From Acidobacteria bacterium Mor1 (GTDB taxonomy: Bacteria; Acidobacteriota; Polarisedimenticolia; Polarisedimenticolales; Polarisedimenticolaceae): a DNA stretch of 64,000 bases. The stretch covers positions 2,518,904 to 2,582,903 of the forward strand of contig CP011806.1 of assembly GCA_001664505.1 (NCBI GenBank). Reading direction: 5' to 3'. Numbering within the stretch: the stretch's first letter is position 1; the number at the start of each line of letters is the position of its first letter. Of this stretch, positions 1 to 64,000 are shown in pieces. The position numbers and the translations under genes were made by a program. The notes beneath the pieces were generated by a model. The model did not search any database. It was not told the origin of the DNA and saw only the letters and a program-made list of their open reading frames with translations.

Positions 1-962
1 TAGGAACCGAAGCCGGGACCGGTAACCACCAACGCTCGCGGAATGTCGCCGACGGGACAGGTCGTCCCGGTATCGAGATCGGTCAGATGTCCTCCCGGGG
101 TCCCGGCAGAGTCGCGGGACGGGAGCAGCGGCAGGTCCCGCTCGTGAGGCGCGCCGACCCGCACGCTGTTGGGCAGCACCGTGCCCGACGGGTACGTCTC
201 GACGAAGCGTTGATCCACCGTCCACGGATCGCTCAGGGCCTCGCCGCCGACTACCCGGGCCGCGACCAGCTCCGGGGCCGTACCGGGGCGGGCGTAGGTG
301 TACCAGGCTCGCTGTCCGCGCACGATGCGCGGCCCCGCCGGCTGCACCACCTCGAAGGCCACGCCCATGACGTGCACTTCCATCGCCTCGTAGCCGGCGG
401 TCGACGACGGCAGCAGCGGGCCGTCATCCACGACGAGCTGGGCCGGCGGGATCAATCCGAGCAGGGCCCTTTGATCGAGCACGATGAACCAGGGCTCCCC
501 GAAGCCTCCCGGATCCCGGCGAACCTGAGCCGTCACGTGCAGCAGTCCGACCGGAGCCGGCGGCCCGACGAAGGGATCGGGCAAGGAGGTCTCGATTCCC
601 CGCAGCTCCATGGCGTCTACCGGGATGCTCAGACTGGAGAACAGGTCGAACACCACCGGCGGCATGCCCGGCATGTCGGCGTCGAAGACCTTGATCCCGG
701 TGCCCTGGCTGATGAAGGCGTGGGTCCCGGGAAAGGCCGGCAGCGTCGAGAAGGCCACCCCGTAGGGCGCCGGGTCGCCGGGGCCGCCCAGGCTGACCGT
801 GGTGCTCATCGGGGGCGCCAGCATGCGGATCACCTCGACGTCCTTGGACTGATCGTTGACCACCCAGACATCGGGCGGGATGGCCCAGGACGGAACGGCG
901 GCGCACAGCAAGAACAGCGCACCCGCCAGGGCGGTCATCGAACGTTTCGCGACGGCGATCAT
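1..962 (-). CDS. Exported protein of unknown function, 3' end beyond left edge (partial)
   Basis: An open frame starts at ATG 962 and runs off the left edge without a stop, giving about 320 residues. The N-terminus is a clear signal peptide: positive residues (KR), a hydrophobic core and a likely cleavage after PSWA near residue 27. The mature part begins with VWVVNDQSKDVEVI followed by segments such as PYGVAFS, which resemble the strands of YVTN-type beta-propeller proteins, but I cannot assign a family firmly. It is divergent from the HExxH/FG-GAP protein that starts at 1206, with about 240 bases between them. Function unknown; presumed periplasmic or secreted. Confidence 0.75.
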   Translation of the reverse strand, partial: MIAVAKRSMTALAGALFLLCAAVPSWAIPPDVWVVNDQSKDVEVIRMLAPPMSTTVSLGGPGDPAPYGVAFSTLPAFPGTHAFISQGTGIKVFDADMPGMPPVVFDLFSSLSIPVDAMELRGIETSLPDPFVGPPAPVGLLHVTAQVRRDPGGFGEPWFIVLDQRALLGLIPPAQLVVDDGPLLPSSTAGYEAMEVHVMGVAFEVVQPAGPRIVRGQRAWYTYARPGTAPELVAARVVGGEALSDPWTVDQRFVETYPSGTVLPNSVRVGAPHERDLPLLPSRDSAGTPGGHLTDLDTGTTCPVGDIPRALVVTGPGFGS

Positions 963-1205
963 GGGAACCTCGTCGGTTAGCTACCGTCCACCTGCAGTGG
1001 TGTCAAGGTGCTTTCCCGGCCTGCGCGGACGGACCTCCGCCCTCCGGGGTAGACAGAACCCCGGGTTGCTCCCTTTCACAGACGAAATCCCCTCCCTCGC
1101 GACTTCATGTTTTTTTTCGAACCGCCCTGTGAAATCCCGGCCGCCTGGTCTCTGCACCTGCCACAGCGCCGGACACCCCTTCCCCCCGGCCTGGAGGACA
1201 AGACC

Positions 1206-4200
1206 GTGAGTATCACCGTAACGACCCACCGTTCGACCCGCCGGAACACCGGCCGCAGCTCCTCCCTGCTCGGCCGCACACTACTGGCACTCACCCTGCT
1301 GGGCTTCTTCGGAGCCGAGGCGGCGGCGACCTGCTGGGACCCTTTCTCCAACAACAACCGCACCATCGTCGGGCGGCTCGTCTATGGCAATATCGACCGG
1401 ATCACCGATCCGGATACAGGCTCGACGCTCAACGACGACGGCAACCTCATCGAGCTGGTCGACGGCAACGACTACCTGAGTCAGGGCGATCCGCTCGGCC
1501 ACGTCGAGGTCGAGCTCGACGACGGCTGGACGATCCAGTGCGGCACCGACATCACCGACGCAGACGGAAACTTCCGCATCCAGATCACCGGAACACCCAA
1601 CCTGACCATGAAGGTCAAGGCCCGGAACGACTACGTGCGGGTCAAGAAGTTCAAGGGCGTCGGCCAGAACCTGGGCACCGACAAGGTGCTCAAGACCAAG
1701 ATCGACGTCAGTGACCTGATCGACTGGAGCGCCTGCCCGGTAGACAGCGTCTGCGACCTCGGCGACATCGAGGCGGTCAACGACAACGACCACACCTTCA
1801 ACACCATGAACGGCAACCAGGAAAACATGAAGTCCCGGGCGTTCTACATCACCACCATGGCCCACATCCTCGGCCAGTACATCGAGGATCTCAATGACTC
1901 CAACATCCCGGGAGAAAGCGTGGTGGTGCGCCTTGGAATGAACAACAACAAGACCGCCTGGTACGAGCGGGTGATGAACACGATCTACCTGCCCGGCGCC
2001 GACGCTCCGATCTTCCTGCACGAGTACGGCCACTTCCTCCAGGACAAGATCGCCGCCTTCTCGGCGGTCCCCTCCTACAACTCCCACGCCGAGTGCAACG
2101 AAATCACCGACCGCCTCTCCAGCGACCCCAACCTCTGCTGGGGCTGGTTCGAGGGCTTCGCCGAGTGGTACGCCGTCGAAGGAGGCATCCAGTACTTCGG
2201 CAGCTACGACGACCTGCTGCTCGGCCACTGGATCTACGATATCGAGGACAACCCCTGCGACGCCGGCGAGGTAACCGCCTGGCAGGACCCCCGGGCGGTG
2301 GAATCGGTGGTCGCCAACGTGCTCTGGGACCTGATCGATAGCGATCAGGACCATCTCGACCCCGACGGCGACGGCGAGACCCCATCGACCAACCCCCTGA
2401 TCGACGAGGTCGCCGAGGTCCCGGTTCAATGGGTCATCGACGTGTTTACCGCCAAGGTACCGGCGCACAAGAGCTGCGGCCTGGCGGACCTCAACTCCCA
2501 CCCGGTGGGGCTCGATGAATTCTGGGACGAGTACCGCATCCAGCGCGGCGGCGATGACGTCGTCGTTCCCGATCTCTACGCCGCCTACGCCTACAACGGC
2601 GCGGATATCGGCAACGCCCAGGACGTCCTGTCCCCCGACCCGGTCAGCATCAGCACGACCTCTCACGTGATCGGCCTGTGGAGCAACAAGCCGATGATGG
2701 ATCTGCGGATCGTCGACGGATCCGACGACGTCAGCGGCAGCTACCGCTACTACGTGGACGACGACGACGTGTCGGACACCGAGCTCCCCACCGGCGGCAC
2801 CCCCTGGTTTTCCTCGAAGCTGCTGGAAAACAACGAGAGCCACTCGATGAGCGAGGGACGGGACCGCTGGGTCCACGTACAGAGCGAGGACATGGCCGGC
2901 CACCCGGGTACGGCAACCGCCCACCTCGGGCCGTTCCTCATCGACCTGACCGACCCGTACATCACCGACATGCCGCTTCCGATCGAGGGCGACACCTTCG
3001 TGCTGGGCTACCTCGAGACGCTGCAGTGGGAAAGCCAGGACGACCTCTCCGGCGTGGATCACGTCGAGATCGACTACGTGACCGACAGCGGAGCGACCTA
3101 CTCCATCGCCGACAACCGGCCTGAGGACGGCAGCTTCGCCTGGCGCGTGGATGACGTACCCGCCCCCAGCACCGGCGTCATTCGCTACACCGCCGTCGAT
3201 CGCGCCGGGAACACCGGCTCCGGCGAGGTCAAGGTCTCCATCGTCCCGGTGTTCGAGGGCATGGACCTCAACCTGGACATCGATGCCGCGGTGGTCATCG
3301 CCGCCGACCTCAACCAGGACGGTGACGACGAGGTGATCCTCGGCTCTCGCACGGCCTTCGGCGGCGGCAACATCTACGTGCTGGGCGGCAACGGAGGGGG
3401 CGCCACCTTCATCTCCCAGATCGAGCCCTGGAACGCGGTCGACGACCTCTACGCCTCCGACGTGGACCGCGACGGGGACCTGGATGTCCTGACGGTCAGC
3501 TACAACCCGGCCGGCGGCATGACCTTCCTCGAGATGTTGCGCAACGACGGCAGCGGCACCCTGGTGCCCACGCCGATGTCCGAACCCCTGGGGGCCCTGT
3601 CGGACAAGGTCGTGCGGGTGATCACCGCCAACGACCGGCCGCGGCCGTTGATCGTGGTCTTCGGCGAGAACAACGGTGCAGCTCCGGGGCCCCGAGTCAT
3701 GGCCTGGGACTTCGCCGGCGCCATGGCGCCGGTCAGCCTGGGCATCGACCCGATGACCGGAGACTGGGAGACCGCCGACATCAACCAGGATGGCTACTAC
3801 GACGCCGTCTCTCTCGGTGAGGACGCCACCGGCGCCGCCGGCCTGCGGGTCTTCTGGGGTGGCGCCACCGGATTCACCCGGGATGACATCGAGTTCTACG
3901 GCACCACCGGCGCCGGAGACCTCGATCTCGGGGACTTCGATGCCGACGGCCTCTCGGACGCCTTCGTCATGTTCGACGACGGCGCCGTACGGGTCACCAA
4001 GTTGATGCAGCAATCCACCACCGGTTTCAGCGCCTACGCGACGGCGGGTTCGTTCGACCACCAGATCGCTGCAGGCGACGGCAAGATCGTCGACCACGAG
4101 AACGACGCCTGGGGTGCGGTGGTGGCCCTCGGCCTCCACGAGGCCAACGGGGTCTCGGGTTGGTACCTGCGCAACCGCACCGGACTCGGGACCGTGCAGA

Positions 4201-4730
4201 GCGATTCGGTCTCGGCGATCACCCTGCTCCACGGCACCGACACCGCCTGGGGAGACTTCGGCAACGACGGCGACCTGGAACCGTTCATGATCGGCTACGA
4301 CATCAACAACGATCTACGGATCATCAGCTACGAGTCCAACATCGCCGACTACATCGAACGCAACGACTACCCGGCGGCGCCGATCAAGCTCCAGTCGAGC
4401 TACGACGCCGCGCGCAACGGCTATCTGTTCACCTGGGAGGCCCCGGGCGTGCATGGCGACGAAACCCCCGAGCCCGGGTTCGGCTACGAACTGCGGGTGG
4501 GTTCGGCGCCAGGCCTGGGAGACATCCTGAGCTGGAGCTTCCAGGCTGGGCCGTCACTCCAGGGCTCGGGCCTCGAGCGGTTCATCCAGCTGCCGGGCGG
4601 CGTCTACTTCGCCGAGGTGCGCAGCGTGGACAGCGGCTGGCGGCGCAGCAACCCCTCGTCGACCCACCAGACGACGAACCCGACGACCGGGCCGGGCGGC
4701 GGCAGCTCCGGCGGACCCGGAGGCAAGTAA
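1206..4730 (+). CDS. Secreted HExxH metalloprotease-like protein with FG-GAP/VCBS repeats
   Basis: I place the start at GTG 1206 (1174 residues) because GGAGG lies 8 bases upstream and the product then opens with a signal peptide (core LLALTLLGFF, cleavage near AEAAA). An in-frame ATG at 1107 would add 33 atypical residues. HEYGH, an HExxH zinc site, is at residues 272-276, with a Glu-rich GFAEW about 45 residues later that could supply a further ligand. From about residue 700 there are four D-x-N/D-x-D-G calcium-loop repeats (DLNQDGDDE, DVDRDGDLD, DINQDGYYD, DFDADGLSD), typical of FG-GAP/VCBS beta-propellers. The C-terminus is a Gly/Ser/Pro tail. Probably an extracellular calcium-binding peptidase; the substrate is unknown. 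Confidence 0.85.
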   Translation: MSITVTTHRSTRRNTGRSSSLLGRTLLALTLLGFFGAEAAATCWDPFSNNNRTIVGRLVYGNIDRITDPDTGSTLNDDGNLIELVDGNDYLSQGDPLGHVEVELDDGWTIQCGTDITDADGNFRIQITGTPNLTMKVKARNDYVRVKKFKGVGQNLGTDKVLKTKIDVSDLIDWSACPVDSVCDLGDIEAVNDNDHTFNTMNGNQENMKSRAFYITTMAHILGQYIEDLNDSNIPGESVVVRLGMNNNKTAWYERVMNTIYLPGADAPIFLHEYGHFLQDKIAAFSAVPSYNSHAECNEITDRLSSDPNLCWGWFEGFAEWYAVEGGIQYFGSYDDLLLGHWIYDIEDNPCDAGEVTAWQDPRAVESVVANVLWDLIDSDQDHLDPDGDGETPSTNPLIDEVAEVPVQWVIDVFTAKVPAHKSCGLADLNSHPVGLDEFWDEYRIQRGGDDVVVPDLYAAYAYNGADIGNAQDVLSPDPVSISTTSHVIGLWSNKPMMDLRIVDGSDDVSGSYRYYVDDDDVSDTELPTGGTPWFSSKLLENNESHSMSEGRDRWVHVQSEDMAGHPGTATAHLGPFLIDLTDPYITDMPLPIEGDTFVLGYLETLQWESQDDLSGVDHVEIDYVTDSGATYSIADNRPEDGSFAWRVDDVPAPSTGVIRYTAVDRAGNTGSGEVKVSIVPVFEGMDLNLDIDAAVVIAADLNQDGDDEVILGSRTAFGGGNIYVLGGNGGGATFISQIEPWNAVDDLYASDVDRDGDLDVLTVSYNPAGGMTFLEMLRNDGSGTLVPTPMSEPLGALSDKVVRVITANDRPRPLIVVFGENNGAAPGPRVMAWDFAGAMAPVSLGIDPMTGDWETADINQDGYYDAVSLGEDATGAAGLRVFWGGATGFTRDDIEFYGTTGAGDLDLGDFDADGLSDAFVMFDDGAVRVTKLMQQSTTGFSAYATAGSFDHQIAAGDGKIVDHENDAWGAVVALGLHEANGVSGWYLRNRTGLGTVQSDSVSAITLLHGTDTAWGDFGNDGDLEPFMIGYDINNDLRIISYESNIADYIERNDYPAAPIKLQSSYDAARNGYLFTWEAPGVHGDETPEPGFGYELRVGSAPGLGDILSWSFQAGPSLQGSGLERFIQLPGGVYFAEVRSVDSGWRRSNPSSTHQTTNPTTGPGGGSSGGPGGK

Positions 4731-4766
4731 AGCGGCAGACAGCGCTGCGAACGCGGCGCAAGGCGG

Positions 4767-4806
4767 AACCCCGGCGACGACTCCTCCGTCGCCGGGGTTT
4801 CTTTGT
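4767..4806 (+). terminator. Rho-independent terminator of the HExxH/FG-GAP gene
   Basis: A perfect 13-bp stem (4767-4779 with 4787-4799) encloses a 7-base loop and is followed by a T-rich run (TTTCTTTGTTT). It lies 36 bases after the stop at 4730 and between convergent genes. The T-tract is only on the plus-strand side. Confidence 0.9.
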
Positions 4807-4828
4807 TTCGGCCGGAGTTACCGGGGTG

Positions 4829-5338
4829 CTAGGCCCGGGTGTAGACGATCTCCATCGTCTTGAACAGGGCGCCGTCGGGGCCGGTCATCCAGCCCTCGTA
4901 GACGTGCTCGTCGTCGCTGACGATGCGGGTGATGCCCTTCATCTGGGCCGGCTGGCCGGTGAAGGCGTCGGTGAAGTTCGCCACCATCGTGCGCACCTTG
5001 CCGCTCTCGTCCAGGTCTCCCTCGAACACCAGCATCATCGTGCCCATGGTGTCCATCCAGGTACCGATGTACTTCTGTTTCTTGTTGTCGAAGCCGTCCA
5101 TGGCCATGCCCTGGAACGGCTGCCCGCCCATGTCTCCCGAGTAGTTCGCCTGCAGGAAGCGGCCACCCAGAATCGGCTCGCACTGCATCGCCCCCTCGGA
5201 TTTGGTCGCGTCGGCGCCGGGCTGCATCCAGAAGGTGCAGTCCGCCTTCCAGGCGCCGGCAAGCTTCTTCAGAAACTCGTGACCTTCGCCCGGTTGGGCG
5301 TACTTCATCCACGCCGCCATCTGCTGGTCGTCCATCAC
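4829..5338 (-). CDS. DUF1579 family protein
   Basis: This 169-residue protein matches the DUF1579 pattern: an N-terminal helix followed by LAGAWKADCTFW, then GGRFLQANYSGDMGG, GFDNKKQKYIGTW and a beta-rich C-terminus ending EIVYTRA. There is no signal peptide, so it is probably cytoplasmic. Family members are small, lipocalin-like beta proteins with no established reaction. It is convergent with the upstream metalloprotease-like gene and separated from it by the terminator at 4767-4806. Confidence 0.85.
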   Translation of the reverse strand: MMDDQQMAAWMKYAQPGEGHEFLKKLAGAWKADCTFWMQPGADATKSEGAMQCEPILGGRFLQANYSGDMGGQPFQGMAMDGFDNKKQKYIGTWMDTMGTMMLVFEGDLDESGKVRTMVANFTDAFTGQPAQMKGITRIVSDDEHVYEGWMTGPDGALFKTMEIVYTRA

Positions 5339-5415
5339 TATCCCTCCGCTGATCGAGAATCCCGTGCCCCTCGACCGAAGCCTACCTCAGCTGCGGGCGG
5401 TCAGGGAAGGTGCAG

Positions 5416-6726
5416 CTAGCAGCCGCCGGGAGCGAACTCTGCCACGCAGGGGGTGGAAGAGGGGGACCGCCGGTTTCCGCCGGAATCGCTCCCGTAGGAG
5501 CCCTCGCGGGTGCCGTCTCTGGGTACGACGATGAAGAACTCCCCACCTGCCGTCGCCAGGGGCACGTCCCAGCTCGTGGCCCCGCCGGTGCTGCACGTTT
5601 CAGACGAGTAGTCTCCGGGGACTCCGAGCTGCCCCCGGTAAACGGCGAAGTCATCGGCATCAGCGGAGCAGCTCCCGCCCCAATCGAGGGTCACCACCCC
5701 CGGCCCGGTCTTCGCCAGGGTCAGCGGCACACCCTGCGAAGCCCGGCCGGGCACCTGCCCGACCCCGGAAGCGGCGCGGAGCGGGGCCTCGGCCACGGAC
5801 CACAAACCGAGCATCGGGTTATCGATCAGCGTCATGCAGAAGCCGGGGTCCAGCCGGTCGCATGTCTGACTCCCGCCGTTCTCGTCGAAGGGGAACCACG
5901 CGACGAGCCCGAGCTCGGAGCCGGTCACCTCGAGGTCGTAGTCCGCGGCGATCTCGGCAGCGGACTTTGCCCGGGACCAGAATCGCAACTCGTCGAGCAA
6001 CCCCTTGTGATCCTCGTACTGGGTCAGCACGCCGATAGCTGCTTGCTTCTCCGCTCCCCAGAACCAGCCCTCCTGCCCGGCAGGAAAGCCGGGCCAGCTG
6101 TCCCAGTAGGTACGCATGTCGGTGCGCACGCCGGAGGTCTCGTCGTCGATCAGGCTGCCGTCGATCCACAGCTCGAGCCGCGATTCGCTCACGCCGACGA
6201 AACGGCGCACCAGCGTGATCTGATGCCAGTCTCCGTCGCGCAGACCGGGCGTCGACGAGGCGGGGAAGGCGCCGACCGACCAGACATCTCCCGGACCGGG
6301 ATCGTCCCCGTCCCCGAACAGCCAACGCAGACGGCCGCCGCCGTAGAACTGCAGACTGAAGGTCCCGTCGCAGAAGCAGGAGCCGTTGTTGTGCCCGTCC
6401 AGCAGAAAGTTGCCGCTGAACCACCAGCTGGAGCCGCCGTACGGGATCTCGTCCTCATCGCACCAGTTGCTGCGCTGCCCCGGCGTGTCCGGGATACAGG
6501 GACCCACGGGAAAGGCGGGATCGAGCTGCACCCAGAGTTCGAAGGTGAACTCCCCTTGCCCGAAGGTCGCCGGCAGCGTCGTGTGCAGGCCGTACTCGTA
6601 GCTCGAAGGCGGGTTCTCGCCGAAGCTCAGCGATCCGGCCGCGGCGTGCAAGACGGCGGCATGGAGAACGAGCGCCACAAGGGCCCGCCGCGCGCAGCAC
6701 CTCCGGTGCGACCCGATGCTCACCAT
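5416..6726 (-). CDS. Secreted LamG-type (concanavalin-like) protein
   Basis: The start at ATG 6726 gives a compact signal peptide (RRCCARRALVALVLHAAVLHAAA) and sits just after TTGGAGG. Alternatives at 6741 and 6777 add residues without an SD, and 6777 would run into the ttcA-like remnant. The body contains a LamG-like jelly-roll fold: GEFTFELWVQLD, a central beta-rich segment, and LLDELRFWSRAKSAAEI followed by LVAWFPFDENGG. The last 90 residues form a second domain (VTLDWGGSC, FAVYRGQLG, CSTGGATSWDV, FIVVPRDGTREGSYG). Probably a secreted carbohydrate- or surface-binding protein of about 436 residues; no catalytic residues are evident. Confidence 0.8.
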   Translation of the reverse strand: MVSIGSHRRCCARRALVALVLHAAVLHAAAGSLSFGENPPSSYEYGLHTTLPATFGQGEFTFELWVQLDPAFPVGPCIPDTPGQRSNWCDEDEIPYGGSSWWFSGNFLLDGHNNGSCFCDGTFSLQFYGGGRLRWLFGDGDDPGPGDVWSVGAFPASSTPGLRDGDWHQITLVRRFVGVSESRLELWIDGSLIDDETSGVRTDMRTYWDSWPGFPAGQEGWFWGAEKQAAIGVLTQYEDHKGLLDELRFWSRAKSAAEIAADYDLEVTGSELGLVAWFPFDENGGSQTCDRLDPGFCMTLIDNPMLGLWSVAEAPLRAASGVGQVPGRASQGVPLTLAKTGPGVVTLDWGGSCSADADDFAVYRGQLGVPGDYSSETCSTGGATSWDVPLATAGGEFFIVVPRDGTREGSYGSDSGGNRRSPSSTPCVAEFAPGGC

Positions 6727-6737
6727 CAGCCTCCAAA

Positions 6738-6787
6738 TCATCGACGAGGGGCGAAATCCCCGGCACGAGACAGCCATGCTCGGTCAG
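6738..6787 (-). pseudogene. Decayed copy of the ttcA 3' end
   Basis: Read on the minus strand from about 6776, this stretch encodes AWLSRAGDFAPRR-stop, against AWLSRAGDYAPRR-stop at the end of ttcA (10151). Nine of the ten substitutions in the 13 codons are at third positions, as expected of two formerly coding homologues. Just upstream the match continues (ACCGAG) after loss of one base, so the fragment is now frameshifted. No longer TtcA-like sequence is visible further upstream. The observation is direct; descent from a second ttcA or from an element boundary is inference. Confidence 0.6.
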
Positions 6788-6915
6788 GGGCCCGCCGGGC
6801 CAAGTTCACCTGAGCCACACTATATCGGGCCCGGGGAGCCCCTCGACGCCCTGCCGGACGACGCCCCCCTGGCCCGGACCGGGCGGCGGCTCGGCCTACT
6901 TGCCGGCCTCCCGAC

Positions 6916-6931
6916 GCGGAATATATTCCGC
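6916..6931. promoter_or_regulatory. 16-bp perfect palindrome upstream of the sulfatase-fold gene
   Basis: GCGGAATATATTCCGC is a perfect 16-bp palindrome ending 4 bases before the ATG at 6936, exactly where a Shine-Dalgarno sequence would be expected, and no SD is visible. It could be an operator or a small hairpin controlling initiation. Confidence 0.45.
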
Positions 6932-6935
6932 CTGG

Positions 6936-8714
6936 ATGAGTAAAAAACGGCTTCTCGTCCTTGTCTGCCTGATCGCATCCCTGTTGCCGGCCTGCAGCAG
7001 CACCGATCGCGATCCGCCGCGTCAGGTCATCATGATCCTGCTGGACGCCGCGCGCTCGGACCGGTTCTCGGCCTACGGCTACGAGCACCCGACCACTCCG
7101 GTCATGGACGAATTGGCCGCGGCGGGTGTGGTGTTCGAGCAGCACTACGCTCAGGACACCGCGACGCGCATGTCGGTGCCCTCTTATCTCTACTCGCGCT
7201 ACTTCGTTGCACCGATCTTCCCCAACAGCGCACATGTACCGTTCTCGCACCCGGACAACCTGTTCCAGCGGCCCGACGACGAGGCGATCTCCTTCGTGCG
7301 TGCCTTCGAGGAGGCGGGCTTCCTGACCGCCGCGATCTCGGCACACAACTGGACCGGCGAGGACACCCCCTTCGCCGAGGAGTTCATCGAGACCCACAGC
7401 ACCAGCGCCCGGATCGGCGCCGGCAAGCAGGGCTACACCCTCGCCGAGAAGGTCATCGACTACACCATCGACTGGATCGACGAGAACCGCGAGCACGACT
7501 TCTTCCTCTACGTCCACCTGATGGACACGCACTTCCCCCACTATTTCGATGGTGAGGCTCAGACGCTTTTCGGGGCGTCGACCTACAACGCTTCCAGCTT
7601 CAAGAACAACGGCTGGCCCAAGGATCTGCGGTCGCCGCTCTCCGCTGAAGACCGGCGCTATCTCGACGCGATGTATGACGGCAGCCTGCGCTACGCCGAC
7701 GGTCAGATCGGCCGCCTGGTCGAGCATCTGCGCAAGCGCGGCCTGGAGCGAACCGCCATTGCGATCACCTCGGACCATGGCGAGAATCTGCTGGAAGGCC
7801 CTGGGCGCTACGAAGAGGACGGTGCGTCGATCCTGACCCACGGCGGACCCTGGTACGAGCCGGTGGCGCGTATTCCCTTCATTCTCTACGACCCGAGCCG
7901 TCTGCAGCCCGCGCGGTACGCCGGTCCGACGGAAGGGGTCGATGTCGGCCCGACGCTGCTGGCCCTGGGTGGCGTGCCGGTACCCCTCGGCAAACGCTTC
8001 GACGGAGTCGACCTGCTGGAGGTACTGGATGGGCAGGCCGAGCCGAAGCCCCACGCGCTCTACAACCACGGCATTCGTTCCGGGCGCTACAAGTGCCTGT
8101 TCGACGAGCCCGAGGCGTTGCTCGGAGAGCAGCCGATCGATCCGGAGAAGCTGACCGGGCGGCTGTTCGATCTGGAAGAGGATCCGGGAGAGCGCGTCAA
8201 CCTGTTCGAAGACCGCCGTGACCTGGTCGAGCAACTCGCGTCGGAATATCGGGAGGCGCTGAAGGCCCCCTACGATCGCTTTGTCGCCGCGCGCAGCGGT
8301 GAACAACCGCGCTCGGCCTTTGCGATCTCGGCCAAACACCTGAGTTCGGAGTCCTCCTGGCGTCCGGTTCGCGTAGGGATCAACGATTGCCTGTCCAACG
8401 AGCCGGGGGACGAACCCCTCGAGATCGAGATTCCGATGCCTGACGGCCCCTACGACCTGACCCTCAAGCTCCGGGGGGAAGCGGTCGTCGAGGTTGCTGA
8501 CCAGCGGCAGGCGGTCCAGGGCGACTTCCGGGAGATGCCCCGATTCGGCGCGATCGCCGTCGAGGGGGAGACCTTCCGCGCCACGGTCACGCCCCAGGGA
8601 GAGGCAGCCACCACGCTCTGCTTCCTGGGTTTCACCCCTCCGGTAAGCGAAGTCGACGCAGCGGCCCAGGAGGCGCGGCTCCAGCGGCTACGGACCCTGG
8701 GATACGTGCAGTAG
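6936..8714 (+). CDS. Lipoprotein of the sulfatase / alkaline-phosphatase superfamily
   Basis: The start at ATG 6936 gives a lipoprotein signal (MSKKRLLVLVCLIASLLPAC) with a lipobox Cys at residue 20. The protein has 592 residues. The catalytic domain shows the metal-site strand MILLDAARSDRFSAYGY near residue 32, TSDHGENLLEG for the second metal cluster, and the family end RLRTLGYV. The usual Cys/Ser-x-Pro-x-Arg maturation motif is replaced by SVPSYL, so a formylglycine is unlikely and a Ser nucleophile, as in phosphatase or phosphotransferase relatives, is more plausible. A beta-rich extension of about 120 residues follows the catalytic domain. Probably periplasmic and membrane-tethered; substrate unknown. 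Confidence 0.8.
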   Translation: MSKKRLLVLVCLIASLLPACSSTDRDPPRQVIMILLDAARSDRFSAYGYEHPTTPVMDELAAAGVVFEQHYAQDTATRMSVPSYLYSRYFVAPIFPNSAHVPFSHPDNLFQRPDDEAISFVRAFEEAGFLTAAISAHNWTGEDTPFAEEFIETHSTSARIGAGKQGYTLAEKVIDYTIDWIDENREHDFFLYVHLMDTHFPHYFDGEAQTLFGASTYNASSFKNNGWPKDLRSPLSAEDRRYLDAMYDGSLRYADGQIGRLVEHLRKRGLERTAIAITSDHGENLLEGPGRYEEDGASILTHGGPWYEPVARIPFILYDPSRLQPARYAGPTEGVDVGPTLLALGGVPVPLGKRFDGVDLLEVLDGQAEPKPHALYNHGIRSGRYKCLFDEPEALLGEQPIDPEKLTGRLFDLEEDPGERVNLFEDRRDLVEQLASEYREALKAPYDRFVAARSGEQPRSAFAISAKHLSSESSWRPVRVGINDCLSNEPGDEPLEIEIPMPDGPYDLTLKLRGEAVVEVADQRQAVQGDFREMPRFGAIAVEGETFRATVTPQGEAATTLCFLGFTPPVSEVDAAAQEARLQRLRTLGYVQ

Positions 8715-8756
8715 CAGCACTTCCCGCGCCGGCCGCGGCGAAGCCCGACGGACCGG

Positions 8757-9968
8757 TCAGTCTCGGATTCGCGGTAGCCCCAGGCGCCCGATCAACTCCA
8801 GGCGGTCCGCGACCTGGTCGTTGCCCACGATCAGGGCTACATCGACCTCGTTGGAGTTCCCCGCAAGATCTACCGAGGACAGCCGCACCACCAGCCGGCC
8901 CTCGGTGATGGTGATCTGGACATCGCCGGTATCGTAGCGGCAAGTAGTCGCGGCGCACTCGAACGAACCTGCCGGCAGCTCCAGCCTGAACCGGCCGACG
9001 TCCAGTCGAACGGCCTCATTCGCCGGGTCGATGCCGTCGCTGTCCGGGTCAAGTCCATAGTCCGCGACGAGGCTGAAGGCATCCGCATTCTCGAGGCCGA
9101 AACTCAGCAGGGCCAGTCTCGGCTCGAAACGAGCGAACTCGAAGTTCGCGTCGGGGCAGGCAATCTGCTGCGCAGGACCGACGTAGCTGGTGACGACGTC
9201 GTCGATAAAGCGAACGGAGATCGCGGCGTAGACATCCTTGCTCGAGTCGGAGCAGTCGATCGACACGCTGGCCCGATCCACCGGTTCTCCGGTATAGCCG
9301 ATCTCACCCGCGACAACCCAGGGAGCGATGCCGAATGACGGCGCAGGCGCGCCCCGGTCGACCGCGGCCTGGCGAACCTGATACGCGACCAGCGTATCAC
9401 CTGCTTCGAGCCCTTCGAGAGTGTTCGAGACCTCATTGAGCGCCGGCAACGCCAACTCCAACACCACGCTGTCGCCTGCCGTCGTCTGGGAGAGCACGTC
9501 GACCTCAGGAAGCGGCGCACTCGTCCAATCGCGCTCCAGTCTCGTGAAATCGTAGACCAGCAACTCACCAAGAGTCCGGTCGATGCGCCCGAGGGTCAGG
9601 ACGGGGCGGAGCCCCTCCCCCATGTCGACCAGATCCTCCACGACCACCAGCATCTCTCTCTCGATGCATCCTTCGGGTCCAGGCTCACCGAGATTGCCTC
9701 GCAGATACCAACCGTCGGTACCCGGGTAATACTCGTTGATCCAGATCTCGTCGTCATAGGTCCCTTCATTGCGCACCTCGCGAAGGGTCGGCTCCCAGAA
9801 GCGTCCGATCTGGTTGGCCTGGCTGCCGGTCTCGTTCCCCAGCCTCAAGTAGAAGTAGTTGCCGGGTGTTCCGCTCCCGAACGATCTCGGCGGATTACAG
9901 ATCGCTCGCGCCTCGGATGCACACATAAGGGCAAGCAGCGCGGCGACGATCAAGGTGGCGTGCCTCAT
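8757..9968 (-). CDS. Exported protein of unknown function
   Basis: This 403-residue protein opens with a textbook signal peptide (MRHATLIVAALLALMCASEARA, cleavage after ARA), and GGGAGGAG lies 5 bases before the ATG. The mature part is beta-strand rich with scattered Cys. It contains DYGLDPDSDGIDPANEA, which resembles a calcium-binding D-x-D-x-D-G loop. I do not recognise a named family. It is convergent with the sulfatase-fold gene and separated from ttcA (same strand) by 182 bases. Confidence 0.75.
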   Translation of the reverse strand: MRHATLIVAALLALMCASEARAICNPPRSFGSGTPGNYFYLRLGNETGSQANQIGRFWEPTLREVRNEGTYDDEIWINEYYPGTDGWYLRGNLGEPGPEGCIEREMLVVVEDLVDMGEGLRPVLTLGRIDRTLGELLVYDFTRLERDWTSAPLPEVDVLSQTTAGDSVVLELALPALNEVSNTLEGLEAGDTLVAYQVRQAAVDRGAPAPSFGIAPWVVAGEIGYTGEPVDRASVSIDCSDSSKDVYAAISVRFIDDVVTSYVGPAQQIACPDANFEFARFEPRLALLSFGLENADAFSLVADYGLDPDSDGIDPANEAVRLDVGRFRLELPAGSFECAATTCRYDTGDVQITITEGRLVVRLSSVDLAGNSNEVDVALIVGNDQVADRLELIGRLGLPRIRD

Positions 9969-10150
9969 TGAGCTCCTCCCGGACGGGTCGTTCAGGTAAT
10001 CCGTCGACCGTTGATGCCGAGACTAACACGATGGCCGCCCCCCGGAACTTGCCGACGGTCGCCGCCGGTAGCCGCCACGTAGGGAAACTCGCGGCTTCGA
10101 CTATCCGCGCGCCACGACCCCGGACTCAGGCACTACCCTCTGCGAAATCG

Positions 10151-10996
10151 CTAGCGGCGGGGTGCGTAGTCGCCGGCCCGGGACAGCCAGGCCTCGGTGA
10201 CCTCGCGGTCGAGGAGATGGCTGGGGCGCACGTTGCGCAGCGCCGCCAGCATCACCGAGCGCACGTCGGGGCTCTCCGCCTCGAGCTGCTCCAGCAGCTT
10301 CTTCATCCGCACCCGCTTGAGATCGGTCTGGGACCCGCACAGGTTGCAGGGCAGGATCGGGTAGCCCGCCGACGCTGCGTGCTCGGCGATCAGCGACTCG
10401 CCGCACTCGATCATCGGCCGAATCACGTCGTAGCGTTCGTCGTTGGTCGTGTAGCTGGCCGGCATCGCCTGCAGCTTGCCCGAGAAGAACAGGTTCATCA
10501 GCAGGGTTTCGAGGGCATCGTCCCGATGGTGCCCCAGCGCCAGCTTGTTGCAGCCGAGCTTCTCGGCGGCGTCGTAGAGAATGCCGCGGCGCAGGCGGGA
10601 ACAGACCCGGCAGTAGGCGTCCCCTTCGTTGGGGCCGCCGGGGCCGGAGTTGGCCATCACGGCGCTGTAGGTGTCCTCGCGCAGGATCTCGTGAGGGATC
10701 CCCGAGGCCTGCAGCCATTCCTCGAGCGGCTTGCCGTCGTAGCCGGGCTGCACCTGATCCAGGTGCACGGCGACCAGCTCGAACTTGACCGGCGCCTTGC
10801 GGCGCGCCCCCTCGAGCAGGTCGAGCAGGGTGTAGCTGTCCTTGCCGCCGGAGACCGCAACGAGGATCTTGTCCCCCTCGTCGATCAGACCGTAGCTGCC
10901 GACGGTGGACAGCATCGTCCGCTCCAGCTTATGGCGCGGAGTGGACTTGTCTTTCTTGCGCGGGTCGTTCTTGCGCGGGTCCTGGATCTGGAGCAC
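10151..10996 (-). CDS. ttcA: tRNA 2-thiocytidine synthetase TtcA
   Basis: TtcA thiolates C32 of certain tRNAs using ATP and an iron-sulfur cluster. The 281-residue product has the PP-loop SGGKDS at residues 49-54, the cluster motif CRVC at 129-132 in the family context YCRVCSRLRRGILY, the GHHRDDALETLLMNL block, and a further CNLC at 217-220. The length is close to the usual TtcA, with a basic N-terminal extension (DPRKNDPRKKDK). It lies 41 bases downstream of citrate synthase on the same strand. Its last 13 codons recur in decayed form at 6738-6787. Confidence 0.93.
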   Translation of the reverse strand: MLQIQDPRKNDPRKKDKSTPRHKLERTMLSTVGSYGLIDEGDKILVAVSGGKDSYTLLDLLEGARRKAPVKFELVAVHLDQVQPGYDGKPLEEWLQASGIPHEILREDTYSAVMANSGPGGPNEGDAYCRVCSRLRRGILYDAAEKLGCNKLALGHHRDDALETLLMNLFFSGKLQAMPASYTTNDERYDVIRPMIECGESLIAEHAASAGYPILPCNLCGSQTDLKRVRMKKLLEQLEAESPDVRSVMLAALRNVRPSHLLDREVTEAWLSRAGDYAPRR

Positions 10997-11036
10997 GGCG
11001 GCCTCCCGGGCGCGGTGCCCTGCTCGGCTTCCGGCG

Positions 11037-12338
11037 TTAGCCGGAGACCTGCTGCTCCATCCATTCGGTGGTCACACTCTTGGGCCGCTCGAGGGGCAGC
11101 CCCAGCGCGCGGTCCCAGACGAGCGAGGCGAGCACGCCCATCGCCCGAGAGACACCGAACAGCACGGTATAGAAGTCGTACTCGACCAGACCGTAGTGCA
11201 CCAGCAGACACCCGGAGTGGGCGTCGACGTTGGGCCACGGGTTCTTGGCCTTGCCCTGTTCGAGCAGGATGTTGGGCACCACCTCGTAGAGCATGCGCAC
11301 GATCTTGTAGTTCTCGTCGTCGGGCAGGTGCTTGTCGGCGAACTTCTGCTGCGCCATGTAGCGCGGATCGGTGACCCGCAGCACGCCGTGACCAAAGCCG
11401 GGCACCACGCGCCCCTCCTTGAGGGTCTTCCACACGTAGTCCGCCGCCTGGTCCTTGCTGGGGGTGCCGCCGATCTCCTGCTTCATGTTCAGGATCCAGC
11501 GGATGACCTCCTGGTTGGCCAGGCCGTGGAGCGGGCCCGCCAGGCCGTTCATCCCGGCAGCCAGGGACAGGTAGACGTCGGAGAGCGCCGAACCGACCAG
11601 ATGGGTCGTGTGGGCGCTGACGTTGCCCCCCTCGTGGTCCGCGTGGATCGTCATGTAGAGCCGCATCAGCTCCTGGAACTGGGGCCGGTCGATGCCCAGC
11701 ATGCCCGCCAGGTTGCCGGCCCAGTCGGCGTCGGCGGTACCGGCGAGGTGCTCACCGTTTTTGTAGCTGCGGCGGTAGATGTAGGCGGCGAGCAACGGCA
11801 GGCGGCCGAGCAGCACCATGGCGTCGTCAAAGGTCGGCTCCCAGTAGTCCATCTTCGACATGCCTTCGCGGTAGCGCTTGACGAAGATCGAGTCGCGCTG
11901 AAGCGCGACGATACCCACCGAGAACTGGCTCATCGGGTGGGTGTCCTGAGGCAGCGCGTCGAGGCAAGCCTTGACGTGGCCCGGCAGCTCCTTCTCCTGA
12001 CGCCACGCCGCGGTAATCTCGGCGACCTCGTCGGCGGTCGGCAACTCGCCGGTCAACAGCAGGTGGAACAGCCCTTCGGGGAGCGGCTCTTCACCGCCGG
12101 CGGCGCGGGGCAACTTCTCTTGAAGTTCGGGAATGGTGTAGCCGCGGAAGCGGATGCCCGAGTTAGGATCGAGAGCCGAGGTTTCGGTGACCATGCACTT
12201 CACGCCGCGCATGCCGCCGTAGGCCTGACTGATGGTCACATCGGAGATCTTGGTCTCTCCGTGCTCTTTGAGGATTCGCTTGACGCGATCCCGCATGTCC
12301 GGGACCTTCGCCGCGAACTTCTCCTTCAAGGAGGGCAT
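11037..12338 (-). CDS. gltA: Citrate (Si)-synthase, eukaryote-like type
   Basis: Condenses acetyl-CoA with oxaloacetate at the entry of the TCA cycle. The 433-residue protein keeps all three catalytic residues: His271 (GPLHGLANQE), His317 (GFGHGV) and Asp372 (NVDAHSG), each three less than in the pig mitochondrial enzyme. The blocks HADHEGGNVSAHTTHLVGSA and MNGLAGPLHGLANQ resemble mitochondrial citrate synthases more than the allosteric E. coli type. The SD is AGGAGA before the ATG. A consensus-like promoter and a small palindrome lie in the roughly 100-base leader. No regulatory NADH-binding N-terminal domain is apparent. Confidence 0.95.
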   Translation of the reverse strand: MPSLKEKFAAKVPDMRDRVKRILKEHGETKISDVTISQAYGGMRGVKCMVTETSALDPNSGIRFRGYTIPELQEKLPRAAGGEEPLPEGLFHLLLTGELPTADEVAEITAAWRQEKELPGHVKACLDALPQDTHPMSQFSVGIVALQRDSIFVKRYREGMSKMDYWEPTFDDAMVLLGRLPLLAAYIYRRSYKNGEHLAGTADADWAGNLAGMLGIDRPQFQELMRLYMTIHADHEGGNVSAHTTHLVGSALSDVYLSLAAGMNGLAGPLHGLANQEVIRWILNMKQEIGGTPSKDQAADYVWKTLKEGRVVPGFGHGVLRVTDPRYMAQQKFADKHLPDDENYKIVRMLYEVVPNILLEQGKAKNPWPNVDAHSGCLLVHYGLVEYDFYTVLFGVSRAMGVLASLVWDRALGLPLERPKSVTTEWMEQQVSG

Positions 12339-12414
12339 CGCTCTCTCCTACCGTCTACCTGGGGACCCGAGCGGAGTGTCCGCGAAAACGCCGACGAACC
12401 GGTAGGTCGTTTGA

Positions 12415-12427
12415 TAAGTGCTACTTA
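12415..12427. promoter_or_regulatory. Small palindrome in the citrate synthase leader
   Basis: TAAGTGCTACTTA has 5-bp arms around 3 bases. It lies about 10-20 bases downstream of the predicted transcription start of gltA, a position compatible with an operator. The arms are short, so chance is possible. Confidence 0.3.
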
Positions 12428-12443
12428 AACCCCGGACGGGGAC

Positions 12444-12472
12444 AGGTTAGACAGGGGTGTTTTTTCTGTCAA
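12444..12472 (-). promoter_or_regulatory. Sigma70-type promoter for citrate synthase
   Basis: On the minus strand, TTGACA (12472-12467) is followed after exactly 17 bases by TAACCT (12449-12444). The -35 box overlaps the stop codon of the preceding glycosyltransferase gene, so gltA probably has its own transcript with a leader of about 100 bases. Confidence 0.6.
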
Positions 12473-13497
12473 CCGCGCCCGGCGGCGGCGGCGACAAAGC
12501 GCTCGATCCGCTCCGCCGAGGCCGCCGCGATCGATCGCTGGGCGTAGTGCCCGGCGGCCCGGGAGCGGCCCGACCGCCCCATCGCCCCCCGGGTTCCGGC
12601 GCTCTCCAGCAAGGTCTGAAGGGCCCGGCGCCATGCCTCCGTATCGTCACAGAGGAAGCCGCAGTCGGTCGTTACGATCTCGCGATTCACACCGACCGGG
12701 CTGGCGACGCAGGGCAACCCGGCCGCCATGTACTGCAGCAGCTTGAAGCCGCACTTGGCCCGGGTCCAGGGATCATCGGCCAGGGGCATGATGCCGATGT
12801 CGGCGCTGCGCAACGCCTCGATCTCCCCCTCGGTGCTCCAGGGCACCCGCTCGATGGGCACATCGTTCCAATCGGGGAACTCGGAGCAGACGATGCGCAG
12901 CCGGAACGCCGGCCGCGCGGCGGCGATCGCGGCGAGGGCTTCGTGAACAGCGTTCAAATAGGCGAGATTCTCCGGGCGCCCGATCCAGACCACCGTGTTG
13001 CCGGAACGGGAGGGCACCTCCTCGGGGTAGCGCTCCAGGTCGACGCCGGTCGGCACCACCTCGACCCGGGATGCCACGCCACGGGCGTAGCCGGCGAGCT
13101 CCTCGTTGCCGGCGAAGACCAGGTCGGCCATTCCCACGGTGCGGTCCATCCGCTTGCGGCGCAGCCCGCCGGTCTCGGGCGGGTCTCCCGGGCGACGGGG
13201 TTGGCGCAACTGAATCGCGTCGTCGAAATCGAACAGGATCCGCCGGGCCAGCCGCCGCACCGGGCCGTGCTCGCCGGGAGCCAGCCGGAACTTGTGCAGC
13301 ACCAGCAGGTCGGACTCCCGCAGCCGGCGCAGGCGCCGCAGGATACGCAGGCCGTAGCCGCGGCGGGGCAAGGGATCGAGTTCCCAACTCCAGCCCCGCG
13401 CCTCGAGCGCTTCGGCCAGCGGCTGCAGCCGGTGGCGGAAGGAAGGGGCGTCGGGATCCAGCGACCAGAACAGGGCGCGGCGCACCCCAGGGCTCAC
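12469..13497 (-). CDS. Group 1 (GT4-like) glycosyltransferase
   Basis: The start is GTG 13497, which overlaps the TGA stop of the channel gene upstream (GTGA); a longer frame would merely read through that gene's end. The 342-residue product has the two Rossmann halves of GT-B enzymes. The second half shows VEVVPTGVDLERYP, VVWIGRPENL, and the donor-site region EALRSADIGIMPLADDPWTRAKCGFKLLQYMAAGLPCVASPVG. The first half contains ILFDFDDAIQLR. Donor and acceptor are unknown. Translational coupling to a TMEM175-like channel is unusual and its meaning is unclear. Confidence 0.85.
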   Translation of the reverse strand: MSPGVRRALFWSLDPDAPSFRHRLQPLAEALEARGWSWELDPLPRRGYGLRILRRLRRLRESDLLVLHKFRLAPGEHGPVRRLARRILFDFDDAIQLRQPRRPGDPPETGGLRRKRMDRTVGMADLVFAGNEELAGYARGVASRVEVVPTGVDLERYPEEVPSRSGNTVVWIGRPENLAYLNAVHEALAAIAAARPAFRLRIVCSEFPDWNDVPIERVPWSTEGEIEALRSADIGIMPLADDPWTRAKCGFKLLQYMAAGLPCVASPVGVNREIVTTDCGFLCDDTEAWRRALQTLLESAGTRGAMGRSGRSRAAGHYAQRSIAAASAERIERFVAAAAGRG

Positions 13498-14225
13498 CGG
13501 GCGGGTCCGGCGTTGAGCACCCGCCGCCGCCGGGTCATGTACACGCTGAGCATGCCCTGGGCCGGGCCGATCAGCACGTAGACCCAACCGGGCCCACCCA
13601 CCCGGATCCCGAACCCGGTCAGGGCCACCCCGACGGAAACCAACCCGAGAACGACGTAGACCAGGTGGTGCACGATCCAGAAGCGAGTATCGAAGCGTTC
13701 GTAGGGGTCCAATTCCAACTTGTCGGCAAGCCGCAGCGCTCTCATGTACAGCATGGCGAAGCAGCTGAACACCGCGGCAAAACCCAGACCGTAGATCACG
13801 AACAGGTTGATCAGATCCTCGGCTCTGCCGATCACCGGCTCCGTGCCCCCGGCCCTCGCGCCGAACAACGATCCGATACCCGTCGAGATGAACTTGAGCG
13901 GGTAGACGTAGAACAACACCACGAACAGCAAGATCGAGTTGAGCAGCACGGTCCAGCCGTCCTGCAGGCCGTAGCGCCGGAAGAAGCCGTTGTGGCAGAC
14001 CCAGATCAGCACCAGCATGGCGAAGCTGAAGGCGAAGGAGACGAAGCCCCAGAGGTTGTCCACCAACTCCGCGTAGGTGCGGGGCACTTCGAGGGAGACG
14101 ACCAGCAGGGTCGCCGAGATGGCGAAGACCCCGTCGCTGAACGCCTCGAGGCGGGTCGAACCGCTGCCGCGCTCGCGGATTTGACCCAGCTCCCGTGGAG
14201 CCTTGCCCTTTTGGGTCGCCGTCAT
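13494..14225 (-). CDS. TMEM175/DUF1211-family potassium channel-like membrane protein
   Basis: The 243-residue protein carries the family signature on its first membrane helix, RLEAFSDGVFAISATLLVV, including the FSD motif that lines the selectivity filter in TMEM175 channels. It continues with further hydrophobic helices (LWGFVSFAFSFAMLVLIWV, TVLLNSILLFVVLFYV, NLFVIYGLGFAAVFSCFAML, HLVYVVLGLVSVGVAL). Bacterial members form tetrameric K+-permeable channels. The FSD and hydrophobic pattern are seen; conduction is inferred from the family. It overlaps the glycosyltransferase by 4 bases and follows uvrA by 53 bases. Confidence 0.85.
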   Translation of the reverse strand: MTATQKGKAPRELGQIRERGSGSTRLEAFSDGVFAISATLLVVSLEVPRTYAELVDNLWGFVSFAFSFAMLVLIWVCHNGFFRRYGLQDGWTVLLNSILLFVVLFYVYPLKFISTGIGSLFGARAGGTEPVIGRAEDLINLFVIYGLGFAAVFSCFAMLYMRALRLADKLELDPYERFDTRFWIVHHLVYVVLGLVSVGVALTGFGIRVGGPGWVYVLIGPAQGMLSVYMTRRRRVLNAGPAR

Positions 14226-14278
14226 CGCTGCTCCTCCCTGTTCATCGGTCGGAGACTACCCGCGAGCCGTCGATCTAT

Positions 14279-17254
14279 TCAAGCCTCGGCCGACGCGCCA
14301 CGGCCCCGGCTGCGCCGGCGAGGCGCGGCCTTGCGCCCGGAAGCCGCCCGGGACGCGGGTTTGGCCTTGGTCTTCCTGGCCGGGGTCTTGGCCGCGGCCT
14401 TTTTCGGCGCCTTGCGCCGGGAACCCGGGGCGGAGGCTGCCCCGCCCCCGTCGACCAGCCGGCTGAGGAACTCACCGGTGTGGCTGCCCTTGATCCGCGC
14501 GACCTCCTCGGGGGTGCCCTCGGCCACGATGGTGCCGCCGCCGTCGCCCCCCTCGGGACCCAGGTCGATGATCCAGTCGGCGGTCTTGATCACGTCGAGG
14601 TTGTGCTCGATCACGATCACGCTGTTGCCCTGGTCGACCAGGCGGTTGAGCACGCTGAGCAGCTTCTTGATGTCGTCGAAGTGCAGCCCGGTGGTCGGTT
14701 CGTCGAGGATGTAGACCGTGCGGCCGGTGGCCCTGCGGGACAGCTCCTTGGAGAGCTTGATCCGCTGGGCCTCACCGCCGGACAGCGTCGTCGCCTGCTG
14801 CCCCAGCCGGATGTAGCTGAGGCCCACGTCGTAGAGGGTCTGCAGCTTTTCCCGTACGTTGGGCACCGCGTCGAAGAACTCGAGAGCCTGGTGCACCGAC
14901 ATCTCCAGCACCTCGGCGATGTTCTTGCCCTTGTAGAGAATCTCCAGGGTCTCGCGGTTGTAGCGCGCGCCGGCACAGGTGTCGCAGGTCACGTAGATGT
15001 CGGGCAGGAAGTGCATCTCGATCTTGAGCATGCCGCCGCCCTCACAGGCTTCGCAGCGGCCGCCGCGCACGTTGAACGAGAAGCGGCCGGGCTTGTAGCC
15101 GCGCATCCGCGCCTCGGGAACCATCGAGAACAGTTCGCGAATCGGCGTGAACAGCCCCACGTAGGTCGCCGGGTTCGAACGCGGCGTCCGGCCGATCGGC
15201 GACTGGTCGATATCGATCACCTTGTCCAGGTGCTGGATCCCGTTGATCTTCTTGTGCTCGCCCGGCTGGGCTTCCGCTCCGTGGAGTTCCCGGGCCAGCG
15301 CCTTGTGCAGGATCTCGTTGACCAGAGTGCTCTTGCCCGAGCCGGAGACGCCGGTCACGCAGGTCAGCACTCCCAGCGGAAAGCGCACGTCGACGCCGGT
15401 CAGGTTGTTCTGCCGGGCGCCGGCCACGGTGATCGACTTGCCGTTCCCTCCACGCCGCTCGTCAGGGGTGGCGATGGCGTCCCGTCCCGACAGATACGCC
15501 CCGGTCATCGACTTCTTGTTGCGGGCGATCGCCTTGGGCGTGCCCTCGGCCACCACCTCGCCGCCGAGTTCGCCGGCACCGGGCCCCAGGTCGACGACCC
15601 AGTCCGCCTCGCGGATCGTCTCCTCGTCGTGTTCGACCACGATCACCGTGTTGCCCAGGTCGCGCATCTTCATCAGGGTGTCGAGCAGGCGGCGGTTGTC
15701 CCGCTGGTGCAGACCGATCGAGGGCTCGTCGAGGATGTAGAGCACGCCGGTCAAGCGGGAACCGATCTGGGTCGCCAGCCGGATACGCTGTCCCTCGCCG
15801 CCGGAAAGGGTCGCCGCGCTGCGATCGAGAGACAGGTAGCCGAGCCCGACGTTGTCGAGGAAACCGAGACGCTCCCGGATCTCCTTCAGGATCGGCTCGG
15901 CGATCTGCTTGTCCCGCTTGTTGAAGCGCAGCTCGCGGAAGGTCGCCGACGCACCGGAGACCGACATCGACGAATGCTCGGCGATGTTCTTGCCTGCGAT
16001 CCGCACCGCCAGGGTTTCGGGACGCAGCCGCGCGCCGTTGCAGGCGGGGCAGGGATGGATCGCCATCAGCTTTTCGAGGTCTTCCCGGCGGGACTCCGAC
16101 GAGGTGTCCCGGTAGCGGCGCTCCAGCAGCGGCAGCACCCCTTCCCAGCGCTTGCGCCACTCGTAGGTCGAGCGCTTGCCCTGCCAGCGGAAGTCGAACT
16201 CCTTCTTGCCCGCCCCCTCCCACAGCACCTTCTTGAACGCCGCGGGAAATTTCTTGTAGGGAGTGTCCGGATTGACCTTGTAGGCCTTGTAGAGGCTCTG
16301 CTCCAGCACCTGGGACCAGTTGCCGTCCCCCCAGGCCAGGGCGCCGTCCCGCAGGCTCTTGGACTCGTCCTTGAGCACCCGCTCCTTGGTGAAGGACTTG
16401 CGCACTCCGAGGCCGTCGCATTCGGGGCAGGCGCCGTAGGGGCTGTTGAACGAGAACATCCGCGGCGCCAGCTCGGGCACCGACACGCCGCAATCGGAAC
16501 AGGCGAGGTGCCGCGAGTAGAGCAGATCCCGCTCGCCGCCGACGTCGATGACCACCAGGCCGTCCGCCTCAGTCAGCGCCGTCTCCACCGAGTCGGTCAG
16601 CCGGTTCTTCAGGTCGTCCTTGACCACCAGTCGGTCGACCACGATCTCGATGGTGTGTTTGTACTTCTTGTCGAGGTCGATCTCCTCGCCGAGATCCCGC
16701 ACCTCGCCGTCGATCCGCGCCCGGACGAAGCCCCGCCGAGCCGCCTCCCGCAGCTCCTTCTTGTAGTGCCCCTTGCGGCCGCGGACGATCGGCGCCAACA
16801 CCTGGATCCGCGCCCCCTTGGGCAACTGCCGCACGTCGTCGACGATGTCCTGAACCGACTGGGAGGTGATCCGCTTGCCGCACTCGTGACAGTGAGGCTC
16901 GCCGACCCGGGCGAACAACAGCCGCAGGTAGTCCCAGATCTCGGTGACGGTACCCACCGTGGAACGGGGGTTGCGCGAGGTGGTCTTCTGCTCGATGGAG
17001 ATCGCCGGCGACAGCCCCTCGATCGACTCGACATCCGGCTTTTCCATCTGCTCGAGGAACTGGCGGGCGTAGGCCGACAGCGACTCGACGTAGCGCCGCT
17101 GCCCCTCGGCATAGAGGGTGTCGAAGGCCAGGGAGGATTTCCCCGAGCCCGAGACCCCGGTGACCACCACCAGCTTGTTCCGCGGCAGGGTCAGATTGAC
17201 ATGCTTCAGGTTGTGCTCCGCGGCGCCGCGGATCACGATCTTGTCGAGGCTCAT
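14279..17254 (-). CDS. uvrA: Excinuclease ABC subunit A, with a basic C-terminal tail
   Basis: UvrA is the damage-recognising ATPase of nucleotide excision repair. At 991 residues it has both ABC cassettes: Walker [21 protein letters not shown] near residue 32, the signatures LSGGEGQR and LSGGEAQR, and a second Walker [16 protein letters not shown]. Zinc-finger cysteines are present (CHECGKR, CSDCG and [16 protein letters not shown] with CDTCAG). The last 50 residues form a Lys/Arg/Ala-rich tail ([16 protein letters not shown] and so on) not needed by typical UvrA and probably DNA-binding. It is transcribed alone or with the downstream channel gene. Confidence 0.96.
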
Positions 17255-17416
17255 GTGGGTTTCGTCCGTATGGGTGGTCAGGCGGGCATTCTACCACCGG
17301 AGCCCAGGCCCCACGGGGCCCGGGAGGCCGCCGGGAGCGGGCCGGCGGCGGCACCGGGATGCGCCAAACAGACCCTGGGTGCGTCGAGACCACAGACGCG
17401 TTATTCTTCGGCCGTG

Positions 17417-18049
17417 ATGAGAAATCTCACGATTCTGCTGACAGGCCTTGCCATGCTCCTGGCCGGCGGCCCGGCCGTCGACGCCGGCAAGAAAGAGCGC
17501 AAGGTTTCCGCCTACGCCCCGGCCACCGACCTCGAGGGGGCGCCGACCCATGGCGAGTTCGGCTGGCTGCTCGAGGGACAGGGCTACCAGCTGCGCCTGC
17601 TGCAGCTCGACGACGACGAGCGGGCGGACTACATCCTCGAGACCACCGGCTCGCGCACCGACCCTTTCGCGACCCCCGAGGGACCCCCTCGCTTCATGAC
17701 CTTCCTCGTCGAGGTGACCAACCTGACGAGCCCCGATCTGTCCCTGCGGGTCGAGGACTGCTGGCTGATCGGCGGCAAGAAGACCAAGGTCCAGTATCCG
17801 ATCGACCTCCAGACCCTGAAGACCAACCTGCGCATGCTGGGCCGCGAGTTCCCGCCGGCCTACGAGCAGGCGGGCAAGGCGCTGCTGGCCAGCCAGGTGC
17901 GCCCCGAACCGGGACAGACCGTTTCCGGCCTGCTGATCTTCCGCTACGTCGTTCACAACACCCGGCAGTTCACCGTCGAGCTACGGCCGATGCTGCCGAT
18001 GGGCCAGATGGGCGTCCACCGCGCCCCTTACCGCCGCGTCAAGCGGTGA
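17417..18049 (+). CDS. Exported protein of unknown function
   Basis: The start at ATG 17417 gives a signal peptide MRNLTILLTGLAMLLAGGPAVDA and a 210-residue protein. The mature part is beta-rich: RFMTFLVEVTNLTSPDLSLRV and SGLLIFRYVVHNTRQFTVEL resemble an immunoglobulin-like DUF4352-type fold, with one Cys (EDCW). No catalytic motif is seen. The same frame is open far upstream, but that part only shadows uvrA. It precedes folD by 13 bases and may be co-transcribed with it. Confidence 0.75.
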   Translation: MRNLTILLTGLAMLLAGGPAVDAGKKERKVSAYAPATDLEGAPTHGEFGWLLEGQGYQLRLLQLDDDERADYILETTGSRTDPFATPEGPPRFMTFLVEVTNLTSPDLSLRVEDCWLIGGKKTKVQYPIDLQTLKTNLRMLGREFPPAYEQAGKALLASQVRPEPGQTVSGLLIFRYVVHNTRQFTVELRPMLPMGQMGVHRAPYRRVKR

Positions 18050-18062
18050 CGGGATCCTTCTG

Positions 18063-19004
18063 ATGCAAACCGAATCGAGTGCGCGCAAGCTTGACGGCAA
18101 GGCCACGGCCAAGGCCATTCATCAAGAGGTCGCCAAGGGCTGCGCCGAACTGCAGGAAAACCACGGCGTGCGCCCCGGCCTGACGGTGGTGTTGGTCGGC
18201 GAGGATCCCGCGTCCCAGATCTACGTGCGCAACAAGGAAAAGTCGGCCACCGAGGTCGGCATGAAATCCGAAGCGCTGCGCCTGCCGGCGGATACCTCCG
18301 AGGCGGAGATCCTGGACACCGTGCGCCGGCTCAACGACGATCCGTCGGTTCACGGCATCCTGGTGCAGCTTCCGCTGCCTGAGGGGGTCGACTCCCAGAA
18401 GGTGATCGAAACCATCGCTCCCGAAAAGGATGTCGATGGCTTCCATCCGTACAACACCGGGCGGTTGCTGACCGGCCTGCCGGGACTGGTCTCCTGCACC
18501 CCGTTCGGCATCATCGAGTTGCTCAAGCGCTACGAAGTGCCGATGTCGGGAAAACACGCGGTGGTGATCGGCCGCAGCAACATCGTGGGCAAACCCCTGG
18601 CGGTGCTGTTGCTGCGGGAGAACTGCACGGTGACCATCTGCCACTCCCGCACCCAGGACCTGCCCGGCATCGCCTCTTCCGCGGACATCCTGCTGGCCGC
18701 CATCGGCCGGCCGGCGATGATCACCCGGGAGTACATCAAGCCGGGCGCGGTGGTGGTCGACGTCGGCATCCACCGGGTCGAGGACGAAGCGACCTGCCGT
18801 GAGCTGTTCGGCGACAACGAGAGGCGGCTGCGCGCGGTGCAGAAGCGAGGCGCCACCCTGGTCGGAGACGTGCACCCGCAGCACATGCTCGAGCGTGCGT
18901 CGGCCTACACGCCGGTTCCCGGCGGCGTCGGCCCCCTGACCATTGCCCTGCTGCTGCAGAACACCCTGCAGGCGGCCCGGGAGTCGGTGGGAGCCGCATC
19001 CTGA
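18063..19004 (+). CDS. folD: Bifunctional methylenetetrahydrofolate dehydrogenase / methenyltetrahydrofolate cyclohydrolase FolD
   Basis: FolD interconverts 5,10-methylene- and 10-formyl-tetrahydrofolate with NADP+. The 313-residue protein shows the family motifs: PGLTVVLVGEDPASQIYVRNKEK (containing the catalytic Tyr and Lys), VHGILVQLPLPEG, PEKDVDGFHP, the NADP loop GRSNIVGKPLAVLLL, and the C-terminal PVPGGVGPLTIALLLQNT. A short N-terminal extension (MQTESSA) precedes the KLDGKATAKAI start typical of the family. It overlaps or abuts coaE, so the two probably form an operon. Confidence 0.96.
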   Translation: MQTESSARKLDGKATAKAIHQEVAKGCAELQENHGVRPGLTVVLVGEDPASQIYVRNKEKSATEVGMKSEALRLPADTSEAEILDTVRRLNDDPSVHGILVQLPLPEGVDSQKVIETIAPEKDVDGFHPYNTGRLLTGLPGLVSCTPFGIIELLKRYEVPMSGKHAVVIGRSNIVGKPLAVLLLRENCTVTICHSRTQDLPGIASSADILLAAIGRPAMITREYIKPGAVVVDVGIHRVEDEATCRELFGDNERRLRAVQKRGATLVGDVHPQHMLERASAYTPVPGGVGPLTIALLLQNTLQAARESVGAAS

Positions 19005-19621
19005 ACCGGCCCTCGATCCTGCGCGTCGGGTTGACCGGCGGGATCGCCAGCGGCAAGAGCACCATCGCCGGCTTCTTCGAGGAGTTCGGTGCCTTGACCC
19101 TCGACGGCGACCTGTTGGCCCACGAGGTGATGAACGCCGGCGGCTGCGCCCACGACGAGGTGGTGGCGGCGTTCGGCGAGGAGATCGTGCTCCCCGACGG
19201 CCGGATCGACCGCCCCGCCCTGGGCGCCCGGGTGTTCGCCGACCCCGAGGCGTTGAGCCGGCTGAACGCCATCGTGCATCCGCGAGTTCATGAAGAGTTG
19301 AAGCGCCGCATCGAGGCGTACGTTGCCGGCGGCGGTGAGTCTACGATCGCGGTGTTCCACGCGGCGCTGATCGTCGAATCCGGCGGCTACCGCAACATGG
19401 ACCGGCTGATCGTCGCGTTCTGCTCCCGGGAGACCCAGGTCGCCCGGGTGATGCAGCGTGGATTGTCCGAGGCCGAGGCGCTGGCCCGTATCGCCGCCCA
19501 GTCGTCCAACGAGACCAAGCTGGCCCTGGCGGACTACTCGATCAACACCGAGGCGAGCCTGGAACAGACCCGGAAAGCCGCCCGGGAGATCCACCGGCGG
19601 CTGCTGGATCGGGCCGGCTAG
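19001..19621 (+). CDS. coaE: Dephospho-CoA kinase CoaE
   Basis: CoaE phosphorylates dephospho-CoA in the last step of coenzyme A synthesis. The P-loop GLTGGIASGKST sits at the N-terminus, followed by LTLDGDLLAHEVMN (family D-x-D) and RLNAIVHPRVHEEL. The start is unusual. TTG 19031 would begin at TGGIASGKS and lose the first beta strand. The frame upstream has no ATG/GTG/TTG, but CTG 19001 overlaps the folD stop (CTGA) and lies 7 bases after GGGAG. I therefore use CTG 19001 (206 residues); CTG 19019 or TTG 19031 remain possible. Confidence 0.85.
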   Translation: MNRPSILRVGLTGGIASGKSTIAGFFEEFGALTLDGDLLAHEVMNAGGCAHDEVVAAFGEEIVLPDGRIDRPALGARVFADPEALSRLNAIVHPRVHEELKRRIEAYVAGGGESTIAVFHAALIVESGGYRNMDRLIVAFCSRETQVARVMQRGLSEAEALARIAAQSSNETKLALADYSINTEASLEQTRKAAREIHRRLLDRAG

Positions 19622-19667
19622 CCGCGGCAAACCCGCTCCGGCAAAGCACTTCCACTCGCCGCACCGC

Positions 19668-19688
19668 TCGTTAGTCGATAGCTAACGA
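19668..19688. repeat. Short inverted repeat between coaE and the hibernation-factor gene
   Basis: TCGTTAG and CTAACGA form 7-bp arms around a 7-base spacer. No T-tract follows, so it is a weak terminator at best; it could be an operator for the gene at 19771. Confidence 0.35.
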
Positions 19689-19738
19689 TAGGCCTCGATT
19701 TATCTATTCGACCGAACGCTCTCCCGCCTGTAGCTTAA

Positions 19739-19763
19739 TCCTCCTGCAAACGAAAACGGAGGA
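19739..19763 (+). promoter_or_regulatory. Leader hairpin that masks the Shine-Dalgarno sequence
   Basis: TCCTCC (19739-19744) is exactly complementary to GGAGGA (19758-19763), which is the SD of the gene starting at 19771; the loop is 13 bases. Pairing would hide the ribosome-binding site, a layout compatible with translational control. Confidence 0.45.
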
Positions 19764-19770
19764 GAAGACA

Positions 19771-20121
19771 ATGAATGTCGAGATCCGGTCCCACCGCACC
19801 TGCCTCAGCCCCAAGGTCCGCAACCGCGTCGAGAACCGGGCCGAGCGGTCTCTGAGCCGCGCTGCCGCCGGCGGCGACCTCCGGGTACAGCTGAGCCAGC
19901 GGGACGCCGACCATCCCCGCCCCGGCTCCCTCTGCCGCCTGCTGCTGGTCCGGCCGGGCCGCAACCCGGTGCTGGCCTCGGCCTCCGACCCCGATCTGTT
20001 TTCCGCCATCGACAAGGCTTTCGACCGGATGACCCGGCGGGTCCGCAACGACAAGGACCCTCGCTGGGCCCGGCGCATTCTCCGGCGTGGCGCGGCCCCG
20101 AGCCGCCTGGCCACCGCTTGA
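19771..20121 (+). CDS. Short HPF/RaiA-family ribosome hibernation protein
   Basis: The 116-residue protein has the beta-alpha-beta-beta-beta-alpha order of the HPF/RaiA (sigma54-modulation) domain: MNVEIRSHRTCLSPKVRNRVENRAERSL, a middle strand pair, then DPDLFSAIDKAFDRMTRRVRND, which is the most recognisable segment. It is of the short type with no dimerisation domain. A strong SD (GGAGGAG) precedes it and may be masked by the hairpin at 19739-19763. Family members bind the 30S decoding region and silence or store ribosomes. The stop overlaps the TTG start of the barrel gene. Confidence 0.75.
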   Translation: MNVEIRSHRTCLSPKVRNRVENRAERSLSRAAAGGDLRVQLSQRDADHPRPGSLCRLLLVRPGRNPVLASASDPDLFSAIDKAFDRMTRRVRNDKDPRWARRILRRGAAPSRLATA

Positions 20122-20681
20122 GACAACTCTGCCCCCTCTCCGCTGCCTGCGTCGGGGCGATGGTCGTCCTGGCGCAGGCGGTTTCCCCGGTGGCCGCCGA
20201 GTCGACGACCTACATCGGTTTCGGCGTCGGCTACTCCGAGGAAAAAGACGTCCTGCGCAACAACGACTTCGAGAGCAACGACGTCGGCGCCAAGTTGTTC
20301 GGCGGCATCCTGTTCAACGAGCTGATCGCCCTGGAGGTCGGCTACTACGACTACGGGGACTTCCGGCAACAGGTCGGGAGCGACTTGATCGAGCAGGAGG
20401 TCGAGGCGCTGGTGGTCATGGCCCGCGGCCGCCTACCCCTTAGCGACCGCTTCTACTTCTCACCCAAGCTCGGTGCCGCAGTGTTCCGCTCGGACTCGCT
20501 GATCCGTAGCGCCGGCGGCGTGGCCCGTGAGGTCGAGGAAGACGCCAGCCTCGCCTGGGGCATCGGCTTCGGCGTGGAGCTCACGCGACGCTTCGATCTG
20601 CGCATCGAGATCGAGAGCCTCGACTCCGAGAGCACCAAGGAGGTCGAGCTCTACTCGGCGAGTTTCGAGTACCGCTTCTAG
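20118..20681 (+). CDS. Outer-membrane beta-barrel protein (OmpA/OmpW-like)
   Basis: The start is TTG 20118, overlapping the previous stop by 4 bases; it gives a good signal peptide ending PVAAES (cleavage near residue 28). The 187-residue protein alternates polar and apolar strands (TYIGFGVGYSEEKD, LIALEVGYYDYGDF, FYFSPKLGAAVFRS) and ends SASFEYRF with the C-terminal Phe expected for BAM-assembled barrels. This fits an eight-stranded barrel of the OMP_b-brl type. An ATG at 20160 would cut off the signal's charged part. Confidence 0.8.
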   Translation: MRQLCPLSAACVGAMVVLAQAVSPVAAESTTYIGFGVGYSEEKDVLRNNDFESNDVGAKLFGGILFNELIALEVGYYDYGDFRQQVGSDLIEQEVEALVVMARGRLPLSDRFYFSPKLGAAVFRSDSLIRSAGGVAREVEEDASLAWGIGFGVELTRRFDLRIEIESLDSESTKEVELYSASFEYRF

Positions 20682-20701
20682 CCGGCGAGACCGGCCGGGG
20701 C

Positions 20702-21229
20702 TCAGTTGAAACTGACCGGGCGCACCGTGTCGGTGAAGTCGTCGTAGTAGAGCTGCGGCGGACCGGAGCCGACCTTGATCCACATGTCCGGGAACGGGTC
20801 GCCGTCCAGATCGTTGTCGAACGCCTGGTGGGCGTAGGCGTAGATCAAGGGCTCGGGGTAGAACGGCTCGAGCCGCAGGATGTAATAAGTGTACTTGCGA
20901 GAGCCCGCGGGGAGCGTCTTCCCCTGGCCGGGCAGGGTGAACGGCTCGTCCCAGGGGTAGATCTGAAAGGCGTAGACCCAACTTCCGAACTGGGTCCCCG
21001 GCGGGAAGTATGTCCCCGCGTCCCGCTGGTACATCAGCTGATCGTCGGAGATGGTGCGCAGGGTGTGCAGCATGCGGCCGCGATGACTCTGGTGGATCGC
21101 ACGCTGGGCCACCGGGATGGCCAGGGCCGCGATGACCGACAGGATCACCAGGGAGATCATCACCTCGATCAGCGAGTAGCCGGCGGCCCGGCGCAGGCGC
21201 GCGGCCCAGGAGTTCTTCTCGGCGCTCAT
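20702..21229 (-). CDS. Type IV pilin-like / pseudopilin protein
   Basis: A prepilin signal is clear: a short basic leader ending at Gly17, then YSLIEVMISLVILSVIAALA with Glu at +5 of the mature protein. This is the site for a prepilin peptidase and the hydrophobic assembly helix. The 175-residue protein is otherwise unlike the major pilins: IYPWDEPFTLPGQG and DNDLDGDPFPDMWIKVG suggest a GspG-like calcium loop. It starts inside the stop of the upstream membrane-protein gene (ATGA), so the two are translated together. Probably a minor pseudopilin of a type II/IV-pilus-like system encoded elsewhere. Confidence 0.85.
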   Translation of the reverse strand: MSAEKNSWAARLRRAAGYSLIEVMISLVILSVIAALAIPVAQRAIHQSHRGRMLHTLRTISDDQLMYQRDAGTYFPPGTQFGSWVYAFQIYPWDEPFTLPGQGKTLPAGSRKYTYYILRLEPFYPEPLIYAYAHQAFDNDLDGDPFPDMWIKVGSGPPQLYYDDFTDTVRPVSFN

Positions 21230-21783
21230 GGTTGTTCCTCGCCGTAGTCCGAGAGGAACGGCCGCATCAGGTTCTGTTCGGAGTCGAAGACGATATCCGG
21301 GCCGTCGGGATCGCTGACCCGGATTCTGAACTCGCCGCTCTCGGCGTCATAGCCGACGCTGCCGGCCGAGGCGCGCACCGACAACCCCTCGGGAAGCATC
21401 GGAGCGAAGTCCGCGGCGTCCGCCGGCAGGAAGCCCCGCTCCTGCTCGTAGCTGCGAACCGCCTCGTTGACGATGATCGCGTCGGCGATCGAGACGGCAC
21501 CGGACATCTGGCGCGACGAGAGCTCGGCGCCGTAGGCGGCTTCGGAACCCTGGGGTGCTGGGGGAGCGGTGCGGCTCAGGTACCAGGCTTCGCCGGCGAT
21601 GACGGCCAGGCCGGCCACGCAGAAGACGACGAAGGAGGTGCCGAACTTCCGGCGGCGCGGGGTTCGTACATGCTCCTTGGCGTCCCGCTTGGCCTGCTGC
21701 ACATCACGGACAACCTTCTCGACGAGAGCCTTGTCGTCGAAGACCGGCTCCTGCCCCTTGACCGCCTCGGTATCCTGCGCCAT
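21226..21783 (-). CDS. Single-pass membrane protein coupled to the pilin-like gene
   Basis: The 185-residue protein has a charged cytoplasmic N-terminus (VRDVQQAKRDAKEHVRTPRRRKFG), one membrane helix (SFVVFCVAGLAVIAGEAWYL, about residues 49-69) and an extracytoplasmic domain. That domain has repeats of the type AIIVNEAVRSYEQERGFLPADAADFAPMLPEGL, which resembles the variable part of pseudopilins. I do not recognise a named family. Its stop overlaps the pilin start, so it probably assists or partners that pilin. Confidence 0.75.
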   Translation of the reverse strand: MAQDTEAVKGQEPVFDDKALVEKVVRDVQQAKRDAKEHVRTPRRRKFGTSFVVFCVAGLAVIAGEAWYLSRTAPPAPQGSEAAYGAELSSRQMSGAVSIADAIIVNEAVRSYEQERGFLPADAADFAPMLPEGLSVRASAGSVGYDAESGEFRIRVSDPDGPDIVFDSEQNLMRPFLSDYGEEQP

Positions 21784-21903
21784 CCGGACTCCACCCTCCC
21801 GCCAGAGGTGCAGAATCGGCAGATCGCCGCGAAACTTGAGACCTTTTTGCGACGGAAAGCGGACCGGACGGGAACGGATTCGGGGACCCTTCGGCCGCCG
21901 GGC

Positions 21904-22308
21904 CTAGGGAACGACGGTTCCGGCCTTTTCCTCGTCGTCGACGGTCAGCACCTTGTTGCCCTCGCCGATCAGCACCACCTGGGGTTTGTGGCCCCGCACG
22001 TGGCTTTCCTTGACGGCGGCGAAGGCGCAGATGATCAGTTTGTCACCGATCTCGACCAGCCGCGCGGCGGCACCGTTGACGCAGCACTCGCCGCTGCCCG
22101 GTGTGCCCTCGATCAGGTAGGTGGTGAAGCGGTTGCCGTTGTCGACGTCGTAGATGTCGATCTGCTCGTAGGGCAGCATGTCGCAGGCGGCCATCAACTC
22201 GGGGTCGAGGGTCAGGCTACCGACGTACTGGACCTGCCGCTCCGTGACGCGGATGCGGTGGACCTTGGCCCGCAACATCTGGCGGGTGACGATTCCGGTG
22301 TCGGACAT
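21904..22308 (-). CDS. panD: Aspartate 1-decarboxylase PanD
   Basis: PanD makes beta-alanine for pantothenate. The 134-residue zymogen has the self-cleavage site YVGSLTLD with Gly30-Ser31; Ser31 becomes the pyruvoyl cofactor. It also has the downstream signature NGAAARLVEIGDKLIICAFA. The SD is AGAGGAG. On the minus strand a TATAAG box lies at 22368-22363, so it may also be transcribed separately from panBC, which is immediately upstream on the same strand. Confidence 0.95.
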   Translation of the reverse strand: MSDTGIVTRQMLRAKVHRIRVTERQVQYVGSLTLDPELMAACDMLPYEQIDIYDVDNGNRFTTYLIEGTPGSGECCVNGAAARLVEIGDKLIICAFAAVKESHVRGHKPQVVLIGEGNKVLTVDDEEKAGTVVP

Positions 22309-22406
22309 GGCGAAAAACTCCTCTAGGTCGCCCGCGGGTAGAGCGCTGGACGCCTGATTACTCTTATAGCACGAAGGCTCGCCGGCAGCCGGGAGGCCGG
22401 AGACGC

Positions 22407-23255
22407 CTAGCTGACGCGGATCTCCGCGTTGTCCAGCAGCCGGGTTTCACCGGCGTAGACCGCCAGGACCAGCAGCATCTCCCCCTCGACGGCGGTGACC
22501 GGATTGAGGTCCCGGGGATCGACCAGCTCCACGTAGTCCACCTTGAGCAGCGGCTCCGCCTCGATGACCTCCCGGGCGCTGGCCACCACCTCTTCAGGAT
22601 CACGGATACCCTCGGCAACCACGTGGCGGGCCGCCTGCAGCGCCCGGGGGATCGCTCCCGCCGCCCGCCGCTGTTCCACGGTGAGGAACCGGTTGCGGCT
22701 GCTGAGCGCCAGCTCGTCCTCGTCCCGCACGATCGGCAGGACCAGGACCTCCACGTCGATCATCAGGTCCTTGACCAGGCGCTGGATGATCGCCGCCTGC
22801 TGGGCGTCCTTCTGGCCGAAGGCCGCCACGTGGGGGTGGACGATGTTGAGCATCTTGGCCACGATCGTCGTCACGCCGCGGAAGTGCCCGGGCCGGCTCT
22901 TGCCCTCGAGCTTGCGGGACAACCCCTCGACCTCGACGATCGTCGCGTGGCCGTCGGGGTAGACCTCCTCGGGCTCGGGGTGGAACAGGTAGTCGACCCC
23001 CTCGGCGATGCACAGGTCGGCATCCCGCTTGATGTCCCGGGGGTACTGGGAGAGATCCTCCCCCGCTCCGAACTGCTTGGGGTTGACGAAGACCGAGACC
23101 ACGACGATGTCGGCCAGTTCCTTGACCCGGCGAACCAGGGAGAGATGCCCCTCGTGCAGGCTGCCCATGGTCGGCACGAAGCCGATCTTGCGCCCGGACT
23201 CCCGCTCCTTGCGAGCGATCTCCCTCATCGAGAGGATGCGGCGAACGATATCCAT
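22407..23255 (-). CDS. panC: Pantothenate synthetase PanC
   Basis: PanC joins pantoate and beta-alanine with ATP. I choose ATG 23255 (282 residues, MDIVRRILSMREIARKERESG); the longer open frame would overlap panB. Signatures are GFVPTMGSLHEGHLSLVRR (ATP site HxGH), FVNPKQFGAGEDLSQYPR, GHFRGVTTIVAKML, FGQKDAQQAAIIQRLVKDL and LALSSRNRFL. It starts 13 bases after the panB stop, indicating one operon. Confidence 0.96.
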   Translation of the reverse strand: MDIVRRILSMREIARKERESGRKIGFVPTMGSLHEGHLSLVRRVKELADIVVVSVFVNPKQFGAGEDLSQYPRDIKRDADLCIAEGVDYLFHPEPEEVYPDGHATIVEVEGLSRKLEGKSRPGHFRGVTTIVAKMLNIVHPHVAAFGQKDAQQAAIIQRLVKDLMIDVEVLVLPIVRDEDELALSSRNRFLTVEQRRAAGAIPRALQAARHVVAEGIRDPEEVVASAREVIEAEPLLKVDYVELVDPRDLNPVTAVEGEMLLVLAVYAGETRLLDNAEIRVS

Positions 23256-23268
23256 CGAGAGCGACCTC

Positions 23269-24093
23269 TCAGGTGGTTGAAGCGGGCTTGGCCGAGCCGT
23301 AGGTCTCCCGCTCGGCGGGGAACGAACCGTCGCGCACGTCGTCGACCCAGCGACGGATCGCATCGACCTGACTGTCGAGAACGTCGGCGTACTGGCGCAC
23401 GAACTTCGGTGGTTTCTCCGGCAGCAGGCGCAGCAGGTCGTGGAAGACCAGCACCTGGCCGTCGCAGGCCGCGCCGGCGCCGATGCCGATGGTCGGAACC
23501 TCGACCTCGGAGGTGATGCGTTCGGCCAGATCCGCCGGCACCCCTTCGAGCACGATACCGATGACCCCGGCCTCGACCAGGGCGTGGGCGTCCCGCACCA
23601 TCGCCTCGGCGGCCTCGCTCTCGCGGCCCTGGACCTTGAACCCGCCCATCGGCAGCACCGACTGGGGAGTCAGCCCCAGGTGACCCATCACCGGGATCTC
23701 GGCGTTGCGAATCGCCTCGATCATCGGCAACCGCTTGCGGCCACCTTCGAGCTTGACCGCGTCGGCGCCGGAGTCGCGGACCAGCCGCGCGGCGTTGCGC
23801 ACGCTGTCCTCGGGGCTCACGTGGTAGGTCATCCACGGCATGTCGACCACCATCAGCGCCCGTTGACGCCGGCGGCCTACCGCCCGGGCATGGTGCAGGA
23901 TGTCCTCCAGGGTCACCTGGAGGGTGCTGTCGTAGCCCAGGATCACGTTGCCCAGGGAATCGCCGACCAAAAGGCAGTCCACGCCCGCGGCTTCAGCCGC
24001 AACCGTCGTGGCCGCATCGTAGGCGGTCAGCATGACAAGGCGTTCGCCGCCCTTGCGCGCCCGGAAACCGGGAACCGTCAATCTTTCCTTCAT
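23269..24093 (-). CDS. panB: 3-methyl-2-oxobutanoate hydroxymethyltransferase PanB
   Basis: PanB adds a hydroxymethyl group from methylene-THF to ketoisovalerate. The 274-residue protein matches throughout: VMLTAYDAATTVAAEAAGVDCLLVGDSLGNVILGY (with the Mg-binding Asp), DMPWMTYHVSPEDSVRNAARLVRDSGADAVKLEGG, PVMGHLGLTPQSV, and VEVPTIGIGAGAACDGQVLVFHDLL. An SD (AAGGAG) precedes ATG 24093. It heads the panBC pair downstream of the nucleoside kinase gene. Confidence 0.96.
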   Translation of the reverse strand: MKERLTVPGFRARKGGERLVMLTAYDAATTVAAEAAGVDCLLVGDSLGNVILGYDSTLQVTLEDILHHARAVGRRRQRALMVVDMPWMTYHVSPEDSVRNAARLVRDSGADAVKLEGGRKRLPMIEAIRNAEIPVMGHLGLTPQSVLPMGGFKVQGRESEAAEAMVRDAHALVEAGVIGIVLEGVPADLAERITSEVEVPTIGIGAGAACDGQVLVFHDLLRLLPEKPPKFVRQYADVLDSQVDAIRRWVDDVRDGSFPAERETYGSAKPASTT

Positions 24094-24159
24094 GAGGCAC
24101 TCCTTCTCCCCGCCACGCTGCGGCTCGCGCCGCCCGCTCGGTCGAGGGAATTAAGCCGT

Positions 24160-24792
24160 TCAGGAACCCATCGGTTGATAGTACTGCACCCCCCGCTCCA
24201 TCTTGCGAATCTGCTCGATCAGCTCGTCCAGATGCTCTTCACGGTGGACGAAATCGATGGAGGTGGTGTCGATCACCAGCAGCGGTGTCTGGGTGTAGTG
24301 AAAGAAGAAGTAGTTGTAGGCCTTGTTGACCTCGTTGATGTACGCCTCGGAGATCGGCGCCTCGTACTCCCGGTTGCGCTTCTTGATGCGCTCCAGGAGG
24401 CGTGAGGTCTTGGCCTGCAGGTAGATCACCAGATCCGGCTTGGGGACCTGGGGCTCCAGCATGTCGTAGAGCTTGTCGTAGATCAGCAGTTCGCTGTCGT
24501 TGAGATTCAGGTAGGCGAAGATCTTGTCCTTGGGAAAGATGAAGTCGCAGATCGTGATCTGGTTGAACAGATCCCGCTGCTGAAGCTGCTGCAACTGCTG
24601 GTTGCGGGTCAGCAGGAAGAACAGCTGCGCCTGAAAGGCCGCGCCCCCCTTGTCCTCGTAGAAGTCCTTGAGGAACGGGTTCTCGATGTCCTCGAGGACC
24701 TTGTGGGCGTCGAACTTCTTTTCGAGCAGATCGACGAACGAGGTCTTCCCGACACCGATGGGACCCTCGACCGCGATCGACCTGAATTTCAT
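24160..24792 (-). CDS. Deoxynucleoside kinase (dAK/dCK family)
   Basis: The 210-residue protein starts with a P-loop (AVEGPIGVGKTSFVDLLEKKF) and has the family blocks ICDFIFPKDKIFAYLNL (the D-x-F substrate region), PKPDLVIYLQA, the LID-type arginines RLLERIKKRNREYE, and YFFFHYTQTPLLVIDTTSIDFV. This fits salvage kinases that phosphorylate deoxyadenosine, deoxycytidine or deoxyguanosine; which substrate cannot be told. It lies between folK and panB, 24 bases after folK. Confidence 0.9.
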   Translation of the reverse strand: MKFRSIAVEGPIGVGKTSFVDLLEKKFDAHKVLEDIENPFLKDFYEDKGGAAFQAQLFFLLTRNQQLQQLQQRDLFNQITICDFIFPKDKIFAYLNLNDSELLIYDKLYDMLEPQVPKPDLVIYLQAKTSRLLERIKKRNREYEAPISEAYINEVNKAYNYFFFHYTQTPLLVIDTTSIDFVHREEHLDELIEQIRKMERGVQYYQPMGS

Positions 24793-24816
24793 GGAAGCTC
24801 CCGAAGTAGCGCCGAA

Positions 24817-25317
24817 TTATAGCAGGGTGAGGGGCCCGACCCGCTCCACCGCGGGCTCCGCTTCCCGCAGCCGCTCGATCACCGCGGTGATCGGTTCCCC
24901 GGTCTCCGGATGTCGCAGCCCAGGCTCGATCTCGGCCAGTGGGGCCAGCACGAACCGCCGCTGCCACATCCGGGGATGGGGCAGCACCAGCCTGGGGCGG
25001 CACAACCGGTAGGGGCCCATGGTCAGAAGGTCCAGGTCGATGACCCGGGGCTCGTTGGGACGGCCGGTCCGGACCCGGCCCATCCGGCGCTCGACCCCCT
25101 GGAGCCGGTCCAGCAGCCGGAACGGCCGGCGGCCGGCGGAGAGAGCCAGCACCGCGTTGCGGAAGGGGCGGGGATCGTCGCAGTCCACGGCTCCGGTCTC
25201 CCAGATCGAGGAGGCCGCCCGCAGCCGCATTCCCTGCTCCTGGAGCAATTCGAGCGCTTGCCTGAGGTGGCCGTCCCGGTCCCCCAGATTGCTGCCCAGT
25301 CCGACGAGTGCCTTCAC
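24817..25317 (-). CDS. folK: 2-amino-4-hydroxy-6-hydroxymethyldihydropteridine diphosphokinase FolK
   Basis: FolK pyrophosphorylates the pterin in folate synthesis. The 166-residue protein begins KALVGLGSNLGDRDGHL and carries the signature GRVRTGRPNEPRVIDLDLLTMG (Mg-binding Asp-x-Asp) and LVLPHPRMWQRRFVLAPLAEI. It is the first gene of a minus-strand run folK, nucleoside kinase, panB, panC, panD, combining folate and pantothenate synthesis. Confidence 0.95.
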   Translation of the reverse strand: MKALVGLGSNLGDRDGHLRQALELLQEQGMRLRAASSIWETGAVDCDDPRPFRNAVLALSAGRRPFRLLDRLQGVERRMGRVRTGRPNEPRVIDLDLLTMGPYRLCRPRLVLPHPRMWQRRFVLAPLAEIEPGLRHPETGEPITAVIERLREAEPAVERVGPLTLL

Positions 25318-25378
25318 CCCTCCATGGTAGCCAGAAAGGGACCGCCGCCGCGGCCGGGTTGCCCCGCCGACGGGGGTG

Positions 25379-25407
25379 TTGATCGAAACGCCCTACCCCG
25401 CTAAGAT
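25379..25407 (+). promoter_or_regulatory. Sigma70-type promoter for the TPR-glmU transcript
   Basis: TTGATC (25379-25384) and TAAGAT (25402-25407) are separated by 17 bases, placing a start near 25414 and a leader of about 78 bases before ATG 25492. Confidence 0.6.
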
Positions 25408-25491
25408 TCGCGGTTGCCCCGGCCGGTTGAAGGCCCAGGCTCCGCCTCTCGTCCCTCGAGAGCCCGCTCCCATTCGGAGGTACGCGAACCC

Positions 25492-26019
25492 ATGGCTAAG
25501 AAGCAAGCTGTATCCAACCGTTCCGAAGCTTACGAAAAGCTGCTGGCCGACTACGGCAAGGCCGTCGAGGCGGTGCGCAAGGGCGATTTCGCCGGCGCCC
25601 AGAAGCAGCTCGAGGCCCTGCGTTCGCAGACCGGCGAGGAAGACGAGCTGGCCGACCGCATCCGCACCTACCTGACGATCTGCGAGCAGCGCCAGGCCCC
25701 GGCCCAGCCCGAGCCGCAGAACGGTGAGGAGCGCTACCTACGGGCGGTGGTCCTGGCCAACGACGGCCAGCTCGAGCAGTCCCTGCACCTGCTGAACCAG
25801 TGCCTCAACGAGTCTCCCGGCTCCGCCAGCCTGCTCTACGCACGGGCCTCGGTCTGGGCGCTCCAGGGCAACGGACAAGCCGCCGTGGCCGACCTGCAGC
25901 AGGCCATCGCCATCGAGCCCACCCTGCGCTTCCAGGCGACCAACGATCCGGACTTCGAGAAGGTCCGCGACGACGCCTCGTTCATCGACATCATCGAGCC
26001 GACCCCGACCGGAGCCTAA
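25492..26019 (+). CDS. TPR-type protein of unknown function
   Basis: ATG 25492 follows GGAGG by 9 bases and gives 175 residues starting MAKKQAVSNRSEAYEKLL. Two regions resemble tetratricopeptide helices: AYEKLLADYGKAVEAVRKGDFAGAQKQLEAL and RYLRAVVLANDGQLEQSLHLLNQCLNESPGSASLLYARASVWALQGNGQAAVADLQQAIAIEP, the second a clear TPR pair. The protein ends with a DPDFEKVRDDASFIDII segment seen after such repeats. It probably mediates protein contacts. It is one base from glmU, so the two are co-transcribed. Confidence 0.8.
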   Translation: MAKKQAVSNRSEAYEKLLADYGKAVEAVRKGDFAGAQKQLEALRSQTGEEDELADRIRTYLTICEQRQAPAQPEPQNGEERYLRAVVLANDGQLEQSLHLLNQCLNESPGSASLLYARASVWALQGNGQAAVADLQQAIAIEPTLRFQATNDPDFEKVRDDASFIDIIEPTPTGA

Positions 26020-26020
26020 C

Positions 26021-27433
26021 GTGGCCAAGCAATCCCGCTCCCCCCTGACCGTGCTGGTACTCGCAGCCGGTAAGGGCACCCGTATGCGTTCCGACACCAT
26101 CAAGCTGCTCCACGAGGTAGCGGGCCGGCCGATGGTCGCCCACGTCCTCGAGGCGGCCCGGGGCCTCAAGCCGCGGCGCACCATCACCGTCGTCGGCCAC
26201 CAGGCCGACCGGGTCGAGCAGGCGCTGACCGGAGAGAGCGACGCCTTCGTATTGCAGAAGGAACAGCGGGGAACCGGCCATGCCGTGATGCAGGCCGCCG
26301 CCGAGCTGGGCAAGGCCAGGCGGGGCACGGTGCTGATCCTCAACGGCGATCTACCGACCCTGCGCACCGCCACCCTGCGGCGCCTGGTCAACCGCCATCA
26401 GCGCAGCGGGGCCCACATGACCCTGATGAGCGCGGTGCTCGACGACGCCACCGGCTACGGCCGGATCGTGCGCGACGAGAAGGGCGGCTTCCAGCGGATC
26501 GTGGAACACAAGGATGCCGACGCCGCCGAGCGGCAGATTCCAGAGATCAACTGCGGGATCTACTGCGCCCGGATCGACAAGCTGCTGCCGGTGCTGGAGA
26601 AGCTCCGCCCGGACAACGCCCAGGGCGAGTACTACATCACCGACGCCGTGCACTACATGCTCGAGCGCAAGGGGCTGGTCGAGGCGGTCTGCCACGACGA
26701 CGCCGAGGAGGTGCTGGGGGTCAACAACCGTGCCGAACTGGCCCGGGCCTCGGTGACCCTCTACGGCCGCCACGCCGCCGCCCTTCAGGAGCGCGGCGTC
26801 ACCCTGCTCGATGCCTCCCGCACCTGGATCGATCCCCGGGCGCGGGTCGGCGCCGACACGGTGATCTACCCCGACGTCTACATCGAGGGGGCCAGCAAGG
26901 TCGGCAAGCACTGCGTGATCCGCCCGGGCTGCCGGATCTCCGGATCCACCGTGGGCAACGGCTGCGAAATCAAGGACCACAGCGTCGTGCTCGACAGCAA
27001 GATCGGCAACGACGCGGCGGTGGGCCCCTTCGCCCACCTGCGGCCGGGCACCGACCTGGGGGCCGAGGTCAAGATCGGCAACTTCGTCGAGATCAAGAAG
27101 ACCCGCATGGGCAAGGGGGCCAAGGCCTCCCACCTGAGCTACCTGGGAGATGCCGAGATCGGCTCGGGAAGCAACATCGGAGCGGGCACCATCACCTGCA
27201 ACTACGACGGCGTGAACAAGCACCGGACGGAGCTCGGAGCCGGTGTGTTCATCGGCAGCGACACCCAGCTGGTCGCCCCGGTCAAGCTGGGCAAGGGGGC
27301 CTACGTGGGCGCCGGCAGCACGGTGACCCAGGACGTGCCCGCGGGGGCCCTGGCGGTCAGCCGGACCAAACAGACCAATATCAAGGGCTGGGTGGCCCGC
27401 AAGCAGAAGCGCAGGGACAAGGGCTCGAAATAA
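26021..27433 (+). CDS. glmU: Bifunctional UDP-GlcNAc pyrophosphorylase / glucosamine-1-P acetyltransferase GlmU
   Basis: GlmU makes UDP-GlcNAc for peptidoglycan and lipopolysaccharide. The 470-residue protein (GTG start) has the nucleotidyltransferase motif VLAAGKGTRMRSDTIKLLHEVAGRPM, QRGTGHAVMQA and EINCGIYC. It then has a left-handed beta-helix with hexapeptide repeats (VYIEGASKVGKHCVIRPGCRISGSTVG) and the acetyltransferase site HLRPGTDLGAEVKIGNFVEIKK, LGDAEIGSGSNIGAGTITCNYDG. A basic tail (RKQKRRDKGSK) ends it. Gene order with glmS 149 bases downstream groups the amino-sugar pathway. Confidence 0.96.
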   Translation: MAKQSRSPLTVLVLAAGKGTRMRSDTIKLLHEVAGRPMVAHVLEAARGLKPRRTITVVGHQADRVEQALTGESDAFVLQKEQRGTGHAVMQAAAELGKARRGTVLILNGDLPTLRTATLRRLVNRHQRSGAHMTLMSAVLDDATGYGRIVRDEKGGFQRIVEHKDADAAERQIPEINCGIYCARIDKLLPVLEKLRPDNAQGEYYITDAVHYMLERKGLVEAVCHDDAEEVLGVNNRAELARASVTLYGRHAAALQERGVTLLDASRTWIDPRARVGADTVIYPDVYIEGASKVGKHCVIRPGCRISGSTVGNGCEIKDHSVVLDSKIGNDAAVGPFAHLRPGTDLGAEVKIGNFVEIKKTRMGKGAKASHLSYLGDAEIGSGSNIGAGTITCNYDGVNKHRTELGAGVFIGSDTQLVAPVKLGKGAYVGAGSTVTQDVPAGALAVSRTKQTNIKGWVARKQKRRDKGSK

Positions 27434-27581
27434 GGCCCCGTACAACTTGCGGTCCTGCGCCCTCGTCATATCTTGGGATCTTGTGGCGATCCCTCCTTCG
27501 CCCTGGCGGGCTCCGGAGGGCAGGCCTCCCCTCTTGGCTGGATGGGGGCCGGAAAACCACCCGAAATAGGGAGAACGGGCC

Positions 27582-29423
27582 GTGTGCGGGATTGTCGGAT
27601 ATATCGGACCCAAGAACCCGGTCGACGTGCTGGTCGAGGGGCTGCGGCGCCTCGAGTACCGCGGCTATGACTCCGCCGGGGTCGCCGTCGTCGAGCAAAA
27701 CGGTGAAATCTCGATCCGCCGGGCCGCCGGACGGCTGCGCGACCTGGAGAAGGTCCTGGCCCAGAGCCCGGTCACCGGCCACTACGGCGTGGGCCACACC
27801 CGCTGGGCGACCCACGGCCGCCCCACCGAGGAAAACGCCCATCCCCACCGGGACAGCAGCGGCAAGCTGGTGGTGGTGCACAACGGCATCATCGAGAACT
27901 ACGTCGAGCTGAAGCGCGAGCTCGAGGCCAAGGGCCACGAGTTCAAGAGCGACACCGACACCGAGATCGTCGCCCACGCCATCGAACAGGAGATGACCAA
28001 CCGGGGCTGCGATCTCCCCACCGCTTTCCGGGCGGTGCTTCCGCAGCTGCGGGGCATCTACTCCCTGGTCTGCATCAGCGCCGACGCGCCGAACACCATC
28101 GTCGCCGCCCGCCTGGGGCCGCCGCTGGTCGTCGGCCTGGGCCAGGACGAGTACTTCGTCGCCTCGGACATCCCGGCGATCCTGATGCACACCAAGGACA
28201 TGGTGTTCATGGAAGACCACGAGGTCGTGATCGTGACCCCCGAGGGGCCGCGCTTCGTCGACGTCGAGGGCAACGCCATCGAGAAGAAGGCCGAGCGGAT
28301 CCCCTGGGATCCGATCATGGCCGAAAAGGGCGGCTACAAGCATTTCATGCTCAAGGAGATCCACGAGCAGCCCCGGGCGGTGCGCGACACCCTGCTCGGC
28401 CGCGTCTCGCTGGAATCCCCGACGATCTACCTGGAAGAGATGAACCTCAGCGACGAGCAGCTGCGCCAGGTCGAGCGCATGGCGATCATCGCCTGCGGCA
28501 CCTCGTGGCACGCCGGCCTCGTCGGCAAGTTCCTGATCGAGCGGCTGGCCGGAGTTCCCGTCGAGGTCGACTACGCCTCGGAGTTCCGCTACCGCCAGCC
28601 CCTGGTCGACGCCAAGACCCTGCCGGTCTACATCAGCCAGTCCGGCGAGACCGCCGACACCCTGGCGGCGCTGCGCGAGGCCAAGGCCCGGGGCGCCAAC
28701 ACCCTGGGGATCTGCAACGTCCAGGGTTCGATGCTGACCCGCGAGGCCACCGGCACGATCTACACCCACGCCGGGCCGGAGATCGGCGTCGCCTCGACCA
28801 AGGCGTTCACCAGCCAGCTCGTCGCGATCACCCTGCTGGCCCTGCGGCTGGGACACGCCCGGGGCAAGATCGCCGATGACGAGTTCATGGAGATCGTCAA
28901 GCACCTCTACCACATCCCGGCGCAGATGGAGCAGCTGCTGGCCGACGACAGCGAGATCGAACAGCTCGCCCATTCGTTCCAGCACTACGCCGACTTCCTC
29001 TACCTGGGTCGCGGCGTCAACTACCCGATCGCCCTGGAAGGTGCGCTGAAGCTCAAGGAGATCTCCTACATCCACGCCGAGGGCTATCCCGCCGGCGAGA
29101 TGAAGCACGGTCCGATCGCGCTGATCGACGAGAAGATGCCGGTGGTGGCCCTGGCGCCCCAGGACGGCGTGTTCGAGAAGATGCTCTCCAACATCGAAGA
29201 GGTGAAGGCCCGCTCCGGCGTGGTCATCGCCGTGACCGACGGAGAGAGCGAGGAGCTGAAGGAAAAGGCGGACGCGGTGCTCCAGGTGCCGCCGACCCAC
29301 GAGTTGCTCTCGCCGCTGCTGATGGTCGTGCCGCTGCAGCTGCTGTCCTACTACATCGCGCTGCTCCGCGGCTGCGACGTCGATCAGCCGCGCAATCTGG
29401 CCAAGAGCGTCACCGTCGAGTAG
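27582..29423 (+). CDS. glmS: Glutamine-fructose-6-phosphate aminotransferase GlmS
   Basis: GlmS makes glucosamine-6-phosphate from fructose-6-phosphate and glutamine. The 613-residue protein starts at GTG with the N-terminal nucleophile Cys2 ([11 protein letters not shown]), has [15 protein letters not shown] and [20 protein letters not shown] in the glutaminase half, and tandem SIS domains ([38 protein letters not shown]). The C-terminus [10 protein letters not shown] is the standard end. The 148-base leader shows no glmS ribozyme core. Confidence 0.96.
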
Positions 29424-29494
29424 CTCCGAGCCTGCTAAAATCGGGACTTCCGCGGCCGCGCGCTCCCTCGCCGGCCTCGCCTGGAGGTCCCTGC

Positions 29495-31777
29495 GTGAAC
29501 CCACCCGAGCAGATGCGTCTCGGCCTGTCGTCCTCCGGGATGTCGGGGCCTGAGGGCAACCCCGGCCGGCCCGCCAGTCTGGTCGACGGACTCAACCCCG
29601 ATCAGCAGGCCGCGGTGCTCCACGGCGACGGGCCGCTGCTGGTGCTGGCCGGAGCGGGTTCGGGCAAGACCCGGGTGATCACCCACCGGGTGGCCCACCT
29701 GATCCTCGAGCGGCGGGTGTCCTCGTTCCGTATCTTCGCGGTGACCTTCACCAACAAGGCCGCCGGCGAGATGAAGGAGCGCATCGAGCGGCTGCTCGGC
29801 GGCACCCGGCTGGACGGCTGGGTCGGCACCTTCCACTCCCTCTGCCTGCGCATCCTGCGGCGCCACGCCGTCGAGGCCGGGCTGCAGTCCGGGTTCAACA
29901 TCTACGACTCGGCGGACCAGCTGGCTGTGGTCAAGCGGATCCTCAAGGAGGTGCTGGGCGAGGACGACTCGGACCCGCCGCGGACCTTCCTCTCAAAGAT
30001 CAGCCGGGCCAAGAACGCCATGGAAACCCCCGAGGAGCTGGCCAAGCATCCCAACCCGGCCCGCAAGCTGGTGGCCGAGGTCTACGGCCGCTACGAGGAG
30101 GCGCTGCGCCAGGCCAACGCCGTCGACTTCGACGACCTGCTGCTGCGAACCGTGCGGCTGCTCCATGAAAACGAGCAGGTGCGTGCGATCTACGCCGAGC
30201 GCTGCGAACACCTGCTGGTCGACGAGTACCAGGACACCAACCGGCCCCAGTACCTGCTGGTCAAGGCGCTCTCCTCGCACCACGGCAACGTCTGCGTGGT
30301 CGGGGATGAAGATCAGAGCATCTACCGTTTCCGCGGCGCCGAGCTGCGCAACATCCTCGACTTCGAACGGGACCATCCCGGAACGGTGACCATCCGGCTG
30401 GAGCAGAACTACCGCTCGACCCGGAACATCCTCGCCGCCGCCGGCGCCGTGGTCAGCCGCAACCTGAGCCGCAAGGGCAAGACCCTCTGGACCGAGAACA
30501 ACCACGGAGACCCGCTGGAGCTGGCTTCCCTTCCCGAGGACCGGGCCGAGGCGACCTGGATCGTCCGGCGCATCCGCCAGTTGACCGATGCCTACGAGAC
30601 CGGCCAGATGGCGGTGCTGTACCGCACAAACGCTCAGAGCCGGCAGCTGGAAGAGGCCTTCCGCCGGGAACGCATCCCCTTCCGCATCGTCGGGTCGCTG
30701 CAGTTCTACGACCGCCGCGAGGTCAAGGACGTGCTGGCCTACCTGAAGCTGGCGCTGAATCCGTCCGACGACGTCGCCTTCCGCCGGGTGGTCAACACCC
30801 CGGCTCGCGGCATCGGCGCCACCACCCTGGAAAAACTGGAGACCATCGCCCGGGGCTACGACTCGAACCTGCTGGACGCGGCCCGCCGCGCCCTGGAGGG
30901 CAGCCTGATCGGCGGCCGGGCGATCAAGCAGCTGGCCGGGTTCGTCGAGCTGATCGACGATCTCGCCGGGCGCCGGGACGACCAGGGTGTCGCCGAGCTG
31001 ATCGAACACGTGGTCAAGACCGTCGACTACGAGCCCTACCTCGAGAAACTGTTCGCCGGGGTGGCCCAGGAGCGGATCGAAAACGTCCGCTCGTTGATCA
31101 CCGCCGCCGTCGAGTTCGCCGAGGACGAGGAGAACCCGACCCTCGAGGGCTTCCTCGACCGCTCGGCGCTGGTCGCCGACACCGACGACCTGGGCAAGGG
31201 GGAAGGGGTCACCCTGATGACGATCCACTGCGCCAAGGGGCTGGAGTTCCCGGTGGTGTTCCTGGTCGGCCTCGAGGAGAACCTGTTCCCCCACAGCATG
31301 GCCGGCGACCGGGAGGAGGACATCGAGGAAGAGCGGCGGCTCTGCTACGTGGCCATGACCCGGGCCGAGCGGAAGCTGCTGCTGAGCTACTCCGCCTATC
31401 GGCGGATGCACGGCATGTTCATGCCCGCCTACCCCTCCCGCTTCCTGGCGGAAATCCCCCGGGAGTTGATCGAAAGCGTCGATCCGGGTCCCCTGGAGAC
31501 CCACGAGCCGACCCCGGCCTACAGCGGCTCCTCGGCGGCCCGGGCCGCGGCCCGGCGGCGCCCGGCGGCCTCCCCCGCCCAGCCGCGCAAGCCCTCGGGC
31601 CCCCCGCCCGAGGACGGCTATGCCGTCGGGGCGCTGGTCGAGCACCCGGTGTTCGGCACGGGCAAGATCCACGCCCGGGAGGGCTCGGGGCGCAGCCTGC
31701 GGCTGGTGATCGTGTTCGTCAGCCACGGCAAGAAGCGCATCGTTCCGGCCTATACCAAGCTCACCGTGCGGGGGTGA
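29495..31777 (+). CDS. pcrA: UvrD/PcrA-type DNA helicase
   Basis: A superfamily 1A 3'-5' helicase for mismatch and excision repair. The 760-residue protein (GTG start, SD GGAGG) has motif I GAGSGKTRVITHRVAHL, Ia VTFTNKAAGEMKER, II LLVDEYQDTN, III VVGDEDQSIYRFRGAE, IV LEQNYRST, V VTLMTIHCAKGLEFPVVFLVGLEENLFPH and VI CYVAMTRAERKL. The C-terminus has a Tudor-like fold (GALVEHPVFGTGKIHAREG), used by PcrA for RNA polymerase contact. A TAAAAT box (29436-29441) lies in the gap after glmS. Confidence 0.93.
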   Translation: MNPPEQMRLGLSSSGMSGPEGNPGRPASLVDGLNPDQQAAVLHGDGPLLVLAGAGSGKTRVITHRVAHLILERRVSSFRIFAVTFTNKAAGEMKERIERLLGGTRLDGWVGTFHSLCLRILRRHAVEAGLQSGFNIYDSADQLAVVKRILKEVLGEDDSDPPRTFLSKISRAKNAMETPEELAKHPNPARKLVAEVYGRYEEALRQANAVDFDDLLLRTVRLLHENEQVRAIYAERCEHLLVDEYQDTNRPQYLLVKALSSHHGNVCVVGDEDQSIYRFRGAELRNILDFERDHPGTVTIRLEQNYRSTRNILAAAGAVVSRNLSRKGKTLWTENNHGDPLELASLPEDRAEATWIVRRIRQLTDAYETGQMAVLYRTNAQSRQLEEAFRRERIPFRIVGSLQFYDRREVKDVLAYLKLALNPSDDVAFRRVVNTPARGIGATTLEKLETIARGYDSNLLDAARRALEGSLIGGRAIKQLAGFVELIDDLAGRRDDQGVAELIEHVVKTVDYEPYLEKLFAGVAQERIENVRSLITAAVEFAEDEENPTLEGFLDRSALVADTDDLGKGEGVTLMTIHCAKGLEFPVVFLVGLEENLFPHSMAGDREEDIEEERRLCYVAMTRAERKLLLSYSAYRRMHGMFMPAYPSRFLAEIPRELIESVDPGPLETHEPTPAYSGSSAARAAARRRPAASPAQPRKPSGPPPEDGYAVGALVEHPVFGTGKIHAREGSGRSLRLVIVFVSHGKKRIVPAYTKLTVRG

Positions 31778-31803
31778 CGCAAACCGGGGAAATCCGCTAG
31801 ATT
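31774..31803 (+). promoter_or_regulatory. Candidate promoter for efp
   Basis: GTGACG (31774-31779), overlapping the pcrA stop, and TAGATT (31798-31803) are 18 bases apart. The start of efp is about 75 bases beyond the expected transcription start. The -35 match is partial. Confidence 0.35.
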
Positions 31804-31884
31804 GCAGGGGTTGGCGGCACCCGCCGGAACCCGAGCCCCCTGTGACAGGGACTCATCTGTACCAGGGACCCATCGAGGACAGTC

Positions 31885-32442
31885 GTGAAAGCTACGAACA
31901 TTCGCAAGGGAAACGTGCTCCTGATCGACAGCAAGCTCTACAAGGTGCTTGTGATGGACCACGTCACGCCGGGCAAGGGCCGCGCCCACGTCCAGACCAA
32001 GTTGCGCAACCTGCTGGACGGGACCCAGACCGAGATCCGCTTCCGCTCCGACGACGACGTCCAGCGGGCGATCATCGAGACCCGCAACATGCAGTACCTG
32101 TACAACGACCCCGACGGGTACCACTTCATGGACAGCGAATCCTACGAGCAGATCCAGCTCACCGAGGACACCCTCGGCGACGCGGTGAAGTACCTGATCC
32201 CCGAGTCGGAAGTCGCCGTCGAATGGCACGAGACCACGCCGCTGGGAGTGCAGCTCCCGGGCTCGGTCAACCTCAAGGTGGTCGAGACCGACCCCGGCAT
32301 CAAGGACGCCACCGCCTCGGCCCAGCGCAAACCCGCCAAGCTCGAGACCGGTCACGTGGTCCAGGTGCCCCCGTTCATCAACGAAGGGGAAGTGGTCAAG
32401 GTCAGCACCATCGACGGCAGCTACATGGGTCGCGCCAACTAG
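31885..32442 (+). CDS. efp: Elongation factor P
   Basis: EF-P relieves ribosome stalling at polyproline. The 185-residue protein shows the three OB-type beta-barrels: MKATNIRKGNVLLIDSKLYKV, a middle domain, and VKVSTIDGSYMGRAN at the end. The loop TPGKGRA puts Lys at residue 31, the residue modified by beta-lysylation in E. coli-type EF-P, rather than the Arg of the rhamnosylated type. The start is GTG 31885. Whether the modifying enzymes exist here cannot be seen. Confidence 0.95.
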   Translation: MKATNIRKGNVLLIDSKLYKVLVMDHVTPGKGRAHVQTKLRNLLDGTQTEIRFRSDDDVQRAIIETRNMQYLYNDPDGYHFMDSESYEQIQLTEDTLGDAVKYLIPESEVAVEWHETTPLGVQLPGSVNLKVVETDPGIKDATASAQRKPAKLETGHVVQVPPFINEGEVVKVSTIDGSYMGRAN

Positions 32443-32481
32443 CGACCCGCAGAACCGCCCGAGCCGGGCGCTGTCCCGCGT

Positions 32482-33315
32482 CTAGCGGCGCCCGTCGTAG
32501 AAGCGCCGCTCCCATTCCCGATAGCGTTTGCGCCCGTCCCGCAGGAACGGCAGCATCGCCGTCCCGCTGCGCAACAACAGGCGGTTCAGCCGGTCATGGA
32601 GCGGCCGCAGAGGCCGGGCGAAATCGACGAACAGGACCACGCGGGTCTCGTCGGTGTCGTTCCACACTTCGTGATGGAAGGTGTCGTCGAAGACCAGGCT
32701 CTTGCCCTCTTCCCAGCCCACGGTCCGATTGCCCACCCGGATGCGGCAGGCCATCGGCGGACCGGGCACCTTCAGCCCCAGGTGATAGCGCAGCAACCCG
32801 TTGTAGGCCCCGCGATGGGAAGGCAGGTGCTTGCGCGGCGCGAGGATCGAGAAGAACGCGAGCCGCAGCCCCGGGATCTCCCGCAGGAGTTCCATGGTGC
32901 GAGGGCAGCGGCGAGCGTTCTCCCGGCAGTTCATCCCGTACCCGGCCAGCCAGAAGGACTTCCAGCGTTGATCCGCGGTGATGTTGCGGGCCGGGGTCAG
33001 GATGTCGCCGACCGCCGGCAGCCCGGCGGCCTCGGGCAGCACCGCGTCCAGCTCGGCGCGGATGTCCCCGAAGCCCGCCTCGAGGCGGGCGGCCCAGGGG
33101 AAGGCATCGCTCTCGTAGATTCCCGGGTCGCCGTGAATCGAACCTGCGGCGATAAAGGACTCGAAGCGATCCTTGGCCCGCAGTCCGGCCCGCAGCAGCA
33201 GCCCCCGGTCCCGCTCCTGGCGAACGGTGCGCAGCATCGCCGCTGCCGGTTCCCGGGGAGCGGACTTCGCGGAATCGACCGCGCCACGAAGCGGAGAGGT
33301 TGCGCCGGATTTCAT
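32482..33315 (-). CDS. Aspartyl/asparaginyl beta-hydroxylase family Fe(II)/2-oxoglutarate oxygenase
   Basis: The 277-residue protein (ATG 33315; ATG 33237 is an alternative) matches the AspH/LpxO family at LPSHRGAYNGLLRYHLGL (His167) and LVFDDTFHHEVWNDTDETRVVLFVDFARP, which provides the second metal His (214 or 215) and the 2-oxoglutarate-binding Arg (225). The family includes LpxO and OlsC, which hydroxylate acyl chains of lipid A or ornithine lipid. No membrane helix is seen. Divergent neighbours are a PlsC-like and a FeeM/OlsB-like acyltransferase, so a lipid substrate is an attractive guess. Protein hydroxylation is the alternative. Confidence 0.85.
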   Translation of the reverse strand: MKSGATSPLRGAVDSAKSAPREPAAAMLRTVRQERDRGLLLRAGLRAKDRFESFIAAGSIHGDPGIYESDAFPWAARLEAGFGDIRAELDAVLPEAAGLPAVGDILTPARNITADQRWKSFWLAGYGMNCRENARRCPRTMELLREIPGLRLAFFSILAPRKHLPSHRGAYNGLLRYHLGLKVPGPPMACRIRVGNRTVGWEEGKSLVFDDTFHHEVWNDTDETRVVLFVDFARPLRPLHDRLNRLLLRSGTAMLPFLRDGRKRYREWERRFYDGRR

Positions 33316-33501
33316 CACCGGGCTGTGGGCCACGACCGGGCCTCCATGGCGCCGGCGGGAGACCGGCGGGACGCATGCTCTACAATGCGGCTGCGGCAGG
33401 AATCGCCCGCCACGAGAGAGCGGGCATTGTGACCGCTTCCCGGCCGCCAGGCAACGGCGGTCGCGACAAAACGAACTCCCCGGAACCTGACACGGAGCCC
33501 G

Positions 33502-34353
33502 ATGTCCGAAGCGTCCGCCAAGCCCGCGAACATCCTGGCCGTCGACTCGATCCGCCGGATCTTCGGGCGGAAGATGCCGCCGCTGAACCGCCGGGAACGG
33601 CTGGCGATCCGCCTGACACTGCTGTTGATGTTCCGGCGTTGCCGGGTCGAGAACCCCGAGCACCTGGACCACCCGGGCCCGATGATCGTGGCGGCCAATC
33701 ATCTCAACTCGCTGGAGTCGGCGCTGACCCCGTGCTTTCTGATCTGGTTGCGGGGCGGCCACAAGGTCCACTTCCTGATCGACTGGATGTACCTCTACGT
33801 GCCGATCTTCGGCTGGATGGCCCGCACCGGCGGCTCGATACCGGTCTGGCGCAAGAAGGCCCGCTACAAGTTCTTCGAGCGGATCCGGGAGAACGCCGAA
33901 CAGCGCGACCCCGTGGAGGTCTCACGGGAGATCCTCGAACAGGGAGGCTGGCTCGGGATCTACCCCGAGGCCACCCGCAACCGGGATCCCCACCGTCTGC
34001 GGCCGGGCCACCGGGGCGTTGCACGTCTGGCGCTGGCCACCGGAGCCCCGGTTCTCCCGGTCGGAATCGACTTCGAGGGCAGAGGATCGGCGCAAAAAGT
34101 GCCCTCCTACCCTAGAATGATCTACCGGATCGGCGCACCGCTGCGGTTCGAGGAGGAAGTCCGACTGGCCCGCAGCCAGGAGGGCAGGCGGACCTCCGCC
34201 GTGCGTGAGGCCGAGAAGCAGGTTACCCTGCACGTCATGGAGGCGATCTCCGGCCTGTCGGGCAAGGCCCCGGCCGAGGAGAAGGCCTCCAGCGAACCGA
34301 GGGATTCCCGGAGGATTGGATGGCGAGAGCCGAAGCTACGAACGAGGTCGTGA
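33502..34353 (+). CDS. PlsC-family acyltransferase (variant HX4E motif)
   Basis: The 283-residue protein is a 1-acylglycerol-phosphate acyltransferase relative: AANHLNSLESAL holds the catalytic His67, but the usual HX4D Asp is Glu72. The second block YPEATRNRDPHRLRPGHRGVARLALATGAPVLPVGI replaces EGT by EAT. An N-terminal basic helix and a C-terminal charged tail are present. A TACAAT -10 box lies at 33381-33386. The end overlaps the start of the GNAT-type gene by 34 bases, so they are probably one operon. OlsA-type lyso-lipid acylation is one possible role. Confidence 0.85.
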   Translation: MSEASAKPANILAVDSIRRIFGRKMPPLNRRERLAIRLTLLLMFRRCRVENPEHLDHPGPMIVAANHLNSLESALTPCFLIWLRGGHKVHFLIDWMYLYVPIFGWMARTGGSIPVWRKKARYKFFERIRENAEQRDPVEVSREILEQGGWLGIYPEATRNRDPHRLRPGHRGVARLALATGAPVLPVGIDFEGRGSAQKVPSYPRMIYRIGAPLRFEEEVRLARSQEGRRTSAVREAEKQVTLHVMEAISGLSGKAPAEEKASSEPRDSRRIGWREPKLRTRS

Positions 34354-35051
34354 CGGTCGAAAGGCTGGTTTCCGAGAGCCAGAAGCCGGACGCCCTCGCC
34401 GTGCTGGAAGACGTGTACATCAAGGAGAAGGGGTGGATCGCCGAGAAGGCCCTGGATGCCTTCCCCCACGGCTCCTCGGTCTCCTGGTACATGGCTCGGG
34501 TCGCCGGCAAGCCCGCCGGCCTGCTGCGTCTGCTCTACGATCCGCCGCTGGATTTCCCTCCGGGGTACGACGTCCAGCTCAAGGGCGGGGTCGATTGGAA
34601 GGCCCTGGCCGCCCGGGCGCGAATCGTCGAGGTCGGCCGGTTCATGATCCGCGAGGAGTACCGCGGCAAGCCACGCATCGTGGTCAAGCTGATGGCCGAG
34701 GGCATCCTCGAAGTGGTCCAGCGGGAGTACACCCACCTGCTGACCGACGTGTTCGAGGGAGAGGTCCACTCCCCGCTCAAGTTCCACACCCGCATCCTCG
34801 GCTTCGAGCAGATCGGCACCCACCGCATGGGTGAGCTCAACACCGACGCCAACCGCATCATCCTGGCCCTCGACATCGAAGAGGCCTACCTGCGGATGAA
34901 GCAACGGGGCGGCTGGGTCTACCAGGAACTGACCCAGCGGATCGCCGGCATGCTCGAGGAGCGCATCGCGCTTCGCGAGGCCCAGGGAAGTGGCGACGGC
35001 GCGGCTTCCGACAAGCCGGCGTCTGACTCGTCGTCCGCGTTCTCAAACTAG
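34320..35051 (+). CDS. GNAT-fold N-acyl amino acid synthase-like protein
   Basis: Starting at ATG 34320 with GGAGG 5 bases upstream, the 243-residue protein resembles FeeM/OlsB-type GNAT acyltransferases. It has SWYMARVAGKPAGLLRLLYDPP, then IVEVGRFMIREEYRGKPRIVVKLMAEGIL, HSPLKFHTRILGFEQIGTHR, and a C-terminal helix. Such enzymes transfer acyl groups from ACP to an amino acid or amine to make N-acyl amino acids or lyso-ornithine lipid. The GNAT pattern is seen; the substrate is unknown. It overlaps the PlsC-like gene, which supports a two-step aminolipid synthesis. Confidence 0.75.
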   Translation: MARAEATNEVVTVERLVSESQKPDALAVLEDVYIKEKGWIAEKALDAFPHGSSVSWYMARVAGKPAGLLRLLYDPPLDFPPGYDVQLKGGVDWKALAARARIVEVGRFMIREEYRGKPRIVVKLMAEGILEVVQREYTHLLTDVFEGEVHSPLKFHTRILGFEQIGTHRMGELNTDANRIILALDIEEAYLRMKQRGGWVYQELTQRIAGMLEERIALREAQGSGDGAASDKPASDSSSAFSN

Positions 35052-35084
35052 GCTCCCGTAAACCCGGCGAACTCGGTCCGCTTT

Positions 35085-35255
35085 GTTGGGGCGGCGGGTG
35101 GAGTGGGGGTTCGCCTACGGGCTTCGAGGTGCGGCTCCCTCCAGACTGGCGACTTGCCGGCGGGTTCTCTTTGGACCTGGTCAGAACACCTCATGCGGGG
35201 TTGGGCGCACCAAGGCGCCCTACGGCGAACCCCCACCCCACCCTTCAGCCACAAC
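35085..35255 (+). repeat. Left arm of a large imperfect inverted repeat
   Basis: This arm matches the reverse complement of 35462-35637 with long identical blocks: about 33 bases starting GCGGGGTTGGGCGCACC and about 27 around CCGGCGGGTTCTCTTTGGAC. The arm has its own terminal inverted repeats (GTGGGGGTTCGCC against GGCGAACCCCCAC) and an inner GGGCGC/GCGCCC stem. It looks like one copy of a small palindromic mobile-type repeat. Confidence 0.75.
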
Positions 35256-35461
35256 CAAGGTTGGACGCGGGTCGCCGGGCTCCCGCTCGCTTCCGGGTGT
35301 GGGGTCGAGGCCTCGTTCCAGCGTCTCTGGCTTTGCCGGCTGCGCCGAGGCTCGGGTGGGCCAAGCCAGGGCCTGATCTCCTGTTCGGAGACCCTCCGAT
35401 CAGCTGTGCAGCCGGAAGTGGGCGCCCTGATCGCAACCAGGTCCACCCACGAGCGAAGCGA

Positions 35462-35637
35462 CGTGGTCCGTTGAGGCAAAAGGTGGGAGCGGGGGGGCGC
35501 CGTAGGGCGCCTTGGTGCGCCCAACCCCGCAAAAGTGTTCTGACCAGTCCAAAGAGAACCCGCCGGCAAGTCGCAATGCCGAGAGGGCCGCACCGCGAAG
35601 CCCGTAGGTGCCCCCCCGCTCCCACCGCCCCCCCCCA
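35462..35637 (-). repeat. Right arm of the large imperfect inverted repeat
   Basis: Inverted partner of 35085-35255; the spacer between them is about 205 bases. It too is bounded by terminal inverted repeats (GTGGGAGCGGGGGGGC near 35484 and its complement near 35625). Differences from the left arm are scattered substitutions and one-base gaps, so the copies are not recent. Confidence 0.75.
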
Positions 35638-35812
35638 ACGCGCCCCCCTCCGAAGCGAGCTTTTGTAGGAATTCCGCCCTGTCCAAGGGCAACTCCCCCC
35701 GGTTTCGATAGGGGGTATGGCCGCTCCCCCACCCTCCCGTATCTCTGTCACTGACCTTGATCGAACGAGTGAGTGCCTGAGCGAAACTGTTTCTACCCCC
35801 CTCCTGGCTTAC

Positions 35813-35856
35813 CCCCTCGTGCCCCGCATCTGCGCCGGCGCGAGGGGATTTTTTTT
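35813..35856 (+). terminator. Strong orphan rho-independent terminator
   Basis: CCCCTCGTGCC (35813-35823) pairs with GGCGCGAGGGG (35837-35847), 11 bp with one G-U, and is followed by eight T's after one A. It is 760 bases after the nearest plus-strand gene end (35051) and 109 bases before the next start, so it may end an unannotated small RNA, or a leader, of the repeat region. Confidence 0.75.
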
Positions 35857-35964
35857 GCCTCCGGGGCACCTCGAATCGAGCCCGCCCAGGGAGCCCGGCA
35901 CCCCCGGCAACCCGGTGCTACCATGAGGGTTCAGGCACTTTTTCGTACCAGCCAGAGGTCTTCC

Positions 35965-37158
35965 ATGAGCACACAAGCCGAAGGATTGAAGCGCCGTACG
36001 GGCCCCGACATCGCGGATTTCTACGACATTCGCAGCATGCTCAGCGACGAGGAGCGGCAGGTCCAGGAGTCGGTCGGCCAGTTCGTCGATCAGGAGGTCA
36101 TCCCGATCATCGGCGAGGCCTTCGACAAGCACGTCTTCCCCGACCAGCTCGTTCCGGAACTGGGCAAGCTCGGTGTGTTCGGCTGCAACCTCGAAGGCTA
36201 CGAGTGCGCCGGCCTCAACAACGTGGTCTACGGCCTGGTCTGCCAGGAGCTCGAGCGGGGCGACAGCGGCCTGCGCAGCTTCGTCTCGGTCCAGGGCAGC
36301 CTCTGCATGTGGCCGATCTACACCTACGGCACCGAGGAGCAGAAGCAGCGCTGGCTCCCGGGCATGGCCAAGGGTGAGCTGATCGGTTGCTTCGGTCTGA
36401 CCGAGCCCGACGGCGGCTCCGACCCGGGCACCATGCGCACCAAGGCGGTGCGCGACGGCGACGACTGGATCATCAACGGCGCCAAGATGTGGATCACCAA
36501 CGGCACCATCGCCGACGTGGCCATCGTCTGGGCCGACACCGAAGAGGGCATCCGCGGCTTCCTCGTCGAAAAGGACATGCCCGGCTACACCACCCGCGAC
36601 ATCCCGAGAAAGATGTCCCTGCGGGCGTCCTGGACCTCGGAACTGTTCTTCGAGGGCGTGCGCGTTCCCGACTCCAACCGGCTCCCCGGGGCCAAGGGCC
36701 TCGCCGGACCGCTGGGCTGCCTGACCCAGGCGCGCTACGGCATCACCTGGGGCGCCATCGGCGCGGCTATCGCCTGCTACAAGGAAGCGCTGGAGTTCGC
36801 CGGCTACCGCAAGCTGTTCGGCCGCACCCTGGCCGAAACCCAGACGATCCAGCTGCGGCTGGCGGACATGGCTCGCCGCATCACCACGGCGCAGTTGCTA
36901 TCGCTTCAGCTCGGCCGGCTCAAGGACCAGGGCACGATGCACCACTCCCAGGTTTCCCTGGCCAAGTGGAACAACGTCCGCGCCGCCCTCGACATCGCTC
37001 GCGACGCCCGGGACCTGCTGGGAGCCGGCGGCGTCACCACCGATCACCACGCGATCCGGCACATGCTGAACCTCGAGAGCGTGATCACCTACGAGGGCAC
37101 CGAGACGATTCACCAGTTGGTGATCGGCCGCGAGCTCACCGGACACGCCGCGTTCTAG
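35965..37158 (+). CDS. gcdH: Glutaryl-CoA dehydrogenase
   Basis: An FAD enzyme that oxidises and decarboxylates glutaryl-CoA to crotonyl-CoA in lysine/tryptophan degradation. ATG 35965 (AGAGG 6 bases upstream) gives 397 residues. GCDH-type blocks are YGLVCQELERGDSGLRSFVSVQGSL, IGCFGLTEPDGGSDPG, KMSLRASWTSELFF, and YEGTETIHQLVIGRELTG with the catalytic base Glu377. The pattern is closer to glutaryl-CoA dehydrogenase than to short-chain acyl-CoA dehydrogenases. The fused E1 gene begins 52 bases downstream, probably the same transcript. Confidence 0.88.
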   Translation: MSTQAEGLKRRTGPDIADFYDIRSMLSDEERQVQESVGQFVDQEVIPIIGEAFDKHVFPDQLVPELGKLGVFGCNLEGYECAGLNNVVYGLVCQELERGDSGLRSFVSVQGSLCMWPIYTYGTEEQKQRWLPGMAKGELIGCFGLTEPDGGSDPGTMRTKAVRDGDDWIINGAKMWITNGTIADVAIVWADTEEGIRGFLVEKDMPGYTTRDIPRKMSLRASWTSELFFEGVRVPDSNRLPGAKGLAGPLGCLTQARYGITWGAIGAAIACYKEALEFAGYRKLFGRTLAETQTIQLRLADMARRITTAQLLSLQLGRLKDQGTMHHSQVSLAKWNNVRAALDIARDARDLLGAGGVTTDHHAIRHMLNLESVITYEGTETIHQLVIGRELTGHAAF

Positions 37159-37209
37159 GTCGGGTGCCCCGGGCCTGACGGTCCGGGCTGAAGGGATAGT
37201 GTCGCCGCC

Positions 37210-39447
<2,238 letters not shown>

Positions 39448-39462
39448 CCCGCCGGGCGCCGC

Positions 39463-40245
39463 TCAGAACTTTCCGCTGTTGACCCAGGTCTCTTCGGGAG
39501 TGATCTCCTCGATCACATCCCAATGTTCGACGATCTTCCCGGCGTCTACCCGGAACAGGTCCATCACCGCGAGACCGGTGCCTCCCCGGTCAACCTTGGA
39601 GAGCGTGGCAACCAGCGAGCCGCATCCGACCACCTTGTGCACCTCCTCGTAGCGCATCGACTTGCCGTCGGCGTCCAGCGAATCGACGAAAGCCCGGAAG
39701 CCTGCGATGCCGTCGGCGATCCCGGGATTGTGCTGGATGTAGCGCTCGCTGGAGATGAACTCGGCGGCCCGCGCGTAGTCCCCTGTAGCCAACACCTCGG
39801 AGAGGAATCTGCGCACCAGCGTCTTGTTCGCCTCGGTCCGGTCCAGGTCTTCCGGTTCGGTCGGGCCGTCGATCTGGCTGTGACCGGACAGTGTGTCGTC
39901 GGTCATCTCGGCGATGATGTCCCAGTGCTCGATCATCTTGCCGTCTGCGTCGGTGTCGAAGATATCCGCGGTGACGTAGCGGAACTCACCGTTGTTGAGC
40001 GTCTGCAGCACGTGCAGAAACACGTACTGCCCGTCCTCGAAGCCCCGCAGGATCTCGATCTCGCGCACCGGGTTCCGCGCCAGGAACTCGTCGAAGAAGG
40101 CGATGAAGCCTTCTCGACCATCGCGCACCGGCGTCGAGTGCTGGGTGTAACGCGCGCCACTGTACTTCTTGATCGCTTCCGCCGGTTTGCCGTCGCGGAT
40201 CGCATCGAAGTAGAGATTCCTGGCGTTCTCGAGCCGCTTGCCCAT
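39463..40245 (-). CDS. Tandem SnoaL-like (NTF2-fold) protein
   Basis: Two consecutive SnoaL-type domains make up 260 residues. The first shows ARYTQHSTPVRDGREGFIAFFDEFLARNPV and MIEHWDIIAEM; the second shows ISSERYIQHNPGIADGIAGFRAFVDSL and KIVEHWDVIEEI. In single-domain members these pockets bind small ligands or act as isomerases and cyclases. The duplication is unusual but occurs in this superfamily. It is cytoplasmic with no signal peptide, and convergent with the fused E1 gene with only 15 bases between. Confidence 0.85.
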   Translation of the reverse strand: MGKRLENARNLYFDAIRDGKPAEAIKKYSGARYTQHSTPVRDGREGFIAFFDEFLARNPVREIEILRGFEDGQYVFLHVLQTLNNGEFRYVTADIFDTDADGKMIEHWDIIAEMTDDTLSGHSQIDGPTEPEDLDRTEANKTLVRRFLSEVLATGDYARAAEFISSERYIQHNPGIADGIAGFRAFVDSLDADGKSMRYEEVHKVVGCGSLVATLSKVDRGGTGLAVMDLFRVDAGKIVEHWDVIEEITPEETWVNSGKF

Positions 40246-40281
40246 GGTCGCTGCTCCTGCCTCCCGATCTCGCCGGACCGG

Positions 40282-40923
40282 TCAATCCTCTTCCAGACCC
40301 AACCGTAGCGCCGACTCGATCGCCTCGTAGTCGAAGCCGCGACGCCCCAGCATGCCGTAGAGCCGGCGTTTGCGGGTGACGGCATCGAGCCGCGCCATCG
40401 ACGGCAGCTTCTTGCGCACCAGCTCCAGCGCCTGCTCCGCCTGCTCGTCGGCGGCCGGCGCCAGATCGGCCAGCACGTCGTCGACGGTCTGACCGTCGAC
40501 CCCCTTTTGCATCAGCTTCTGCTTGAGCAGCCGCGGGCCCGCGGGTTTGCGCGCCGCGGTGTCCCGCACCACCGCCTCGGCGAAGGCACGATCGTCGATC
40601 AGGCCCAGCTCGGTCAGCCGGTCGAGCACCCGCTCCCGCACGGCGGTCTCGTACTCCAGCCTGCGCAGTTTGAGATCCAGTTCGCGCCGGGAGTGAGCCC
40701 GGCGGCTCAGCCGATCCATCGCCTTCTGCAGCGCCTTGTCGTAGGTCGCGGCCTCGTCCAGCGCTTTCAACAGCGCGGCGTCGACCTCCATGCCGACCTC
40801 GAGCCGCAACTCGCGCAGGGAGCGGGCGCTGATGGCGGTGACGAACTTGCCGTCGATCTTGACCGAGACGCGGTTGGAGTCCCGCTGGGTCGCTCCCAGG
40901 GAGGTGATGCGCGAGACGCTCAC
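40282..40923 (-). CDS. recX: RecX-type regulatory protein
   Basis: RecX modulates RecA filaments. The 213-residue protein is Arg/Leu-rich with three-helix repeats, as in the family: AMDRLSRRAHSRRELDLKLRR, VLDRLTELGLIDDRAFAEAVVRD, PRLLKQKLMQKGVDGQTVDDVL, and RKRRLYGMLGRRGFDYEAIESAL. It starts at GTG overlapping the TGA of the rlmD-like gene (GTGA), so the two are coupled. recA is not in the window. Confidence 0.9.
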   Translation of the reverse strand: MSVSRITSLGATQRDSNRVSVKIDGKFVTAISARSLRELRLEVGMEVDAALLKALDEAATYDKALQKAMDRLSRRAHSRRELDLKLRRLEYETAVRERVLDRLTELGLIDDRAFAEAVVRDTAARKPAGPRLLKQKLMQKGVDGQTVDDVLADLAPAADEQAEQALELVRKKLPSMARLDAVTRKRRLYGMLGRRGFDYEAIESALRLGLEED

Positions 40924-42266
40924 GAACGCCTGCCCCGGCCTCCGCCGCTTCCGGGCCCTCGTCCACCTGATCCACTGCGCTCACGGCTACGGGGACCACC
41001 TGATCGGGACTCGCGCCCACGCCCCGCGCCGCGACCACCAGGCCCTGCCGCACGCCGCTCGGGGCGCTTGACCCGGCGCACCAGCGCCAGCGCCTCGATC
41101 TGCAGGGTCTGGGGCATCATGTCGATGGGCACGATCTCCTGGACCTGAAAACCACCTTTGGTCAGGTGGTCGAGATCCCGGGTCAGCGTGCGCGGCTCGC
41201 AGGACAGATAGGCCAGCCGTTCGGCACTGGAATCGATCAGCGCGTCGAGCACCCGGGGCAACACCCCTTGCCGCGAGGGGTTGAGGATCACGTCGCTCGG
41301 CCGGGCATCGAGAATCCGCGGCAGCGCGCGCTCGACGGCGGTGCCGATCACCTGGGCGTTGGGCGCACCCGGGGCCCCGCCGGGACCGCCGGGACCGCCG
41401 GGACCTCCGGGACCCGCGGGCCCGTCTCCGGGATCGCCGGTGCGGATCCGGTGGGCGGCCAGGGTCGCTTTCAGGTCGGCGACGGCGCTGCGCGTCCCCT
41501 CGACGAACACCACCTTGCGGTACTTGCGCCCCAGGGCCAGACCGTGGGTCCCGACACCGGCGTAGAGATCGACCAGGGTCGGCCCGCCGGTCATGAACTG
41601 GCCGAGCAGTCCGTGAATCGCGGGCAGCATGCCCAGGTTGACCTGGAAGAACGATCCCGGCGAGACCCGCAGGCGATGCTGGTCGGAATCGACCCAGATC
41701 TCCCGCTCGCCCCAGACCGGCTCGATGGTGCCGCGGATGACCTGGGGCCCGGCGCTGGGATTGCAGTGGCGTGAGACGCCGTCGATCATCGGACAGGCCT
41801 TGAGCAACCGCATCAGCGGAAACTTCGGCGGCTTGTCGTCGCGGAAGACCAGGATCAGGTGCTGCTTGCGCGGGTCGCTGCCGCAGCGCAGATCGATATG
41901 GCGCAGGCTCTTGGGGATGCCCCGGGTTTCCCCGAGAAAGGTGCGCAGCGCCCGGGTCGTCTCGAGCAGCTCAGGCACCAACACCCGGCAGCCGGGGGCG
42001 TCGACGATCTCCCGGGTGCCGTGCCGGAAGTACCCCAGCCGAAAGCCACCCTTGGCCGACATCCCCACCGCCATCTTGGCCCGGTTGCGGTAACCGGCAG
42101 CCAGGGGTGACGGGAGCGTGTGGCGCAATTGGACCCGCTTCAACGAGTCGTAGCGATTCATCGTGCCTCCGAGCCGGGACCACTTCAGCCGAAGCTGGGC
42201 GTCGTACTCCCGCTCGAGCAAGGCACAGGCGCCGCACTCGGTTCCGTGTTCACAACTCAGCAACAT
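40920..42266 (-). CDS. RlmD/RumA-type 23S rRNA m5U methyltransferase with collagen-like insert
   Basis: A SAM-dependent uracil-C5 methyltransferase of 448 residues. The iron-sulfur cysteines C5, C11, C14 and C93 are in the RumA order, but the N-terminal TRAM domain is missing. SAM and catalytic blocks are VSPGSFFQVNLG, LVDLYAGVGTHGLAL and AYLSCEPRTLTRDL (nucleophilic Cys). Between strands of the Rossmann domain lies a Gly/Pro insert (GPAGPGGPGGPGG), encoded by tandem 9-base repeats. The C-terminus is an Arg/Gly-rich tail ending at the recX overlap. Which uridine it targets is not determined. Confidence 0.88.
   Translation of the reverse strand: MLLSCEHGTECGACALLEREYDAQLRLKWSRLGGTMNRYDSLKRVQLRHTLPSPLAAGYRNRAKMAVGMSAKGGFRLGYFRHGTREIVDAPGCRVLVPELLETTRALRTFLGETRGIPKSLRHIDLRCGSDPRKQHLILVFRDDKPPKFPLMRLLKACPMIDGVSRHCNPSAGPQVIRGTIEPVWGEREIWVDSDQHRLRVSPGSFFQVNLGMLPAIHGLLGQFMTGGPTLVDLYAGVGTHGLALGRKYRKVVFVEGTRSAVADLKATLAAHRIRTGDPGDGPAGPGGPGGPGGPGGAPGAPNAQVIGTAVERALPRILDARPSDVILNPSRQGVLPRVLDALIDSSAERLAYLSCEPRTLTRDLDHLTKGGFQVQEIVPIDMMPQTLQIEALALVRRVKRPERRAAGPGGRGAGRGRESRSGGPRSRERSGSGGRGPGSGGGRGRRS
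41381..41416 (-). repeat. Tandem 9-bp repeat encoding the collagen-like insert
   Basis: Four consecutive units of CGGGACCGC or near variants (41381, 41390, 41399, 41408) lie inside the methyltransferase gene and encode Gly-Pro-rich repeats. Such tracts can expand or contract by slippage. Confidence 0.7.
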
Positions 42267-42331
42267 GGGCGCACAGACTATCGCCTGGGCGGCCTCAGGG
42301 CCAGCGATGGCCCCGCGGTGCGCTCCCGGCG

Positions 42332-43600
42332 CTAGCGATCGCAGTCGCCGCGTACGCTCTCGACCCGGCGGCGCAGCCCTTCGTCGGACCCGGTGGCGGT
42401 CGCCAGGTAGTCGAGGACCCAGTCGGCGTGCTCGATCAGAGCCGCCCGGTCGGTGACGTCGACCTCCTGGAGCCGCGGCCGCAGATCGGGGTCGGTCGCC
42501 GCGAAGACCCCCAGGGCGCCCCGCATGGCGACGGTCGATCCGCAGAGCAGCGGCGCCGCCTCCTGCCGCGCGACCCCGGGCTCGGCGCGCACCAGCGCCT
42601 TGAGGCCCCAGAGCAGCACCGCCGGGGAGTTTTCCTGGGTCCCACGGCGGACGGCGGCCACCAGATCGAACACCGCCCGGTTGGTCGCCGTCTCGCTCAG
42701 AGCGAACAGCGCCGCGTGGTGGGCGCCATCCTCCTTGAGGGCGCTCAGGGCGGCCGCCTCCCGTTCATCGGGCGCGGCGCCGGGCACGAGGAAGTCGGCG
42801 GAGCGGTCGATCCGCGGCGGTTCCGCCCCTGTCTCCGATTGGAGCTCGCTCAAGAGCCGGGTCGTGACCTCGACCGCCGCCTGGCGATCGATCCGCGCCG
42901 AGGCCGGAAGCTCGAGACCGTCCAGCAGCGACAACCCTCGCCGCAAGGCCGCGAGGCGATCGGTGTCTCCACCACCGCCCCGGGCGATCTCGCCGAAGTC
43001 GGAATCTACCATCGTCCGGGACACCGAGGTGCTGCGCGGAGACTTCTCGAGACCGCACAGCGACGCGACGTCGTCAACCTCGTCGGGGTTGGGCAGGTAG
43101 GCCAGGGTCATGCCGTAGCGGGTCCCTACCGAGCGGGCCGAGACCCGCATCACCGAGACCTCCACCGCGTATTCATCCCCTCGGTCGTGGCACCGGGGTT
43201 TGGTCCGTGCGGTCAGCCGGGACCAGAGTTCGCTGGTCAGCGCCCCGCAGAGTTCGTCGAACTCATCGCCGACGATCGAGTAGACGTCCGCCTGAAAGGC
43301 GAAGGGATAGGGCGTGGTGTCCTCGACATAGAACCAACGGTCGTCCCGCTCGGTGGGCAGGGTGTCGTAGATCACCCGCACCTCGCGCAACAGCGCCCGG
43401 TCGCCGCGGATCTGGAGGATGCGGGCCCACCAGTCGCGCCCCTCCTCGGGCTCGGCCATATCCCACAGCGAGAGGAAAGCCGGGCAGGCGGGATCCGCCG
43501 CTACCGGCGTGGAGCCGGCGAACGTCAAGAGCAAGGCTCCGGTCAGGCACGCCAGGCTCAGGACTGATCGGCGAGTTCCGGGTCGGAAACGGTGGCGCAT
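42332..43600 (-). CDS. Exported protein of unknown function
   Basis: The ATG at 43600 yields a signal peptide (RRSVLSLACLTGALLLTFAGSTPVAA) and 422 residues. The mature protein has six widely spaced Cys and a second half of short alpha-helical repeats rich in Ala, Leu and Arg (for example PAVLLWGLKALVRAEPGVARQEAAPLLCG), suggestive of HEAT-like repeats. I do not recognise a named family. It is divergent from recQ with 45 bases between the two start codons, so promoters must overlap the coding starts. Confidence 0.7.
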   Translation of the reverse strand: MRHRFRPGTRRSVLSLACLTGALLLTFAGSTPVAADPACPAFLSLWDMAEPEEGRDWWARILQIRGDRALLREVRVIYDTLPTERDDRWFYVEDTTPYPFAFQADVYSIVGDEFDELCGALTSELWSRLTARTKPRCHDRGDEYAVEVSVMRVSARSVGTRYGMTLAYLPNPDEVDDVASLCGLEKSPRSTSVSRTMVDSDFGEIARGGGGDTDRLAALRRGLSLLDGLELPASARIDRQAAVEVTTRLLSELQSETGAEPPRIDRSADFLVPGAAPDEREAAALSALKEDGAHHAALFALSETATNRAVFDLVAAVRRGTQENSPAVLLWGLKALVRAEPGVARQEAAPLLCGSTVAMRGALGVFAATDPDLRPRLQEVDVTDRAALIEHADWVLDYLATATGSDEGLRRRVESVRGDCDR

Positions 43601-43645
43601 CGTCCCAGCGTATCCCGCCCACCGGCGCCCTGCTAGACTCCGCCC

Positions 43646-45583
43646 ATGGCCACAACCGGGATCGACCTCGACGGCGCGCTCCAACGCCTGGGATACGACG
43701 CGTTCCGTCCGGGGCAGCGCGAAGCCATCGAGACCCTGCTCGAACAACGGCGGCTGCTGCTGGTGGCGCCGACGGGTGGGGGTAAGAGCCTGACCTATCA
43801 GCTCCCAGCGGCCGCGCTGGCCGGGACCACCCTCGTGGTCTCACCGTTGATCGCGTTGATGCACGATCAGGTGCAGGCACTTGTCGACAAGGGCGTTCCC
43901 GCGACCTTCCTGGCCTCGACCCTCGACGGCCCGGAGATGCGAGACCGGCTGGAGCAGATGGTCGCCGGCCGCTTCCGGCTGGTCTACGTGGCGCCGGAGC
44001 GTCTTGCGTTTCCCGGTTTCCGCGCCGCGCTGCGCCGGCTCGACGTGCCGCTGGTCGCCGTCGACGAGGCGCATTGCATCAGCGAATGGGGTCACGACTT
44101 CCGTCCCGACTACATGCAGATCGGCGACCTGGTCCGCGACCTGCCCGAGGCGATGGTGCTGGCCTGCACCGCCACGGCGACCCCGGTCGTGCGGGACGAG
44201 ATCCTCGAACGGCTCGGGCTGAACTCCGACACCCCCCAGCGCATCCAGGGCTTTGCCCGGACCAACCTGGCCCTGCGCGCCCGGGAGGTCGGCAGCAAGA
44301 AGGAACGCCATCGCTGGGTCGACTCCACCCTGGCCGAAGCGCTGGGCAGCCCGCTGGCGACCCGGCAGGGGCGCACCCCGGGTGCCGAAGCGGAACCGGC
44401 AGACGGCAAGGGGGGCACGGCCATCATCTATGCCCCGACTCGCAAGGAGACCGAAGCCGAAGCGGAACGGCTGGCGGGCCACGGTTGGCTGACCGCCCCC
44501 TACCACGCCGGCTTCGACGGCAGCCGCCGGGAGCGAACCCACAAGGCATTCAGCGAGGGCAAGCTTCAGGTGGTGGTGGCCACCAACGCCTTCGGCATGG
44601 GCATCGACCGGGCCGATGTTCGGGCGGTGGTGCATCTGGCTCCGCCCGGATCCATCGAGGCCTACTACCAGGAGGTCGGCCGCGCCGGCCGGGATGGTCA
44701 GCCCGCGACGGGGCTGTTGTGCCTCTCCCCCAACGACATGCCCCTGCGGCGGCGCCTGCTGGAACTCCCCGTCGACGGTCGCGAGCCCGATCCACGGGTG
44801 GTTCAACACAAGTGGGGCCTGTTCCTCGAGCTGATTCGCTGGGCCCAGGGGGGCTCCTGCCGCCACGACGCGATCCTGCGCTACTTCGGCGACGAGGCGG
44901 AGACCCTCGACGGCTGCGGCCGCTGCGATGTGTGCGTCACCCTGGAAGACCACGAAGACACCGCCGACGTGACGACCCTGGTGCGCAAGGCGCTCAGCGG
45001 GGTGGCCCGGCTGCGGGGCCGCTTCGGACTGACCGCGGCGGCCAAGCTGTTGCGTGGTGCCGACGATCCGCGGCTGGCCGGGACGGGCCTCGATGCCACG
45101 CCCACCTTCGGCTGCCTGGCCGACCGGGCCGAGGATTGGGTGCTGGCGCTGCTGCGCCGCTGTGTCGCCGCCGGCTGGGTCGACTTCTCCAGCGGCGACC
45201 GGCCGGTGGTTTCGCTGACCGAGGACGGCGCCGCGGTGATGAAGGGAGACCGGCCGGCGCGACTGCTGCTCCCGCCGGCGCGGCGTGCGACCGCCACTCC
45301 CGGGAGCGGCGGCACGCGGCGACGCACCCTGCCGGTGGAATCGGAAGAACTCACTCCGATGGAACTGGAACTGTTCGAGCGACTGCGCGCCCACCGGCTC
45401 GAGGTCGCCCGGGAAGAAAACGTCCCCCCCTACGTGGTGGCCAGCGATCGCACCCTGCGCGACCTGGCGCGGATCAAGCCCCAGAGCCTGGGAGACCTGC
45501 ACCTGGCCCACGGCATCGGGCCCAGCAAGGCCAAGCGCTACGGCGACGGCCTGCTACGGGTCTTGACCGACGCTCCCGGCTAG
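43646..45583 (+). CDS. recQ: RecQ-family ATP-dependent DNA helicase
   Basis: A 3'-5' helicase for recombinational repair. The 645-residue protein has motif I APTGGGKSLTYQLPA, II VAVDEAHCISEWGHDFRPDY, III CTATATPVVRDEI, V VVVATNAFGMGIDRADVRAVVH and VI YYQEVGRAGRDGQ. Next come the zinc-binding RQC cysteines (CRHDAILRYFGDE, CGRCDVC) and a C-terminal HRDC-type domain (ELFERLRAHRLEVAREENVPPYVV). Its TAG stop and the stop of the SecA-like gene share the palindrome CTAG at 45580-45583. Confidence 0.95.
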   Translation: MATTGIDLDGALQRLGYDAFRPGQREAIETLLEQRRLLLVAPTGGGKSLTYQLPAAALAGTTLVVSPLIALMHDQVQALVDKGVPATFLASTLDGPEMRDRLEQMVAGRFRLVYVAPERLAFPGFRAALRRLDVPLVAVDEAHCISEWGHDFRPDYMQIGDLVRDLPEAMVLACTATATPVVRDEILERLGLNSDTPQRIQGFARTNLALRAREVGSKKERHRWVDSTLAEALGSPLATRQGRTPGAEAEPADGKGGTAIIYAPTRKETEAEAERLAGHGWLTAPYHAGFDGSRRERTHKAFSEGKLQVVVATNAFGMGIDRADVRAVVHLAPPGSIEAYYQEVGRAGRDGQPATGLLCLSPNDMPLRRRLLELPVDGREPDPRVVQHKWGLFLELIRWAQGGSCRHDAILRYFGDEAETLDGCGRCDVCVTLEDHEDTADVTTLVRKALSGVARLRGRFGLTAAAKLLRGADDPRLAGTGLDATPTFGCLADRAEDWVLALLRRCVAAGWVDFSSGDRPVVSLTEDGAAVMKGDRPARLLLPPARRATATPGSGGTRRRTLPVESEELTPMELELFERLRAHRLEVAREENVPPYVVASDRTLRDLARIKPQSLGDLHLAHGIGPSKAKRYGDGLLRVLTDAPG

Positions 45584-48027
45584 CGCTTCCAGAAGAACCG
45601 GGTGTAGATCCACCAGGCAAAGACGACGGGGAAGATCGCGACGATGCCGAGCCCCTTGGCGGTCCCCGCCAGCTCCCCCAACAACTGGTGCCGGAACGGA
45701 TCGTCGGTGATCAGGTAGGTCCAGGTGGCTGCCGGGGCGCCCAGGCCCTGTTGCAGCGGTGGGTGGCGCTCCGGGTCCGCGGCCCAGACCTCGAGGGAGG
45801 CCTGGATTCGCTGATCCAGTTCCGCCTGGCGACGATCCCACGCGTCGATGATCTCCTTCTGGAACACCGCGAGGGGGTCGAGCCGGGCGACGCTCTGCAG
45901 GTGAATCGTCTGCCGCAGTTCGCCGACATGGGCCAGATGCTCCCGCCAGATCCGGTCGTGGTGCCCGAGGAGGATCTGCCGCACGTCGTCGGCGCACTCG
46001 GGGTGTGTCTCCAGGGCGCGGCCAACTGCCTGTCGCAGTGATTCGTTGCGTTCTTCGGAGCCGAGTTCGTCGACGAGCTCTCCAGTCGACGCGGTGAGGC
46101 AACGCCCCCTGCGCTGACTCAGTCGCTCGTGCTGCTGCTTCACGATGGCGCTGTAGCGTTCGAGGGTACGGCGCACCTCGAGGTTCTCACCCTCGACGAT
46201 GCGTTGCGCGCGGTGGGTCTCGAACGCCACCACCGGATCGTCGACCGGCTCATCGCCCGGTGCGGGCCAACGCGGCTCAGGCACCATCTTCTCGATGCCG
46301 TAGCGGGTAAGCAGCGGGTCGTCGAGACCGATCGAGAACCGGGTCTCCCCCGGATCCCCCTGGCGCCCCGCCCGGCCGCGCAGCTGGTCGTCGATACGGC
46401 GGCTCTCGTGACGCGCAGTTCCCAGAACCAACAGGCCCCCGAGCGCCAACACCGCTTCTCGCTGGGACTCATCGCGCCCACCCAGGCGAATGTCGGTCCC
46501 GCGGCCGGCCATGTTGGTGGAGATCGTCACCGCGCCCAGGGCACCCGCCTCGGCGACGATCCGTGCCTCCTCGGCGTCCCGGCGCGCATTGAGCACGTTG
46601 CAGGGCACACCGGCGCCGGAGAGTTGCCCGGCGAGCAGCTCCGACTCGGCGACGCTGGCGGTTCCGACCAATACCGGCCGGCCGCGGCGGTGCTCCTCTT
46701 CGATCTCCCGTACCAGCGCCCGCCGCTTGGCCTCACCGTCGGTGTAGATCCGATCGGGGTGATCGATTCGCCGGGAGGGCCGGTGGGGCTCGATGACCAC
46801 CGTCTCCAGGCCGTAGAAGTCCCGGAACTCCTCTGCGGAGGTTTCGGCGGTCGCGGTCATCCCCGACAGACGTCGATAGCCCGAGAGAAAGTGTTCCAGC
46901 GTCAGCGAGCCGAGTACGGCACCGCGCTGCCCGCCGGCGAGTTGCTCCTTGGCCTGCACCGCCGCATGCAGGTCGTCGGGGAGCCGGCGTTTTTCCGCCA
47001 CCCGGCCGGTATGGGCATCGACCAGCGCGATCTCGCCGTCGCGCACGATGTAGTCCACGTCGCGATGCAGCAGCAGGTGGGCGTGAAGGGCGCAGTGAAT
47101 TCCGGTCAACAACTCGAGATTGCCGGCGTCGACCAGCGGGCCACAGCCCAGCTCGCTTTCGAGCCGGGCGTAGCCTGCCTCGCTCAGGCTGACGTTTCGC
47201 GCGCCTTCGTCGATGAGGTAGCCGTCGGAAGGAAGCCCGGCTGCAATCGCCGCAAACCAGTCGGGACGTCCCTCGCCGCCCTGCTCCCGGCCGGCGATGA
47301 CCAGGGGGATACGCGCCTCGTCGATCAGGATCGAATCCGCTTCATCGACGATGGCCAACCCGAAGCCGCGGTGCACCGGGGCCGAGACCGAGCGGACCAG
47401 GGAGTCCCGTAACAGGTCGAACCCCGCCTCCTTGGCCGTGGCGTAGGTGACGTCGGCGGCATAGGCCGCCCGGCGGGGAGCAGGATCCATCCCCTGCACC
47501 ACGCTGGCCACCTCGACACCCAACATGCGGTACGCCGGCCCCATCCACTCGGCGTCTCGTCCGGCGAGGTAGTCGTTGAAGGTCAGGACGTGAACGCCCT
47601 GCCCGGCCAGGGCGCCGACGAAGGCGGGAGCGACGGCTGCCAGGGTCTTGCCCTCGCCGGTCTGCATCTGCACCATCTTGCCGGCGTCGAGGGCAAGCCC
47701 GGCGAGCACCTGGGAGTCGTAGGGACGCATCCCGAGAGCGCGGCGGCACGCGTCGACGGCCAGAGCGAAGCAGCGCTGCAGCGCAATGCAGCGATCCCGG
47801 TTCCGCTCGCTGTTCCCGGTGATCTCCTCGACGGCCAACACCGGGCGCACCGCCTCTCGACAGCGACGCACCTCTTCGGCGAAGCCTGGGTTGTCGAGCG
47901 TCTCGAGTCGACGTCCTTGTTCACGAATCGCGGCTAGGTCTCCACGAAAGGCCTGGCCGCCCCAGTCGACCGGCCGCCCCTGCAGGCGTCCGACCCACCG
48001 TTTCAGCCGCTGCCTCCCGTGTGCCAT
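45580..48027 (-). CDS. SecA paralogue with C-terminal membrane helix
   Basis: An 815-residue SecA-type ATPase with Walker A MQTGEGKT (121-128), VDEADSILIDEARIP (DEAD box 227-231), the preprotein-binding region around HRDVDYIVRDGEIALVDAHTGR, motifs ISTNMAGRGTDIRLGG and LRGRAGRQGDPG, and a helical scaffold. It lacks the zinc-binding C-terminal tail and ends with a hydrophobic helix (LGIVAIFPVVFAWWIYTRFFW, about 791-811). That points to a second SecA beside the housekeeping one. The ATPase motifs are seen; the substrates are unknown. Confidence 0.88.
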   Translation of the reverse strand: MAHGRQRLKRWVGRLQGRPVDWGGQAFRGDLAAIREQGRRLETLDNPGFAEEVRRCREAVRPVLAVEEITGNSERNRDRCIALQRCFALAVDACRRALGMRPYDSQVLAGLALDAGKMVQMQTGEGKTLAAVAPAFVGALAGQGVHVLTFNDYLAGRDAEWMGPAYRMLGVEVASVVQGMDPAPRRAAYAADVTYATAKEAGFDLLRDSLVRSVSAPVHRGFGLAIVDEADSILIDEARIPLVIAGREQGGEGRPDWFAAIAAGLPSDGYLIDEGARNVSLSEAGYARLESELGCGPLVDAGNLELLTGIHCALHAHLLLHRDVDYIVRDGEIALVDAHTGRVAEKRRLPDDLHAAVQAKEQLAGGQRGAVLGSLTLEHFLSGYRRLSGMTATAETSAEEFRDFYGLETVVIEPHRPSRRIDHPDRIYTDGEAKRRALVREIEEEHRRGRPVLVGTASVAESELLAGQLSGAGVPCNVLNARRDAEEARIVAEAGALGAVTISTNMAGRGTDIRLGGRDESQREAVLALGGLLVLGTARHESRRIDDQLRGRAGRQGDPGETRFSIGLDDPLLTRYGIEKMVPEPRWPAPGDEPVDDPVVAFETHRAQRIVEGENLEVRRTLERYSAIVKQQHERLSQRRGRCLTASTGELVDELGSEERNESLRQAVGRALETHPECADDVRQILLGHHDRIWREHLAHVGELRQTIHLQSVARLDPLAVFQKEIIDAWDRRQAELDQRIQASLEVWAADPERHPPLQQGLGAPAATWTYLITDDPFRHQLLGELAGTAKGLGIVAIFPVVFAWWIYTRFFWKR

Positions 48028-48112
48028 GCCATGGGAGTGCGATCGGTAAGCACCGTTGTCAAGCCGCCGCCTCGAATCGCCATGAGCTGATCAGACGCGA
48101 CACGCCGCAACT

Positions 48113-48538
48113 TCACCCGAGCTCATCGCGCCCAGGGCCACGGCGATAGCGTTCCAGGCGCTCGTCCAACGTTCCGGTGTGCAGCTCGAACAGATGCCGG
48201 TCGTGATCGTAGAAGTAGATCGAGCGGCCCTCCCCGTCCACACGGGAACGGGGCGGCTCGAACTCGAGTCCGGCCGTGCGAATCTTTTCGACGTAACCGT
48301 CGAAATCCGCTTCTTCGATCTTGAAGGCCACGTGGTCGTAGCTCTTCTCGGAAAGCGGCTCCCCCTGCATCACCGCGATCCAAAGCCCGGCCAGTTCGTA
48401 GAACGCCTCGGGGCTGCGGGAGAAGGTGCGGTCGCCGCTGGCGTACACACGCCTCGCGCCCAACACATCAACGAGGATGCGTCCCATGGCGTCCAGGTCA
48501 CGCACGACGAAGGTCAGATGACTCAGCCCCTGGATCAC
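48113..48538 (-). CDS. fosX: FosX-type fosfomycin epoxide hydrolase
   Basis: A Mn(II)-dependent glyoxalase-fold enzyme that opens fosfomycin with water. I use GTG 48538, which overlaps the upstream stop (GTGA) and gives 141 residues; the longer frame starting at 48571 adds atypical residues. With this start the metal ligands fall at His7, His69 and Glu118 and the catalytic base at Glu44, the same numbers as in Listeria FosX. Further matches are YASGDRTFSRSPEAFYELAGLWIAVMQGEPL and RSIYFYDHDRHLFELHTGTL. It is coupled to a flavin reductase gene. Confidence 0.9.
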   Translation of the reverse strand: MIQGLSHLTFVVRDLDAMGRILVDVLGARRVYASGDRTFSRSPEAFYELAGLWIAVMQGEPLSEKSYDHVAFKIEEADFDGYVEKIRTAGLEFEPPRSRVDGEGRSIYFYDHDRHLFELHTGTLDERLERYRRGPGRDELG

Positions 48539-49107
48539 TCTCCGAGCTTGCCGGCCGTCCTCACCAGACACGACGCCAGGTCCGCAGCGCGCTGGGCACC
48601 GCTATTGTCGCTGAGCGTACCGTCCTCGGCGAAGGCCTTGTGGGCGGTGCCCAGGGCGAGCTGTTCGGGGATCACGTGAACGCCGATGTTCCCTAGGATC
48701 GCCCTGACGTGAACCAGGCCGCGCAAACCGCCGAGACCGCCGGGCGAGGCCGCCATCAACGCCGCGGTCTTGCCGGCGAAGGCGCCGAGCCGCGGCTCCC
48801 CCTCACGCGGACGGGACAACCAGTCGATGGTGTTCTTGAGCAAGGGGGTGATCGAGCTGTTGTACTCGGGACAGGCGATCAGGAACCCGTCGTGGGCCTT
48901 CATGATCGCGTAGAGCCGGTCGGCGCTCTCGGGCGCTCCCTCGGCTTCTTCCAGATCGCCGTCGTACAGCGGCATGGGAAAGTCCCGCAAATCGATCTCG
49001 GTCACCTCGCCACCGGCGTCGCGTACCAGACCGGCCACGGCGTGGACCAGCTTCTTGTTGACGGAATGAGCGCGGGCGCTGCCGGCGAACGCCAGGATCT
49101 TGGCCAT
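48535..49107 (-). CDS. NADPH-dependent FMN reductase-family flavoprotein
   Basis: ATG 49107, preceded by GAGGAG, gives 190 residues (the extra eight residues of the longer frame precede the natural N-terminus). The flavodoxin-like fold is shown by the phosphate loop ILAFAGSARAHSVNKKLV, the strand FLIACPEYNSSITPLLKNTIDWLSRP (FMN-binding Pro-Glu-Tyr) and KTAALMAASPGGLGGLRG. Relatives include quinone, chromate and azo reductases. Its stop overlaps the fosX start. Confidence 0.9.
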   Translation of the reverse strand: MAKILAFAGSARAHSVNKKLVHAVAGLVRDAGGEVTEIDLRDFPMPLYDGDLEEAEGAPESADRLYAIMKAHDGFLIACPEYNSSITPLLKNTIDWLSRPREGEPRLGAFAGKTAALMAASPGGLGGLRGLVHVRAILGNIGVHVIPEQLALGTAHKAFAEDGTLSDNSGAQRAADLASCLVRTAGKLGE

Positions 49108-49185
49108 GTCGGTAGTCTCCTCAGGGGTCACATGACCCTCGGTTCAGATGCGCAGTATATCGAGTCGGCGCCATGATTTCGCCGG

Positions 49186-51560
<2,375 letters not shown>

Positions 51561-51564
<4 letters not shown>

Positions 51565-52304
51565 GCCTCGTAGGGATTCCGCTTGCGCCCGAACAGCCGG
51601 CTGAGCAACCCACCCTTGGCGTGACGCGGGTAGTCCCGGGTGCGGGCGCGCTCGAACAGGTCGCTCCAGTCGAGGCCCGCGAGGTCGTCGACCTTGACGT
51701 CGAGCCGCAGCTTGGAGAAATCCGCGGCGGCGGTGATGACGTTGGGTGCCACGATGGTCAGCATCCCAGCCTTGACCGCAGCCGTCGCCCCGTTGACCGA
51801 ATCCTCGACGACGATGCAGCGTTTGGGGGAAACCCCGAGAGTGTAGGCGGCGGCGAGAAAAGGCTGCGGGTGCGGTTTGTGGAACGGCGTGTCACCGCGG
51901 CAGATCAAGGGCCCGAAAGCGTCGCGCAGGCCCAGGCGCTGCAGGTGCCCCTCGACCCATTCGCGGCCGGAACCGGAGACCACCGCGAGCTGGTGGCCGG
52001 CGGCAACGGCAGCATCGATCGCGTCCTTCACCCCCGGACGGGGCGGCTCCCCTTCGAGCGCCTCCTTGATCTCCCGGGTCCGGCGGGCGTTGAGCGCCTC
52101 CCGGTCCAGCTGCTTGCCGGTCAACTGCTCGAGCTCCGCGTGGAAGTCCCGATGGTTCGAGGCCCGGCCCACCACCTGCAGCCATTCTTCCATCGGCAGC
52201 GGCTGGCCGTGATCGGCGTAGACCCGCTGCCAGGCGGCGTAGACCTCTTTCTCGGTGTCGAGCACCGTGCCGTCGAAGTCGAAGATCAGGGCGATGCCGG
52301 TCAA
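51561..52304 (-). CDS. HAD-superfamily hydrolase (beta-phosphoglucomutase-like)
   Basis: The start is TTG 52304 (GGAGAG upstream), giving 247 residues: LTGIALIFDFDGTVLDTEKEVY with the nucleophile and acid Asp, a cap domain, then VVSGSGREWVEGHL (Ser/Thr motif II), HKPHPQPFLAAAYTLGV (Lys motif III) and CIVVEDSVNGATAAVKAGM (motif IV). A C-terminal basic tail (RLFGRKRNPYEA) ends it. The substrate could be a sugar phosphate, but this is not determined. It is coupled to hrpB. Confidence 0.9.
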
Positions 52305-52395
52305 GAGCTCTCCGAAGCCGGCCGCGCTTTCGCGCGGGCGCGCGGGGTGAAGGAGCTGTGATTGTAGCGGGCAAAGATGCTCTATGCTGGCGGCC

Positions 52396-52581
52396 ATGGC
52401 CGATGACGCATCCAGGCCCTACCGGGTCGAATCCGACGGCGAGGGGTACGCCGTCGTCGACGACGAGGGCACCACGATCCTGACGCTACGGGATGCCCGG
52501 AGCGCCGGGCACTACGCGGAGCTACTGAGCCGCGCCTTCGACCGAGGCTACCGGCGGGGCCGCCGGGAGGCACGCAGCTAG
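52396..52581 (+). CDS. Small conserved-looking protein of unknown function
   Basis: A 61-residue protein from ATG 52396 (ATG 52384 would add four residues): ADDASRPYRVESDGEGYAVVDDEGTTILTL, a small beta-hairpin, then an amphipathic helix DARSAGHYAELLSRAFDRGYRRGRREARS. No SD is present, but TATGCT (52383-52388) lies 7 bases before the ATG, with TTGTAG 15 bases further upstream, suggesting leaderless translation. It is divergent from the HAD gene. The pattern and isolation support a real gene. Confidence 0.6.
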   Translation: MADDASRPYRVESDGEGYAVVDDEGTTILTLRDARSAGHYAELLSRAFDRGYRRGRREARS

Positions 52582-52609
52582 AGCCCTGTCCCGACCCCGC
52601 GGCCGGCTC

Positions 52610-52650
52610 GGCCGGCGATCAGCCTGGCCGGCGATCCGTCTGGCCGGCGG
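52610..52650. repeat. 16-bp tandem repeat, 2.5 copies
   Basis: The unit GGCCGGCGATCAGCCT repeats at 52610, 52626 and (partial) 52642 with small changes, directly against the VWA-gene stop. Each unit holds the palindrome GCCGGC. Confidence 0.6.
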
Positions 52651-54483
52651 CTAGCTCGGGTTTCGGCTTCCCACGGTCAGCTCCGCCTCGGAGGAGATCG
52701 GGACGCCGTCGGTGATCGAGACGTCGACGGCCACCGTGTGGCTTCCAGGCGCCAGCTTCGAGGTGTCGATCTCGTCGTAGAACGACTGGCAGGCGCCGCG
52801 ACGCGCCGGGTTGAGCACCAGCGGCTGAGCTCCGCCGGTTAGGGAGGTCCCGTTGAGGCGTCGCTCGACCCGGCCCAGGTAGGGTTCCTGGCGATCAATG
52901 CGGCACACCTGGGTCAGCGCCGTCAGCGGCCGGCCCGGGGCGATCGGTCCGGTCAACGGCACGAAGTCTCGCGCCCGGTCCCCGTTGCGCCAGCCGAACA
53001 CCGGCCCCACCACGAAGGGCCCCTCGTGGGGGATCGACGGGATGCGGAACTCCACGGCGTCGGCGATCGGCTCCGCCTTGCCCTCGGCCGAGAGCACGAC
53101 GCTGGCCCGGTAGACGCCCTCGCGGAGCTTCGCCGTATCGAACCAGTTGCCGGCGACCAGCGCCTCGGCATCCACCTCATCCTCGAACTCGTGATAGGTC
53201 GCGCCGGTCTCGGAGCGCACCAGGCCGCGAATGGTCCAGGTGCCCTTCTCCGCGTTGCGCACCTGTTCGGGAAGCGGCACTGAAAGCACCGTGCGCCAAC
53301 GGCGGCCCACCACCGGATCGATCACGGCGGCGCCGGCGTCCAGATCGGCGTTGGCGAACAGCTCCGGCGCCATCGCCGCGGTGCGGGCGATCGCCTCGCG
53401 CTTTTTCTCCGGTGAGCGCACCACGTAGAAGTCAGGATGATGGGCCCTCAGGAAGTCGCGGCCGCGGACATGAATGCTGACCCGCCGCTCGTGGTCCCAC
53501 TTGATGTTGCGATCGATGATGCCGAAGGTGTAGACGCAGTAGAAATCACGCTGGGCCCGGGCGTAGGCCAGGCCCAGGTCGTTGGTTCTCGCAGTCAGCC
53601 GGCCACCGGTCTCCACCGCCAGACGACGCAAGGTCTCCGGCCCCCAGTTGCCGCCGATGGTCAGGCCTTGAGTATCCACCGGATAGATCTGGGTGCGGCT
53701 CCGGGCGGCCATCGCCGAGATGCGGCGGAAGGCCGGATCGTGGGTGAAACCGTCGAAGTTGAACGGCCCGGAGAACAGGATCAGGATCTTGCGGCCTTCC
53801 ATCGTGGCCATCACGTCGAGGACGTTCTCGATCCGTTCGAAGGAGGGCCACTCGGTCAGGTTCGAGTGGTTGCCGGCGAAGAGCTTGGGATCCTCAAGCA
53901 TGCGGTCCAGGGTGGCCAGCACCTCGGTGTGGTCCTGGGTCGGCGCCTGCTCGACCCTTATTCCGTTGCTCAGCGTCAGGATCATCTGCTCTTCATTGCC
54001 GGTGTGCAGCTTCTCAACGGCGTTCCGCGCCTGCTCGATCACGATCGGATGCCGGTCGATATGCGCGTAGTCGAAGGCCAACACGATCTTGCGCAGCGGT
54101 TCGTCCTTGCTGACCGGCGGCAGCGACCAGTCCCGCTCTTCCCAGCCCCCCTTGGGATCTACCATCACCTGCTCGGGGCAGCTGATGTCCAGGGAGTGGA
54201 TCGGCTTCTTGCGGCCGTCGATGTAGAGCTTGAAGTCTTCGCGCTTGAGATCGGGGACGGTGTTGAAGTCGTTGTCCATGATCACCGCGTCGATCAGGAT
54301 CAACTGGACGTCGACGTTCTCGCGGAGATCGGTCTCGATCGGCTCGGAGGGTTCGGCGGAATCGTCGGCCGATGAGACGGCGTCCTGAGCGAGAGTGACC
54401 GGCGTGGCGATCGCCAGAAGGAAGACGAGCCACCCGATCTGCAGACAGTTCGCCACCCGCCGGCCATACCTCACATTGGACAT
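52651..54483 (-). CDS. VWFA-related Acidobacterial-domain protein
   Basis: ATG 54483 (AGGGAGG 4 bases upstream) gives 610 residues with a signal peptide (LQIGWLVFLLAIATPVTLAQ). The segment VDVQLILIDAVIMDNDFNTVPDLKREDFKLYIDGRKKPI is the hallmark of the Acidobacteriota-specific VWFA-related domain, followed by a von Willebrand A-like fold (KIVLAFDYAHIDRHPIVIEQARNAVEKL, RKILILFSGPFNFDG). The last third is beta-rich. The protein is exported, and probably acts in adhesion or protein interaction. This is the main taxonomic marker in the window. Confidence 0.88.
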   Translation of the reverse strand: MSNVRYGRRVANCLQIGWLVFLLAIATPVTLAQDAVSSADDSAEPSEPIETDLRENVDVQLILIDAVIMDNDFNTVPDLKREDFKLYIDGRKKPIHSLDISCPEQVMVDPKGGWEERDWSLPPVSKDEPLRKIVLAFDYAHIDRHPIVIEQARNAVEKLHTGNEEQMILTLSNGIRVEQAPTQDHTEVLATLDRMLEDPKLFAGNHSNLTEWPSFERIENVLDVMATMEGRKILILFSGPFNFDGFTHDPAFRRISAMAARSRTQIYPVDTQGLTIGGNWGPETLRRLAVETGGRLTARTNDLGLAYARAQRDFYCVYTFGIIDRNIKWDHERRVSIHVRGRDFLRAHHPDFYVVRSPEKKREAIARTAAMAPELFANADLDAGAAVIDPVVGRRWRTVLSVPLPEQVRNAEKGTWTIRGLVRSETGATYHEFEDEVDAEALVAGNWFDTAKLREGVYRASVVLSAEGKAEPIADAVEFRIPSIPHEGPFVVGPVFGWRNGDRARDFVPLTGPIAPGRPLTALTQVCRIDRQEPYLGRVERRLNGTSLTGGAQPLVLNPARRGACQSFYDEIDTSKLAPGSHTVAVDVSITDGVPISSEAELTVGSRNPS

Positions 54484-54619
54484 GCAACCTCCCTTGAAAG
54501 CCGCCGCTGGACCCACGGAGAGTCTGCGTCTTCCCGCCGAAGGCGTCAAACCTGAGGTTCGGTATCTTGCGGGTCGCCTGCCGCAGCGTAGAGGGCTACT
54601 CGAGGACGGCTTCTTCGAC

Positions 54620-55093
54620 TCAGGGCGAAAGTAGCTCCAGAGGCGGCACTTCCGGGAGTCCGAGTTCCCACTTCGCCGTTGCCCACATCAGCCTGACCGA
54701 TTCCATCGATGCGTCAGACAACTCTGGAAACACCCGCATTCGCTCCTCCAGTCGCGGGTCGTCGAAGCGCGCAAGCACCCGCGGCACCTTGCTTCGGAGC
54801 GACCAGCCACCCCATTCGCGGCGCATGCCCGACTCGATCACAGCGAGGGCGACCCGGTCGACCCGCGCGTCCTCGCGGCCTGCAAGGAAGTCCAGGGTGA
54901 CGTCGAAGCCCAGGCCGACGGGGGTCTCCGTAACGAAAATCTCGGCGAGACGGTCCAGCTGGATGGAGCTCAAACGAGCGGGTCTCGAATCTCTCGAATT
55001 CCCGGCGAAAGGACCTTCCTGGCCTGCCACGAAGCGGCGCAGGTCATGGAACCCATCCCAACGAATCGGCGGTACGGCCACGACGTCGATCAA
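54620..55093 (-). pseudogene. 3' part of a frameshifted exported-protein gene
   Basis: This frame holds WLIDVVAVPPIRWDGFHDLRRFVAG and a helical remainder (LARFDDPRLEERMRVFPELSD). Translation can start at ATG 55093, but the frame is open to about 55120. Joined to the upstream gene by one inserted base, it reads DRKYLSWLIDVV without a break. A single 300-plus-residue exported protein was probably interrupted by loss of one A from a run at 55106-55108. As an independent protein it would have no signal or recognised family. Confidence 0.6.
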
Positions 55094-55098
55094 CCAAC

Positions 55099-55584
55099 TC
55101 AGATATTTCGATCATAGTCGGCGGAGTCGATGCGAGCCCGGCGCTGAATAACATCCGCCGCCACAACAAGTTCTCGCACCCGACTCCGATCGGATTCGGG
55201 GATATAGCGAGTACCGTAGGACAAAGAGTTGGTTTCGAGAACGCCGTCCTCGTCGACGAGAAAGGCGAGGACGGTCCATCCCTGCCTGTAGTTTGGCGGG
55301 CTAGGACACTCGAGAAATCCGTGAAACTCGACGTTCAGCATCTCAGCCGCAACCGCGCGGCCCTTCCAGAACGCTGTCGGTCTCAACTTCGCGCGATGAG
55401 ACGGCGACCAGGCTCCCTCTCGCGGGATCTCGCGCACATCGACGACTTCCGCCAGAACGATGATGTCGGAACTCTCGACGAGTTCCCAGAGGGCTACTGG
55501 CGGAATCGGATAGCCAACCACCATCGTCGGGGCACTGACGATGGTGACGGCGACCAACGCGGTGAGAGCAATTTTGGGCCTCAT
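55099..55584 (-). CDS. 5' part of a frameshifted exported-protein gene
   Basis: Starts at ATG 55584 with a signal peptide (IALTALVAVTIVSAPTMVVG) and continues with VALWELVESSDIIVLAEVVDVREI, a beta-strand pattern of a known but unnamed type, ending after 161 residues at a TGA (55099) created by a frameshift. In the next frame the protein continues into 54620-55093. The intact ancestor would have been a secreted protein of roughly 320 residues. The stop is seen; that the two parts were one gene is inference. Confidence 0.7.
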   Translation of the reverse strand: MRPKIALTALVAVTIVSAPTMVVGYPIPPVALWELVESSDIIVLAEVVDVREIPREGAWSPSHRAKLRPTAFWKGRAVAAEMLNVEFHGFLECPSPPNYRQGWTVLAFLVDEDGVLETNSLSYGTRYIPESDRSRVRELVVAADVIQRRARIDSADYDRNI

Positions 55585-55765
55585 CGGCGGACCTCCGTGT
55601 TGCTACGAAGGATACCACCAGGCTGTCCACTCATCCGACGCCGAGAGGACTCCAGCACGAAGTCGCGTGGCCGCAAGAGTGCAGCTAGAGCATCGGTCCT
55701 CCGAGCGACACGCCTGCCCGGTCGTGCGTGACCGGTCAGGCTTCGCTTACTTCCGCGAACCTGGG

Positions 55766-57040
55766 CTAGCGGGCGATCGCCTGCATCGCCTCTTTCGCCG
55801 CCGCCGCCGTTGCATCCAGCTCGGCGTCACCATGGGCGGTCGAGAGGAACGCTGCCTCGAACTGCGAAGGCGCCAGGTAAATGCCCCGCTCCAGCATGGC
55901 GTGGAAATAGGCGGCGTAGCGCTTGGTGTCGCAGACGGCAGCGGCGTCGTAGTCGCGCACCGGCCCCTCGCCGAAGAACCCGGTCAGCATCGAGCCGACC
56001 CGGTTGACGCAGGCGGCCACGCCTGCCTCCCGGGCGGCGTCTTCGAAGCCCTGCTGCATCTTGGCGCCGACCTGTTCCAGCTTGTCGTAGACGCCCGGCT
56101 CGGCCAGCAGATCCAGGGTCTCGATACCGGCCCGCATGGCCAGCGGGTTCCCCGAGAGGGTCCCCGCCTGGTAGACCGGTCCGTCGGGAGCGATGTGCCC
56201 CATGATCTCGGCGCCTCCGCCGTAGGCACCGACGGGCATCCCGCCGCCGACCACCTTGCCGAAGCAGACGAGGTCCGGCTCGACGCCGTAGAGAGTGCGG
56301 GCGCCGCCGGGCGAAACCCGGAACCCGGTCATCACCTCGTCGAAGATCAGGGTCACGCCATGTTCCCGGGTCAGCTCCCGGCATGCTTCCAGGTAGCCGG
56401 GCTGGGGCGGCACCACTCCCATGTTGCCGCCGATCGGTTCCAGGATCAGGCAGGCGATGTTCTTGCCGTGTGCCTCGAGTACCTGGCGCAGGGCGTCGAC
56501 GTCGTTGAACGGAATCACCCGGGTCAGACCGGCCAGCGCCTCGGGAATGCCGGGGCTACCGGGAATGCCGAGGGTCATCACCCCCGAACCGGCGTTGACC
56601 AGCAGCGAATCGACGTGGCCGTGGTAGCAGCCGGCGATCTTGACGACCTCGTCCCGGCCGGTAAACCCGCGGGCAAGGCGCACCGCCGACATGGTCGCCT
56701 CGGTGCCCGATGAAACGAAGCGCACCCGGTCGACGCCGGGCACCCTTTCACACACCCGCTGAGCCAGTTCGGTCTCGAGTTCGCAAGGGGTGCCGAAGGA
56801 GGTCCCCTTGCCGACCTGCTGCTGAAGCGCCGCCACGACCCGGGGATGGGCGTGGCCGGCGATCATCGGCCCCCAGGAACCGACGTAGTCGATGTACTCC
56901 TTGCCGTCGGCATCGGTGATGCGGCAGCCGGTAGCGGACTCGACGAACACCGGGGTGCCCCCGACCGAGCCGAAGGCGCGGACCGGACTGTTGACGCCGC
57001 CGGGAATGAACTTCCGGGCGCGCTCGAAGCGTTCCTTCAT
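55766..57040 (-). CDS. hemL: Glutamate-1-semialdehyde 2,1-aminomutase HemL
   Basis: HemL forms 5-aminolevulinate from glutamate-1-semialdehyde (C5 route). The 424-residue PLP enzyme shows PGGVNSPVRAFGSVGGTPVFVESATG, DYVGSWGPMIAGHAHP, VSSGTEATMSAVRLARGFTGR, IAGCYHGHVDSLLV, TLIFDEVMTGFRV, and the Schiff-base region DLVCFGKVVGGGMPVGAYGG. The SD is GAGAGG. It ends a minus-strand run with the metallopeptidase and hemB, giving two consecutive-pathway enzymes of tetrapyrrole synthesis. Confidence 0.96.
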   Translation of the reverse strand: MKERFERARKFIPGGVNSPVRAFGSVGGTPVFVESATGCRITDADGKEYIDYVGSWGPMIAGHAHPRVVAALQQQVGKGTSFGTPCELETELAQRVCERVPGVDRVRFVSSGTEATMSAVRLARGFTGRDEVVKIAGCYHGHVDSLLVNAGSGVMTLGIPGSPGIPEALAGLTRVIPFNDVDALRQVLEAHGKNIACLILEPIGGNMGVVPPQPGYLEACRELTREHGVTLIFDEVMTGFRVSPGGARTLYGVEPDLVCFGKVVGGGMPVGAYGGGAEIMGHIAPDGPVYQAGTLSGNPLAMRAGIETLDLLAEPGVYDKLEQVGAKMQQGFEDAAREAGVAACVNRVGSMLTGFFGEGPVRDYDAAAVCDTKRYAAYFHAMLERGIYLAPSQFEAAFLSTAHGDAELDATAAAAKEAMQAIAR

Positions 57041-57042
57041 GG

Positions 57043-57639
57043 TTACCTCTCAGGTGTGGGCCGGCGAGGTGCCGCCCCCGCTCGGTGATTGCCGCAGCCG
57101 TCGCCGTCGAACAGCGAACCCTGGCGCGGCCCGGTGTCTCCGGGGCCGGGCTGGTAGTAGCCCTGGCGGCGCGCCTCGTCGAGGATCTTGCCGTAGAGCC
57201 GCCGGAAGCCGGGTCCGTGATTGAAGTGTTTGAGATGGGCCAACTCGTGGCACAGGGTGTCGACGAGACTCGACTCCTTGAGCAGCCGGCCGGTGGTGGC
57301 GTGTCGCAGGCGAATACGGATGGTGCCGTCGGAATAGCAGATCCCGTAGTGCTCGGTCACCCCGTCCTGCTCGGGTTCCAACACGTAGCCGCCGAGCTTG
57401 AACTTCCGGGCCAGTTCCCGGCCTTGCTCCTTGAGCCGGTCCATGGCCGCCTTGTCCTCGTCGACCTTCTGCTCGCGGGGGGTCGCCGAACGGCCGGGCA
57501 GCCTGGCCAGGCGGGCCAGGACACCGGCGCTCGAGGGACGCAGCTGCAGTTCCTCGGCCGGGAACAGTCGCGGCATGGCGGCCCGTCCGGCCGCTCGTGC
57601 GCCGCGGGTCGTCCGGCGGCTGCCGGAACTTCCGCTCAC
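57043..57639 (-). CDS. SprT/WLM-like zinc metallopeptidase
   Basis: 198 residues from GTG 57639, overlapping the hemB stop (GTGA). The zinc site is [12 protein letters not shown] (H131, E132, H135, third ligand H141), with a basic N-terminus and a flexible C-terminus. The surrounding pattern ([47 protein letters not shown]) fits SprT/YgjP-type peptidases, whose eukaryotic relative Wss1 removes DNA-protein cross-links. The role is unknown here, and the position between hemB and hemL is odd but tightly coupled. Confidence 0.85.
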
Positions 57640-58625
57640 CCGCGCCTCAGGGCCCGGGCCGCCTCCCGGGCGTGGTAGGTCAGGATCACATCGGCCCCGG
57701 CGCGCTTGATGCAGGTCAGCACCTCGAGCATCAGCCGGTCCCGATCGACCCAGCCTTTCTCTCCGCCGGCGGCCAGCAGCGAGAACTCGCCGCTGACGTT
57801 GTAGGCCGCCACCGGTACCTCGAAGGTCTGCTTGACCCGGGAGACGATGTCGAGATACGCCATCGCCGGTTTGACCATCACGATGTCGGCGCCTTCGTCG
57901 AGATCCAGGGCGACCTCTTTCAGCGCCTCATCGCCGTTGGCCGGGTCCATCTGATAGCCGCTGCGGTCGCCGAACTGGGGCGTCGAGCCCGCCGCCTCGC
58001 GGAACGGGCCGTAGAACGCCGAGGCGTACTTGGCGGCGTAGGACATCAGGATCGTCTGGTCGTGGCCTGCGTCGTCGAGGGCGCCGCGGATCACTCCGAC
58101 CCGGCCGTCCATCATGTCCGAGGGAGCGACCACGTCGGCACCGGCCTCGGCGTGGGAGAGCGCCGTCCGGGCCAGGAGCTCCAGGGTCGGGTCGTTCCGG
58201 ACCTCCTCCCCTTCGAGCACGCCGCAGTGGCCGTGATCGGTGTATTCGCAGAGACAGACGTCGGTGATCACCAGGAGGCCCGGCACCTCTTTCTTGAGCG
58301 CCCGCACCCCCTGCTGGACCGCGGCCTCGGGATCCCAGGCCTCGGAGCCTTCGGGATCCTTGCGCTCGGGGATGCCGAACAGGATCACTGCGCGGATGCC
58401 TTCTTCGTAGGCGGCGGCGGCCTCCTCGACCAGGCGATCCACCGAAAGGTGGTAGTTGCCCGGCATGGCGCCGATTTCGGTCCGCACCCCCTTACCGGGG
58501 CAGACGAACAACGGGTAGATGAAATCCGCCGGCTGCAGCACGGTCTCCCGCACCATCTCGCGAATGGCGGCAGAGCGGCGCAGGCGCCGGGGGCGGCTCT
58601 GCAGGAACATGCGAAGGTCTGTCAT
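57636..58625 (-). CDS. hemB: Porphobilinogen synthase HemB (delta-aminolevulinate dehydratase)
   Basis: HemB condenses two aminolevulinates to porphobilinogen. The 329-residue protein keeps the active-site lysines K199 ([17 protein letters not shown]) and K252 ([12 protein letters not shown]), and the zinc cysteines C124, C126 and C134 ([14 protein letters not shown]), so it is the zinc-type enzyme. A TATAAT box lies 8 bases before the ATG. It is coupled to a metallopeptidase gene and followed by hemL. Confidence 0.96.
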
Positions 58626-58633
58626 CGACCCTC

Positions 58634-58639
58634 ATTATA
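58634..58639 (-). promoter_or_regulatory. -10 box of the hem operon
   Basis: A perfect TATAAT on the minus strand ends 8 bases before the hemB ATG (58625). The -35 region is weak. A start 7 bases beyond the box would leave almost no leader, although GAGG is present 4 bases before the ATG. Confidence 0.45.
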
Positions 58640-58668
58640 GGCCGCCCGGCGCCAGCCCGTCGGCACGC

Positions 58669-58697
58669 TTGCGCCGCCCGATGGGACGGTCTAGAGT
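58669..58697 (+). promoter_or_regulatory. Promoter of the tRNA-Met gene
   Basis: TTGCGC (58669-58674) and TAGAGT (58692-58697) are 17 bases apart and place a start near 58704, 14 bases before the tRNA. It is divergent from the hemB promoter. Confidence 0.5.
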
Positions 58698-58717
58698 ACG
58701 CGGATCCCAAACCCCGT

Positions 58718-58794
58718 GGCGGCGTAGCTCAGTTGGTTAGAGCGACGGACTCATAACCCGTAGGTCAGTGGTTCAAATCCACTCGCCGCTACCA
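58718..58794 (+). tRNA. tRNA-Met (anticodon CAT), with encoded CCA
   Basis: A 77-nt cloverleaf: acceptor GGCGGCG/CGCCGCT with G1-U72 wobble, D arm GCTC..GAGC, anticodon loop CTCATAA (CAT), T arm AGTGG TTCAAAT CCACT and 3' ACCA. The fifth anticodon-stem pair is A31-C39, a mismatch. Elongator tRNA-Met fits best. The lysidine-modified tRNA-Ile(CAT) is not excluded from the anticodon alone, and an initiator is unlikely because the anticodon stem lacks the three G-C pairs next to the loop. Confidence 0.9.
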
Positions 58795-58798
58795 CTTC

Positions 58799-58814
58799 GG
58801 GGCCCTCGGGCCCC
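58799..58814 (+). other. Hairpin between tRNA and selenoprotein gene
   Basis: GGGGCC and GGCCCC close a 4-base loop (CTCG) five bases after the tRNA 3' end; an A-run, not a T-run, follows, so it is not a classical terminator. It could act in tRNA 3' processing of a shared transcript. Confidence 0.3.
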
Positions 58815-58834
58815 CGGGAAAAAGGGCGAGCCGG

Positions 58835-59401
58835 ATGTCCTCCTGGATCCGCATGATCGGCAAGGACGAGGCCGACGGCCAACTCGCCGAGCTCTACGAC
58901 AAGATCGCCCCCGGCGACGAACTGGTGGACAACATCCTCGGCGTGCACTCCCTGCACCCCCAGTCCCTGGCCGACCACCTCCAGTTGTACAAGACGATCA
59001 TGTACGGCAAGAGCCCGCTCAGCCGGCGGGAACGAGAGATGGTGGCGGTGGCCGTCAGCGTGGCCAACGACTGCCACTACTGAACGATCCACCACGGGGC
59101 GGGGCTCCGTAAGATCACAAAAGACGCGGAACTGGTAGAACGGCTCGCCGCCGATCCCGACGGCATCGATGTCTCGCCTCGTGAGCGGGCGCTGCTGGAC
59201 TGGGCGCTCAAGGTCACCCGCACGCCGTGGGAGATGACCCGCGAGGACCTGCAGCCGCTGAAGGAGGTCGCCGGCCTCGACGACCGCGGCATCCTGGATC
59301 TGTCGCTGGTGACCGCCTACTTCGCCTTCGTCAATCGCCTCGCCGATTCACTGGGGGTCGAGGTCGAGCCCGGCGGTCCGCCCCACGCCACCCGGGACTG
59401 A
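58835..59401 (+). CDS. AhpD-like peroxidase-related selenoprotein (in-frame UGA = Sec)
   Basis: The frame opens at ATG 58835, meets TGA at 59081-59083, and continues in the same frame to a TGA at 59399-59401 (188 residues). Residues around the first TGA are ANDCHY-U-TIHHGAG: Cys80-x-x-Sec83, where CxxC is found in AhpD/carboxymuconolactone-decarboxylase-type enzymes, followed by the paired His of the family. Downstream, KITKDAELVERLAADPDGIDVSPRERALLDWALKVTRTPWEMT and DRGILDLSLVTAYFAFVNRLADSLGVEVEP are typical of peroxidase-related enzymes. A SECIS-like hairpin lies just after the TGA. The gene is likely a thiol peroxidase or oxidoreductase. Without recoding, an 82-residue fragment would end before the active site. 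Confidence 0.88.
59086..59116 (+). promoter_or_regulatory. Candidate bacterial SECIS element
   Basis: A lower stem GATC/GATC (59086-59089, 59113-59116) and an upper 6-bp stem (ACGGGG 59094-59099 with CTCCGT 59105-59110, one G-U) enclose the loop CGGGG. The loop begins 17 bases after the UGA and carries the G-rich apex recognised by SelB. This agrees with the known bacterial layout; the fold is drawn by hand. Confidence 0.7.
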
Positions 59402-59429
59402 ATCACCTTCCCTTCGGCTGCGCTCAGGG

Positions 59430-59789
59430 CTAGCGATCTTTGGCGCCCTGGCAATTGATGCAGAGGAGGGCGTCGGGCTGCGCCTGAAGGCGCTTGAACG
59501 CCACCGGCTGCCTGCAGGAAAGGCACGCCCCGTAGGTCCCGGCCTCGACCCGGCTCAGCGCCGACTCGACACGTTTCAGTCGATTCTCCGCCTCGAGCCG
59601 ATTGGCCCGGGTCATGCTCTGCTGCTGCATGGCGTCCATCCGGCTGAGGCGTCCGATCGGCTGGTCCAGTTCCACCGGCTTGGCTCCATCGGCAGAGAGA
59701 TCCAGCATGTCCCGCAGCTCATCCTGTAAGGCGACCAGCGCCTGGCGCAGCTCTTCCCGCTGCGCGTCGGTCAATGGAGGCACGCTCAT
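59430..59789 (-). CDS. DksA/TraR-type C4 zinc-finger protein
   Basis: 119 residues with an N-terminal coiled coil and a C4 zinc finger C89-x2-C92-x17-C110-x2-C113 (CLSCRQPVAFKRLQAQPDALLCINC). The family binds the RNA polymerase secondary channel. The D-x-x-D-x-A tip of DksA is replaced by GRLSRMDAMQ, so ppGpp-synergy may differ. It starts in the stop of the membrane-protein gene (ATGA), so it is the last gene of the pseudokinase operon, and it is convergent with the selenoprotein gene. Confidence 0.88.
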   Translation of the reverse strand: MSVPPLTDAQREELRQALVALQDELRDMLDLSADGAKPVELDQPIGRLSRMDAMQQQSMTRANRLEAENRLKRVESALSRVEAGTYGACLSCRQPVAFKRLQAQPDALLCINCQGAKDR

Positions 59790-60223
59790 TGCCCCTCCCC
59801 CGGCGGCAGGATCGCCGCCGCCAGCTCCGCTGCCTCGAAACGATGGGTCTCGTCGCGGAACCGCTCGTAGAGCACCTTGTCGTCCTCGACCCTGAAGGCG
59901 ACGTTCACCGCCGTGACCGCCTCCCGCTCGGCGAAGGCGCTGTAGGCCCGGCCGGCGATCTCGCGAGCCAACGCAACCCGGTCCGGCGCCTCGGCGGCGC
60001 GCTCGGAGTTGATCCAGGTGACCACGAGGACGATGGCATGCTCCTCGCCGGTGCGGGAAAGGGCGATCGCCTCTCCGGGGTACGCCTCGACCAGGACCCC
60101 GCGAGCCTCGGCCAGATCTCCGAGCTTCGCCAGATATCCCGGCACGAACCGCACCGTGGCGACACCCACCACCGCGAGCAACAGCAGGGCCACCGCGATG
60201 GAAGTCAGCCTGCCGCGGCTCAC
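59786..60223 (-). CDS. Small membrane-anchored protein of unknown function
   Basis: 145 residues from GTG 60223, which overlaps the pseudokinase stop (GTGA). The N-terminus is a membrane helix (LTSIAVALLLLAVVGVATVRFV) and the rest an extracytoplasmic domain: ALSRTGEEHAIVLVVTWINSERAAEAPDRVALAREIAGRAYSAFAEREAVTAVNVAFRVEDD, an alpha-beta pattern with no family I recognise. It lies between the pseudokinase and the DksA-like gene with overlaps on both sides, so the three are translated together. Confidence 0.75.
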   Translation of the reverse strand: MSRGRLTSIAVALLLLAVVGVATVRFVPGYLAKLGDLAEARGVLVEAYPGEAIALSRTGEEHAIVLVVTWINSERAAEAPDRVALAREIAGRAYSAFAEREAVTAVNVAFRVEDDKVLYERFRDETHRFEAAELAAAILPPGEGQ

Positions 60224-62298
60224 TCGAACCTCCGGTAGTCGAAACGAACCGCCCGGCCCTCGACGATGCGCACTCCGGAACCCATCCCCACCACCCGCCG
60301 GCGAGTCCCGTCGGGGGTCAGCACCGCCACCGGCGTGTAGAGGCCACGCTTGCTCAGCCGGACCTGGTAGGTTCCGTCCTCGCCGCTGGGTTCGCTGACG
60401 AACTCCCGATCGTCGGCATCGGCGACGATGGTGCGATAGCCGGCGCCGGGGCGTTCGGTCCCCGGCGCAAAGACCACGCCGTAGAAGCCGGTGATCGCCG
60501 GCGTCTCCCTGGACTCGAACGGATCGACGTAGGGCGCTTCCTTGCCGCCGCCTTCCACCACTCCCGCCGATGCCGAACCGCAAAGATTCAACTCGAAGTT
60601 GCGGCCGGACCAGATCCGGGCACCGAGCCCGCTGCCCGAGAGCTTGATCCGCCGGCCGCGGCCATCGACCAGGGCCACCGGGTCGTACCGCGCCCCCGGC
60701 GGCACGGGAATGTTGAACTGCCCGCCGTCGCGGCTGGCCGAACTCTCGTGTTCGAAGCCCTCGCCGTCGGCGACCACCACCATCCAGCCGTCCACGGGGT
60801 CGCGGGTACCCGGGCGGCAGACCACGCCGTACATCCCGGTCTGCTCGATGTCGGGAGCGCTCAGAGCGAAGGGGTCGGCCTGGGCATCGGAAAGCGACTC
60901 GCCCATGTCGCGGACCGACGAGGCGTCGGCGACGCTCATCGGCGCGTCGGAGATCAGGTCGACCTCGTCGTCGTCCGGCCGGTTGATTTGCTTCGGTGCG
61001 GTTCGCGGCTCGATTCCAGGGTCGTCGGCGGCGGCGCCGCCGTCGGAATCATCGGCGTCCCCGGCCGAGTCGTCATCCGATTCTTCTGTGGCGCCCGCAA
61101 GTGCCCCATCCTCCCCCGGCTCGTCTCCGTTTCCTCCGGGGTCCTCGACGGTCGCGTCGGAGGCATAGGGCGGCAGGATCTCCGCTTCCGAAGCTCCGTC
61201 CGGATCTGCGCTGCCGCTCGAGGGCTCGAACCCACGCTCGCGACCGGCTTCAGCGGACCGGGCGACGAGTTCTCCCGCCGGGCCCCCTCCTTCGGCCAGG
61301 ACCGGCTCGGCGGTGCGTACGTGTCTCATCCCCTGCACCAGACTGGCCAGGAGCAACAGCAACACCGCGGCCCGCCCGGCCCAGGCCAACGGGCCGGCGC
61401 TCCCGGCCGCCTCCGCCGCGGAACCCCGCGAACCCTGTTCGGCCGCTGCGGCAGGCGCCTGGGGCTCTTCGAGCAGCTCCAGCAGCTCCGCCCGCACCGC
61501 GGCGGCGCTCTCGTAGCGTTGCTCCGGATCCCGGGCCAGACAGCCGGCCAGGATCCGCATCAGCCCCCGGGGAATCGAGGGATGCACCGGCTTCGAAGGT
61601 TCGCTCTCACCGGTGATGACCTTGCGCACGTAGAGCCGCACGTTGGGTGCGCGGTAGGGAAGATCCAGCGTCACCGCCTCGAACAGGCAGGCGCCGAGGG
61701 CGTAGATGTCTTCCCGAACCGAGGGGGGCGCCTCGGGATCGCGCAACCGCTCGGGCGCCAGGTAGAACGCCTCCTCCCCCGGCTCCCCGTCCTCGCTTTC
61801 CCGGGCGACCTCGCGGCTCGCCTCGGCGTCGAAGCCGCCGAGCAGCAGGCGCTGTTCGTCCTCGACCCAGGTCAGGCTCCACGGTCCGATGCCGCCGTGG
61901 AACACCTCCCGGCGATGAGCCATGTCGAGCCCGCCGGCCACATCGGCGAAGGCCTCGATCATGGCGTGGACGTGGGCGGCCCAGTCGGGCGGGTAGTCGC
62001 CGGTCTCGTCCTGGATCTGCCCCTGATCCCACAGCAGCGCGTCGAGGGTCCGGCCCTCGTGCCAGGCGGTGGCGAGGAACGGCTTGCCCTCGGTCTCGCC
62101 GTGGTCGACGACCTGCAGGATGTTGGGGTGGTCCAGCTCACCGTCGAGCCAGGCGGGTTCCCCGGCGCGGAAGCCGGGATCCGCCTCGTGACGCACCGAG
62201 AGAGTCACCGGCAGGTCGTCTTCACGACGCCGGGCCTCGTAGACGGTCTCGTCGTCGGTCCGCTCGAGGGTGCTCAGGATCTCGAAGTGATCAACCAT
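60220..62298 (-). CDS. Transmembrane pseudokinase with two repeated extracytoplasmic domains
   Basis: 692 residues: a Ser/Thr-kinase fold (1-275), a membrane helix (about 303-322), an acidic linker and two repeated beta-rich domains (GMYGVVCRPGTRDPVDGWMVVVAD and GFYGVVFAPGTERPGAGYRTIVAD). Key kinase residues are missing: the VAIK Lys is Ser34 (VTLSVR), the HRDLKPxN loop is HGGIGPWS (134-141), and DFG is GFD (155-157). The APE motif (APER) and the helical C-lobe (DIYALGACLFEAVT, GCLARDPEQRY) remain. So it is probably a non-catalytic pseudokinase that transmits or scaffolds a signal. Confidence 0.85.
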   Translation of the reverse strand: MVDHFEILSTLERTDDETVYEARRREDDLPVTLSVRHEADPGFRAGEPAWLDGELDHPNILQVVDHGETEGKPFLATAWHEGRTLDALLWDQGQIQDETGDYPPDWAAHVHAMIEAFADVAGGLDMAHRREVFHGGIGPWSLTWVEDEQRLLLGGFDAEASREVARESEDGEPGEEAFYLAPERLRDPEAPPSVREDIYALGACLFEAVTLDLPYRAPNVRLYVRKVITGESEPSKPVHPSIPRGLMRILAGCLARDPEQRYESAAAVRAELLELLEEPQAPAAAAEQGSRGSAAEAAGSAGPLAWAGRAAVLLLLLASLVQGMRHVRTAEPVLAEGGGPAGELVARSAEAGRERGFEPSSGSADPDGASEAEILPPYASDATVEDPGGNGDEPGEDGALAGATEESDDDSAGDADDSDGGAAADDPGIEPRTAPKQINRPDDDEVDLISDAPMSVADASSVRDMGESLSDAQADPFALSAPDIEQTGMYGVVCRPGTRDPVDGWMVVVADGEGFEHESSASRDGGQFNIPVPPGARYDPVALVDGRGRRIKLSGSGLGARIWSGRNFELNLCGSASAGVVEGGGKEAPYVDPFESRETPAITGFYGVVFAPGTERPGAGYRTIVADADDREFVSEPSGEDGTYQVRLSKRGLYTPVAVLTPDGTRRRVVGMGSGVRIVEGRAVRFDYRRFE

Positions 62299-62424
62299 CG
62301 GTCCGGGACGGCGTTCTCCTGCCGGCTGACGGCGCCGGCCCGGTTCGGCTCAATCCGAACCGCCCCATTGTAGGGATTTTCACCAACCGAAGTGGCAGGA
62401 ACCGGCAGAAGGATTGCCGGGGGA

Positions 62425-64000
62425 TCAGAAGCTGCCGGCGACCACCAGCGCGACGTTGCGGCCCACCGCCAGGGGGGCGACCTCGTCGGTGCTGTCCGGG
62501 TAGGCCTTGTCCAGGGCGTTCTTGACCAGCAGGCGCGCCTCGAAGGCATCGGAGATCCGCACCCCCGCCGACAGGTCCAGCACGGCGAAACCGGGGCGCT
62601 CGATCTCGTTGTTGCCCGGCTCGTCGTCCCGCGCGAAGGCGCTCAGGTGTGCCCGCCACCAGAACCGGCCGACCCGCTGGCGGATCGAGATCGTGCCACC
62701 GGGGCCGGGCACGCTGGCCGCCGGAGTGCCGTCGTCGAGCACCTCACCCTCGGCCCAGTTGAGGGTCGCCCGCAGGTTGATCTGCCGGGGCAGCACGAAG
62801 TCCGACTCGACCTCGACACCCCTCAACTCCACCTCGCCCCGATTGCGGAACAGGAACTCGTTGACCCCGCTGACCGGGCGGAAGCGTTCGACCAGATTCT
62901 CGATGGTGTAGTGGTAGCCGAAGACCGCGAAGCGGGCCTTGCCCTGCTGGGTGCGGAAGGCCACGTCGTACTGCCGGGTCCGTTCGGGCTCCAGATCCGG
63001 GTTACCCAGGATCAGGCCGCGGCCGGTGATGCCGGCGAAGTAGCGATCGGACAACGTCGGGTCGCGAAAGCCCCGGGCGTACTGCAGGCTGGCGCTGGAA
63101 TCCTCAGCCACGTCGAAGTTAAACGCCAGGTAGCCCGAGGCCGCACTCTCCGAAGACGAGCGATCGCCGAAGGTGCCGCCGGTGCTTTCGGTCTCGACGA
63201 GATCCCCCCGTAGCCCCGCCGAAAGCGCGACCTTGGTTGCCAGGGGTTGCTCGATCTCGGCGAACAGCCCGTAGTCGATCTTCTCGGCATCCTCGATGGA
63301 GCGGGAGTCCTGAAGGACCTGGGAGATTCCTCCGGTCCGCTCGAACTCCTGATCCAACGCCTCGAGGTTGAAGCGGGAGGTGATGTCGACGCCGAGCCGG
63401 AATAACCCTTCGCCCCAGGAGCGGGTGCCCACGGCGCGGAGCATGGCGTCGTTGGCCTCGACATCGGCGCGGCGGGTGGTCACGGTGCCGGCGTCGGTGA
63501 TTTCGGTATCGGTCACCAGACGATAGCGGCCGACGAAGCCGTCGACCTCCAGGCTCTGGAAACCGATAAGGTTCTGAAACTCGGCTCCGAGGGTGAAGCG
63601 CTCGGAATCCTCGACGGGATAGAACACCCGGCGATTCCCCGGGTCTCGTTCCGGCTTCCCGATGTCGCGCCCCCGGTCGATCTGAAGTCCGAAGGTGATC
63701 CTCGCGTCGCCGACGGGGAACAACCCGCGCAGCAGACCACCCCGGGTCTCGGTGCCCGAGTCGGGGATGACTCCGGCGGGCGACTCGTAGTCGTCGGCGT
63801 CCCGGCTGTGCCCCTGGAACAGCAGCGCGCCCCCCTCCCCTACCGGCAGGTTCAGTTCCAACGCCGCGGTGGTCATCTCGAGTCCGGAGACGCCGGAGAT
63901 CTCGTAGCGGCCATCGAAGCCGTCGGGGCGAGGACGCGGGGTGCGGGCATGGATGATGCCGCCCAGGGCATCGGAGCCGTAGGCCACCGAACCGGGGCCC
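62425..64000 (-). CDS. TonB-dependent outer-membrane receptor, 5' part beyond right edge (partial)
   Basis: An open frame runs from the right edge to the stop at 62425. It starts inside the plug domain (GPGSVAYGSDALGGIIHA) and continues with barrel strands to RNVALVVAGSF, ending in Phe as outer-membrane barrels do. Barrel signatures are FRDPTLSDRYFAGITGRG, ILGNPDLEPERTRQYDVAFR, LVERFRPVSGVNEFLFRNRGEVELRGVEVE and VKNALDKAYPDS. The ligand is unknown; siderophore, cobalamin or carbohydrate are possible. Confidence 0.9.
   Translation of the reverse strand, partial: GPGSVAYGSDALGGIIHARTPRPRPDGFDGRYEISGVSGLEMTTAALELNLPVGEGGALLFQGHSRDADDYESPAGVIPDSGTETRGGLLRGLFPVGDARITFGLQIDRGRDIGKPERDPGNRRVFYPVEDSERFTLGAEFQNLIGFQSLEVDGFVGRYRLVTDTEITDAGTVTTRRADVEANDAMLRAVGTRSWGEGLFRLGVDITSRFNLEALDQEFERTGGISQVLQDSRSIEDAEKIDYGLFAEIEQPLATKVALSAGLRGDLVETESTGGTFGDRSSSESAASGYLAFNFDVAEDSSASLQYARGFRDPTLSDRYFAGITGRGLILGNPDLEPERTRQYDVAFRTQQGKARFAVFGYHYTIENLVERFRPVSGVNEFLFRNRGEVELRGVEVESDFVLPRQINLRATLNWAEGEVLDDGTPAASVPGPGGTISIRQRVGRFWWRAHLSAFARDDEPGNNEIERPGFAVLDLSAGVRISDAFEARLLVKNALDKAYPDSTDEVAPLAVGRNVALVVAGSF

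Follow-up and report, generated by a model that had tools for sequence, protein, structure and literature searches.

A low-copy family of dispersed palindromic repeats with paired but variable outer arms in Acidobacteria bacterium Mor1

Introduction

Two palindromic stretches that face each other in a gene-free gap of the chromosome of Acidobacteria bacterium Mor1 raise the question of what kind of element they form, a preliminary description having proposed an RNA hairpin, a mobile relic or a recombination site. Here we ask whether the stretches belong to a dispersed family, which part of them is the dispersed unit, and whether their pairing is maintained at the level of RNA or of DNA. The window referred to throughout is the whole analysed stretch of 64,000 nucleotides (contig CP011806.1, positions 2,518,904 to 2,582,903).

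Results

The window locus

The window contains two units, U1 and U2, of about 170 nt each, which are inverted copies of one another with 83% identity (BLAST E 2.3e-41), lie about 213 nt apart and face each other, each being in itself an imperfect palindrome (Table 1). Both are situated in the intergenic gap that runs from the stop codon of a GNAT-like gene (35051) to the start of an acyl-CoA dehydrogenase gene (about 35965), which bears out the earlier account of two spaced inverted arms in a gene-free region, each with terminal inverted repeats of its own. The further partial symmetry that had been reported between spacer and arms came down to weak short matches, though the spacer does carry a 39-nt hairpin tail (tail B) that recurs beside another copy, U5.

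The longest perfect inverted block in the region 35085–35639 measures 34 nt, against 14 nt in the best of 30 mononucleotide shuffles, and the RNA fold of the region is computed at -418 kcal/mol, with 100 shuffles averaging -272 (z = -21). All long inverted repeats of the 64-kb window (arms of 28–62 nt, distance of at most 400 nt) fall within this region; the other inverted pairs listed in the window have arms of 20–26 nt (72–90%).

Table 1. Features of the two palindromic units and their tails (window coordinates)
Feature	Position	Strand	Evidence or remark
Unit U1 (left palindromic unit)	35085..35256	+	R1/R2/R3 covariance-model match, R3 133.7 bits; fold -100.7 kcal/mol, z -5.4
Unit U2 (right unit, inverted vs U1)	35470..35639	-	R3 136.8 bits; fold -107 kcal/mol, z -5.9
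U1 outer stem, 5' arm	35096..35115	+	terminal inverted repeat; covarying helix 1
U1 outer stem, 3' arm	35224..35243	+	terminal inverted repeat
U1 conserved core, 5' half (TACGGGCTTCGAGGTGCGGC)	35116..35135	+	alignments A3 and A5
U1 conserved core, 3' half (GGCGCACCAAGGCGCCCTAC)	35204..35223	+	copy alignments
U2 outer stem, 5' arm (unit orientation)	35610..35626	-	terminal inverted repeat
U2 outer stem, 3' arm (unit orientation)	35482..35498	-	terminal inverted repeat
U2 conserved core, 5' half	35587..35606	-	copy alignments
U2 conserved core, 3' half	35499..35521	-	copy alignments
U1 middle block, perfectly inverted in U2 at 35547-35574 (28 nt)	35149..35176	+	inverted-repeat pair I5
Tail A beside U1	35257..35292	+	U1-U3 match continues through tail A: 3859918-3860125 vs window 35081-35292
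Tail B, short hairpin beside U2	35428..35467	-	also beside U5, 95% over 39 nt (3861002-3861040)

Family members in the genome

Searched at the DNA level, the 5.985-Mb genome showed related places at 3.860, 4.824 and 5.051 Mb, and with covariance models built from seven (R1), eight (R2) and all nine (R3) aligned copies the family amounts to nine copies (U1–U9) at seven sites, confirming the suggestion that it is dispersed in this genome. U8 (1225182–1225322) was found by R1 before its inclusion (45.1 bits, E 1.1e-5) and U9 (3983721–3983865) by R2 before its inclusion (57.8 bits, E 4.4e-9); the two most diverged copies were recovered only by structure-aware models. R3, which all nine copies had served to build, recovered the nine with the two weakest at E 5.7e-18 or better and gave no tenth at E <= 1 among the best 79 of 3558 first-look candidates that were scored, a search that more diverged copies could escape. 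Since the units are palindromic, reverse-strand model matches of known copies were left out of the counts, as was a match at C1:5062226 (18.4 bits), the middle of which is absent and the stem broken.

A scan for structure only, run over 400 kb of the 5.985 Mb in the form of 20 stretches of 20 kb at even spacing, revealed no comparable palindrome, with none in the shuffled control either; the same scan detected both window units, both units tested in locus L017 (in some form) and those in L018, L019 and L109, and missed the copy in L067.

Comparing paired with single copies had been put forward as a way of recognising the mobile unit. A single copy stands at five of the seven sites (U3, U6, U7, U8 and U9) and an inverted pair at the other two (U1/U2 and U4/U5), and the mobile or dispersed unit is a single palindrome of about 170 nt. 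Two units of one locus, U3 and U4, are 85% alike across 193 nt but have unrelated outer flanks. The possibility that the unit encodes a peptide was rejected because indels between copies break the frames.

The two-unit loci appear to share a history, given that U1 resembles U3 through tail A and U2 resembles U5 through the 39-nt tail B, and the identical middle blocks of U1 and U2 (28 and 13 nt) suggest that units sharing a locus have exchanged sequence or been copied from one another; we infer both from sequence comparison. In locus L017 (3922–5213, corresponding to C1:3859921–3861212) the order is U3 (+), a small cytochrome c gene, U4 (+) and U5 (-), and with tails A and B taken into account U3 and U5 resemble the two ends of the window pair, enclosing a gene and one more unit.

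Anatomy and covariation

From its 5' end the unit begins with GTTG, continues with an outer stem arm (stem of about 17–20 bp), a core half (CCTACSGGCTTCGANGTGCGGC), a middle of about 65–70 nt, the second core half (GCCGCACNAAGGCGCCSTACGG) and the other outer arm, and ends with CAAC. The core is nearly invariant across copies and includes fixed mismatches that form a UAC/UAC loop and a UUCGA/AAGGC loop; in U9, double-sided changes extend into a portion of the core stem. The outer arms differ in sequence between copies and keep their pairing within each copy: U7 and U8 have little outer-arm sequence in common with the other copies, and U7 differs from U5 at seven adjacent outer-stem pairs, on both sides.

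Across the 30 pairs of the nine copies, pairing holds in 97.0% of cells, against 41–49% in slid controls, and a left outer arm makes 16.1 of 17 pairs with the right arm of its own copy but 11.4 of 17 with that of another copy. Both sides are changed at 17 of the 30 pairs (47 cells), a value that none of 500 shuffles attained, and the copies score 0.493 for covariation where shuffles score 0.129; as the copies within one genome are related and the shuffle control ignores this, the slid control and the comparison within and between copies carry more weight. Individual unit folds have z scores from -3.7 to -8.4.

The changes hardly ever involve G-U pairs. In the 20-pair outer stem of U1–U8, 154 of 160 cells are Watson-Crick, one is G-T, three are A-C and two are other, so that covariation through G-U intermediates, as expected of a functional transcribed RNA hairpin, is not seen; read on the opposite strand, the same cells hold three G-U and one A-C. 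Over nine copies a single G-U is found in 150 cells (17 pairs, three gapped cells dropped), a figure to be read with regard to the small number of cells, the relatedness of the copies and the G-C richness of the genome. In pairwise comparisons of copies, double-sided differences outnumber one-sided ones by 177 pair positions to 41. Ordinary compensation in RNA is commonly held to pass through G-U (PMC8794818), and GT pairing has been counted as a sign of transcription in a survey of REP sequences (PMC3733652). The near absence of G-U in the outer stem therefore points to pairing at the DNA level or to copying of one arm in a single step, e.g., by template switching; in the aligned copies both arms would then have been altered at once, or kept complementary as DNA.

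Genomic position

Every copy is intergenic and lies on the 3' side of a gene, five of the seven sites being convergent (U4/U5, U6, U7, U8 and U9), two tandem (U1/U2 and U3) and none divergent. The distance from the stop codon of the same-strand gene to the 5' end of the unit is 1 nt for U4, 3 for U9, 8 for U5, 29 for U6, 34 for U1, 56 for U7, 64 for U3 and 250 for U8, while U2 has no gene upstream on its own strand. Neither terminator scans nor the sequence indicated a terminator between stop codon and unit for U1, U4, U5, U6 and U9; U3 and U8 are located behind predicted terminators, and U7 behind a terminator-like hairpin noticed by eye and unflagged by the scan. The neighbouring genes (cytochrome c, malectin-domain protein, S9 peptidase, CsgG, TonB-type receptor, HlyIII, NamZ, S49 peptidase and sigma-54 activator) are unrelated, so no shared pathway is apparent. 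Around the stop codon of the S9 peptidase gene, directly before U6, there is a 16-nt near-direct repeat (CTGGGTgAAGTGATCGC; L018 3835–3885).

Distribution outside the genome

R1 found no copy in 40 other genomes of the class or in 395 other genomes of the phylum. R3, applied to the 40 relatives, returned two weak matches, at 25.5 bits (G026) and 20.9 bits (G004), both of which were rejected as chance since many pairs are broken in each; the former lies within an open reading frame, which we take to be a ModA-like gene. A weak blastn match in another relative (G006; 26 nt, E 7.8e-4) has no covariance-model match. The search of related genomes that had been recommended thus yielded no real copy, and of the two things that the preliminary description had considered decisive, copies elsewhere and conservation in relatives, only the first was found: copies exist, but in this genome alone.

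Plasmids and phages gave no blastn match. An exact 18-mer of the middle block occurs in genome contigs of a Muribaculaceae MAG and of another MAG, with no palindrome around either, and core patterns in viral contigs gave one match (L098), also lacking a palindrome; these are regarded as chance. In Rfam, the window as a whole yields only a tRNA at gathering score (a tRNA gene is located at 58718–58791); the best sub-threshold match has 25.7 bits against a cut-off of 168, and the sub-threshold matches are to microRNA families only. Among titles and abstract beginnings in the open-licence PubMed Central literature, no description of this palindrome family was recognised. Going by the sequences sampled, the family is known from one genome, the sole one of its genus in the sample.

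Tests of mobility

A cognate transposase and target-site duplications had been proposed as evidence to look for. No match to Y1_Tnp (PF01797) was found in the genome, in a search whose control was positive in five of 14 known genomes. The longest words shared by the flanks are of 6–8 nt in the nine copies and of 4–9 nt in 72 mismatched pairings, the unit ends being fuzzy, and hence no duplication stands above control. Searching the genome with the window region returned short copies only and no longer element with the same ends. As the unit was not found in the sampled relatives, they offer no empty sites for comparison, and at the window locus such a comparison failed because none of the nine other genomes searched within the order contains a match to the GNAT-like gene.

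Discussion

Comparison with known repeats

The layout of the family is close to that of REP/BIME and ERIC-type repeats. REP, BIME and REPIN sequences are, according to the survey (PMC3733652), intergenic palindromes downstream of coding regions, mostly between convergent or same-direction genes, and often form inverted pairs able to co-fold, which is matched here by the orientation of the sites and by the inverted pairs at two of seven. They are also given there as 20–40 bp in size and high in copy number, in contrast with a unit of about 170 bp in nine copies, and the GT pairing cited for them is almost absent here; nor does this genome have a match to Y1_Tnp, the family of the RAYT transposases that accompany REP elements. 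In size, palindromic fold, intergenic dispersal and the lack of a transposase of their own, the units resemble the enterobacterial repeats ERIC/IRU (RU-1, 127 bp) and RU-2 (168 bp), as PMC2229807 and PMC2759123 describe them; in this comparison by description they differ from ERIC/IRU in organism group and in outer arms that vary yet stay paired.

Being short, non-coding, dispersed and endowed with terminal inverted repeats, the units are also like MITEs, from which they are set apart by having no fixed terminal repeat sequence, the arms being paired within copies and different between them, and no detected target duplication or partner transposon. The resemblance to MITE-like or REP-like units noted at the outset therefore stands for the layout and falls for the size, copy number and RAYT of REPs and for the constant terminal repeats of MITEs. 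Integron attC sites, too, are conserved more in structure than in sequence and are recognised as a folded single strand. Membership in this class was dropped, given that the end boxes of the unit (GTTG 5', CAAC 3') stand in the opposite order to those of attC and that the copies lie outside cassette arrays; resemblances to a kink-turn and to group II domain V were also dropped. Template-switching RNA hairpins, in which multibase double changes keep stems perfect, offer a proposed mechanism that fits the outer stem (PMC8794818), though reconstructed histories of RNA genes are the subject there and a dispersed bacterial repeat is the subject here.

A proposed explanation and its rivals

We read these units as a new low-copy REP/ERIC/MITE-like family that spread as single units. 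In full, the explanation, in which our confidence is evenly balanced, is that of a low-copy, non-coding, dispersed palindromic family with REP/ERIC/MITE-like layout, the hairpin core of which is read by a putative protein and the arms of which are matched by copying; a family that is now immobile or of low activity is favoured. Each copy of about 170 nt would have been inserted singly on the 3' flank of a gene, and would adopt the form of an extended hairpin whenever replication, transcription or transfer leaves one strand free. In this hairpin, a protein would read the nearly invariant core, including the fixed mismatched loops, pairing being the sole requirement on the outer stem, and the arms may have been matched chiefly by copying one onto the other, through template switching in replication or fold-back synthesis during spreading, which the lack of G-U pairs makes more plausible than slow RNA-style compensation. 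We infer past mobility, recognition by a protein and the copying mechanism from these features, and the function of the unit would have to be read from them as well. That template switching can give rise to multibase compensatory changes has been published (PMC8794818); it would tend to erase fixed core mismatches, so selection on the core must also be assumed. Counting against this explanation are the missing Y1_Tnp gene, flanking repeats within the control range, the lack of an empty site and a total of only nine copies.

The main rival is a structured RNA element of 3' UTRs, the hairpin of which would block 3' exonucleases, insulate convergent genes or bind a protein, with the covariation resulting from ordinary selection on RNA. 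This we consider possible if doubtful: seven of the nine units start 1–64 nt past a same-strand stop codon, five of them with no terminator seen in between, and both the conserved pairing and the individual folds are strong, but G-U is confined to one of the 150–160 outer-stem cells, and is outnumbered by A-C on the sense strand, predicted terminators precede U3 and U8 and a terminator-like hairpin precedes U7, U2 has no upstream gene on its strand, and no Rfam family reaches its gathering score on the unit, microRNA families remaining below threshold. A transposase normally requires a fixed terminal repeat, which makes it unlikely that the units are classical MITEs of a DDE or other transposon with its autonomous partner elsewhere in the genome: long terminal inverted repeats, dispersed single copies and no coding capacity would suit this origin, but the terminal sequence varies between copies to the extent that U7 and U8 share little of it with the rest, target duplications do not exceed control and no longer element bears the same ends.

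A DNA-level chromosomal site without mobility, serving cruciform or nucleoid-protein binding, gyrase binding or recombination, would account for an invariant core in a palindromic context and has a parallel in the G-C-rich REP sites described elsewhere as binding several proteins (PMC2817692); seven unevenly spaced sites of mixed orientation, absent from all sampled relatives, would be odd for a housekeeping site, and we regard this as very unlikely. Chance or an assembly artefact, for which no supporting point was found, is scarcely credible in view of nine diverged copies at separate sites of a single-contig genome and of the shuffle, slid-control, fold and scan statistics. A bolder form of the copying explanation, to which we attach little probability, is that the unit spreads via a folded intermediate of one strand, the core of which would fold back and so serve as primer for making the opposite outer arm. 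If true, the palindrome would be regenerated from one arm at each insertion, leaving the arms free to drift with perfect pairing and a fixed core, and a small element would thereby be propagated in a novel manner.

If the preferred explanation of arms matched by copying is right, the family provides a compact natural case of stem arms changing together with almost no G-U intermediates, and it bears on the open question of how much 'compensatory' covariation, commonly read as proof of a functional RNA, is due to arm copying at the DNA level. It also adds a low-copy, lineage-restricted palindromic repeat of a kind missed by ordinary repeat finders and RNA libraries, given that structure-aware models were needed for the two most diverged copies. 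Should the unit be merely a small mobile relic, the practical value would lie in better annotation.

Other features beside the units

The GNAT-like (N-acyltransferase-like) gene upstream of U1 (34320–35051) has a weak Pfam match to FeeM (N-acyl amino acid synthase). Between U2 and the acyl-CoA dehydrogenase gene, a terminator-like hairpin (CCCCTCG...CGAGGGG) followed by eight T can be seen by eye at 35814–35858, unflagged by the terminator scan probably because of its loop size. The intergenic stretch from U2 to this hairpin (35640–35813) contains short inverted repeats (e.g., at about 35670–35740) and may represent a small RNA or a leader.

Follow-up and report, generated by a model that had tools for sequence, protein, structure and literature searches.

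We conclude that the gene at positions 58835..59401 (forward strand) of the window, the whole 64,000-nucleotide stretch of the Acidobacteria bacterium Mor1 genome that was analysed, almost certainly encodes a TIGR01926-family thiol (selenol) oxidoreductase consisting of one domain of AhpD/CMD fold, with UGA codon 83 decoded as selenocysteine (Sec). The original prediction that the gene encodes an AhpD-like selenoprotein is favored by its reading frame, the match of the TGA to a cysteine, conservation on both sides of the TGA, a conserved hairpin and a complete set of Sec genes, each of which was observed computationally.

An AhpD-like gene with one in-frame TGA

The coding sequence of 188 residues begins with the ATG at 58835 and ends with the terminal TGA at 59399-59401, and the TGA at 59081..59083 (codon 83, forward strand) is the sole interruption of the frame. 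As originally predicted, this TGA closes the frame at 59081 and 105 sense codons then precede the terminal stop. Simple gene calling was expected to return an 82-residue fragment, and with translation table 11 the ORF at 58835 indeed has only 82 residues and the C-terminus ...NDCHY. Ordinary gene calling thus misses the active site along with most of the protein.

The read-through protein matches TIGR01926 (peroxidase-related enzyme) with 152.4 bits against a cut-off of 81.8, and the match spans the UGA (residues 3-179). It also matches PF02627 (CMD) with 49.3 bits. Membership in NF041238 (AhpD-related CFYUT) was rejected because the score of 55.1 bits (47.1 bits in the genome search) is far under the cut-off of 175 bits. 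The AhpD fold and CxxU are common to both, as reflected in the local match of 55 bits, but NF041238 is a longer family of 357 positions.

The TGA had been proposed to occupy the site of the second (C-terminal) active-site cysteine of the AhpD CxxC. When cysteine-containing homologues were aligned, the second CxxC cysteine of 3c1l, 2pfx and other solved structures fell at the TGA.

Conservation past the TGA

Homologues came from three sources: a scan in which one genome stood for each species, a search for relatives and 297 genomes of the same phylum. The one-genome-per-species scan returned 36 relatives, and TGA stands at the site in every one of the 34 that span it. They come from Gemmatimonadota, Acidobacteriota, Planctomycetota, Fidelibacterota, Eiseniibacteriota, Chloroflexota, Calditrichota, Synergistota and other phyla. 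Overall, 103 homologous sites were read, in a sample tilted to Sec forms because the query is itself a Sec form: 79 are TGA (from at least eight phyla), 23 are Cys and one is Ser, and neither TAA nor TAG occurs at any of the 103.

Relative to the closest orthologues (L050 and L051), amino-acid identity is 66-72% before the TGA and 59-62% after it, and on either side it is the third codon positions that show the least conservation. The original prediction had named as evidence against itself homologues with a stop at the same place and no conservation after it. This pattern was looked for and not found; coding is conserved past the TGA.

A cysteine codon (TGC or TGT) is one substitution away from TGA and the table 11 ORF is truncated, as would be seen in a decaying AhpD-like pseudogene. 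However, the TGA lies at the same codon in 79 genes from many phyla, the downstream frame is conserved at the protein level, and both the Sec system and the hairpin (see below) are retained. We give the pseudogene reading a negligible chance, and rejected it together with sequencing error on the grounds of the shared TGA and the conservation that follows it.

One genome of the phylum (G053; L113 / L067) has T-R-Y-C at the site, with a TGC codon. Here the first Cys is replaced by Thr and Sec by Cys, inside an otherwise-Sec clade, and neither selA nor SelB was detected in this genome. The form has the appearance of a switch made once the Sec system had been lost. More generally, we see about an even chance that Sec is the usual state of this TIGR01926 subfamily across at least eight phyla and that Cys forms arose later, for example after such losses. 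The Mor1 genome also carries a distant Cys-type AhpD-like paralogue (L116, C1:2409941-2410426) with the motif NDCDYC, which is 32% identical.

A SECIS-like hairpin directly downstream of the UGA

A hairpin starting at the third base past the TGA, with its loop 17 bases away, was part of the original prediction and is present at 59086..59116 (forward strand). The segment directly 3' of the TGA, CACGGGGCGGGGCTCCGT, folds into a stem from A14-U30 to C20-G24 (counting the T of the TGA as 1) closed by a GGG loop. The core stem comprises seven pairs, 14-20 with 24-30 (59094-59100 with 59104-59110), the loop lies at 59101-59103, and an outer helix joins 59086-59089 to 59113-59116. The SECIS-like element described in passages of the 2005 Sargasso Sea report is a hairpin immediately downstream of the UGA with a G in a small apical loop (PMC1088965), and the present hairpin has this form.

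The predicted energy is -13 kcal/mol, which for this sequence alone is not unusual compared with dinucleotide shuffles (z = -0.91); the case for the hairpin therefore rests on a comparative test. Across the 79 TGA-form genes, a mean of 5.05 out of six core pairs are formed, compared with a mean of 3.68 and a maximum of 3.92 when synonymous codons were shuffled within the same gene (500 rounds). Sliding one strand by 1-4 bases lowers mean pairing in the TGA-form genes to at most 2.9. In the Cys homologues the mean is 2.52 core pairs, within reach of their own shuffles. The loop carries G at position 21 in 68 of the 79 TGA genes and at position 22 also in 68; at pair 17-27, 47 of these genes have G-C and nine have C-G. 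A formal covariation test on 28 of the sequences gives a weak signal, since there is so little variation in the stem. Thus, the hairpin is selected beyond coding need and is missing from the sampled Cys forms.

The Sec-decoding system in the genome and in the phylum

The genome consists of one contig of 5.985 Mb and is 99.98% complete. In the RpoB tree it falls within Acidobacteriota with strong support, and its nearest neighbor is a Thermoanaerobaculia genome. The original prediction implied selA, selB, selC and selD elsewhere in the genome, and counted absence of selB and tRNA-Sec from the complete genome as evidence against a selenoprotein. All four were found: selA, selD, a tRNA-Sec with anticodon UCA and a full-length SelB of 621 amino acids with the SelB wing domain.

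Two further genes of this genome contain an in-frame TGA. One is selD itself (L047, C1:2910488-2911429, reverse strand), with the active-site loop SCAGUASK, and the other encodes FdhA, the formate dehydrogenase alpha subunit (L149, C1:5055918-5057186, forward strand), with the TGA in CAATUHAPTVAGL. We take these to be the known Sec positions of their families, which makes them the second and third selenoproteins of the genome.

Among the 297 genomes of the phylum, 67 were flagged for an internal TGA, and SelB is present in 56 of these versus 111 of the other 230; these counts are approximate, since the flag may also be raised by a TGA at another position, for instance the terminal stop of the gene (in G053 the site itself is TGC), and fetched sequences were checked where possible. 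Of the 11 flagged genomes without SelB, eight carry selA in full length and a ninth carries part of it. The remaining two are G053, with Cys at the site, and a fragmented genome (G167) that yielded no selA and no SelB, probably owing to incomplete assembly. The latter holds two TGA-form copies of the gene (L114 and L115). Ten of the 15 genomes with stop-free matches only are without SelB, and in none of these ten does selA score above the cut-off.

Read-through by itself does not identify the inserted residue, and a near-cognate or suppressor tRNA could read the TGA as Trp, Cys or another residue. We consider this very improbable, given that a dedicated tRNA-Sec (UCA) is encoded together with SelA, SelB and SelD, and that SelB or SelA occurs in nearly all TGA-form genomes. 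Nor is genome-wide recoding indicated, as the neighboring genes are found with table 11. For decoding as Sec, the hairpin in the mRNA just past the UGA would be recognized by SelB with Sec-tRNA(Sec), and Sec would thereby be inserted at residue 83.

Active site, predicted structure and possible reaction

The active-site residues of Mycobacterium tuberculosis AhpD are Glu118, Cys130, Cys133 and His137 (PMC3141380). The same spacing is found in E68 (codon at 59036-59038, forward strand), which corresponds to Glu118, and in C80, U83 and H87 of the motif C80-H-Y-U83-T-I-H-H87 (59072..59095, forward strand). Differences from the M. tuberculosis protein are that Sec replaces the second Cys and that Tyr82 stands at the position of His132. 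Glu at U-15, Cys at U-3 and His at U+4 are invariant in all 79 TGA forms.

A structure model computed from 26 aligned sequences predicts one compact helical AhpD-type domain that spans the TGA (mean pLDDT 88.9), and the closest solved structures are those from Deinococcus radiodurans (6k40) and Mesorhizobium loti (3c1l). The Cys-type peroxidase-related AhpD proteins (3c1l, 2pfx, 6k40, 2prr and 2oyo) have the same fold, length and active-site spacing at 29-35% identity, but have Cys where the present protein has Sec, and the sampled Cys genes are without the hairpin.

Based on this correspondence, C-x-x-U would constitute the redox motif, with U83 equivalent to Cys133 and its partner Cys80 to Cys130, while E68 and H87 could act as a proton relay. 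The U83 selenolate may attack and reduce a peroxide or similar electrophile, after which a Se-S bond to Cys80 would form and be re-reduced by a cellular dithiol donor. The peroxidase role, and with it this substrate and reductant, is inferred.

A selenoprotein with a different reaction, acting for instance as a reductive dehalogenase or thiol-disulfide adaptor, is possible, if on the unlikely side. The debrominase Bmp8 (6ohi, 6ohj) has a fold in common with the model (TM about 0.7), and in M. tuberculosis, AhpD serves AhpC as an adaptor (PMC3141380). Among the neighbors checked, no peroxiredoxin, ahpC-like or reductase partner gene that might fix the substrate is adjacent. Against a different reaction, the nearest sequences are named peroxidase-related, although family names do not test function, and the Glu/Cys/Sec/His spacing is as in AhpD. 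Peroxide reduction remains our preferred reading.

Relation to known AhpD-like selenoproteins

AhpD-like selenoproteins were originally noted as known from metagenomes, in agreement with the passages of two surveys that report 27 AhpD-like CXXU sequences from the Sargasso Sea in 2005 (PMC1088965) and, in the 2008 ocean survey (GOS), 299 "AhpD-like 1" and 70 "AhpD-like 2" selenoproteins (PMC2398784). In a passage of a review from 2026, the entry is "AhpD-like protein, TIGR01926, CxxU" with one Sec (PMC13188914). According to these passages, TIGR01926 CxxU has counted among the selenoprotein families from 2005 on, so we place less emphasis on the family itself; the sequence is a sound additional member of a known selenoprotein family and not a new kind. 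Compared with the AhpD-like selenoprotein (TIGR01926 / COG2128, CxxU) as described in those passages, it has the same one-Sec CxxU and the same SECIS-like hairpin directly downstream, and differs solely in its sequence and host lineage. The passages of the two reviews that were searched for Acidobacteria and Gemmatimonadota mention neither, and the present gene is unnamed in the literature passages. It adds a well-supported AhpD-like selenoprotein from an acidobacterial lineage whose Sec system is complete. Across Acidobacteriota and several other phyla the Sec form is widespread, and genes of this kind are readily overlooked there.

Genomic neighborhood

The selenoprotein gene is alone on its strand, and a scan for sigma-70 promoters and terminators found nothing. 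It is flanked by a tRNA-Met (CAT) just upstream (58718..58794, forward strand) and by an oppositely oriented DksA/TraR zinc-finger gene. The pairing of tRNA-Met (CAT) with the selenoprotein gene is kept in the two same-family genomes that carry L050 and L051.
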